37,733 nt of DNA. Origin: Nioella sediminis (GTDB lineage: Bacteria; Pseudomonadota; Alphaproteobacteria; Rhodobacterales; Rhodobacteraceae). This document shows, in pieces, positions 1 to 37,733 of the stretch. The notes under the pieces were generated by a model. The model saw nothing but the letters and a program-made list of their open reading frames with translations, ran no database searches and was not told the DNA's origin. Numbering within the stretch: the first letter of the stretch is position 1; the number at the start of each line of letters is the position of its first letter. The stretch lies in NCBI RefSeq assembly GCF_001879695.1, contig NZ_MNBL01000077.1, positions 1 to 37,733 of the forward strand. The letters are read 5' to 3'. Made by a program: the position numbers and the translations under genes.

Positions 1-106
1 CCGGGAGCGCACGAACGGCGCGTCAGTCCTACGCGGCGAATGAGGCCGGGAACATACTCGGATTCCCCCGTCATGCAAGCCCTAATCACCACCCCGGTAT
101 CCCGCG

Positions 107-682
107 TCAATCCGTGCTGTCATCGGCATCCGGCTTGCCAAGCTTATCGCGCAATTCCGCAAGCGCCGCAAAGGGTTTCGCGGCCTCGTCGGTCAGCGGC
201 GCGACGCCCGGTTCGGCAACGCTGACAGAGCCGAGCTCGGCCCCGTCGGCGCGGGGATAGAGAGGCAGGTTCAACGCCAGCGCCTCGGCCATGACCATCG
301 CGGGGTCGATATGGGACCCGAGCGGCTCGATCGTGTCATCCTCGGGCATCTCGGCCTCGCCATCCTCATCCAGAGCCAGATCGGGCATCCTGGCAAGGAA
401 GCGTCGCGTCACCTCCACGTCGATCCGGGTCGTGACCGGAGCCAGCGTCACCACGCAGGGTTGCACCACCGTCGCCCCAAGCTTGCCGTCGAGCCGCCAG
501 TCACGCTTGCCGTCGGCCCGGATTTCCCCGGCGAAGCGCAGTTTGCGAATCCCGTCAATGCCCAGATCCGCCGCCAGGCCCGCGCGGGCCGGGGCATCGG
601 GCACGATCTCGAACCGGGTCGGGGTCTTGGTGGACAGCTCCGATAGCGCGTATCCGGGCTCGGCAGGCTTGGATTGGGTCAT
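107..682 (-). CDS. DUF177 / YceD family protein
   Basis: A 191-residue acidic protein without membrane segments or signal peptide. The sequence has the DUF177 (YceD) layout: a beta-rich N-terminal half, then a single conserved Cys in a VVQPCVVTL stretch (about residue 75), then a very acidic middle segment rich in Asp and Glu, ending in a short hydrophilic tail. Members are linked to 23S rRNA processing or accumulation and usually sit next to rpmF (ribosomal protein L32); that neighbour would lie left of base 1 and cannot be seen. The reading frame is open further upstream, but the ATG at 682 was chosen because the extra N-terminus has no family resemblance. It is divergent from the BamE-like gene, sharing the 683-826 intergenic space. 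Family assignment is fairly sure; the exact role is inferred from the family. Confidence 0.85.
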   Translation of the reverse strand: MTQSKPAEPGYALSELSTKTPTRFEIVPDAPARAGLAADLGIDGIRKLRFAGEIRADGKRDWRLDGKLGATVVQPCVVTLAPVTTRIDVEVTRRFLARMPDLALDEDGEAEMPEDDTIEPLGSHIDPAMVMAEALALNLPLYPRADGAELGSVSVAEPGVAPLTDEAAKPFAALAELRDKLGKPDADDSTD

Positions 683-826
683 CGGCTGTTCCTGTTCGAT
701 GCGGCGCGGCGTCAGGCAGCTTACGCGGAACTTGCCCTGTGCGCCATGGTCGGTTAAGCCGATAGAAAGCTTTGCCGGGCCTTGCAAGAGCCCGGTGCGA
801 TTGGGCGTGCAGGAGGATCAGGGCAG

Positions 827-1288
827 ATGATCAGACAGCTTCGAGGCGGACGGCTGATTCTCGCGGGTCTTCTGGCCCTTGGTGTCAGCGCCTGTGCGGC
901 GACCTACACAAATCACGGCTACATCCCGCCCGCCGAAGACCTGGAGATGATCCTGCCCGGCGTCGATACCCGTGACAGCGTGGCGGAAACCATCGGCCGC
1001 CCTGCGGCCTCCGGCGTCGTGTCGGAAAGCACATGGTTCTATGTCGCCTCGCGTCACCGCCATTTCACCTACAATGCCCCCGAAGTGGTGGAGCGGCATA
1101 TCGTGGCGATCAGCTTTGACAGTCGCGGTACGGTGGAAAACATCCGGGAACTTGGGCTTGAGGACGGGGAAATCGTACGCTTCTCGCGTCGTGTGACCGA
1201 ATCCAACATTCAGGAAGTCACCTTCCTGCGGCAACTGATCGGCAGCGTCGGTCGGGTGAACATCGCCGAAGCGCTGAACGGCAACTGA
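827..1288 (+). CDS. bamE: BamE-like outer membrane protein assembly lipoprotein (SmpA/OmlA family)
   Basis: A 153-residue lipoprotein of the SmpA/OmlA (BamE) family, a small accessory part of the BAM complex that inserts beta-barrel proteins into the outer membrane. The N-terminus has basic residues, a hydrophobic stretch (LILAGLLALGV) and a lipobox ending at the Cys of VSAC, so processing and lipidation are expected. The following region has the family's GVDTRDSVAETIGRP segment and aromatic-rich beta strands (STWFYVASR). The start at 827 is set by AGGAGG at 811-816 and by the signal peptide beginning there; an upstream in-frame ATG at 782 would add 15 residues in front of the signal peptide. 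It is divergent from the DUF177 gene. The family call is confident; BAM membership is inferred from homology. Confidence 0.88.
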   Translation: MIRQLRGGRLILAGLLALGVSACAATYTNHGYIPPAEDLEMILPGVDTRDSVAETIGRPAASGVVSESTWFYVASRHRHFTYNAPEVVERHIVAISFDSRGTVENIRELGLEDGEIVRFSRRVTESNIQEVTFLRQLIGSVGRVNIAEALNGN

Positions 1289-1435
1289 CCGGCCGTTCAG
1301 GCAGGGACGCCCCCCCCGATGATCATTTCGGCAGGTTGAGGCTTGTCGTCTTGATGTCATGCCCCCACAGTACCAGTGTATGAGCAATGGTAAGCGCCGT
1401 CTGCCCGATGGTGCCGGAGTATAGAGGTTCAGCGC

Positions 1436-2188
1436 ATGAACCGACCGCTGACGCTGACACGGGGCCGATTCACGGCCCGATTTGCCCGGTCCGAGGGCGA
1501 CCTCCACGCGGCCCAGAGACTGCGATTCCGATGTTTTCGGGGCGGGCGGCAGGATCGGGATGCGCGTGATCACGACAGGTTCGACAGGCTGTGTCGCCAT
1601 GTCCTGATCGAGGACAGCGCGACCGGTCAACTGGTCTGCTGCTACAGGCTTTTGTTTCTGGAAAGCGGTGCAGAGATCGCGCGCAGCTATTCGGCCCAGT
1701 ATTACGAGCTCTCCGGTCTCGCCGGTTTCGCGCGCCCGATGGTCGAGATGGGCCGGTTCTGCATGGATCCGCTGAAGCACGATCCTGACATCCTGCGTCT
1801 GGCGTGGGGAACCATGACCGCCTTGGTGGACCGCGACGGGGTCGAGATGCTGTTCGGCTGTTCGTCCTTCCGGGGAACCGATGCCGCGCCCTATGCCGAT
1901 GCCTTCGCGCTGTTGCGGCAACGCCATGTCGCGCCGGACTGCTGGCGGCCCGGGATCAAGGCGGGCCGGGTGATCGAGTTCTCGACCCTGACCGGCACCG
2001 CCCCGGACCCGCGGCTGGCCCAATCCGGAATGCCGCCGCTGTTGCGGACCTATCTGCTGATGGGGGGCTGGGTCAGCGATCATGCGGTAATCGACCCGGA
2101 TCTCGATACGCTGCATGTGTTCACCGGGCTGGAAATCCGCGCAGTTCCGGCAGGCCGTGCCCGCTTGCTGCGCGCCCTCGCGAACTGA
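1436..2188 (+). CDS. olsB: L-ornithine N(alpha)-acyltransferase OlsB
   Basis: A 250-residue GNAT-fold acyltransferase of the OlsB type. OlsB transfers a 3-hydroxyacyl chain from acyl-ACP to ornithine, giving lyso-ornithine lipid, the first step of phosphate-free ornithine lipid synthesis at the inner membrane. Family signatures are visible: the N-terminal region with AQRLRFRCF, the VLIEDSATGQLVCCYRLL strand (about residues 56-75), ARSYSAQYYELS and the EMGRFCMDP segment (about 104-112), and the GCSSFRGTD motif (about 141-149). The length matches the family. The partner OlsA is not in the window. Before the adjacent insertion, this gene would have been convergent with the MarR gene, with about 160 bp between them. 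Confidence is high. Confidence 0.9.
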   Translation: MNRPLTLTRGRFTARFARSEGDLHAAQRLRFRCFRGGRQDRDARDHDRFDRLCRHVLIEDSATGQLVCCYRLLFLESGAEIARSYSAQYYELSGLAGFARPMVEMGRFCMDPLKHDPDILRLAWGTMTALVDRDGVEMLFGCSSFRGTDAAPYADAFALLRQRHVAPDCWRPGIKAGRVIEFSTLTGTAPDPRLAQSGMPPLLRTYLLMGGWVSDHAVIDPDLDTLHVFTGLEIRAVPAGRARLLRALAN

Positions 2189-2346
2189 CCAACGCGTGAT
2201 GCGAGAGGAGGGGCAGGGCCGCGATCCGGGCGCGGGAGGCGCAGGCCGGGCAGGCAACAGGGCAGGGGGGCGAACACGGCGCAAGCCAATTGCACACTAT
2301 GCCCCGAACCGATGCCGGGAGTGTCCTGCAAATCCCGACACAGCTC

Positions 2347-2366
2347 AGTAGATATAGCGGATCTGG
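2347..2366. repeat. att-like direct repeat, left (displaced 3' end of the MarR gene)
   Basis: The sequence AGTAGATATAGCGGATCTGG matches the right copy at 3762-3781 at 18 of 20 positions. Read on the minus strand it encodes the last MarR residues and a stop codon (TGA instead of the TAG used by the intact gene), followed by GC-rich chromosomal DNA. It is interpreted as the chromosomal half of the original attB, now separated from its gene. Confidence 0.7.
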
Positions 2367-2412
2367 GCATCTACTAATTAGACATTTTTTTCAACAATTT
2401 AATGGAAGGCTT

Positions 2413-2446
2413 AGTGCCCTGTTTAGTGCCTCCTGTAGTGCCCTGA
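2413..2446. repeat. Left arm-type repeats (AGTGCC units, 12-bp period)
   Basis: AGTGCC occurs at 2413, 2425 and 2437, exactly 12 bp apart, in the same orientation. The 22-bp stretch 2425-2446 matches 3691-3712 at the right end with one mismatch. The position, 47-80 bp inside the core repeat, fits integrase arm-binding sites. Function is inferred. Confidence 0.6.
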
Positions 2447-2545
2447 AATCTTATGCCGCGTCCCTTCTGGCTTGAAACGAGTGGCCAGCCAAGCAAAGGT
2501 GGTTTCGAAGCTTGAGCTTGCTGCTTAAGCACCGGAGGGACTGTA

Positions 2546-2974
2546 ATGCGTTTTCAGATATGGGCGGTTGTTGCTGCGCTAGGTGTTTCTGGGTGTCAGG
2601 GCGTCGGCACCAACTACGAGGCCTTGGAAACGGACGCGCCGATTTTCATGAGGCTGAATGAAAATGTTCGATTTGCTGGTCGTTCGTATCCAAGAGGCTC
2701 GACACACGAGGCGGTTCAGTTGCCCGATGGTCGATACGTTGTGGGTCTGCGCACGCAACAAACTGACTTGCTGCTGCTCCCCCTCGGTGGCGGGCTGTCG
2801 CAACAAAACACAATGGGGGTTGTGTTAGATAACCAGCTTTGCACATTCGGTCAGGCAGCACTCATTCCCGGTGGCGGCTCTCTGGGAACCCGAGTTGGAA
2901 TTTTTGAAGACGAAGCCGACAACCCAAGCCCTTGGTTTGAAAGCACGATCAGATTTTGCTTCTCTCGCGTCTGA
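2546..2974 (+). CDS. Putative lipoprotein, insertion cargo
   Basis: A 142-residue protein that I do not recognise. It begins with a lipoprotein signal (MRFQIWAVVAALGVSGC); the Cys at about residue 17 sits in a VSGC lipobox, so the mature protein should be membrane-anchored on the periplasmic or outer-membrane side. The rest is probably beta-rich, with many Gly, Leu and Val residues, and has two further Cys (in QLCTFG and RFCFSRV) that could form a disulfide. A strong ribosome binding site, GGAGGG at 2534-2539, lies six bases before the ATG. Codon use and base composition are more AT-rich than those of the flanking genes, in line with acquisition together with the insertion. No function can be assigned. 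Confidence 0.75.
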   Translation: MRFQIWAVVAALGVSGCQGVGTNYEALETDAPIFMRLNENVRFAGRSYPRGSTHEAVQLPDGRYVVGLRTQQTDLLLLPLGGGLSQQNTMGVVLDNQLCTFGQAALIPGGGSLGTRVGIFEDEADNPSPWFESTIRFCFSRV

Positions 2975-3316
2975 CCACTCAAGAAATGTGATGCGATAGA
3001 GTAGTCGCTAAACCGAACTGAGGTAGGAATTTCACCCAAGGCTAAAGGGCCCTTGTGAAGGCTATCGGGAAAATGCTGCCACGCCGCTTTCCAACAGGCC
3101 TAGGTCTCCGAATGACGAGTGGGTGACCTGAGACACATGCTAGGCGATGTCCCAAATATTTTTTTTTTGCGCTTCGCGAGGGCTACGCTGTGGGGGCAAT
3201 TTCGGGAGGGGGCAGAGGGTCCCATGTATGGAGCTGCCCTGCAGCATGTGGCCATCAACCAAGGCACTTGCCACGTTGATCCCTCTGGTCGAGCTTGGTC
3301 TCGAAGGAGTTTACAG
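2975..3316. other. Gene-free stretch inside the insertion
   Basis: No coding region with a credible start is visible. A run of ten T lies at 3159-3168 without a convincing GC-rich stem in front of it. An in-frame upstream extension of the zinc-ribbon gene to 3119 exists but lacks a ribosome binding site and resembles no known protein. The stretch may hold remains of deleted element genes. Confidence 0.5.
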
Positions 3317-3451
3317 ATGGCAAGTTGTGCAGAGTGTGGAAAGAAGCTGAACATGTTTGACCCTAGCTCTGGTGGGCTTTGTTACAGCTGCGCGCTGCAT
3401 GCAGAGCGGCGTCCAAAACGAACTACATCAGCAACGCATGATCAGGACTAG
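3317..3451 (+). CDS. 44-residue zinc-ribbon mini-protein
   Basis: A very short protein with two Cys pairs, CAEC (residues 4-7) and CYSC (about 24-27), separated by 16 residues; this is the layout of a single treble-clef or zinc-ribbon unit. The C-terminus is basic and polar. The start is set by AAGGAG at 3304-3309, seven bases before the ATG at 3317. A longer in-frame reading from 3119 is open but has no ribosome binding site. It is convergent with, and at its last bases overlaps, the integrase fragment. Such mini zinc-ribbons are frequent on phages and integrative elements, where many are of unknown role. A DNA- or protein-binding function is only inferred from the metal site. Confidence 0.65.
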   Translation: MASCAECGKKLNMFDPSSGGLCYSCALHAERRPKRTTSATHDQD

Positions 3452-3687
3452 GCATCCTTCACGGGATTTGGCTGCGCTGCGTCCAACTGGGCATATAGCG
3501 CCTCTGTGAGGCTGTGCTGCCGCCTACGGGCTTCTCGCTCATCAGTGGTGCCGGTGGACTTCCGAAGCTGTGTCTTGCCGCTCAGCGCACCCCTCAGTGC
3601 CTCCGGTACAGTGACGTAGACATACCATCGGTTGCCCTTGCTCTTGAGCCGAGACAACGTGCTTGCTGGATAGTCCGTTGTGCCCAA
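3448..3687 (-). pseudogene. Truncated tyrosine-recombinase integrase (N-terminal part only)
   Basis: A 79-residue reading frame that resembles the extreme N-terminus of phage-type integrases with the DUF6538-like start: YPASTLSRLKSKGNRWYVYV, then a P-E-A-L-R stretch, KTQLRKSTGTTDEREARRR and a helix leading towards the core-binding domain. Complete integrases of this type have some 350-400 residues. Here the frame stops at a TAG right after QPNPVKDA, and neither the SAM-like core-binding domain nor the catalytic R-H-R-Y region occurs anywhere in the insertion. The gene starts about 75 bp inside the right att-like repeat and reads inward, as integrase genes often do. It is most simply a deletion remnant. 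Whether the short product is made is unknown. Confidence 0.72.
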
Positions 3688-3690
3688 AAC

Positions 3691-3712
3691 AGTGCCCCCT
3701 GTAGTGCCCTGA
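3691..3712. repeat. Right arm-type repeats (AGTGCC units)
   Basis: AGTGCC occurs at 3691 and 3703, again 12 bp apart, within a 22-bp stretch that matches 2425-2446 with one mismatch. It lies just upstream of the integrase fragment and 50-70 bp inside the right core repeat. In the excised circle these sites and the left ones would flank the core, as in a lambda-like attP. Confidence 0.58.
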
Positions 3713-3759
3713 GGCTCACATAACCTGTTATTATATTGGGCAAAGTGGCTTGTGGGGGG

Positions 3760-4260
3760 CTAGTAAATATAGCGAATCTGGTCGGTCCAGAACCGTTCCA
3801 TACGTTTCAGCGAATGGTTCACCTGGTCGATGCCATCGGGCCCAAGCACACCTTTTTCCTGAAGCGTGTCCGCATGGCGGCGAAACAGCCCGGTCACCAC
3901 ATCGCGCACTTCGCGGCCGCGATCGGTCAGCCGCACCCGCACCGACCTGCGGTCGATCTCGCAGCGCTGGTGGTGCATATAGCCCATTTCGACCAGTTTC
4001 TTGAGGTTATAAGAGACATTCGACCCCTGATAGTAGCCGCGCGATTTCAACTCGCCCGCCGTCACCTCGTGGTCGCCGATATTGAACAGCAACAGCGCCT
4101 GAACGGCGTTGATGTCCAGCACCCCCACGCGCTCGAATTCATCCTTGATGACGTCGAGCAAGAGCCTGTGCAGCCGTTCCACCAGCGACAGGGATTCCAG
4201 ATAACCCGGCATGACACCGTGCCGGGAGGTTTCGCCAAGGGGGCTGTGCAAACTCATCAT
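3760..4260 (-). CDS. MarR-family transcriptional regulator (LdtR-like)
   Basis: A 166-residue winged-helix regulator. The segment VMPGYLESLSLVERLHRLLL (about residues 16-35), the recognition region with YYQGSNVSYNLKKLVEMGY (about 76-94) and the wing EIDRRSVRVRLTDRGREV (about 100-117) match the alphaproteobacterial MarR subgroup that includes LdtR and PetP. Such proteins bind DNA as dimers, and LdtR of Liberibacter/Sinorhizobium is linked to osmotic stress and cell-wall L,D-transpeptidase control; a similar role here is inference. No ligand pocket residue can be assigned with certainty. The last codons form the right att-like repeat of the insertion and are preserved by it. The gene is divergent from nothing close by; sdhE lies 73 bp upstream on the same strand. 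Confidence 0.87.
   Translation of the reverse strand: MMSLHSPLGETSRHGVMPGYLESLSLVERLHRLLLDVIKDEFERVGVLDINAVQALLLFNIGDHEVTAGELKSRGYYQGSNVSYNLKKLVEMGYMHHQRCEIDRRSVRVRLTDRGREVRDVVTGLFRRHADTLQEKGVLGPDGIDQVNHSLKRMERFWTDQIRYIY
3762..3781. repeat. att-like direct repeat, right (inside the MarR gene 3' end)
   Basis: AGTAAATATAGCGAATCTGG, the partner of 2347-2366. It covers the last codons of the MarR gene and restores its reading frame to the natural stop, so the host gene stays intact after integration. Confidence 0.7.
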
Positions 4261-4333
4261 GATCTCCGCATATCTGCTTGCCCCGCAGACTTGCCGATAT
4301 TTCCAAATAATGAGTTAAACGCGCCCCAGTTTT

Positions 4334-4606
4334 TCAGGAGCTTTGTTTCGATGCCGCGCCATCTGCCAGAACCCGTGCGAATTCCGACATGTATTCAGGG
4401 GCTTGGCGCTGACCAGAGATCCACTGGTAAAGATCTTGGTCTTCCTCTTCCAGCACCCGTTCAAAGAGATCGAGCGCCGCGTCATCGGCCGATTTCAGAT
4501 GCGCGTCAGCCCATCCGCCAAGGATCAGGTCCATTTCCTTGATGCCCCTGTGCCAGGCCCGCATATGCAGGCGCTTGAGGCGAATCTCGCGCGGCTCGGT
4601 GCTCAT
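4334..4606 (-). CDS. sdhE: Succinate dehydrogenase assembly factor SdhE (FAD assembly)
   Basis: A 90-residue all-helical protein of the SdhE/YgfY/SDHAF2 family, which promotes covalent attachment of FAD to the succinate dehydrogenase flavoprotein SdhA in the cytoplasm. The diagnostic RGxxE motif is present as RGIKE at residues 20-24, preceded by RLHMRAWH and followed by MDLILGGWAD, as in the family. The family's C-terminal signature D-x-x-L-Y-x-W-I appears as DQDLYQWISG (about 57-66). Its start codon overlaps the stop codon of the XRE regulator gene by 4 bp (ATGA), so the two are probably translated together. SDH structural genes are not in the window. High confidence. Confidence 0.92.
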   Translation of the reverse strand: MSTEPREIRLKRLHMRAWHRGIKEMDLILGGWADAHLKSADDAALDLFERVLEEEDQDLYQWISGQRQAPEYMSEFARVLADGAASKQSS

Positions 4607-5013
4607 GTGCGGCCTTCCTCCTTGGACAGGGTCTTGCGCAGCCGCTTTTCAAGGCGGCCCATCTGCTCGCCAAGCCGGGCGTGCTCCTGCCGGATCTGTC
4701 GCAGGTCGAGGATGATCTGATTGAGGTCACCTTCCACATCCACCAGATCGGGGTCTTCGGGGCCGCTGCCTTCCCCGGTCAGCAGCCAGCGGATCGACAC
4801 GTTGAGCAGCCCCGCCACCATCTGCAGCTTGTTGGCACGCGGTTCGCTCCAGTCGTTTTCCCAGGCCACGACGGTCTTGAGTTTCACACCCAATCGCCGC
4901 GCCATGTCTTCCTGACTTACTCCCGCCGCCTCGCGCGCACCGGCAAGCCGATCTCCGAACGTGGCGATCTCTTCGCTGAACCAATCCGCTTGGCCTGGGG
5001 TCGTGTCGGTCAT
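4603..5013 (-). CDS. XRE-family helix-turn-helix regulator with C-terminal coiled coil
   Basis: A 136-residue protein with a Cro/CI-type HTH at about residues 18-75: GDRLAGAREAAGVSQEDMA, then RRLGVKLKTVVAWENDWSEP with the typical recognition helix. The C-terminal part (about residues 90-130) is a charged, heptad-like helix (LRQIRQEHARLGEQMGRLEK) that suggests dimerisation. The start at 5013 is chosen because AAGGAG precedes this ATG on the minus strand and the longer open frame to 5079 has no family resemblance. The gene overlaps sdhE by 4 bp, so a link to respiration or flavoprotein biogenesis is possible but not shown. It is divergent from the aspartate aminotransferase gene; the shared space at 5014-5135 may hold its operator. 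Confidence 0.85.
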   Translation of the reverse strand: MTDTTPGQADWFSEEIATFGDRLAGAREAAGVSQEDMARRLGVKLKTVVAWENDWSEPRANKLQMVAGLLNVSIRWLLTGEGSGPEDPDLVDVEGDLNQIILDLRQIRQEHARLGEQMGRLEKRLRKTLSKEEGRT

Positions 5014-5105
5014 TCCATCTCCTTCCACGGGGCATTTTGGCCCCTTGATCGTTGAGCATCGCGACCCTAAGCAGGGCACGAGCCGATGTAAACCGGACCG
5101 ATTGA

Positions 5106-6338
<1,233 letters not shown>

Positions 6339-6363
6339 GCGTCCATGCTCTGCGATCATCAAT

Positions 6364-6400
6364 CAGGCCCCGTCATAACCCAGGGCGGGGCCTGTCTTTT
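6364..6400 (+). terminator. Rho-independent terminator after the aminotransferase gene
   Basis: A perfect 9-bp inverted repeat, CAGGCCCCG at 6364-6372 and CGGGGCCTG at 6386-6394, with a 13-nt loop and the run TCTTTT directly after it. Confidence 0.85.
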
Positions 6401-6489
6401 GAACGGGGGATCATTTGGGCTTTTGGGCGGGCGTACCGCTCGTTATCCTTCTGCATGATCCGGGCACGGGGATGCGAAGGAGCCAAGAC

Positions 6490-8139
6490 TTGAACATCCT
6501 GTTCATCATGTATGACCAGCTGCGCTTCGACTATCTCAGCTGCGCGGGGCACCCGCATCTGCACACCCCCAATTTCGACCGGGTGGCGGCGAAAGGCGTG
6601 CGGTTCACCAATGCCTATTGCCAGTCGCCTATCTGTGGCGCCAGCCGGATGAGCTTTTACACCGGGCGCTATGCGTCTTCCCACGGGGCCCAGTGGAACG
6701 GCTATCCCCTGCGCGTGGGGGAACAGACAATGGGCGATCACCTGCGCAAGGTGGGGATGGACTGCTGGCTTATTGGTAAGACCCATATGAAGGCCGATGC
6801 CGAAGGCATGGCGCGGCTTGGGCTGGAACCTGACAGCCTGATCGGCGCGCGGCAGGCGGAATGCGGCTTTGACGCATGGGTGCGCGATGACGGGCTGTGG
6901 GCCGAAGGGCCGGACGGGTTCTATGACGAGAAACGCTCCCCCTATAATGAATACCTGAAATCAAAGGGATATGACGGCGATAACCCCTGGGCGCAGAATG
7001 CGAATGCCGGGGTTAAGGACGGTCAGGTCGCCTCTGCCTGGATGTTCGACAATTGCGACCTGCCCGCCAATATCCGCGAGGAAGACAGCGAAACCCCTTG
7101 GCTGACGCAAAAGACGATTGAGTTTATGGAGGCGCAGACAGGCCCCTGGTGCGCCCATGTCTCCTATATCAAACCGCATTGGCCCTATATCGTGCCCGCG
7201 CCCTATCATGACATGTACGGTGCCAATCACGTGCCTGCGCCCACGCGATCCGAGGACGAATGGCGCGACGTCCACCCGGTTTTCGGGGCCTTCCTGAAGG
7301 GCAAGGTGGCCGAGGCCTTCCAGCGGGACGAGGTCCGCCAAAAGGTGATCCCGGCCTATATGGGCCTGATCAAGCAATGCGATGACCAGCTCGGCGTGAT
7401 CCTCGACTATCTGGACCGCACGGGGAAGGCGGATGACACGATGATCGTGTTGACCTCGGACCATGGCGACTATCTGGGTGATCACTGGATGGGGGAAAAG
7501 GACCTGTTCCATGATCCCTCCGTCAAGATCCCGATGATCGTCTATGACCCGCGGGCAGAGGCCGATGCCACACGCGGCACCACCTGCGACGCGCTGGTGG
7601 AATCGCTCGATCTGGCTGCCACCTTCGTCGAGGTCGCAGGCGGCGAGGTGCCCGGCCATATCATCGAGGGCCGGTCGCTGTTGCCCTGGCTGCGCGGCGA
7701 AACGCCGGACTGGCGCGAGTTTGTGGTTAGCGAATACGACTACTCTGCGCGCCCCTTCGGCGAAACGCTGGTCAGCCGCAGCGCCGATGCGCGGCTTTTC
7801 ATGGTCTTCGACGGGCGCTGGAAGCTGATCCATGCCGAGGGCGGGTTCCGTCCGATGCTGTTCGACCTGGAAACCGACCCCGATGAGTTGAACGACCTCG
7901 CCCGAGACCCCGGCCATGAGGACCAGATCGCGCGGATGCGGGGCCTGCTGGCCGAATGGGGCCTGCGCCTGTCGCAGCGGGTGACGAAATCGGACGCCGA
8001 TATCGCCGCCATGCGAGGCCGGTCTCTTCGGCGCGGAATTTTGCCATTTCTCTATGACGGCAGCGAAGTGCCTGCCGAACTGGTCGAGAAATACCGGGGC
8101 CCTGCCGGGACGGATTACACCCCGCCCGACAAGGGCTGA
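6490..8139 (+). CDS. Sulfatase-superfamily hydrolase (arylsulfatase / phosphonate monoester hydrolase-like)
   Basis: A 549-residue alkaline-phosphatase-superfamily hydrolase of the formylglycine type. The motif C-G-A-S-R at residues 49-53 fits the C-x-(P/A)-x-R signal for conversion of Cys49 to formylglycine, and FYTGR follows as usual. Metal-binding segments include NILFIMYDQLRFDY at the N-terminus and LTSDHGDYLGDH in the second half; KTHMK and HVSYIKPHWPY contribute further active-site residues. The PHWPY and C-terminal features resemble phosphonate monoester hydrolases, so a sulfate, phosphate or phosphonate ester may be the substrate; the sequence does not decide. The start is TTG at 6490, with AAGGAG at 6477-6482 seven bases before it; ATGs at 6415 and 6472 lack good binding sites and add foreign residues. 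No signal peptide: probably cytoplasmic. Confidence 0.87.
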   Translation: MNILFIMYDQLRFDYLSCAGHPHLHTPNFDRVAAKGVRFTNAYCQSPICGASRMSFYTGRYASSHGAQWNGYPLRVGEQTMGDHLRKVGMDCWLIGKTHMKADAEGMARLGLEPDSLIGARQAECGFDAWVRDDGLWAEGPDGFYDEKRSPYNEYLKSKGYDGDNPWAQNANAGVKDGQVASAWMFDNCDLPANIREEDSETPWLTQKTIEFMEAQTGPWCAHVSYIKPHWPYIVPAPYHDMYGANHVPAPTRSEDEWRDVHPVFGAFLKGKVAEAFQRDEVRQKVIPAYMGLIKQCDDQLGVILDYLDRTGKADDTMIVLTSDHGDYLGDHWMGEKDLFHDPSVKIPMIVYDPRAEADATRGTTCDALVESLDLAATFVEVAGGEVPGHIIEGRSLLPWLRGETPDWREFVVSEYDYSARPFGETLVSRSADARLFMVFDGRWKLIHAEGGFRPMLFDLETDPDELNDLARDPGHEDQIARMRGLLAEWGLRLSQRVTKSDADIAAMRGRSLRRGILPFLYDGSEVPAELVEKYRGPAGTDYTPPDKG

Positions 8140-8143
8140 CCGT

Positions 8144-9310
8144 TCAGCGGCCTCTGGTCACGGCCTCCTCGATCACCGGCACGATCTGCTCCACCGTCAG
8201 CGCCCTTGGGTTGGTCCCTGCGGCGCTGTCCTGAATGGCCTTGGCGGCGATGCGGGGGGCGCAGTCGGCGGGCACGCCGATATCGGCCAGCGTCTTGGGA
8301 ATGCCGATCCGGTCCAGCAGCCCGCAGATATGGGCGTGGAAGGCGTCAAAACCGGTGTCCTCCAGCCCCATGGCCTGTGCCATGGCGGGCGCCTTGTCCA
8401 CGATATCGGGGGCGTTGAAGCGCAGCACGGCGGGCAGCAGAACTGCGTTGGTCAGGCCGTGCTGTGTGTCATATTCCGCCCCCACCATATGCGAAATCGC
8501 ATGGACCAGCCCAAGGCCCTTCATGAACGCAACACCCGCCAGGCAGGACCCGGCCAGCATCCCGCCCCGTGCTTCCAGATTGCCCGGCTCTGCCACCGCA
8601 ACGGGCAGCCAGCGGGCGACCAGCCGCAACCCTTCCAGCGCCAGCCCGTCGCAAAGCGGGTGGAAGCCCGGCACCGAGTAGGCCTCGATCGCATGCACCA
8701 TGGCATCGGCCCCGGTCCAGGCGGTCAGATGCGGGGGCAGGCCGAGGGTAATCTCCGGGTCCAGCAGCGCCAGCGCCGGCTTCAGATCGGCGTGCCAGAT
8801 GCACCATTTCATGCCCTTCGCCGTGTCGGTGATCATCGCCGTGCTTTCCGTTTCCGCCCCGGTCCCGGCGGTGGTCGGAATGGTGATGAGCGGCGGGAAT
8901 GGGGCGTGGGAGGACATGTCGGGCGGGGTCTGCTCGAACTCGAACGCCCAAAGGTCGATCTCATTCGTGGCGGTCAGCGCAATGGCCTTTCCGCCATCCA
9001 TGCCGCTGCCGCCGCCAATGGCGATCACCCCGTCATGACCGCCATCGCGATACAGTGCCTTGCCCCCGGCGATCTCATCATCCCGCGGATTGGGTGAAAT
9101 CTCAGCATAGAGCGCGGCGTGCAGGCCGCCCTCTGACAGGTAGCGCATGAGGTCGGAGAGAAAGGGCAGCCCGGCGCTGCCCCGGTCGGTCACCACCAGG
9201 GGCCGCGACATGCCCGCATCCCGGCACATGCCCGCGATTTCCTTCAGGCGGCCGGGGCCATAGGCGATCGGGACGGGAAAGCTCCAATCCTGCGGGTCGA
9301 GTAGGCTCAT
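8144..9310 (-). CDS. Iron-containing (group III) alcohol dehydrogenase
   Basis: A 388-residue Fe-ADH-family oxidoreductase, NAD(P)-dependent, oxidising an alcohol or reducing an aldehyde in the cytoplasm. The nucleotide-binding GGGSGMDGGK lies at about residues 99-108 and IPTTAGTGAE at 144-153. The four expected metal ligands are visible: Asp202 and His206 in DAMVHAIEAY, His270 in GLGLVHAISH and His284 in DTQHGL. Length is normal. The gene is convergent with the sulfatase gene, with 4 bp between the stop codons, and lies 69 bp downstream of tetR on the same strand, so TetR control is plausible. The substrate is unknown; in this neighbourhood an alcohol released by the sulfatase-type enzyme is one speculative option. 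Confidence 0.9.
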   Translation of the reverse strand: MSLLDPQDWSFPVPIAYGPGRLKEIAGMCRDAGMSRPLVVTDRGSAGLPFLSDLMRYLSEGGLHAALYAEISPNPRDDEIAGGKALYRDGGHDGVIAIGGGSGMDGGKAIALTATNEIDLWAFEFEQTPPDMSSHAPFPPLITIPTTAGTGAETESTAMITDTAKGMKWCIWHADLKPALALLDPEITLGLPPHLTAWTGADAMVHAIEAYSVPGFHPLCDGLALEGLRLVARWLPVAVAEPGNLEARGGMLAGSCLAGVAFMKGLGLVHAISHMVGAEYDTQHGLTNAVLLPAVLRFNAPDIVDKAPAMAQAMGLEDTGFDAFHAHICGLLDRIGIPKTLADIGVPADCAPRIAAKAIQDSAAGTNPRALTVEQIVPVIEEAVTRGR

Positions 9311-9379
9311 CGCGGCGCTCCTGTCTGTTTGTCAGGCGTCACCATCATGGGCGGGGGAAGGGGCGTCAAGGCCGCACGG

Positions 9380-9997
9380 TCACTGATCCGGGTCGATCAG
9401 GCCAAGGCCCCGCAGGTAGATGCCGATCCCGGCCTCCAGCAGCTCCTCGGGCGGGAAGGGGGCATTGCCGCCGGGTTTGCCACGGGCGAAGAGCTCCACC
9501 ACCCCGTGGCTCATCGCCCAGATATGGGCGGAAAACATGCTGGCGGGGGGGCGTTTTTCCGGCGGGATATGCTGTGATAGCGCCTCGGCGGCCTTTTCGA
9601 GAATCGCGCGCGACCGGGCGGCGGCGCTGGCCAGACCCGGTGTGGCGTTCATAGGGATGCCGCTTTCGAACATCGCCATGTAGTGGCCGGGATATTTGCG
9701 GGCGAAGGCCAGATAGGCGCGGCCTGTCGCCTCGAACGCCGCCAGGGCCGAGGGGCCGCCGGTCTCAAACGCATAATCCATCAGGTCGGCGAAAATCTCA
9801 TGCCCCTGCCGCGCGCCTTCCGCGATCAGCGCCTCGCGCCCTTCGAAATGGCGATAGACGGCGGCGGGCGTTACGCCGGCTGTCTTGGCGGCCTCGGACA
9901 GGGTGAACCCCGTCGGGCCTTTCTGTTCGATCAGCACAAGGGCCGCATCGACCAGAGCCTGGCGCAGATTGCCGTGATGGTAGCCGCGTTTACCCAT
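9380..9997 (-). CDS. TetR-family transcriptional regulator (WHG-type C-terminal domain)
   Basis: A 205-residue regulator. The N-terminal TetR HTH covers about residues 8-55 ([20 protein letters not shown], then [21 protein letters not shown]). The C-terminal ligand domain carries [16 protein letters not shown], the signature of the TetR_C WHG group, so a small ligand is likely. The ATG at 9997 is chosen because the family alignment begins with [10 protein letters not shown]; the longer open frame lies inside ppk2. The start overlaps the end of ppk2 by 8 bp, so it is probably co-transcribed and translationally linked with ppk2, and with the Fe-alcohol dehydrogenase gene 69 bp downstream. The target genes are not shown by the sequence. 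Confidence 0.88.
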
Positions 9998-10877
9998 GCG
10001 CTGCGCGATCCGCCCACATTTCTGGCCCGCCGCAGATGGCGGGGTCGGGCTGGCCGACCAGATCGTGATCCTTGCGATCATAATCGAGCCCCGAAAGGAT
10101 CTTGCGGATGACCGCCAGCCGCGCGCGGCGCTTGTCGTCGGACCGGATGACCGTCCAGGGGGCGGCCTCGGAATGGCCGCGTTCCAGCGTTTCGCTGATC
10201 GCGGCGCTATAGGCATCCCATTTCTTCAGCCCCTCGACGTCGATCCAGCTGAGCTTCCATTGCTTCAGCGGGTCGCTTTCCCGGTCGAGGAATCGGCGCA
10301 GCTGTTCGGCCCGGCCGACATTGAGCCAGATCTTCACCAGATGGATGCCTTCGCGCACCAGCATGTCCTCGAATTCCGGCAATTGGCCAAAGAAGTTCTG
10401 CCGCTGCGTTGGGGTGCAGAAGCCGAACACATGCTCCACCACACCGCGATTGTACCAGCTGCGGTCGAACAGCCGGATCTCACCACCTGCAGGCAGATGC
10501 TGGATATAGCGCTGGAAATACCACTGTGTCGCCTCGCGGTCGGTGGGTTTCGAGAGCGCCACGACCGAGGCCACGCGGGGGTTGAGGTTTTCGCGCACCC
10601 GCTTGATGCTACCACCCTTGCCCGCCGCGTCGCGTCCCTCGAACACCACCGCGACCCGCTTGCCGCTCTCTTTGACCCAGGCCTGGCATTTCACCAGCTC
10701 GATCTGCAGCGCCTCCAGCTGATCCTCATAGTCCTTCTTGTCCATCCTCTCGTCATAGGGAAAGGACGGGTCCAGAACGCTGTCTTTCTTCGCATTCTTG
10801 ATGGCCTTGCGCACCGCGTCGGGGGCCTCGGATGTGTAGAACTGGCTGATGGCGCCATCGAAGGGCAGGTCGGTCAT
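9990..10877 (-). CDS. ppk2: Polyphosphate kinase 2 (PPK2 family)
   Basis: A 295-residue PPK2, a P-loop kinase that transfers phosphate between polyphosphate and nucleoside di- or monophosphates, with preference for making (d)NTPs from polyphosphate in many members. Walker A is [10 protein letters not shown] at residues 81-90, the Walker B-like region LFDRSWYNR at 136-144, and the lid region [15 protein letters not shown] lies between. The size and single domain fit class I PPK2 (as in Rhodobacter sphaeroides). The start at 10877 gives the usual N-terminus. The 3' end overlaps tetR by 8 bp and the gene follows the alpha/beta hydrolase gene after 53 bp. High confidence for family; class and nucleotide preference are inference. 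Confidence 0.93.
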
Positions 10878-10930
10878 GGCTTGCCTTTTTGCTTGTGTCT
10901 GCTCTGGTTCAATATGGGCCGCGCGGGGGC

Positions 10931-11878
10931 CTAGTGCAATCCGGCGCGGGCCGCGGCGCGGTCGATGGCGGCGGCGACCTGATCGGGATGGGTGTGATGC
11001 GGCATATGGCTGGCGCTGTTTATCGCGGTCAGGTTGGCACCGGAAATGGCGCGGGACAGCGGCTCTGCATGGATATGGTAGCCAACGGCGGTATCGCCGG
11101 TCGCGTGCAGGATTTCCGTGGGTACTGCGATCTCGCCATAGCGGGGTTCTTGCGCGGTGATCCAGCGCAAAAGATGCCGTCTTTGCAACGCATTGGCCCG
11201 CATGGAGGCGCGGCGCAGCGTCAGGCGCGGGCCGAAATGGGCGGCGTATCCCGGCGGCGGGGCCTCGGGCGCGAAGATGGCGGCGATCTGGTCGTCGATC
11301 ACCCTGTCGGGGGTGAAGGCCGTCAGGGCCGGGATCAGCAGATGCCGACCGGGCCAGCTGGAGAGCACGCTGTAATAGGCCCCAAGCCCGGTCGTCCAGG
11401 GGTGCGACACGGCAGAGACCGGCACCAGTGCCGCGATTTGATCGGGGTGGTTCAGCGCCCAGGCCAGCGCCACCGCGCCGCCCAGGCTCTGACCCATGAC
11501 AAGGGGACGATCCGCCCCCAACATCCGCGCCGCCGCCGCCAGCACCGCCGCTTGCCGGTCCAGCGAGGCCCCGTGCGGCGTGATCGGGTCGGAATAGCCA
11601 AGGCCGGGCCGGTCGAAACTGATCACCCGATAGCGATCCGCCAGCAGGGTATACATCCCGTAAGAGAAATCCCGCAGGTTGCCGGAAGATCCGTGGATCA
11701 GCACAAGGTCCGGGCCGCTGCCCGCTACATACACATGGACCTGCACGCCATCCACATCCAGTAGCTGCCCGACCGGGGGGTGACTGGCCTCTGCCCGCGC
11801 TTCCTGAACGCCCGCGCGCCAATGGGTCAGCCCCGCCAGCGCCCCGGCAGCGGCCAAAGTGGTCGCGGCAAGGGCCAT
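10931..11878 (-). CDS. Alpha/beta hydrolase with N-terminal membrane anchor or signal
   Basis: A 315-residue alpha/beta-fold hydrolase. The catalytic triad is visible: nucleophile Ser131 in GQSLGG, an acid in the HATGDTAVG strand, and His in SASHMPHH near the C-terminus; the oxyanion loop is HGSSGN at 62-67. The N-terminus (about residues 2-18) is hydrophobic and lacks a clear cleavage site, so it may be an anchor or an uncleaved signal, placing the enzyme in or at the inner membrane. The segment RPGLGYSD is typical of epoxide hydrolase/haloperoxidase-like members. The gene starts 3 bp after metA and is followed by ppk2, which suggests co-transcription. The substrate cannot be told from the sequence. 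Confidence 0.85.
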
Positions 11879-11881
11879 GGG

Positions 11882-12826
11882 TCAGCCCCTCAGGTCGGTG
11901 CGGTCGAGCCCGATCCGGGACAGGTCGAAGGGTGTCGTTTCGTAGATCTCGGAAATCCAGTTGCCGTAAAGCAGATGCGCATGGCTGCGCCAACGGTTCT
12001 GCGGCGGTTTGGACGGGTCGTCATCGGGGTAGTAGTTCACCGGCACGTTGATCGGCGTACCCTCGGCCACATCCCGATCATATTCCTGCTTAAGCGTGTT
12101 CGAGTCATACTCGAAATGGTTGAAGACATAGAGCGCCCGATGGCCCTGATCTTCGACCAGAGCGGGGCCGACCTCGTCCGAATGCAGCAGCACTTTCAGC
12201 CCAGGCACCGCCTCGATCTCATCGCGCCGCATTTCCGTCCAGCGGCTGACCGGCATCACCAGATCGTCGGAAAATCCACGTAAAAGAGGGGTTTCCGGGG
12301 CGAGGTTGATGTGGCGGAAGCAACCGAACGCCTTGTGGTCGAGGATGTGTTTCTTCACCCCGTGGAAATGGTTGATCATCGCCATCCCGCCCCAGCACAC
12401 ACCAAAGGTGGAATGCACATGGGTCTGCGTCCAGTCGAAAATGCGGCCAAGTTCCTGCCAATAGGTGACCTTGTCGAAGTCGAGATGTTCAATGGGCGCG
12501 CCGGTGATGATCAGCCCGTCGAACTTCTCGCCCGTTGCCTCCACTTCGGTGAAGGGGCGGTAGAACTCTTCCATATGGGCGGCGGCGGTGTTCTTGGCCT
12601 GATGCTCGCTCATGCGGATCAGGCTGAACTCGATCTGCAGGGGCGTCGCGCCGATCAGACGGGCGAACTGGTTCTCCGTCTGGATCTTCTTGGGCATGAG
12701 ATTGAGCAGCCCGATCCGCAACGGCCGGATATCCTGACGCGCCGCCGCATCCTCGTCCATGACCATGACGCCCTCGTGCGAGAGCACGTCATAGGCGGGC
12801 AGGGTCGAGGGCAGTTTGATGGGCAT
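11882..12826 (-). CDS. metA: Homoserine O-acyltransferase MetA (predicted acetyl-CoA type)
   Basis: A 314-residue MetA, which activates the hydroxyl of L-homoserine for methionine synthesis. The catalytic Cys144 lies in TFGVCWGG, and His237 and Glu239 in FNHFEYD correspond to the E. coli His235/Glu237. The residue that decides between succinyl- and acetyl-CoA, 31 positions before the catalytic Cys, is Glu113 here (GAPIEHLDF); E. coli and other succinyl enzymes have Gly there. So O-acetylhomoserine is the expected product, by the published Glu/Gly rule for this position. The gene is 44 bp downstream of the P-loop gene and 3 bp upstream of the alpha/beta hydrolase gene. The short leader does not show the SAM-II riboswitch common before alphaproteobacterial metA. 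Confidence 0.92.
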
Positions 12827-12870
12827 CGGACGGCTCCGGGTTGCGCGGTTAAAGGGGGGATTTAGGGGGG

Positions 12871-13740
12871 TTATCGGCGGCTCTCAAGGGCGGTGCCTAC
12901 CAGATCGGTCACATCCTTGGCATCGCGTACGGTGGCCACGTCGCTGGCCTGCACGGTCAGGCCCCAATTGCGGGCCATCCCGGCATAGAGCGGCACCCGG
13001 TGGCGGATCGCGCGGGCATAGGCGAAACGGATGAAATCGTCGGGCACCACATCGGCGGCATTCACCCCGCGTTCGCGTTTGAAATCATCCCACAGCTGCC
13101 GCATGATCCGGGGCTGGTAATACATCGGCTTCGGCGCGCGGTCGAAGCGGCGGATGAGTTCGTCGGTGTGATCCTCGCTGCCCTCGATCCAGACCATCAG
13201 CGTATGGGCGCTGAGCGTCTTCAGCACCTCGTCGCGGGGATTGTCCGGTTCCACCACCTCGCAGATCGACCCGCCGGTGTCGCAGACGAAATTCGAGTAG
13301 CCATAAAGGTCATGGGCGCGGCGGATGAAATGCGGCGTGTCGAGCAGCGCGTTGATCTCGGCGCGGCGGTGCAGATCCTGCCGGCTCATATATTCGGCAA
13401 AGCTGAGCCCCCCCAGATCCGGGTTGCCGGGCTTGCCCAGATAGGTCGACAGCGGCGCGAGATTGTCGAAGGTGATGTTCGATCCGACATAGATCGAATC
13501 CGACTTCAGCAGCTCCGCCAGAAACGGCACCTGCATCGCCTGTTGCTTCAGGTTGTCCGAGATATGTTCGCCCATATAGGCGGTGCCAATGCGGTAATCG
13601 ACGGAATAGTGGAACCAGTGCCCCTCGGCCCGCAGCAGGTTGGCCAGATGCGTCTTGCCAAGCCCGGACATGCCAAAGAACAGCACCCGCTTGTCGGGGG
13701 CCGCGTGCCAGTCGCGGGCGGTCTTGTAGATCAGGCTCAT
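12871..13740 (-). CDS. P-loop NTPase of unknown function
   Basis: A 289-residue protein with a Walker A motif GMSGLGKT at residues 23-30, followed by [20 protein letters not shown]. The fold and size suggest a nucleoside- or small-molecule-kinase-like P-loop protein rather than a DNA-motor ATPase. Other notable segments are [31 protein letters not shown] and [19 protein letters not shown]. Similar proteins annotated simply as ATPase occur in Rhodobacterales; I know of no assigned function. The ATG at 13740 was chosen over the upstream start at 13791 because the family begins with [11 protein letters not shown]. It is 44 bp upstream of metA on the same strand, so a link to methionine or homoserine metabolism is possible but only inferred. 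Confidence 0.8.
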
Positions 13741-13815
13741 GGCGCGTCGCTTTCCCATGGGTCGCAGAGGTCCGCATTCGATACCGCGCAAGGCCCGGTG
13801 CGTCCATGCGGAAAT

Positions 13816-14718
13816 TCAGCGCTTTAGCGCCCGCCACAGCCGCCCGTCGAGAATGAGCAGCCCGATAGCCAGCAGCGCAAACCCTGCGAAGGCCGTGGGC
13901 ACCAGCCGTTCGCCAAGCACCAATGCGCCAAGGCCGATGGCCACGGGCGGGATCATCAGCGTCACCAGCATCGCATTGGCGCTGCCCGCCGCCTGCACGA
14001 TCCGGTAGTAGAGCAGATAGGCCAGCGCCGTGCCGATCACCGCGAAATAACCAATGGCGGCAAAGGTTTGCGCGTGCGTGGGCAGGGCAGGGGTGCCTTC
14101 CAACCACAGCGCCAGGGGCAGCATGATCAGGCTCGATCCGGTCAGCATGCCAGCGGCGGCGACCTGTGGCTTCAGGTGAGAGAGCCGCGCCCGCGCCCAT
14201 GCCGAGGCGAACGCGTAGGACAGCGTTCCCGCTAGAACGGCCAGTTGCGCCAGAGACCGGATGTCAAAGCTGCGCAGCGCGTCGAGGCCGATGGCGACAG
14301 CGACCCCGGCGAATGCCACAGAAACGCCGATGACCCGGCGCGGGGTCATCCGTTCATCCGCGAAACAGGCGGCGGCGACGGGCACGGCGAAAACGGCGGT
14401 GGCGGCGTTGAAGATCGAGGTCAGCCCCGTCTCGATATGCAACTGCCCCCAGGCCATGAGCGAGAAGGGGATGACGTTGTTCAACAGACCCATGACCAGG
14501 AAGGCGCCCCAAACGCGCGGATCGGTCGGGAGATCCAAGCGGCGCAGGGCGACATACCCCCACAGGATCAGCATGGCCCACGCCACCCGATGAGCCACGA
14601 GGGTAAACACCCCGATTTCATCCAGCGCCACGCGGATCGAGAGAAAGGAGGCACCCCAGATCAGGCTGAGGAGCAACAGGTCAGCCCAGGCCCGGGCGGG
14701 AATGCGGTCGGTTGTCAT
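13816..14718 (-). CDS. DMT-superfamily permease (EamA domain)
   Basis: A 300-residue inner membrane protein with about ten hydrophobic segments forming two tandem EamA repeats of five. The first repeat begins with LLLLSLIWGASFLSIR, where the WG-x-SF motif is typical; the second begins near LAVLAGTLSYAFASAW. PPVAIGLGALVLGE near the end is the usual E-containing motif of helix nine. Such proteins export amino acids, metabolites or drugs in exchange for protons; the substrate cannot be read from the sequence. It sits 75 bp upstream of the P-loop gene on the same strand. Confidence 0.9.
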   Translation of the reverse strand: MTTDRIPARAWADLLLLSLIWGASFLSIRVALDEIGVFTLVAHRVAWAMLILWGYVALRRLDLPTDPRVWGAFLVMGLLNNVIPFSLMAWGQLHIETGLTSIFNAATAVFAVPVAAACFADERMTPRRVIGVSVAFAGVAVAIGLDALRSFDIRSLAQLAVLAGTLSYAFASAWARARLSHLKPQVAAAGMLTGSSLIMLPLALWLEGTPALPTHAQTFAAIGYFAVIGTALAYLLYYRIVQAAGSANAMLVTLMIPPVAIGLGALVLGERLVPTAFAGFALLAIGLLILDGRLWRALKR

Positions 14719-14767
14719 GGGGTTTGCTTAGCGCGTTGCCCGAGGCCACACGACCCGGAACCTGCGC

Positions 14768-14800
14768 AAAGAAAAACCCCGGACGCGGCGGTCCGGGGTT
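14768..14800 (-). terminator. Rho-independent terminator of the FadL-like gene
   Basis: A perfect 10-bp inverted repeat (AACCCCGGAC at 14775-14784 and GTCCGGGGTT at 14791-14800) with a 6-nt loop. On the minus strand it is followed by a T-rich run (complement of 14768-14776), right after the FadL-like stop codon. Confidence 0.88.
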
Positions 14801-14825
14801 GATCCTGTGACGTGTTGGGGAAGGC

Positions 14826-15941
14826 TCAGAAGTTGAAGCCAACCCGCAGGCCGAAGGCCACGACGTCGTTGTCGTAGAAGTCCGAGGTGACGGGACCGGG
14901 GGCCAGAATCGTGTTGGCGTCGCCGATCATGACATAGCGGACACCAGCGGCGATCGACATGTTGCCCTGGGTGTATTCCGCGCCGAGGCCAATAGAGGTG
15001 AAGCCGTCGGTCGGGCCGAGGTTGCCGGAGAAGCCGTCCTGTTCGGCCTCATAGCCGAGCGTGGCGGACACGGCCCAGTTTTCGTTCAGGCGACGCGCGA
15101 TGCCGAGGGTGTAGGTCCACACGTCCTCGTCATAATCCACGAGGCTGCCGGCCGGGTAGGCATTGGGCATGATCGCGTAGCCGTCCCAGTTGGTCCAGCG
15201 GATCGAGCCGAAGAGCAGCGTGTTGGCCGCAATGCCGGACTGCGCTTCCAGCAGGATCGACTGGGGCAGGGTGTTGTTGAATGATGTCGCGGGCGCCACG
15301 GCCAGAATGGCTGCTTCCGGTGTGCCTGCGGGCGCGGGGGATTCTACGCCGGACAGGCTCAGGTCGACTTCGCTGAAATAGGTCAGCGCAACGCGCATGG
15401 CGATATCGGGGCGCTCGTAAGCCGCGCCGACCATGTAGCCGAATTCGAGATCCGTATCGGCGCTCAGCGCATAGGCGAAGAGCGGTGTCGAGACATAGAC
15501 ATCGCCCTCTACCTGAACGCCGCGGATACCACCATAGACCGAGAAATTCTCGTTCAGCTCGTAGCGCAGGGCCGCGGTGATCTGGCGCGAGGACAGTTCC
15601 GCGTAGGAACCTGCGAAAGGATAGCCGGTGCCGGTGGGGTAGTCCACATCCGCGCCCACGGGCTCGTCGACCACAAGCGAGAAAGACAGCGCATCGGTGA
15701 TGTCATGATGAAAGCCGAGCGTGACCGAATTGTAGGTCGGGCTGATGTCGCCCGAGGCAACCGCCGGAACGCCGGTCACATTGCCGGTCACCGTCGGTGA
15801 AACCGAACCGTAGCTCAGTTCTACATAGGTGCCTTCTTCAAACAGGATCCCGGTGGTGAAGCCGGTGCGCTCGATGCCACCTGCGGATGCGGCTGCGGTG
15901 CTTGCCAGCAGCGCCGCTCCTGCGAGAGTGATCTTTTTCAT
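14826..15941 (-). CDS. OmpP1/FadL-family outer membrane transporter
   Basis: A 371-residue beta-barrel protein. It starts with a classic signal peptide (MKKITLAGAALLASTAAASA) and ends with Phe in LRVGFNF, the usual signal for outer membrane insertion. The region after the signal (GIERTGFTTGILFEEGTYVE) corresponds to the FadL N-terminal plug, and many alternating strands follow. FadL-type proteins take up long-chain fatty acids or other hydrophobic compounds. It is somewhat shorter than E. coli FadL, as is usual for this group. GGAGGGA precedes the ATG at 15941; the longer open frame upstream was rejected because the signal peptide begins at this Met. It has its own terminator, and an imperfect palindrome at 16022-16035 may be an operator. 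Confidence 0.88.
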   Translation of the reverse strand: MKKITLAGAALLASTAAASAGGIERTGFTTGILFEEGTYVELSYGSVSPTVTGNVTGVPAVASGDISPTYNSVTLGFHHDITDALSFSLVVDEPVGADVDYPTGTGYPFAGSYAELSSRQITAALRYELNENFSVYGGIRGVQVEGDVYVSTPLFAYALSADTDLEFGYMVGAAYERPDIAMRVALTYFSEVDLSLSGVESPAPAGTPEAAILAVAPATSFNNTLPQSILLEAQSGIAANTLLFGSIRWTNWDGYAIMPNAYPAGSLVDYDEDVWTYTLGIARRLNENWAVSATLGYEAEQDGFSGNLGPTDGFTSIGLGAEYTQGNMSIAAGVRYVMIGDANTILAPGPVTSDFYDNDVVAFGLRVGFNF

Positions 15942-16104
15942 GGTTGTCCCTCCAAGACCGATTACGGTCATCCCTTGTACTGAGGATACTTCGCCAAAAC
16001 TGGTGTTCAGGGTCAATTCTTCCCTCACGTAAGGGGCCGATACGGGGGGCTGTGGACAGATTTGGTGGGGCGGTTGTGACGGATTTGCTACAGCTGACCT
16101 AAGG

Positions 16105-17046
16105 TCAGGTCCTTCGGGACTCTGTCGCGACGTTGACGTAGTTGGCTCCGAAGATCAGCGCCGCCCCCAGGAAAACCGGCCATGTCAGCGGTTCGTCATA
16201 CAGCACCATGCCGATGATGGCGATGACTGGCAGGCGGGCGAAATCAATCGGCAGCACCACGGTTGCGGGCGCCAGCGTCATTGCCGTGGTGATGCAGAAA
16301 TGCGCCGTCAGACCGCCCAATCCGATGACGATGATCCAGGGCAGACCGTCGGCTGTGGGCAGGGCGATGTCGCCGTCGAACCCGGCGCAGACCAGCCCGA
16401 ACAGCAGCTGCATAGTGGTCAGGTAGAACAGGATGCAGGTGACGCTGTGCTGGCGTGTCAATTGCTTGGTGAAGATGGCCGTCAAGGCAAAGCAGACAGC
16501 GGCGCTGGCGGCGGTGATCGTGCCAAGCGACAGCGGCGTGGTGCCCGGTTGCGCGACGATCAGAATGCCGATGAAGCCGCACAGCACCACGCCGAATTTC
16601 TTGAGCGTGAACCGTTCCCCAAGCAGGAACGGGGCCAGCAGGATCACCCAGAGCGGGCTGGTGAATTCAAGCGCAAAGACCTGCGCCAGCGGGATCAGCG
16701 TCAGGGATGCCAGCCACAGGTTCTGCCCCGCGAAATGGGCGATATTGCGCACGGCGTGACGCGGGAGATCGCGGGTTGTGACCTCGCCCAGTTTGCCGCG
16801 CAGCGTGGCCATCAGGATAACGATCACCACGCCGATGAGCGAGCGGTAGGTCATCATCTCGAACGTGTCGAGATCGCTGGACAGCGCCCGCCCTGCCACC
16901 GCCATGGCCGAGAAAGACACGATGGCTCCGATCATCCAGAGCGCGGCCAGCCCCGCCTGCGCGGGCTCGATCTCTGTTCGAATGGCGGTCAACGGGGCGA
17001 TCCTGTCAGAAACTTCCCCAAGCGGGGCGATGCGGCGACCAGACAC
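16105..17046 (-). CDS. DMT-superfamily permease (EamA domain), second copy
   Basis: A 313-residue inner membrane protein with about ten transmembrane segments in two EamA repeats, not a close copy of the one at 13816-14718. The first repeat holds WMIGAIVSFSAMAVAGRALS and FEMMTYRSLIGVV; the loop FALEFTSPLWVILLAPFLLGE ends the first repeat; the second repeat contains TAMTLAPATVVLPIDFARLP and LYDEPLTWPVFLGAALI. The N-terminal tail (about 30 residues) is hydrophilic and the real start may be the later Met in the TYRS region or the ATG used here; no strong ribosome binding site decides it. The substrate is unknown. Confidence 0.88.
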   Translation of the reverse strand: MSGRRIAPLGEVSDRIAPLTAIRTEIEPAQAGLAALWMIGAIVSFSAMAVAGRALSSDLDTFEMMTYRSLIGVVIVILMATLRGKLGEVTTRDLPRHAVRNIAHFAGQNLWLASLTLIPLAQVFALEFTSPLWVILLAPFLLGERFTLKKFGVVLCGFIGILIVAQPGTTPLSLGTITAASAAVCFALTAIFTKQLTRQHSVTCILFYLTTMQLLFGLVCAGFDGDIALPTADGLPWIIVIGLGGLTAHFCITTAMTLAPATVVLPIDFARLPVIAIIGMVLYDEPLTWPVFLGAALIFGANYVNVATESRRT

Positions 17047-17075
17047 CAGCCCCGCGCGCTTGGCAAGAGGGGGGC

Positions 17076-17357
17076 TCAGTCAGTCAGGCCGGTGACGCTG
17101 TAGTCCCGGGGGATACCGGCGCTGATCGTGGCCCAGTCAGAGGCTTGCGCGCGGGCCTGATGGGCGCGGAAAGCATCGGAATCGGTGAATGCTTCGGCGA
17201 CATTGAAACGGCCGGGGATGGCGGGATCTTCGGTCACGTCGAAGCTGAGGCAGCCGGGTTCCGCGCGGGTCAGACGGATATGCTCGATCAGCCCGGCGCG
17301 GATCTGCTCCAGCCGGTCCGCCGGCACGTCGATATGGCCCTTGAGGGTGACAGTCAT
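17076..17357 (-). CDS. Antibiotic biosynthesis monooxygenase (ABM) domain protein
   Basis: A 93-residue protein that makes up one ABM (dimeric alpha/beta barrel) domain. Typical elements are the first strand VTLKGHIDVP, the helix RAGLIEHIRLTRAEPGCLSF and the second half with FNVAEAFTDSDAFRAHQAR. Members range from cofactor-free monooxygenases to heme-degrading and quinol-handling enzymes; no residue here fixes a substrate. The ATG at 17357 was chosen because GGAG lies shortly before it and the upstream extension does not fit the family. It ends 29 bp before the start of the EamA gene on the same strand and is divergent from msrB. Confidence 0.8.
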   Translation of the reverse strand: MTVTLKGHIDVPADRLEQIRAGLIEHIRLTRAEPGCLSFDVTEDPAIPGRFNVAEAFTDSDAFRAHQARAQASDWATISAGIPRDYSVTGLTD

Positions 17358-17521
17358 CCGCGATCTCCTGTGTCGTCGGGAAGCTGGTAGCCCCGGCGAT
17401 CCGGATGGGCCAGAGGAATTGTTGCAAATGCCCCTCGGTCTCGTGATCATGGCGGGTCTGGGCAAATGGCCCTGTCAGCCCCATATCCTGCGCTGCACGA
17501 CTGAAACGGAGGGACCGCCCC

Positions 17522-17962
17522 ATGAGCTACGCCAAGACCGACGACGCCCTTGCCCGCCTGACGCCGGAACAATACCGCGTCACACAGGAAAACGGCACGG
17601 AACGGCCGTTTTCGGGAGAGTATGACCAGCATTTCGAGCCGGGGCTCTATGTGGACGTGGTCTCGGGCGAGCCGCTTTTTGCCTCGTCGCAGAAATTCAA
17701 CTCGGGCTGCGGCTGGCCGTCCTTTGCCAAGCCGGTGGAACATGCCCATGTGGTGGAGCTGCGCGACACGACCCATGGCATGATCCGCACCGAGGTGCGC
17801 TCTGCCCATGGGGACAGCCATCTGGGGCATGTCTTCCCCGATGGCCCGCGCGAGATGGGGGGCTTGCGGTACTGCATCAACTCCGCCTCGTTGCGCTTTG
17901 TTCCGAAAGAGGAAATGGAGGCTGAGGGGTACGGGGCTTATCTGGATCAGGTCGAGGGCTGA
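17522..17962 (+). CDS. msrB: Peptide-methionine (R)-S-oxide reductase MsrB
   Basis: A 146-residue MsrB, which reduces the R-sulfoxide of methionine in proteins in the cytoplasm. The catalytic Cys118 is in [11 protein letters not shown], the fold motif GCGWPSF is at residues 62-68 with Cys63 as possible resolving Cys, and SHLGHVF holds the conserved histidines at 100 and 103. The two CxxC zinc motifs of many MsrBs are missing, so this is the zinc-free form. The start follows GGAGGGA at a normal distance. It is convergent with guaA, with a composite intergenic repeat at 17971-18150 between them. Confidence 0.93.
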
Positions 17963-17970
17963 GCGCCACG

Positions 17971-18150
17971 GGTTTCGCCGCCTTACGGCGTCGATCCGGG
18001 AGCGGCCCTCCTCAACCCCCGCTTTCGCGGGGGCCTCGTCGGTCCGCGTTGCCACGGGATATCGGGGAGGGTGGTGTGCCGAGCCCGCTGTCTGGGCATG
18101 CGGCGCGGGCAGGATGCCTCCGGCGGAGGTATTTGGGCCAAGATGAAAGG
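17971..18150 (-). repeat. Composite intergenic repeat, copy A (between msrB and guaA)
   Basis: Read on the minus strand, this segment shares its modules in the same order with copy B at 27720-27890: an AAATAC-containing end, a GCC-rich bend, ATCCCGTGGCAACGCGG, a hairpin (CCCCCGC at 18016-18022 with GCGGGGG at 18027-18033), a GGGCCGCTCC block and a hairpin with a 4-nt loop at 17979-17990. It fills nearly all of the space between two convergent genes. Confidence 0.72.
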
Positions 18151-18177
18151 GAAGCGCGCGTTAACCTTAACGGGGCG

Positions 18178-19749
18178 TTATTCCAACTCGATCGTGCCCG
18201 GCGGTTTCGAGGTGCAGTCGTAGAAGACGCGGTTCACGCCCTTCACCTCGTTGATGATCCGGGTCGATGTTTCCGACAGGAAATCGTGGCTGAACGGGTA
18301 GTAATCCGCCGTCATCCCGTCGACCGAGGTCACGGCGCGCAGCGCCAGCGCGAAGTCGTAGGTGCGCCCGTCGCCCATCACGCCCACGGTGCGCATCGGC
18401 AGGATCGCGGCGAAGGCCTGCCAGATCTCGTCATAGAGCCCGTGCTTGCGGATCTGGTCGATATAGACGGCATCCGCCTTGCGCAGGATCTCCAGCTTGT
18501 CGCGGGTGATCTCGCCGGGGCAGCGGATCGCCAGACCCGGCCCGGGGAAGGGGTGGCGGCCGATGAAGCTGGCGGGCAGGCCCAGTTCATGGCCAAGCGC
18601 GCGGACCTCGTCCTTGAAGAGCTCGCGCAGCGGTTCGACCAGTTTCAGGCCCATCTTCTCGGGCAGGCCGCCGACATTGTGGTGGGACTTGATGGTCACC
18701 GAAGGCCCACCGGAAAACGAAACCGATTCAATGACATCGGGGTAGAGCGTGCCTTGTGCGAGGAACTCTGCCCCTGCGATCTGGTCAGCGTATTTCTGGA
18801 ACACGTCGATGAAGAGCCTGCCGATGGTCTTGCGCTTGGTCTCGGGGTCGGAGACGCCCTCCAGCGCGCCAAGGAACAGCTCGCTCTCATCCGCATGGAT
18901 GAGGTTGAGGTTGTAATTGTCGCGGAACATCGCGACGACCTGTTCAGCCTCATTGAGACGCAAGAGGCCGTGATCGACAAAGACGCAGGTCAGCTGGTCG
19001 CCGATCGCCTCGTGCAGCAGGATGCCGGTGACCGAGCTGTCGACGCCGCCGGAGAGCGCACAGATCACCTTCTTGTCGCCCACCTGTTCGCGGATCTTGG
19101 CGATCATCTCCTCGCGGTAGGCGCCCATGGTCCAGTCGCCGCTGAACCCGGCAAGCTTCACGAAGTTTTCATAGAGCGTCGCGCCGTTTGGGGTGTGGTG
19201 CACTTCGGGGTGGAACTGGACCGCGTAGAAATGGCGGCTGGTGTCGGCGGTAATGGCGAAGGGCGCGCCGGGCGAGGTGCCGTAGACCTGGAACCCGGGG
19301 GCAATCTCGGCCACGTGGTCGCCATGGCTCATCCAGACCTGTTCCTTGCCGGACCCGTCCATGAACCAGCCCGACAGCAGATCGACATGCGCGTCAGAAG
19401 GCGTGACATAGGCGCGGCCAAATTCGGCGGTGGCATGTTCGCCGGCTTCGACCCGGCCGCCCAGATCATGCATCATCACCTGTTGGCCATAGCAGATGCC
19501 CAGGATCGGTACGCCAAGCGTATAGGCCGTTTGCGGCGGGCGCGGGCTGCCCTCTCGCATCACGCTGTCGGGGCCGCCGGAAAAGATGATGGCCTTGGGC
19601 GCGAACTCGGCCAGGAACGCGTCGGTCACGTTCTGGTAGGGGTGGATTTCGCAATAGACATTCAGCTCTCGCAGGCGGCGCGCAATCAGCTGCGTCACCT
19701 GGCTGCCGAAGTCGATGATGAGAAGGCGGTCATGAGAGGTGCTGGTCAT
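18178..19749 (-). CDS. guaA: GMP synthase (glutamine-hydrolysing)
   Basis: A 523-residue enzyme that aminates XMP to GMP using glutamine and ATP, the last step of guanine nucleotide synthesis. The N-terminal class I glutamine amidotransferase domain has IIDFGSQ at 11-17, the nucleophile Cys86 in GICYGQQ, and His180 and Glu182 in QFHPE. The ATP-pyrophosphatase domain has the P-loop SGGVDSS at 233-239, and the C-terminal dimerisation domain ends in KPPGTIELE, as is usual. The start at 19749 is favoured over 19785 because the family begins near [14 protein letters not shown]. It lies 58 bp downstream of the Nudix gene on the same strand. Very high confidence. Confidence 0.97.
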
Positions 19750-19807
19750 GGGCCTGCCAATAGGCGCGAGCGGGGTTTTGTGCAAGCGGGATTGACGCCA
19801 GGGCGGG

Positions 19808-20350
19808 TTATTCGCCCAGAAGATCGGCCAGCCCGTCGGGGAAGAGCTGCATCCGGCCCGCGCGGGCCTTGTCCAGCGACACCCATTTCGCGGTCATCTC
19901 GGGGCCGTCGCCCTCGCGGAAGGCCAGTTGGTCGGCCTCGTAAAGCGTGTCATTGGCGAAGCGGGCGGCGAGGACAAAGACGATTTCATGGCCCGCCACA
20001 CCCTCGTGTTCAAAGAGGTTCTCCAGCACGCCGAGCGGGCGGATATCGGTGATCTCCTGCCCTGATTCCTCCTGGATTTCCCTTGCCAGTGCCTCTCCCG
20101 CGCGTTCGCCGAACTCGATGGCCCCGCCAAGCGGGCGCCAGCCCTTGATGGTTCCGTCATCGCTGTGGACCGGGGCGCAGAGGATCTGCCCCTCCCGTTC
20201 GAAGATGCCGATGGCCAACGTGCGCACGCCCGCCACAGGCCGCCACGGGCGCGGGGCCTCGGCCACCGGCGGGCGGGGGCCGAGCGGATCGGCCCCATGG
20301 TCATGGCCGCAGCCGCAGGTGGGATCGTGACAGGCGTGATCTTGGGGCAT
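19808..20350 (-). CDS. Nudix hydrolase with His/Cys-rich N-terminus
   Basis: A 180-residue Nudix hydrolase; the box (G-x5-E-x7-R-E-U-x-E-E-x-G-U) is complete at residues 76-98 and is the Mg2+-binding, pyrophosphate-cleaving site. The N-terminal 20 residues ([15 protein letters not shown]) are unusually rich in His and Cys and look like a metal-binding tail; this is unusual for the superfamily. The region [19 protein letters not shown] resembles MutT/NTP-pyrophosphatase members, and [16 protein letters not shown] follows. The substrate (a nucleotide with a diphosphate bond) cannot be fixed. It lies between the small membrane protein gene and guaA on the same strand, so a nucleotide-related role is plausible. 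Confidence 0.87.
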
Positions 20351-20402
20351 GGGCGGTCTCCTTGCCCCAAGGGCTACAGCCCCCGCACGCGCCCGGCAAG
20401 GG

Positions 20403-20573
20403 TCAGGGGATCAGCACGTTGATCAGAGTGACCCCGATGATCCAGATGGCCAGGGCCAGAACGATGGCGGTGGTCAGGGAATAGAACCCGCCCGGCACGC
20501 CCACCAGAAAGGCGACCACGCCAAGCCCGCCTATGAGGCCCATCAGGGGTGTTTTGCGACTCTTCCAATCCAT
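20403..20573 (-). CDS. Small two-helix membrane protein
   Basis: A 56-residue protein that I do not recognise. After a short basic start (MDWKSRKTP) it has two hydrophobic helices (LMGLIGGLGVVAFLVGVPGG and TTAIVLALAIWIIGVTLI), so both ends should face the same side of the inner membrane. The ATG at 20573 is chosen because GGAGG lies shortly before it; the reading frame is open upstream to 20621 without a supported start. It is 52 bp upstream of the Nudix gene on the same strand and divergent from the MttB gene. No function can be given. Confidence 0.7.
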   Translation of the reverse strand: MDWKSRKTPLMGLIGGLGVVAFLVGVPGGFYSLTTAIVLALAIWIIGVTLINVLIP

Positions 20574-20750
20574 GGCGGCACCTCCTCTGGACAGGGAGTC
20601 TGCCCAGAAACCGCTCCCCAAGCCCTGATATGGCGCAGACGCGCGGCCCGCATGTCGCTTTTTCCCCGCAATCGCCGCAAATCACACGCGGTTGGGCAGC
20701 GCCGCTTTGTATCACATCGGAAACTTCCCCCTTTGAGAGGACATGACGCG

Positions 20751-22298
20751 ATGAGTGATGCAGCAACCGCCCGACGCCGGGGACGTGGTGGTGGCGGGGC
20801 CGCCCGCCGCGCCGAACGCAGCGCCGTCAGCATCGAGACCGCCAAATATATCGAGCGCAACATCCCGAATTTCGAGGTGCTGACCGAAGAGGCGCTGGAG
20901 ATCATCGAGGCCAATGCCGAAACGGTGCTGGAAGAGATCGGCGTCAATTTCGTCGAGAACCCCGCCGCGCTGGACCGCTGGCGCGAGGCCGGGGCCGATG
21001 TGGATGGCGAACGGGTGCGCCTGCCCAAGGGGCTGGCCCGCAAGCTGTGCTCTACCGCGCCCTCCCAGTTCACGCAGCACGCCCGCAACCCCGAGCGCAA
21101 TGTCGAGATCGGCGGCCGCAATCTGGTGCTTGCCCCGGTCTATGGCCCGCCCTTCGTGCAGGACATGAACGGTGGTCGGCGCTATGCCACGATGCAGGAT
21201 TTCCAGGACTTCGTGAAACTGGGCTACATGTCCAAGTGGCTGCACCATTCCGGGGGCACCGTCTGCGAACCGACCGATATTCCGGTGAACAAGCGCCATC
21301 TGGATATGCTCTATGCCCATATGACGCTGTCGGACAAACCCTATATGGGGTCGGTCACGGAACCCTCGCGCGCCGTCGATTCCATCGAGATGTCGAAGAT
21401 CCTGTTCGGCGATCAGTTCGTTCAGGACAACACGGTGATGACCTCGCTCATCAACATCAACTCGCCGCTGACCTTCGATTCCATCATGATGGGCGCACTG
21501 GAACATTACGCCGCCCACAATCAGGCCGCGATTATCTCGCCCTTCATCGTCGGTGGGGCCATGGCCCCGGTGTCGATTGCCGGGACGCTGACGCAGGTTC
21601 TGGCCGAGGTGCTGGCAGGCGTGGCCTATAGCCAGTTGATCCGCCCCGGTGCGCCGGTGATTTTCGGGGCATTCGTGACCTCGATCGACATGAATTCCGG
21701 CGCGCCCACTTTCGGCACGCCCGAGGCGTCGCATATCACCATGGGCGCGGGCCAGCTGGCGCGGCGTCTGGGGCTGCCCTTCCGCTCTGCCGGGTCGTTC
21801 AACGGCTCGAAACTGCCCGATGCGCAGGCCGGCTACGAAACCGCGAATTCGCTGAACATGGGGCTTCTCGCGGGTGTGAATTTCATGCTGCATTCCTGTG
21901 GCTGGCTGGAAGGGGGCCTTGTGTCCAGCTTCGAGAAATTCGTGATGGATGCCGACCAGCTTGGCGCGCTGCATCATTTTGCCCGCGGCGTCAGCGTCGA
22001 CGAAAACGCCCAGGCGATGGATGCGATCCGCGAGGTGGGACCGGGCGGTCATTTCCTCGGTTGCGCCCATACCCAGGCCAATTTCAAGACCAGTTTCTGG
22101 CGCTCGGACCTGCTGGACTACAAGCCGTTCGAAACCTGGGCCGATGAAGGCAGCCGGGACACGATGGCGCTGGCCAATGCGCGGGTGCGCAAGCTGCTGG
22201 CAGACTATCAGCAACCGGCGCTGGACCCGGCCATCGACGAGGCATTGCGCGCCTTCGTGGCCAAGCGCAAGGAAGAGATGCCGGACGCATCCTACTGA
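20751..22298 (+). CDS. Trimethylamine methyltransferase-family protein (non-pyrrolysine MttB homologue, MtgB-like)
   Basis: A 515-residue TIM-barrel corrinoid-dependent methyltransferase of the MttB superfamily. The reading frame is uninterrupted, with no in-frame TAG, so it is the non-pyrrolysine type whose members demethylate quaternary amines such as glycine betaine, proline betaine or carnitine. After a basic, Arg/Gly-rich N-terminus (residues 1-25), family blocks include EIIEANAETVLEEIGVNF, ARNPERNVEIGG and the barrel core with SITEP-like SVTEPSRAVDS and NINSPLTFD. The cognate corrinoid protein and corrinoid methyltransferase are not in the window. The start at 20751 follows GAGAGG at 20735-20740; the longer open frame to 20349 overlaps genes of the opposite strand. 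The substrate is undecided. Confidence 0.85.
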   Translation: MSDAATARRRGRGGGGAARRAERSAVSIETAKYIERNIPNFEVLTEEALEIIEANAETVLEEIGVNFVENPAALDRWREAGADVDGERVRLPKGLARKLCSTAPSQFTQHARNPERNVEIGGRNLVLAPVYGPPFVQDMNGGRRYATMQDFQDFVKLGYMSKWLHHSGGTVCEPTDIPVNKRHLDMLYAHMTLSDKPYMGSVTEPSRAVDSIEMSKILFGDQFVQDNTVMTSLININSPLTFDSIMMGALEHYAAHNQAAIISPFIVGGAMAPVSIAGTLTQVLAEVLAGVAYSQLIRPGAPVIFGAFVTSIDMNSGAPTFGTPEASHITMGAGQLARRLGLPFRSAGSFNGSKLPDAQAGYETANSLNMGLLAGVNFMLHSCGWLEGGLVSSFEKFVMDADQLGALHHFARGVSVDENAQAMDAIREVGPGGHFLGCAHTQANFKTSFWRSDLLDYKPFETWADEGSRDTMALANARVRKLLADYQQPALDPAIDEALRAFVAKRKEEMPDASY

Positions 22299-22308
22299 GC
22301 CTGTCGGC

Positions 22309-22560
22309 CTAGATCGCCTGCGCGGTCTGGGCCACCAGCATCACGGCGATCAGCAGATCCACATGGCGGCGGGGTGAGTAATCAGCCTCGCCGTCCTTGC
22401 GTTTGCGGTTCATCTCCGACTCCTCCGACAGAAGCCGCGCCAGACCGGCGCGGGGCAGTGCGCGACCGCTGCGCAACAGCGATCTTGCGCCGATGCTGGC
22501 CGCCTGAACCAGAAGGCGCGGGCGGGTCAGGGTGGAAAGGTCTTGGGGCATGTCGGTCAT
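22309..22560 (-). CDS. DUF6477 family protein (probable)
   Basis: An 83-residue protein with no membrane segment apart from a weak hydrophobic end (LLIAVMLVAQTAQAI). It begins with LSTLTRPRLLVQAASIGARS, followed by basic residues and LPRAGLARLLSEESEMNRKRKDGE, a pattern I associate with DUF6477 proteins of Rhodobacterales; this is recognition, not a search result. AGGAG lies seven bases before the ATG at 22560. It is convergent with the MttB gene and divergent from the DUF6456 gene, and in related bacteria the DUF6456 and DUF6477 genes often seem to be neighbours. Function unknown. Confidence 0.65.
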   Translation of the reverse strand: MTDMPQDLSTLTRPRLLVQAASIGARSLLRSGRALPRAGLARLLSEESEMNRKRKDGEADYSPRRHVDLLIAVMLVAQTAQAI

Positions 22561-22658
22561 GTCTGGGCTCCTGACTTGGTCGGGTGAGTCGCCCTCAGTG
22601 TGCCCCGAGCGGGCAGGGTGTTGCGTTGTCTCCGTGACCCCCGCGCGGTGTTCTGCAT

Positions 22659-22751
22659 TTGTTTACGATTTGGAAACAATTAGGGTCAAATTGCGGTGAT
22701 TTTAACCAAACGGTAATCAATACTCCCAAAGGCTTGCGGGGCTTATCCACA
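22659..22751 (+). promoter_or_regulatory. AT-rich control region before the DUF6456 gene, with DnaA box and CtrA-like motif
   Basis: This is the most AT-rich intergenic stretch outside the insertion. It holds a dyad TTGTTT (22659-22664) / AAACAA (22674-22679), a CtrA-like TTAA-N7-GTAA at 22702-22716 (one base short of TTAA-N7-TTAA) and a perfect DnaA box TTATCCACA at 22743-22751, 23 bp before the ATG of the gene at 22775. Function is inferred from motifs only. Confidence 0.45.
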
Positions 22752-22774
22752 GCATTGGTGCCCGGAGGCCCACG

Positions 22775-23914
22775 ATGACAGGTGATGTGACAAACAGTTC
22801 AGGACAGGCCGTCTACCCCGGCTGGCTGCCCGAAAACGCGCGCAACTACCTTGATCACGTGGGGCGCGGCGCAACCTTGCGGGACATCGCGCGCCGGAAA
22901 GGATGCCACCCGTCCACGATTGGCCGCCGTGTGCGCGCGGTCGAGGCACGGCGCGAAGACCCGCTGGTCGATGAAGCGCTGACCGCGCTCACCGCCTGTT
23001 GTGTTTCCAGTTCAGAAACAATTAACCAGTTTGAGGAGCATCTCCCAATGACAGCACCCCTGAGGCCACCCCTGGTTTCCGACGACACCACCGTCAACCG
23101 GGAAGCCCGCCGCATCCTGCGCAGGCTGTGTGAAAAAGAGGCCACCCTGGTGCTGGCGCAGGACATGGACAAGGCGATTGTCCTGCGCAAAGGCAGCGAT
23201 GGCAGCCAGACCCGCACCGCCGTTCTGGACCGCAAGGTTGCCCATGCTTTCGCGCTTAAGGATTGGATCCAGACCGCCAAACAGGGGCGGGTCAGCATCT
23301 ATACGATCACCGAGGCGGGCAAGTCGGCGCTGAAACGGCTGATCGAGGAAGACCGCAAGCGCCGCCGCGCCCCGATGGAAATGGCCGAGGCTGCCACGCC
23401 CTTCCTTGCGCAGCATCAACTCTGGGGCGAAAAGCCGGTCGAACAAGATGACGGGTCGATCCGCAAGATGCGGATTAACCTGGCAGAATCGCCGCTGGCC
23501 ATGCTGGCACGGCGCAAGGGGGCGGATGGCAAACCCTTCCTGACCATGGATCTGGTGCAGGCGGGTGAAAAACTGCGCGAGGATTTCGAACGTGCCCAGA
23601 TGGGGCCGCGCGTGGCCCAGAACTGGGACCGGTTCCTGACCGGCGGCGATCGCGGTTCGGGCTTCTCTGACGGCGGCATTGGCGAAGGACCTCGCGCGGC
23701 GCGTGACCGGGTGACACGGGCCGTTGATGACATGGGGCCGGGGCTGGCGGATGTCGTGATGCGGGTCTGCTGTTTCCTCGAAGGGCTGGAATCGGCGGAA
23801 AAGCGGCTGGGATGGTCAGCGCGGTCTGGCAAGATCGTGTTGAAGATCGGGTTGCAACGGCTGCTGAAGCACTACAACGAGGTTTACGGGTTCGTTCCCG
23901 CCTCGCTCGATTGA
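22775..23914 (+). CDS. DUF6456 domain protein with N-terminal helix-turn-helix
   Basis: A 379-residue cytoplasmic protein. Residues about 22-60 form a helix-turn-helix (RGATLRDIARRKGCHPSTIG, then RRVRAVEARREDP), which suggests DNA binding. The C-terminal half, from AESPLAMLARRKGADGKPFL to KHYNEVYG, corresponds to the DUF6456 domain of alphaproteobacteria, of unknown function. A middle region with KEATLVLAQDMDKAIVLRKG links the two. GGAGG precedes the ATG. A second in-frame ATG at 23048, with GAGGAG at 23033-23038 nine bases before it, could give a shorter product lacking the HTH. The 10-bp sequence GAAACAATTA occurs upstream (22673) and inside (23015). Motifs in front of the gene hint at cell-cycle or replication control. 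Confidence 0.78.
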   Translation: MTGDVTNSSGQAVYPGWLPENARNYLDHVGRGATLRDIARRKGCHPSTIGRRVRAVEARREDPLVDEALTALTACCVSSSETINQFEEHLPMTAPLRPPLVSDDTTVNREARRILRRLCEKEATLVLAQDMDKAIVLRKGSDGSQTRTAVLDRKVAHAFALKDWIQTAKQGRVSIYTITEAGKSALKRLIEEDRKRRRAPMEMAEAATPFLAQHQLWGEKPVEQDDGSIRKMRINLAESPLAMLARRKGADGKPFLTMDLVQAGEKLREDFERAQMGPRVAQNWDRFLTGGDRGSGFSDGGIGEGPRAARDRVTRAVDDMGPGLADVVMRVCCFLEGLESAEKRLGWSARSGKIVLKIGLQRLLKHYNEVYGFVPASLD

Positions 23915-24022
23915 TGCTATTTTGGAAACGATAGGCGCGGGGGCCGTTTCCGAAACCTCTCCCTGACTTCCTCCGCCACCTTGCCGCCCGGTCTTCCCGG
24001 ATCGGGTGGCCCCTTTGCCGGA

Positions 24023-25243
24023 TCAGGCGTCTTTCGGGCGCAGCGACAGCCAGATCAGCGCGCCGCCCGCAAGCGCCAGGAAGGGGATCATGGCGAGGTT
24101 CACCGAGGTCCAGCCCGCCGTGACAGACCCGCCCGAGCAATTCATCAGCCCGCCAGAGGCCAGCGACGCGATGGTGACGCAGCCAAAGACGATGGCGTCA
24201 TTCATCCCCTGAACCCGGCCCCGTTCCTCTGGTGCATGGGCGTTTTGCAGCATCGCCGTCGCGCCGATGAAGCCGAAGTTCCAGCCAAGCCCCAGAAGAA
24301 TGAGCGCGATATAGAAGTTCTCCAGCTCGACCCCCATCAGCGCCACGCCCCCCGCACCGGCCAGGATGAAGAGACCAAGCGCCACGATATTTGTGGTGCC
24401 GAAGCGCGCGATCAGGTGGCCGGTAAAGAAAGAGGGCACGAACATCGCCAGCACATGCGCCGAGACGATATCGGCGGCGGTGTCCTGCTCGTACCCGCAG
24501 CCCACGACGGCCAGCGGCGTGGAGGTCATCACCAGGTTCATCAGCGCGTAGGACACCATCGCGCAGATGATCGCCACGACGATCTTGGGATCCCGCAGCA
24601 ATTCACCGCGGCTGCGACCCGCAGGGTCGCCCTCGGCCCGCATTGGCGGTTTCGGGATGTCGAGGAAGACAAACAGCAGCATGCCGACCAGGTTCAGCGC
24701 GACGATGGTCAGGTAGATGCCCAGAAAGGGAATCACCGTCGCGTCATTGGTCAGCTTCACCAGCTGCGGGCCGATGATGGCCGAGGCAAGCCCGCCCGCC
24801 ATGACATAGGAAATCGCCTTGGGGCGGAAAGCTTCCGACGCGGTATCAGAGGCTGCAAAGCGGTAAAACCCCTGCGCCGACATATAGATACCCGCCAGGT
24901 AGGACCCGATCAGGAAAATGAGGAAACTGTCCACATAAAGCCCATAGGCCGACACCATCGCCCCAAGCGCGCCGCCAAGCGTACCGATGGAAAACCCCAG
25001 CTTGCGGCCGAAACGCTGCATGGTGTTCGACATCCATGGCGCGGTGGTCATCGACCCGAAAACGATCAGCGAAATGGGCAGCGTCGCAAGGCACGGGTTC
25101 GGGGCCAGCATCTGCCCGGCCAGCCCGCCCACGACGAACATCATCGGCATCTGGCTGCCCAAAAGCGCCTGCGCGGCCACAAGGACGATCACATTGCGCC
25201 AGGCGCGCCGGTCGTCGGAGGGGGAGTGAACTGTGTCAACCAT
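24023..25243 (-). CDS. Major facilitator superfamily (MFS) transporter
   Basis: A 406-residue inner membrane protein with about twelve hydrophobic segments. An MFS-type loop motif between helices two and three is recognisable as NTMQRFGRKLGFSIGTLGG, and a second GHLIARFGTTNIVALGL lies in the second half. The start at 25243 (MVDTVHSP) was chosen; an in-frame TTG ten codons upstream at 25273 is possible but neither start has a strong ribosome binding site. The ureohydrolase gene starts upstream on the same strand, and its stop codon is 89 bp before this start, so the pair may form a unit in which the transporter handles a guanidino compound or product. The direction of transport and substrate are not known. 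Confidence 0.88.
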   Translation of the reverse strand: MVDTVHSPSDDRRAWRNVIVLVAAQALLGSQMPMMFVVGGLAGQMLAPNPCLATLPISLIVFGSMTTAPWMSNTMQRFGRKLGFSIGTLGGALGAMVSAYGLYVDSFLIFLIGSYLAGIYMSAQGFYRFAASDTASEAFRPKAISYVMAGGLASAIIGPQLVKLTNDATVIPFLGIYLTIVALNLVGMLLFVFLDIPKPPMRAEGDPAGRSRGELLRDPKIVVAIICAMVSYALMNLVMTSTPLAVVGCGYEQDTAADIVSAHVLAMFVPSFFTGHLIARFGTTNIVALGLFILAGAGGVALMGVELENFYIALILLGLGWNFGFIGATAMLQNAHAPEERGRVQGMNDAIVFGCVTIASLASGGLMNCSGGSVTAGWTSVNLAMIPFLALAGGALIWLSLRPKDA

Positions 25244-25332
25244 GGCGAAATCGCTAGACCCGTTTTCCGCCAAAGGGAAGAGGGGCAGGGCAAAATACTT
25301 GCCCTGTTAACTCATCTGAAAAAGCACGCAGG

Positions 25333-26307
25333 TCAGACCGGCACGTTTTCCGCGATCATCGAGATCATCTCGAACATGATCGCCCCCCCGACCATCGCCG
25401 TGATATTGTTGGGACTGTCCTTGGTGGGCATCATGCAGACGACGTCGCCGCCAACGATATTCAGCCCCCGCGCGGCATGGATCAGCGCAATTGCCTCGTC
25501 GATGTCGAAGCCCTTTACGCCGGGCTCGATATTGGACACAGCAGGCGCAACGCTCGGGTCGAGGCAGTCGAGATCGAAGGTGATGTAGACGGGCCGCCCC
25601 GCCAGCACCTCTTTCGCTTCGGCGATCACATCCGCCGCGCCCCTGCGTCGGTAATCCGCCATCGTCACCACGTTATAGCCATAGTCGTAAGAGGGTTGCA
25701 GCCAGTCGAGCGTGCGGGGGTGGCCGCGCAACCCGATCTGCATCGACCGGGTCGGATCGACCTTGCCCTGATCGGCCAGATAGGCCCCCCAGTGGGCCGC
25801 CGATTTTTCCGCGCCCAGGAAGTGATCGACCTTGGTGAACACGTCCGTATGGGCATCGAGATGCAGGAAGCTGATCGGTTCGCCCCGCGCGATCTTGCCG
25901 TTTCCAAGCGCCTGCACGATCCCGCCAGTGATCGAGTGATCGCCGCCAATGGATACGGGCCGCGCGCCGCTTGCGTCGATTTTCGTATAGAAATCAGTGA
26001 TTTGCTGGATGCAGTGTTCATTGTCATTGGCACGGGGGAAGGGCACGTCGCCCACATCCACGACCTTGCGTGTCCAGGGGTCAATGCCAAAGCCTCCATG
26101 CACGCGCCGCTGCACCGCCGACATGTTGCGCACCGCACGCGGGCCCAGGTGCTGGTCGCGTTCCGTGGTGCCATTGCCGGTGGAATGGGGCACGCCGACA
26201 AGAGCGATATCCGCCCCCTCCGGGCCGTCGTTCGGCGCGCGGAAGAAGGTGGGAATGCCCCACCAATAGAGGTTGTTCATCATGCTGGCGTCGTGTTCTT
26301 CGGCCAT
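25333..26307 (-). CDS. Ureohydrolase (agmatinase/arginase family), atypical signature
   Basis: A 324-residue Mn-dependent ureohydrolase, which splits a guanidino compound into urea and an amine. Metal ligands are visible: His124 in GGDHSI, Asp151, His153 and Asp155 in DAHTDVF, and Asp245 and Asp247 in FDLDCLDP. The usual APGTGTPE that follows is replaced by APAVSNIEPG, the region that shapes substrate binding, so the substrate is probably not plain agmatine. The ending GGDVVCMMPTKDSPNNITAM is also distinctive. GGAG precedes the ATG at 26307; a much longer open frame upstream reads into the divergent alkA gene and was rejected. The MFS gene lies downstream on the same strand. A second, more typical family member lies at 29917. 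Confidence 0.9.
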   Translation of the reverse strand: MAEEHDASMMNNLYWWGIPTFFRAPNDGPEGADIALVGVPHSTGNGTTERDQHLGPRAVRNMSAVQRRVHGGFGIDPWTRKVVDVGDVPFPRANDNEHCIQQITDFYTKIDASGARPVSIGGDHSITGGIVQALGNGKIARGEPISFLHLDAHTDVFTKVDHFLGAEKSAAHWGAYLADQGKVDPTRSMQIGLRGHPRTLDWLQPSYDYGYNVVTMADYRRRGAADVIAEAKEVLAGRPVYITFDLDCLDPSVAPAVSNIEPGVKGFDIDEAIALIHAARGLNIVGGDVVCMMPTKDSPNNITAMVGGAIMFEMISMIAENVPV

Positions 26308-26391
26308 CTGTCGTCTCCGCTGTTGCTTGCGGGCAGGGTGGCGCGGCTTTGGCGACTTGGCAAAGCATTTCCGACCTGAAAGGCTGCGCCC

Positions 26392-27021
26392 ATGGTTGGA
26401 CGGATCATCGAAACCCCCGATTGCGTGGCCGAAGGCGCCGCATGGCTGGCACGGGCCGAGCCGCGCTTTGCCCATGTGCTGGAGCTGACCGGCCCGCTGC
26501 CGCTGCGCCGCCGCAAGGACGGGTTCGCGGAATTGCTGTCCGCCATCGTCAGCCAGCAGGTCTCGGTCGCCTCGGCCAATGCGATCTGGGGTCGGATGCA
26601 GGATGCGCAGCTGACTGCGCCGGACCGCATCGTATCGGCCAGCGACGACGACCTGCGCGCTGTCGGCCTCTCCCGTCAGAAGATCCGTTACGCGAAAGCG
26701 CTGGCCCAAGCGGGCATCGACTTTCCCGCGCTCCGGCAGGCCCCGGATGAAGAGGTGATCGCGGCCCTTACCCAGGTCCCCGGCATCGGGCGCTGGACGG
26801 CAGAGGTCTACGCGATGTTCTCGCTTGGGCGCGCCGATGTCTTCGCGCCCGCCGATCTGGCCTTGCAGGAGGCCGCCCGCCTGCTCTTCGACCTGCCGGA
26901 GCGGCCGAAGGAAAAACCGCTCAGACAGATGGCCGAGGCCTGGTCCCCCTGGCGCGCGGTTGCCGCCCGCGCGCTTTGGGCCTACTACCACGTGGCAAAG
27001 GACAGGGAAGGGATCAGATGA
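26392..27021 (+). CDS. alkA: DNA-3-methyladenine glycosylase II (AlkA-type, HhH-GPD)
   Basis: A 209-residue base-excision repair glycosylase that removes alkylated purines. The helix-hairpin-helix VPGIGRWTAEVYAMF begins at residue 129, and the catalytic Asp155 sits in the PADLAL segment that follows, as in the HhH-GPD superfamily. SAIVSQQVSVASANAIWGRM (about 50-69) is the conserved helix ahead of it. It is shorter than E. coli AlkA because the N-terminal beta domain is missing, as is usual for this type. It is divergent from the ureohydrolase gene and its stop overlaps the start of the carboxylesterase gene by 4 bp (ATGA), so both are probably translated together. Confidence 0.91.
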   Translation: MVGRIIETPDCVAEGAAWLARAEPRFAHVLELTGPLPLRRRKDGFAELLSAIVSQQVSVASANAIWGRMQDAQLTAPDRIVSASDDDLRAVGLSRQKIRYAKALAQAGIDFPALRQAPDEEVIAALTQVPGIGRWTAEVYAMFSLGRADVFAPADLALQEAARLLFDLPERPKEKPLRQMAEAWSPWRAVAARALWAYYHVAKDREGIR

Positions 27022-27710
27022 CTCGCACGCTCGAATTCGGCAAACGCCCCGCGGCCTCCGGCCAGGCCGACAGCCTGGTGATCTTCCTGCATGGCTATGG
27101 GGCAGACGGAAACGACCTCCTCGGCCTTGCCGATCCGCTGGCCCCGCATCTGCCCAACACCGTGTTCGCGGCCCCCGATGCGCCAGAACGCTCCGCCATG
27201 AACCCGATGGGCTTCCAGTGGTTCCCGATCCCGTGGATCGACGGCTCCTCTGAAGAAGCTGCTGCCGAGGGCATGGCCCGTGCGGTTGATGACCTCAACG
27301 TCTTCCTCGATCAGATCATGGAGGCCGAGGGCATCCCGGCAGAGCGCACCGTTCTGGTGGGCTTCTCGCAAGGCACGATGATCAGCCTGCATGTCGCCCC
27401 CCGCCGAGAGCCGCCCTTCGCGGGCGTGGTGGGCTTCTCGGGCCGTCTGCTGGAGCCGGAACTTCTCGCCGATGAAATCGTCTCCCGCCCGCCGGTCCTG
27501 CTCATCCATGGCGATCAGGATGATGTGGTGCCACCGCAAAGCCTGCCCCAGGCCGCCGAGGCGCTTCAGGCGGCGGGCATCGACGTCTACGCCCATATCA
27601 TGCGTGGCACCGCCCATGGCATCGCGCCCGACGGGCTGTCGGTAGCCCTGGCCTTCATCCGTCAGGTGTTGGAGATCGAGGACGAACCCGACGACGCAGA
27701 AGACGAATAA
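27018..27710 (+). CDS. Phospholipase/carboxylesterase-family alpha/beta hydrolase
   Basis: A 230-residue esterase of the carboxylesterase/phospholipase/thioesterase family. The nucleophile Ser117 is in GFSQGT, the acid Asp168 in HGDQDDVVP and His200 in GTAHGI; the oxyanion segment is FLHGYGADGNDL at 23-34. The C-terminus is a very acidic tail. The family acts on short acyl esters or lysophospholipids in the cytoplasm; the precise substrate is not clear. The start at 27018 overlaps the alkA stop codon by 4 bp; an upstream in-frame start at 26976 lies inside alkA and was rejected. Composite repeat copy B follows 10 bp after the stop codon. Confidence 0.9.
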   Translation: MTRTLEFGKRPAASGQADSLVIFLHGYGADGNDLLGLADPLAPHLPNTVFAAPDAPERSAMNPMGFQWFPIPWIDGSSEEAAAEGMARAVDDLNVFLDQIMEAEGIPAERTVLVGFSQGTMISLHVAPRREPPFAGVVGFSGRLLEPELLADEIVSRPPVLLIHGDQDDVVPPQSLPQAAEALQAAGIDVYAHIMRGTAHGIAPDGLSVALAFIRQVLEIEDEPDDAEDE

Positions 27711-27719
27711 TCCTTCTTC

Positions 27720-27890
27720 TTTGCTCAAATACTCCCGCCGGAGGCATCCGACCCTTCCACAGATCCGGGGGGTGGCTTCGGCAGACTGCCCTCTTCCACA
27801 ATCCCGTGGCAACGCGGCACTTTGAGGCCTCCGGCGTCAGCCGGGGGTTGAGAAGGGCCGCTCCCCGGTCGACGCCGCAGGCGGCGAAAC
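27720..27890 (+). repeat. Composite intergenic repeat, copy B
   Basis: Shares its modules with copy A (inverted) and its two ends with copy C. It contains CAAATACTCCCGCC near its start, ATCCCGTGGCAACGCGG at 27801-27817, a hairpin CCTCCGGC / GCCGGGGG with loop GTCA near 27830-27846, the GGGCCGCTCC block, and GTCGACGCCG then GGCGGCGAAAC at the end. It lies between two genes on the same strand. Confidence 0.72.
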
Positions 27891-27899
27891 CACAAAACC

Positions 27900-27908
27900 T
27901 GTGGATAA
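27900..27908 (-). promoter_or_regulatory. Perfect DnaA box (TTATCCACA on the minus strand)
   Basis: TGTGGATAA on the plus strand, the exact complement of the consensus DnaA box, in intergenic DNA between the esterase and HNH genes. A single box need not be functional; it is noted because a second perfect one lies before the DUF6456 gene. Confidence 0.4.
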
Positions 27909-27969
27909 CTGTCATATCCCCGTCATCTGCCTGACCTATCACAAAAGCGCGCAACCCAAAATGTGGCGC

Positions 27970-27997
27970 TTGCCAGCCGGATTTTGGCAGATATAGT
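27970..27997 (+). promoter_or_regulatory. Promoter candidate before the HNH endonuclease gene
   Basis: TTGCCA (27970-27975) and TATAGT (27992-27997) are spaced by 16 bp, close to a sigma-70 type promoter. The inverted repeat TGCCA (27971-27975) / TGGCA (27985-27989) lies inside it and might be an operator. This is motif reading only. Confidence 0.35.
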
Positions 27998-28070
27998 GGT
28001 TACATGGCTGGAGCGGGTGCTCCCGTTCTGATGCCGAAAACGGGCAGACAGGGCGAGGGCGGAGTCACTC

Positions 28071-28661
28071 ATGGATGGCGACGGCAGTTTCAGAACGGAA
28101 TTCGTAAGAGAGCCTGGAAGGCTCAGCCAGCATCCGGCATTGGTTCTGAATGCGGATTACCGCCCGCTCTCCTACTACCCCCTCTCTCTCTGGCCTTGGC
28201 AGGACGCGATCAAGGCGGTCTGTCTCGATCGGGTCGATATCGTGGCCGAATACGATGCCTTCGTGCATTCCCCCACGACCAGGATCCGCATCCCCTCGGT
28301 CGTCGTCCTGCGCGACTATGTGAAACCACAAAAGCGCGTGGCCTTCACCCGGTTCAACCTCTTCCTGCGCGACGAGTTCTCCTGCCAGTATTGTGGCAGC
28401 AAGGGCGATCTGACCTTCGACCATGTGGTGCCGCGCGCGAAGGGCGGCATCACGTCCTGGGAAAACGTGGTCGCGGCCTGTTCGCCCTGCAACCTGCGCA
28501 AGGGGTCCAAAAGCCTGCGCCGATCGGGTCTTTCCTTGCGCAAACCGCCCCGCCAGCCGGGCGCGGAGGAGCTGCGCAATATGGGCCGCAAGTTCCCGCC
28601 CGGTCATTTGCACGACAGCTGGCTCGATTTTCTCTATTGGGATGCGGAGCTGGACGCGTAA
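28071..28661 (+). CDS. HNH endonuclease-family protein
   Basis: A 196-residue protein with an HNH nuclease domain in its second half. The structural zinc is expected at Cys105 and Cys108 (CQYC) and Cys137 and Cys140 (CSPC); Asp117-His118 (DHVVPRAKGG) is the catalytic start of the HNH, and Asn132 lies before the second pair. The N-terminal half (VLNADYRPLSYYPLSLWPWQ) is typical of a stand-alone alphaproteobacterial HNH family that is chromosomal and not associated with phage genes. Its target and role, perhaps in DNA repair, are unknown. No strong ribosome binding site was found at the ATG; GGAG lies a few bases before. The gene for the RdhA-like protein begins 10 bp after it. Confidence 0.88.
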   Translation: MDGDGSFRTEFVREPGRLSQHPALVLNADYRPLSYYPLSLWPWQDAIKAVCLDRVDIVAEYDAFVHSPTTRIRIPSVVVLRDYVKPQKRVAFTRFNLFLRDEFSCQYCGSKGDLTFDHVVPRAKGGITSWENVVAACSPCNLRKGSKSLRRSGLSLRKPPRQPGAEELRNMGRKFPPGHLHDSWLDFLYWDAELDA

Positions 28662-28670
28662 GCTGCGCCC

Positions 28671-29885
28671 ATGAACTGGCCCAGGAATCGAGACGAAACG
28701 CCCCCGCATCTGCTGGAAAGCGACCGCGCGGCGGGCTTTGAGGTGACGCCGGACTATACCCGGTTTTCCCAGATGAACGACATGTTCACCCGTGCCTTCT
28801 GGGACGACAGCGTGCGCAACAAGCATAGCGACGGCTTCTTCGCCTCCTACCGGATGGAGGCCGCCCCGCGAAAGGGCGAGGGCTTCCAGACCCGCGATTT
28901 TGCCCTTCGCAACGCCGCCTGGCGCGTCTCTGACATGGTCTCTGATCGTCATGCCGCCGAGGGCGAGCGCGAGGGCTTCCAGGCCCCGCTGCGCAATGAC
29001 ACGCCGGTGGCTGCTGAAAAGGTCGAGCTTGGCACAGCGGAGGAGGAGTCGAAGGACATCAAACGCATCGCGCGGCTCTTCGGTGCCGACCTGGTGGGGA
29101 TCACCCATATCGACCTGCGCTGGCATTATTCCGACCGCCCCGACACGCGCGACATGACCCCGGTTTCCAATGACCTGCCCGAGGGCCTGACCCATGTCAT
29201 CGTCATGGCTCATGCGATGGATTTCGACCTTGTCGAAACCTACCCAAGCGCGCTGGCGGGCGCGGCGACGGGGCTCGAATACAGCCACGAGGCCGCGATT
29301 GTCATGCAGCTCGCCGCCTATATCCGCAATCTGGGCTTTCAGGCCGTGGCCAGCATGAATGACACGGCGCTGGTCATTCCCTATGCGATCAAGGCGGGGC
29401 TCGGCGAATACGGGCGCAACCAGATGGTGCTGACGCCGGAGTTTGGCCCCCGTGTCCGGTTTTCCAAGATCTTCACCGATATGCCGCTGGCCTTGGATGC
29501 GCCGCGCAAACTGGGGCTTGCAGACTATTGCCACGGCTGCACCCAATGCGCAGACAGCTGCCCGCCCAAGGCGCTGCCCTTCGGCGCCCCAGATTTCGGG
29601 GAAGAAAAGGCCGCAGGTAGCCCATCCACCCAAAGGGGCGTGCGCAAATGGTCCGCCAATTGCGAGGCCTGCTTCGGGTATTGGGCGAAACTGAAATCCG
29701 ATTGCGCCATCTGTATGCGGGTCTGTCCCTTCAATCGCCGGGGTGGCTGGCAAGACCGGCTCTGGCGCTGGCTGGCCCTTGGCGGGGCAGGGCAGGCGGG
29801 GGTGCGGCTGGCCCGTCGCTGGCAGAAACGACAAGGTGTTCGGCCGAGGCTAAAGCCGCGTGACTGGTGGGCAAATCCCCGCTAG
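28671..29885 (+). CDS. Reductive dehalogenase-like corrinoid/Fe-S protein
   Basis: A 404-residue protein that resembles the core of reductive dehalogenases (RdhA/PceA type) and is more distantly related to epoxyqueuosine reductase QueG. Two Fe-S sites are visible: C-x2-C-x2-C-x3-CP at Cys287, 290, 293 and 297, and Cys331/334 with Cys345, 348 and 352 in the second cluster region. The segment SMNDTALVIPYAIKAGLGEYGRN (split here as SMNDTALVIPYAIKAG and LGEYGRN) is the family's corrinoid-neighbouring block. There is no Tat signal and no fused flavin/ferredoxin reductase domain as in aerobic RdhAs, so the electron donor is separate. Halogenated substrate, or any other, is unproven. The rdhB anchor gene is absent. 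Probably cytoplasmic. Confidence 0.8.
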   Translation: MNWPRNRDETPPHLLESDRAAGFEVTPDYTRFSQMNDMFTRAFWDDSVRNKHSDGFFASYRMEAAPRKGEGFQTRDFALRNAAWRVSDMVSDRHAAEGEREGFQAPLRNDTPVAAEKVELGTAEEESKDIKRIARLFGADLVGITHIDLRWHYSDRPDTRDMTPVSNDLPEGLTHVIVMAHAMDFDLVETYPSALAGAATGLEYSHEAAIVMQLAAYIRNLGFQAVASMNDTALVIPYAIKAGLGEYGRNQMVLTPEFGPRVRFSKIFTDMPLALDAPRKLGLADYCHGCTQCADSCPPKALPFGAPDFGEEKAAGSPSTQRGVRKWSANCEACFGYWAKLKSDCAICMRVCPFNRRGGWQDRLWRWLALGGAGQAGVRLARRWQKRQGVRPRLKPRDWWANPR

Positions 29886-29916
29886 CCTCGCGCCAAATCA
29901 AGACAGGGAGTCACCC

Positions 29917-30864
29917 ATGGCCGATCCGTTCTTCACCCCCATCTCGGGCTTCGAGCTGCCGCGTTTCGCCGGCATCCCCAGCTTCATGCGCCTGCCGCAT
30001 GTGGGGCTGGATCATGCCCGCATCGGCGAGGTGGAGATCGGCCTTGTCGGCGTGCCCTGGGACGCGGGCACCACCAACCGCCCCGGCCCCCGCCACGGCC
30101 CCCGGCAGCTGCGCGACATGTCCACCATGATCCGCGCCCAGAACGATGCCACCGGCATCCGCCCGTTTGAGGCGCGGAACTGCGCCGACCTGGGCGATGT
30201 CGGCCCCAACCCCGCCGATCTGATGGACAGCCTGACCCGCATCACCGCCTTCTATGACAAGGTAAAATCCCATGGAATCAAACCCCTGACCGCAGGCGGC
30301 GATCACCTGTCCACCTTGCCGATCCTGCGCGCCATGGCCAAGGATGGCCCCCTTGGCATGATCCATTTCGACAGCCATACGGACCTCTTCCACAGCTATT
30401 TCGACGGGCGCATGTATACCCACGGCACCCCCTTCCGCCGCGCGGTGGAGGAGGGGCTTCTCGACCCCAAACGCGTGGTCATGATCGGCATTCGCGGCAC
30501 CGCTTACGATAGCGAAGACCGCGATTTCGCCGACAGCGTCGGCATCCGCGTCATCCCGATCGGCGAGTTCCATGCGCGCGGCGTGGAGGATGTCATGGCC
30601 GAGGCGCGCGAGATCGCGGGCACGGGCGACACCTATGTCAGCTACGATATCGACTTCGTCGACCCCGCCTTCGCGCCGGGCACCGGTACGCCAGAGGTGG
30701 GTGGCCCAAACAGCTATCAGGCGTTGCAGGTGGTGCGCGAACTGCAAGGGGTCAATATCGTCGGCGCCGATCTGGTCGAGGTCTCCCCGCCCTTCGACCA
30801 GGCGGGTAACACCGCCTATCTGGGTGCGTCGATCATGTTCGAGCTGCTCTGCGTCATGGTCTGA
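29917..30864 (+). CDS. speB: Agmatinase-family ureohydrolase
   Basis: A 315-residue Mn-dependent ureohydrolase with the usual motifs: His130 in AGGDHL, Asp152, His154 and Asp156 in FDSHTDLF, and Asp244 and Asp246 in YDIDFVDP followed by the standard APGTGTPEVGG. It would release urea from agmatine or a guanidino acid such as guanidinobutyrate; the sequence does not decide between them. The GDHS motif is GDHL here, a small deviation. The start at 29917 follows AGGGAG at 29905-29910; the open frame to 29860 reads into the RdhA-like gene and was rejected. It is 31 bp after that gene on the same strand. Composite repeat C follows. The other family member at 25333-26307 differs in the motif after the metal ligands. 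Confidence 0.88.
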   Translation: MADPFFTPISGFELPRFAGIPSFMRLPHVGLDHARIGEVEIGLVGVPWDAGTTNRPGPRHGPRQLRDMSTMIRAQNDATGIRPFEARNCADLGDVGPNPADLMDSLTRITAFYDKVKSHGIKPLTAGGDHLSTLPILRAMAKDGPLGMIHFDSHTDLFHSYFDGRMYTHGTPFRRAVEEGLLDPKRVVMIGIRGTAYDSEDRDFADSVGIRVIPIGEFHARGVEDVMAEAREIAGTGDTYVSYDIDFVDPAFAPGTGTPEVGGPNSYQALQVVRELQGVNIVGADLVEVSPPFDQAGNTAYLGASIMFELLCVMV

Positions 30865-30902
30865 CAGACAGCCCCGCGCATCGGCTCAGCTCTGCACTTG
30901 TG

Positions 30903-30979
30903 CTTTCATCTTGGCAAAAATACCTCGGGGGGTCCGGGGGGCAGCGCCCCCCGCGGGTCGACGCCGTAAGGCGGCGAAA
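30903..30979 (+). repeat. Composite intergenic repeat, copy C (short form)
   Basis: Begins with CTTTCATCTTGG, found inverted at the end of copy A, then AAAATACCTC, a G/C hairpin (GGGGGG at 30936-30941 with CCCCCC at 30947-30952) and ends with GTCGACGCCG then GGCGGCGAAA as in copy B. The middle of the long form is missing. It lies between two convergent genes, downstream of the agmatinase gene. Confidence 0.7.
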
Positions 30980-30983
30980 TCCC

Positions 30984-31925
30984 TCAGGCAGAACAGCTCG
31001 CCCCGCCCAACACGCAGAACTTCGCGCAATGGGGGTGGTTCAGGGCCACCTCCCGCTCGGCCTCCTCCAGCGTCTCGCCCATTTCGAACGCCTCGTCATA
31101 GGCCAAAAGCGTACAGGCCAGCACCACGGGCCGCGCCGCGCCCTTGCGCTTCACCACCATCCTTGACGACGCACACATGACGCTGTCAGGCGATTTGCCG
31201 AGGATATCCCAGCATCCGGTGGTGATCTCGGGCACATCGACGCTTTCATCCATCTCGGGAAACAGCACCAGCGCGCCGGGATCGCTCGCGTCAATCACAT
31301 AGGCGCGCTCCGCGAACAGGGCGGCGAACTGCGCCCGTGCGCTTTCCTCGCTTTCGCCCCAGACCGTGCGGGCGGCGACGGCCATGGCGATGCCCTGATC
31401 GCGCAGCCAGTCCATGCCTTGCAGCGTCTTGTCAAAGCTGCCCGCGCCGCGTTCCTCATCGTGCAGCGCCTTCGACCAGTGGTCGAGCGACACCCGCAAG
31501 GTCAGCTTGCCGGGATAGGCCGTATTCAGCCGCGCCAGCCCCTCGCGCATCCGGGGCCGCATCATCGGCAGCATGGCATTGGTCAGGATCAGCACCTCAT
31601 AGCCGCGCATCAAGGCCGCCTCGGCCATGCCGATCATTTCGGGGTTCATGAAGGGCTCGCCCCCCGTGAACCCGATTTCCCGCACGCCCCAGTTCCGGGC
31701 CTCCAATTGACCGAGATACGCCTCGACCTCGGCCCGGCTGATATAGACCAGCGCATCATTGGTCGGGCTCGACAGGATGTAGCAATTCGCGCAGGTGATA
31801 TTGCACAGCGTTCCGGTGTTGAACCACAGCGTTTGCGGATTGCTGAGCGCAACCGTCGCGCGCGTTTCGCCATTGGCTGTCGTGGCCGGGTTCTGGAATT
31901 TTTGCGGATGTAACGTGTCTTTCAT
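30984..31925 (-). CDS. Radical SAM protein with C-terminal Cys cluster
   Basis: A 313-residue radical SAM enzyme. The CxxxCxxC cluster motif is at Cys41, Cys45 and Cys48 (TLCNITCANCY), and the SAM-binding GGEP at residues 88-91 (FTGGEPF). A further Cys group at the C-terminus (Cys300, Cys304 and Cys311 in HCAKFCVLGGASC) might bind an auxiliary cluster. Loops such as LTLRVSLDHWSKALHDEERG are typical of the peptide- and small-molecule-modifying groups, but no substrate is visible and no precursor peptide gene was found nearby. It is divergent from zwf, with about 200 bp between. Function is not known. The start follows from the ATG at 31925; AAGGGCC lies upstream. Confidence 0.83.
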   Translation of the reverse strand: MKDTLHPQKFQNPATTANGETRATVALSNPQTLWFNTGTLCNITCANCYILSSPTNDALVYISRAEVEAYLGQLEARNWGVREIGFTGGEPFMNPEMIGMAEAALMRGYEVLILTNAMLPMMRPRMREGLARLNTAYPGKLTLRVSLDHWSKALHDEERGAGSFDKTLQGMDWLRDQGIAMAVAARTVWGESEESARAQFAALFAERAYVIDASDPGALVLFPEMDESVDVPEITTGCWDILGKSPDSVMCASSRMVVKRKGAARPVVLACTLLAYDEAFEMGETLEEAEREVALNHPHCAKFCVLGGASCSA

Positions 31926-32059
31926 GATCTCGGCCCTTGTCTTGGTTCAAGGGCTAAGGCGTTCGGGGGAAAAAGAAAACCACTCGGGCGTATATCAACA
32001 CCATTGTGATCTTTCCGTGAAAGGCTGGACGTGAAAGAATTATCGGTGTAGAGCCTGCA

Positions 32060-32083
32060 TGACAGCGCCTGATAGCGCTAACA
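32060..32083 (+). promoter_or_regulatory. LacI-type operator before zwf
   Basis: TGATAGCGCTAACA at 32070-32083 is a 14-bp near-palindrome with one unmatched pair and the central CG that is typical of LacI-family operators. A weaker copy, TGACAGCGCC, begins at 32060, 10 bp before it, about one helical turn. It lies 49 bp before the zwf start at 32132. Binding by a LacI-family sugar regulator is inference; no such gene is in the window. Confidence 0.55.
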
Positions 32084-32131
32084 TTTCCCGGGGCGGCCCG
32101 GCTGCCGCCCCAAGCCTGAAGGATGGTTTCC

Positions 32132-33586
32132 ATGGTTGCGCGCGTCATTCCGGTGGAGGAATTCGATCTGGTGATCTTCGGCGGTACCGGCGATCTGGCC
32201 CGGCGCAAGATTCTGCCAGGGCTCTACCGCCGCTTCTGGGCCGAACAGATGCCGGCAGGCGCGCGGATTATCGGCGCCGCCCGCACCGATCAGGATAGCG
32301 ACGCCTGGCGGGCCTTCGTGCGGGAGGCGATCGAGGAATTCGTATCCGAGCGCAAGCGGGTGCCCGAAACCATAGACGCCTTCCTTGATTGCCTAACCTA
32401 TGTGCCGATTGACGCCATAGGCACCGGCGGTTGGTCGGACCTCAAGGCCCAGATGCGCGAGGGCGTGGTGCAGGCCTTTTATTTCTCGGTCGCCCCCAGC
32501 CTTTTCGGCCCCATTGCCGAGCGGCTGAAGGAAAACGGGATTGCGCGCGATGACGCGCGGATCGTGGTGGAAAAGCCCTTTGGCCGTGATCTGGACACGG
32601 CGAAGGCGCTCAATGCCACTCTCGCCGCCCATTTCGACGAGGCGCAGATTTACCGGATCGACCATTACCTGGGCAAGGAGACCGTGCAGAACCTGATGGC
32701 GGTGCGCTTCGCCAATATGCTGTTCGAGCCGCTGTGGAACGCGCAATATGTCGATCATGTTCAGATCACCGTGGCCGAAACCGTGGGTGTCGGCGGGCGC
32801 GGGTCCTACTATGACAAGTCGGGCGCGATGCGCGACATGGTGCAGAACCACCTGATGCAGCTTCTGTGTCTGACCGCCATGGAACCGCCCGCGCATTTCG
32901 AGCCCAATGCGGTGCGCGACGAAAAGCTGAAGGTGATCCGCGCCCTCGATCCGGTGGATCAATCGGACATCGTACGCGGTCAGTACAAGGCGGGCAAGGA
33001 CGGGGCCAGCTATCGCGACGACGCGGAAAACAGCGACAGCCTGACCGAAAGCTTCGTCGCCATGAAGGTCCATATCTCCAACTGGCGCTGGAACGGCACG
33101 CCCTTCTATCTGCGCACCGGCAAGCGCATGACCGCGCGCATGTCCGAGATCGTGGTGCATTTCAAGGAACCGCCCCACAACATCTTTACCGAAGCCGCCG
33201 ATCCGCGCAGCAACATCCTGACCATCCGGCTGCAACCGGACGAGGGAATCGACCTGCGCATGACCATCAAGGAACCGGGGCCGGGCGGGATGCGTCTGGT
33301 CGAGGTGCCCATGGACATGACCTTTGCCGAGGCGCTTGGGCCGGAAGCCGCCGATGTGCCCGATGCATATGAACGGCTGATCATGGATGTGATCCGGGGC
33401 AACCAGACGCTGTTCATGCGCGGCGACGAGGTCGAGGCCGCCTGGGCCTGGACCGACCCGATCATTGCTGGATGGACGGGCCGCGAAGATGTACCCTTGC
33501 CTTATGACGCCGGATCGGCAGGGCCGGAGGATGCGCTTATCCTGCTCTACCGCGATGGCCGGAGATGGAGGGAGATTTCCGCATGA
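32132..33586 (+). CDS. zwf: Glucose-6-phosphate 1-dehydrogenase
   Basis: A 484-residue cytoplasmic enzyme that oxidises glucose 6-phosphate to 6-phosphogluconolactone with NADP+ or NAD+. The nucleotide-binding motif GGTGDLARRK is at residues 17-26, EKPFG at 147-151 and the substrate/catalytic motif RIDHYLGKE at 175-183. Length is normal. The ATG at 32132 is chosen because GAAGGA (32118-32123) is eight bases before it; an in-frame ATG at 32123 has no usable binding site. The stop codon overlaps the start of pgl by 4 bp. The LacI-type site upstream suggests induction by a sugar. It is the first gene of zwf-pgl-pgi. Confidence 0.96.
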   Translation: MVARVIPVEEFDLVIFGGTGDLARRKILPGLYRRFWAEQMPAGARIIGAARTDQDSDAWRAFVREAIEEFVSERKRVPETIDAFLDCLTYVPIDAIGTGGWSDLKAQMREGVVQAFYFSVAPSLFGPIAERLKENGIARDDARIVVEKPFGRDLDTAKALNATLAAHFDEAQIYRIDHYLGKETVQNLMAVRFANMLFEPLWNAQYVDHVQITVAETVGVGGRGSYYDKSGAMRDMVQNHLMQLLCLTAMEPPAHFEPNAVRDEKLKVIRALDPVDQSDIVRGQYKAGKDGASYRDDAENSDSLTESFVAMKVHISNWRWNGTPFYLRTGKRMTARMSEIVVHFKEPPHNIFTEAADPRSNILTIRLQPDEGIDLRMTIKEPGPGGMRLVEVPMDMTFAEALGPEAADVPDAYERLIMDVIRGNQTLFMRGDEVEAAWAWTDPIIAGWTGREDVPLPYDAGSAGPEDALILLYRDGRRWREISA

Positions 33587-34254
33587 ACCTGGTTGAGTAC
33601 CCCGACAGCGACATGATGATGCTGGACCTCGCCGATACGCTGGCCAGCGAACTGGCCGACCATCTTCGCCGCGATGACCGGGTCAGCTTCTGCGTTCCTG
33701 GCGGCAGCACGCCGGGGCCGGTTTTCGACGTTCTCAGTGAACAGGCGCTGGATTGGGACCGGGTGACCGTGTTCCTGTCTGATGAACGCTGGGTGCCCGC
33801 GGACAACCCGCGTTCAAACACCAAGCTGATTATGGAGCGGCTTCTGATCTCGAAAGCGCGGCGGGCGAATTTCGTGCCGCTCTATGCCGCGGCCCATACG
33901 CCAGAGGATTACGTGGATGAATTGGCGAAGGGGCTGGAGCCGCATCTGCCCATCACCCTGCTGCTGCTCGGCATGGGGGCGGATATGCACACGGCCTCGC
34001 TCTTTCCCGGTGCTGACCGGCTGGCCGATGCGCTCGATGATCATGCGCCGGTGCTGGTGCCCATGCGCGGCGGCGGCGCGCCGGAGGCGCGGGTGACGCT
34101 CTCTGCCCGGGTGCTGAAGGCGGCGGTTTCGACCCATATCGTGATCAGCGGTGACGAAAAGCGCGCCGCGCTGGAAAAGGCGCAAGCCTTGCCGGTGGAA
34201 GAGGCCCCGGTGCGCGCCGTTCTGAGTGGTGCGACCGTGCATTGGGCACCTTAA
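33583..34254 (+). CDS. pgl: 6-phosphogluconolactonase (DevB type)
   Basis: A 223-residue protein of the DevB/SOL family that hydrolyses the lactone made by Zwf. Typical blocks are SFCVPGGSTPGPVFDVLS (about residues 38-55), VTVFLSDERWVP (about 64-75), DNPRSNTKLIMERLL (about 77-91) and LLLLGMGADMHTASLFPGAD (about 126-145). GGAGG precedes the ATG at 33583, which overlaps the zwf stop codon by 4 bp, so the two are translationally linked. An upstream in-frame ATG at 33565 is inside zwf and has no advantage. The pgi gene follows after 46 bp. Confidence 0.94.
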   Translation: MNLVEYPDSDMMMLDLADTLASELADHLRRDDRVSFCVPGGSTPGPVFDVLSEQALDWDRVTVFLSDERWVPADNPRSNTKLIMERLLISKARRANFVPLYAAAHTPEDYVDELAKGLEPHLPITLLLLGMGADMHTASLFPGADRLADALDDHAPVLVPMRGGGAPEARVTLSARVLKAAVSTHIVISGDEKRAALEKAQALPVEEAPVRAVLSGATVHWAP

Positions 34255-34300
34255 GAACGCTTTGTAACTTATTGATATACTGTCAGGAAGGAAATCGCCC

Positions 34301-35914
34301 ATGACCATCTGGGACGATCTGAAAGCGCATCACGCGGCCAAGTCGGGGCGGACCATTGCAGACCTCTTCTCCGCCGATCCCGATCGGTTCGAGAGCTACA
34401 GCCGCGCGGCTGACGGGATGCTGTTCGATTTCTCCAAGACCAGTCTGGATACAGGCGCCCTGTCGCTGCTGATCGAACTGGCGCGGCAGGCAAAGGTCGA
34501 GGACCGGCGCGAGGCGATGTTCACCGGCGAGAAGATCAACGAGACCGAGGGCCGTGCCGTGCTGCACACCGCGCTGCGCGCGCCCGGCGGCGTGGTCGAG
34601 GTGGATGGGCAGAACGTCATTCCCGGCGTGCTGGACACCCGCGCGCGGATGGAGACGTTTGCCCGTGCCGTGCGGTCCGGGCAGATCGCCGGGCAGGGCG
34701 GCGCCTACACCGACGTGGTCAATATTGGCATCGGCGGCTCGGACCTCGGCCCCGTGATGGGCACGCTGGCGCTCGCCCCTTACCATGACGGGCCGCGTAT
34801 CCACTACGTCTCGAACGTCGATGGCGCGCATATCCATGACACGCTGAAGGCGCTCGATCCCACGCGGACGCTGGTCATCGTCGCGTCCAAGACCTTCACC
34901 ACCATCGAGACCATGACCAACGCTGAAACCGCGCGGGACTGGATGGCGGGGGCGGTGGACACCCCGGCAGATCAATTCGTGGCGCTCTCCACCGCTGCCG
35001 ACCTGACCGCCGATTTCGGCATCGCACCTGACCGTGTTTTCGGGTTCGAGGACTGGGTTGGCGGGCGTTATTCCATGTGGGGGCCCATCGGCCTTGGCAT
35101 GATGCTGGCCGTGGGGCCGGAGGATTTCGGGCAGTTCCTGTCCGGCGGTCACGCCATGGACAGCCATTTCCGGCAAGCCGATCTGGCCGACAACCTGCCG
35201 GTGCTGCTGGCGCTTGTGGGCATTTGGCACAACCAGGTGCAGGGCCACGCCACCCGCGCCGTGCTGCCCTATGATCAGCGCCTGCTGCGGCTGCCTGCCT
35301 ACCTGCAACAGCTGGAGATGGAATCGAATGGCAAGCGCGTGTCGATGGATGGCGCGGATCTGGAAATGAACTCCGGCCCCGTGGTCTGGGGGGAGCCCGG
35401 CACCAACGGCCAGCACGCCTTTTACCAGCTGATCCATCAGGGCACCCGCGTTGTCCCGTGCGAATTCATCGTTGCAGCAGAAGGGCATGAGCCGGAGCTC
35501 ACCCATCACCACCGCCTGCTGGTCGCCAATTGCCTCGCGCAATCCGAGGCGCTGATGCGGGGCAGGTCACTGGAGGAAGCGACCGCGATCATGGCCGCCA
35601 AGGGCCTGACCGGGGCCGAATTGGACCGCCAGGCCCGCCACCGGGTTTTCCCCGGCAACCGGCCCTCGACGACGCTGATCTATCCGAAACTGACACCCTT
35701 CGTTCTGGGCCAGATCATCGCGCTTTATGAGCATCGCGTGTTCGTCGAGGGCGTGATCCTCGGCATCAACAGCTATGACCAATGGGGCGTGGAACTGGGC
35801 AAGGAACTCGCCAAGGCGCTGGACCCGGTGCTGACGGGCGAGTCTGACGGGGCAGGCAAGGATGGCTCGACGCTCGGTCTGGTGGCCTACGCAAAGGCGC
35901 ACGGTCTAAGCTGA
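34301..35914 (+). CDS. pgi: Glucose-6-phosphate isomerase
   Basis: A 537-residue phosphoglucose isomerase of the large (SIS-type) family, interconverting glucose 6-phosphate and fructose 6-phosphate. Motifs include [10 protein letters not shown] at 142-151, the [15 protein letters not shown] signature in the middle, and [18 protein letters not shown] near the end. Length fits the family. AAGGAA precedes the ATG. It is the last gene of the zwf-pgl-pgi cluster and is followed by a strong hairpin terminator. In this order the cluster feeds fructose and glucose carbon to the Entner-Doudoroff pathway. Confidence 0.96.
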
Positions 35915-35921
35915 TCCCAAC

Positions 35922-35953
35922 AAAAAAGCGCCCCGTCTTTGGGGCGCTTTTTT
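35922..35953. terminator. Bidirectional rho-independent terminator between pgi and tRNA-Gly
   Basis: A 13-bp inverted repeat (AAAAAAGCGCCCC at 35922-35934 and GGGGCGCTTTTTT at 35941-35953) with a 6-nt loop. It gives a T-run on either strand and directly touches the encoded CCA of the tRNA, so it can serve pgi (plus) and the tRNA (minus). Confidence 0.9.
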
Positions 35954-36027
35954 TGGAGCGGGTAGCGGGAATCGAACCCGCACCTTAAGCTTGGGAAGCT
36001 CGCATGATACCATTTCACCATACCCGC
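35954..36027 (-). tRNA. tRNA-Gly (anticodon CCC)
   Basis: Read on the minus strand, it starts GCGGGTATGGTG and ends TACCCGC-T-CCA. The acceptor stem has 7 perfect pairs (36027-36021 with 35964-35958), the T arm has 5 perfect pairs (GCGGG/CCCGC), the anticodon loop is TTCCCAA with anticodon CCC (complement of 35993-35995), and the CCA is encoded (35954-35956). The first anticodon-stem pair is C-A, a mismatch. The discriminator base is T, as is typical of bacterial tRNA-Gly. Confidence 0.95.
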
Positions 36028-36065
36028 GCTCTGGTCGCTGGAGGTAATCCCGGCCCGCGGGACAG

Positions 36066-37451
36066 TCAAGGCCCGTCGGGCCATTTCGCCCGCAGATTTT
36101 GCGGGCGGTAGAAGGGCCAGCGGGCCATGCGGTCTGTGACGCTGCCGTCGATCTCGTGATCCTCGGGGATGAAGCGCGGCTCTTCCAGTGGCAGGTACCA
36201 TTTCCAGAACACCGGCAGACGCCCGGGCCAGCGGCGGCGCTTGATGGATTTGGGCAGGATTTCAAGCGGAGACCACCAGACGGACATGCTGTCATGGATC
36301 TCGGCCATGGCATCGGGGCGCGCATAGGGGGTGCCGTCGAGCGACCGGGCCTTGCGGCTGGCGCCTTCGAAATGGACCTTGCGCCGCTTGGGGTTCAGCT
36401 TCAGCCCCGGCGGGGGCAGGGGCAGGCTGCGGTCGGGATCGGGCGGCGCCTTGGTGCGGTCTTCGCGGTCGGCGGCGATCTCTTGGCGTTCCAGCTCATC
36501 CAGCATCCACAAAAGCGTCAGCTTGCCGATGCCGGATTCCCGTTCCCTTGGGCTGCCGCCGATGTCGGAGTGATAGCCGGGGAACCACCGCTGGCGCACA
36601 TATTGCTGGCGCTTCTGGCTCTCATGGCGGAAGCGGTTGCCGAAATAGGGCTCCCGCTGGTCCCACAGCAGCGGGCGGAACATCGAGCGGCGTTCATCCA
36701 CCGCCAGCGCATGCAGCACGATGCGGACGGAGGGATTGGACAGCACATTTGCGTGCACCCGCAGCTCCATCGGGCTGTAATTCGTCACCAGCGAGTGCAG
36801 GGGCCTTTCGAAACTCACCATGGAACTGACCGTGTCGAAGAGGCAGAGCGCCCGAATGGGCACGCTTTGATCCGGTTTCAGCGTATCCTCGTAACGGCGC
36901 AACTGGCGGAAGGTGACGGAATGGGGCTGGTCGCGCTCATGGTCGGTTACGGCACGATAGGCGCGGAAGGCGCCGGTCACCAGATGTAGCTTGTCGGGCT
37001 CGATCAGGCCGAAATTATGGATGAACCCCGCCAGAATCCGCGCGGCATATGCGCCACGGGAAAAGCCGAAGATGTAGATATGGTCCTTCTGCGCCTCGGG
37101 GCGGGTTGCCTTGCCGGGCACCCCAAGCTGCTTCTTCAGGCCCTGCTCATAGCTCCAGTCCCTGTTCTTCTGCGCGGTGCTTTTGTAGGTCCGGCAGAGG
37201 AAGCGATAGGCGTCGAGCACGTCATCCTCCAGCCCCAGACCGAAGGCGAGCCCCGCCACGGACCGCGCCTTCTGCCGCCATTTCCAGTCGAACAGGCGCG
37301 GTTCGTCAAAGGTGCCCACGCCCGGCACATAATGGGTGATCTGATCGTCATCATCACGTAAGGCGTTGTAAAGCTTTATGATGTTTGTCTGATAGTCACC
37401 GACTTCATTGCCGGTCCCGTCAAAGCAGATAACGATCTTGCGGGCTTTCAT
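36066..37451 (-). CDS. DUF2235-family alpha/beta hydrolase
   Basis: A 461-residue protein of the DUF2235 family (alpha/beta-hydrolase-like, related to T6SS phospholipase effectors of the Tle group). The N-terminus has the family's FDGTGN at residues 10-15, the nucleophile Ser131 lies in GFSRGA, and LCLFDTVSSM and WFPGYHSDIGG (His of the triad) follow. The C-terminal part is basic and proline-rich (LPLPPPGLKLNPKRRKVHFE). No type VI secretion genes, immunity gene or signal peptide are nearby, so a stand-alone cytoplasmic hydrolase is more likely than an effector; that is inference. It lies on the same strand as the tRNA. Confidence 0.88.
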   Translation of the reverse strand: MKARKIVICFDGTGNEVGDYQTNIIKLYNALRDDDDQITHYVPGVGTFDEPRLFDWKWRQKARSVAGLAFGLGLEDDVLDAYRFLCRTYKSTAQKNRDWSYEQGLKKQLGVPGKATRPEAQKDHIYIFGFSRGAYAARILAGFIHNFGLIEPDKLHLVTGAFRAYRAVTDHERDQPHSVTFRQLRRYEDTLKPDQSVPIRALCLFDTVSSMVSFERPLHSLVTNYSPMELRVHANVLSNPSVRIVLHALAVDERRSMFRPLLWDQREPYFGNRFRHESQKRQQYVRQRWFPGYHSDIGGSPRERESGIGKLTLLWMLDELERQEIAADREDRTKAPPDPDRSLPLPPPGLKLNPKRRKVHFEGASRKARSLDGTPYARPDAMAEIHDSMSVWWSPLEILPKSIKRRRWPGRLPVFWKWYLPLEEPRFIPEDHEIDGSVTDRMARWPFYRPQNLRAKWPDGP

Positions 37452-37523
37452 GACGCCGGGCCTCGTGACTGGAACATGCGCTCAGTGTGACGCGGCCCCG
37501 AACATTTGCAAGTCGGGATAACC

Positions 37524-37733
37524 CTAGTCCAGCATCCCGAGCCGTTCGGCAAAGCCCTTGTAGTCGGCGCTGCGGTCGGCCGGTGTCAGGGCGTCGGCCT
37601 CTCCGTAGGCGAAATCCACCCCGGCACCTTCCACCAGCCGGTTGAACAGGTTGAACAGCGCGCAGACCTGCACCGCATGATAAAGCGCCTCTTCGGACCA
37701 GCCCGCATCCGTCACAGCCGCCACATCGGCGGG
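37524..37733 (-). CDS. AhpD/carboxymuconolactone decarboxylase-like protein (3' part; cut by window end)
   Basis: The reading frame is open to the right edge of the window, so only the C-terminal part is seen. It has GWSEEALYHAVQVCALFNLFNRLVEGAGVDF, given here as EEALYHAVQVCALFNLFNRL, which matches the second half of the AhpD-like (peroxidase-related, carboxymuconolactone decarboxylase) fold, and a short tail ending in GFAERLGMLD. The catalytic CxxC region would lie upstream of the window. A likely role is in peroxide or alkylhydroperoxide reduction, but that is family-based. Confidence is moderate because the main motif is missing. Confidence 0.6.
   Translation of the reverse strand, partial: PADVAAVTDAGWSEEALYHAVQVCALFNLFNRLVEGAGVDFAYGEADALTPADRSADYKGFAERLGMLD

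Follow-up and report, generated by a model that had tools for sequence, protein, structure and literature searches.

A 1,415-bp insertion with an integrase stub at the 3' end of a MarR-family gene in Nioella sediminis, and repeats upstream of DUF6538 integrases

A 1,415-bp segment with 20-bp direct repeats at its borders lies between a GNAT acetyltransferase gene and a MarR-family regulator gene in Nioella sediminis. The source genome is a draft of 197 contigs, and the stretch analyzed here (37,733 bp, referred to as the window) is a 37.7-kb contig. The segment carries what looks like the beginning of an integrase gene and short repeat arrays inside both ends. Is it a small element that relies in trans on an integrase gene at another locus, or is it what a deletion left of a larger island? 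A sequence-only reading had left both answers standing. We compared the locus with related genomes and with other loci of the same integrase group.

An insertion with exact ends at a MarR-family gene

The target site and its surroundings comprise the following features.

1436 to 2188, forward strand: GNAT acetyltransferase (Acetyltransf_5 by Pfam), the synteny neighbor, in the corresponding position in G003 and G002
2347 to 2366, no strand: left attachment repeat AGTAGATATAGCGGATCTGG, the displaced old host MarR 3' end, with no difference from the lone copy at the G003 and G002 empty sites
2361 to 2366 (same letters at 3776 to 3781), no strand: ATCTGG, the simplest crossover location, from the comparison of repeat positions 5 and 14
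3762 to 3781, no strand: right attachment repeat AGTAAATATAGCGAATCTGG, the element-derived new MarR 3' end with stop codon TAG, from the repeat and empty-site comparison
3760 to 4260, reverse strand: MarR-family regulator of 166 aa, the target gene (Pfam MarR_2 and MarR, both above cutoff)

Five other genomes of the genus (G001 to G005) served as the comparison set. In G003 and G002, the acetyltransferase and MarR genes are adjacent, as in the flanks of the window, and the intergenic DNA aligns to the left flank up to the repeat and then runs into the MarR gene. At these empty sites, the flanks are continuous around a single repeat of the left type. Relative to these two genomes, the segment is an insertion with exact ends. 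Single MarR ends were also present in G001, G004, and G089 (a genome of the same family), with the acetyltransferase relative absent from the fetched stretch, and we did not count them as clean empty sites; in G005, the MarR gene runs off the contig end. Relatives of the MarR protein itself were found in 113 of 147 genomes (E value of ≤1e-20).

Element DNA was matched in 1 of 394 family genomes, namely, the source genome, and in none of five close genomes in a search run without an internal positive control. The sequence-only reading had recommended comparing related genomes with and without the insertion, and had named two observations that would count against it: the same 1.4 kb in all close relatives, and a left repeat older than any insertion. 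The former was not observed. The latter was, in that the empty sites hold one left-type copy, but this is exactly what site-specific insertion predicts. Insertion in the source lineage is the simplest account of the empty sites; the other possible origin, precise excision in G003 as well as in G002, would still imply site-specific recombination.

Alignment and translation confirmed that the repeats at 2347 to 2366 and 3762 to 3781 are identical at 18 of 20 positions and that both encode QIRYIY followed by a stop, the differences being synonymous. A degenerate pattern covering both copies (up to three mismatches) occurs at two places in the window (0.00 expected). The repeats had been recognized correctly, with a small correction to the assignment of the MarR ends: the left repeat is the old host end (TGA), and the right repeat is the present end of the MarR gene (TAG) and is borne by the element. 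Judged against the empty sites, the two differing positions (5 and 14) are host-type in the left copy and not in the right copy, and at the level of sequence, this shows the left repeat to be that of the host and the right repeat to be that of the element. Because both left positions are host-type and both right ones are not, the crossover is placed to the right of positions 5 and 14, most simply in ATCTGG, unless position 14 lay in the overlap and the mismatch was resolved that way. No Rfam match was obtained in the region from 2200 to 3900 (E value of ≤0.1).

The MarR 3' end was also considered as an insertion hotspot, an idea that was set aside. A QIRYIY-stop pattern, which excludes TAG stops and would miss an insertion of the window type, was found in 274 of 394 genomes; two copies occurred only in G308, on different contigs. 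The two G308 ends agree in most of the 10 codons before QIRYIY (last 60 letters) and, from their sequences, look like paralogues.

Integrase stub, AGTGCC arrays, and cargo

Between the repeats, the following features were recognized.

2412 to 2447, forward strand: putative left arm array, three TAGTGCC units with a 12-bp period (pattern search; match to the right array)
2546 to 2974, forward strand: open reading frame of 142 aa with a lipoprotein-like start (by eye), orphan cargo with no informative family
3317 to 3451, forward strand: open reading frame of 44 aa with two CxxC pairs, zinc-ribbon-like by eye, hypothetical (from sequence)
3448 to 3687, reverse strand: integrase stub of 79 aa, a DUF6538 N-terminal domain with no core-binding or catalytic domain (PF20172, 51.1 bits, cutoff of 27)
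3690 to 3709, forward strand: putative right arm array, two AGTGCC units with a 12-bp period, directly before the stub start (pattern search)

DUF6538 is found at the N terminus of tyrosine integrases whose open frames span 436 to 465 residues, and the PF20172 match, above the curated cutoff, places the stub in this family. Homology between the stub and three full-length integrases stops at 3454, 3457, and 3472. In-frame similarity to the relatives extends through the stub nearly to its stop codon, as expected of a fairly recent cut. When the element alone was searched with tblastn for further integrase pieces, the next matches had E values of ≥0.25. An integrase N terminus of 79 residues without a catalytic region, as originally described, is therefore borne out by the PF20172 match and the lack of any further tblastn piece. 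The locus shares with autonomous tyrosine-integrase islands an insertion at a gene end, with the end restored and an empty site known, and lacks their full integrase with a catalytic domain.

The nearest full-length relatives of the stub are 42 to 48% identical to it over the N terminus; they carry DUF6538, and their core-binding and phage-integrase matches are partly below the cutoffs. With the stub as the sole query, plasmids, phages, and viral contigs yielded no relative, and six exact peptide patterns, which would reveal close relatives only, found none in genome_contigs. A three-sequence alignment used as the query found three loci in genome_contigs and none in viral_contigs. The fold predicted from the single sequence (mean pLDDT of 70.7, a modest confidence) had no PDB match at an E value of ≤0.001, and a profile search of PDB sequences returned only a ribosomal protein (E value of 0.39). 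A 14-mer within the stub (3493 to 3506) matches the att core at 86%, which chance or a secondary core site could explain. It was set aside as a deletion hotspot, since integrase homology continues past it to about 3454.

AGTGCC units start at 2413, 2425, and 2437 on the left and at 3691 and 3703 on the right. Pairs with a 12-bp period occur in the window at 2413, 2425, and 3691 only (three matches versus 0.01 expected from shuffles). The two arrays match at 82% across 33 bp. None of 1,810 overlapping background windows scored as well against the right array as the left array does. The arrays inside both ends, their exact 12-bp period, and the 22-bp units with a single mismatch had all been described from the sequence and were recovered here. 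Directly before the stub, the right array forms a 7-bp exact repeat, and as much was attained in 16 of 2,000 shuffles; 51 bp separate this array from the right repeat. Although the pair pattern was detected in 6 of 394 family genomes, it was clustered only in the window element, and within the source genome, it was confined to this element (three places). We regard the arrays as probably integrase arm sites, which the N-terminal domain of the integrase would bind.

Triple AGTGCC arrays in IMG/VR (at least 120 stretches, 80 loci) were examined and rejected as att sites; by eye, they are mostly short coding-like repeat runs. A less repetitive case is a TAGTGCC triple with a 12-bp period on a viral contig (L131:5938-5967), about 1.5 kb from an integrase gene.

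The cargo provided few clues. The 142-aa frame matched no Pfam or NCBIfam family and one weak PHROG of unknown function (E value of 0.0016), and searches of 294 other family genomes, plasmids, phages, and IMG/VR returned no relative. The 44-aa frame gave only weak matches to PHROGs of unknown function. No transfer gene family was matched in the element (Pfam, NCBIfam, and PHROG). GC content is about 50 to 61% inside the element, about 60 to 70% in the left flank, and 53 to 65% in the right flank, so that the contrast is weak, the right flank overlapping the inside values.

Repeats upstream of other DUF6538 integrases

Six relatives outside the source genome were compared: two in G203 (G203a and G203b), one in G254, one in G317 (locus L173), and loci L174 and L175. 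A head-to-tail pair (11 to 13 bp) stands shortly before the integrase gene in all six and also at L003 of the source genome. Three of the six lie behind tRNA-Ser and one behind tRNA-Met; no tRNA gene was found for L174 and L175. From the att repeat to the pair, the gap is 52, 51, 52, and 41 bp in the four tRNA islands (41 bp in G317). Copies of the tRNA end set the island ends at about 14 kb in G203a, 13 kb in G203b, and 5.8 kb in G317; G203a has a second, poorer copy at about 19.6 kb, and no far repeat was found within 60 kb in G254. In all three islands for which the far end was found, the near motif is present there too, in the same orientation, as exact 8-mers in G203a and imperfectly in G203b and G317. 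Its score was equaled by 0 of 1,810, 7 of 1,810, and 0 of 510 overlapping background windows in G203a, G203b, and G317, respectively, and the G203b far-end motif is weak.

These four islands resemble the window element in their DUF6538 N terminus, in the 11- to 12-bp pair before the integrase gene, in a similar att gap, and, in three of four, in the far-end motif. They differ from it in lying behind tRNA genes, in their size (about 5.8 to 14 kb where both ends are known), in having full-length integrase frames (three of four), and in repeat motifs unlike those of the window. Their layout supports the proposal of candidate arm sites in both ends and, together with the empty sites, that of a tyrosine-recombinase insertion that restored the end of the MarR gene.

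Broken integrases are frequent in this group. The catalytic part is wholly or mostly missing at three of the six loci (G317, L174, and L175), with break points, in residues of the reference protein, at about 55 (L175:10004-11500), about 313 (L174:10004-11500), and about 203 to 234 (L173, from 10001). Among the 66 matches to PF20172, obtained in 35 of 71 family genomes, 21 were in frames shorter than 300 aa, a count that includes the stub and may include frames at contig ends. Behind the integrase break in L175 is a transposase-like frame (by eye). In both G203 islands (L176 to L181; about 14 and 13 kb), a gene that by eye resembles a serine recombinase faces the DUF6538 integrase; both also encode a protein with a VPLPAALPMLLAG tail, which we take to be VPLPA-CTERM, and their other cargo differs.

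We evaluated the repeat pattern at all 30 DUF6538 loci (L196 to L225) that the 66 matches yielded, each of these loci being tested for an exact repeat of at least 7 bp with a period of 11 to 13 within 130 bp before the domain. Such a repeat was present at 16 of the 30 loci, versus 0 of 30 for periods of 14 to 19 and 1 of 30 for periods of 8 to 10. Periods of 11, 12, and 13 accounted for 1, 9, and 6 loci, compared with shuffle means of 0.05, 0.35, and 0.15, respectively. In the controls, the count was 1 of 29 for DNA farther upstream, 4 of 29 for the interior of the integrase gene, and 2 of 29 before MarR genes. Some loci look related (for example, L212 and L216; L217, L218, and L220), and the independent cases number fewer than 30. 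The repeat motif differs between integrases, and because 14 of the 30 loci have no exact repeat of this kind, the hallmark is not universal; the stub has it. The repeats are candidate arm or operator sites, and DUF6538 itself may bind them. No paper containing the word DUF6538 was found in a literature search, and the listings and opening lines of abstracts that it returned contained no report of the repeat pattern or of such a MarR 3' end target.

Remnant versus mini-element

We conclude that a DUF6538-type island very probably inserted at the MarR 3' end and later lost most of its integrase, leaving a remnant that resembles a cis-mobilizable element (CIME). In this scheme, attP of the island would have recombined with a 20-bp attB at the 3' end of the MarR-family gene, the insertion supplying a synonymous replacement of the last codons and the stop. 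An internal deletion, which we infer, would later have taken out the original interior together with most of the integrase, so that attL, attR, both arms, the N-terminal stub, and about 1 kb of cargo remained; the cargo may or may not stem from the parent island. An island of small original size would now have the same appearance. No intact parent element was found in 394 family genomes or in genome_contigs. Such a remnant would be expected to stay in place unless the cell acquired an integrase that recognizes its arm and core sites.

In a review, CIMEs are described as elements that lack integration and transfer genes, keep attL and attR, and are defined as decayed ICEs or IMEs (PMC5704250). 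The window element likewise retains attL and attR at the 3' end of a target gene and has lost its integration gene, apart from the 79-aa N terminus. It differs in that no conjugation or mobilization gene links it to an ICE or IME and no tandem accretion was seen. Apart from proof of ICE or IME descent, it fits the CIME definition given there. The integrase-less microcin H47 island of Escherichia coli, called mobile, is likewise small, is bordered by direct repeats, and encodes no recombinase, and no stub or arm arrays are mentioned there, whereas the window element is known from sequence alone (PMC5426353); tmRNA-targeted islands share a tyrosine integrase near one end and flanking direct repeats but differ in that the window target is a protein-coding regulator gene and the window integrase is broken (PMC12595487).

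The main alternative, which we consider unlikely, is a nonautonomous mini-element with a complete attP that is moved in trans, its stub possibly regulating through arm binding. In its favor, the element has both arrays and both core repeats, which agree with each other, and the stub frame is whole as a domain. However, no second copy was found in the 394 family genomes or the 5 close ones. A search of the source genome for a helper, with the N-terminal part of the stub as the query and with PF20172 matches, revealed two further DUF6538 genes: L003 (C101, about 20,000) is full-length and 32% identical to the stub over the N terminus, and the AACGTGTGTGG pair before it is unlike AGTGCC; L201 (C189:11179), missed by the stub query, is a 216-aa frame without an 11- to 13-bp repeat. 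The AGTGCC pairs confined to the element argue likewise, and neither more than one copy nor a helper of the same specificity was found in the genomes examined. With no sibling copy, no close helper, and frequent broken integrases in the group, a remnant is far more likely than a mini-element; of the two answers originally offered, the deletion remnant is favored, and movement in trans is possible but unsupported. A more specific version, in which the element is a minimal satellite whose free-standing DUF6538 protein binds the complete attP and which the integrase of an invading island moves and controls in trans, appears improbable.

An assembly artifact, in which a larger element collapsed at the stub junction, is very doubtful: the genome is a draft of many contigs, but the junction lies inside one of 37.7 kb, and short frames occur at many other DUF6538 matches as well. 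It is hardly credible that the MarR 3' end was duplicated independently, or that the repeats arose by chance, with no site-specific recombination involved, since, although the repeats span only 20 bp with two differences, the empty sites hold one copy and define a clean 1,415-bp insertion, the repeats are not expected by chance in the window, and the arrays at both ends fit the plan of the relatives.

Insertion, the exchange of gene ends, and decay can be followed here at base resolution, and the target, the 3' end of a gene for a MarR-family regulator, is unusual. The element itself appears to be an unremarkable relic. Of greater use is the pattern to which it led, the repeats before DUF6538 integrases, a poorly known group with an unnamed domain. 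If the pattern holds, DUF6538 would be an arm-binding domain, and the repeats would provide a way to locate both ends of DUF6538 islands.
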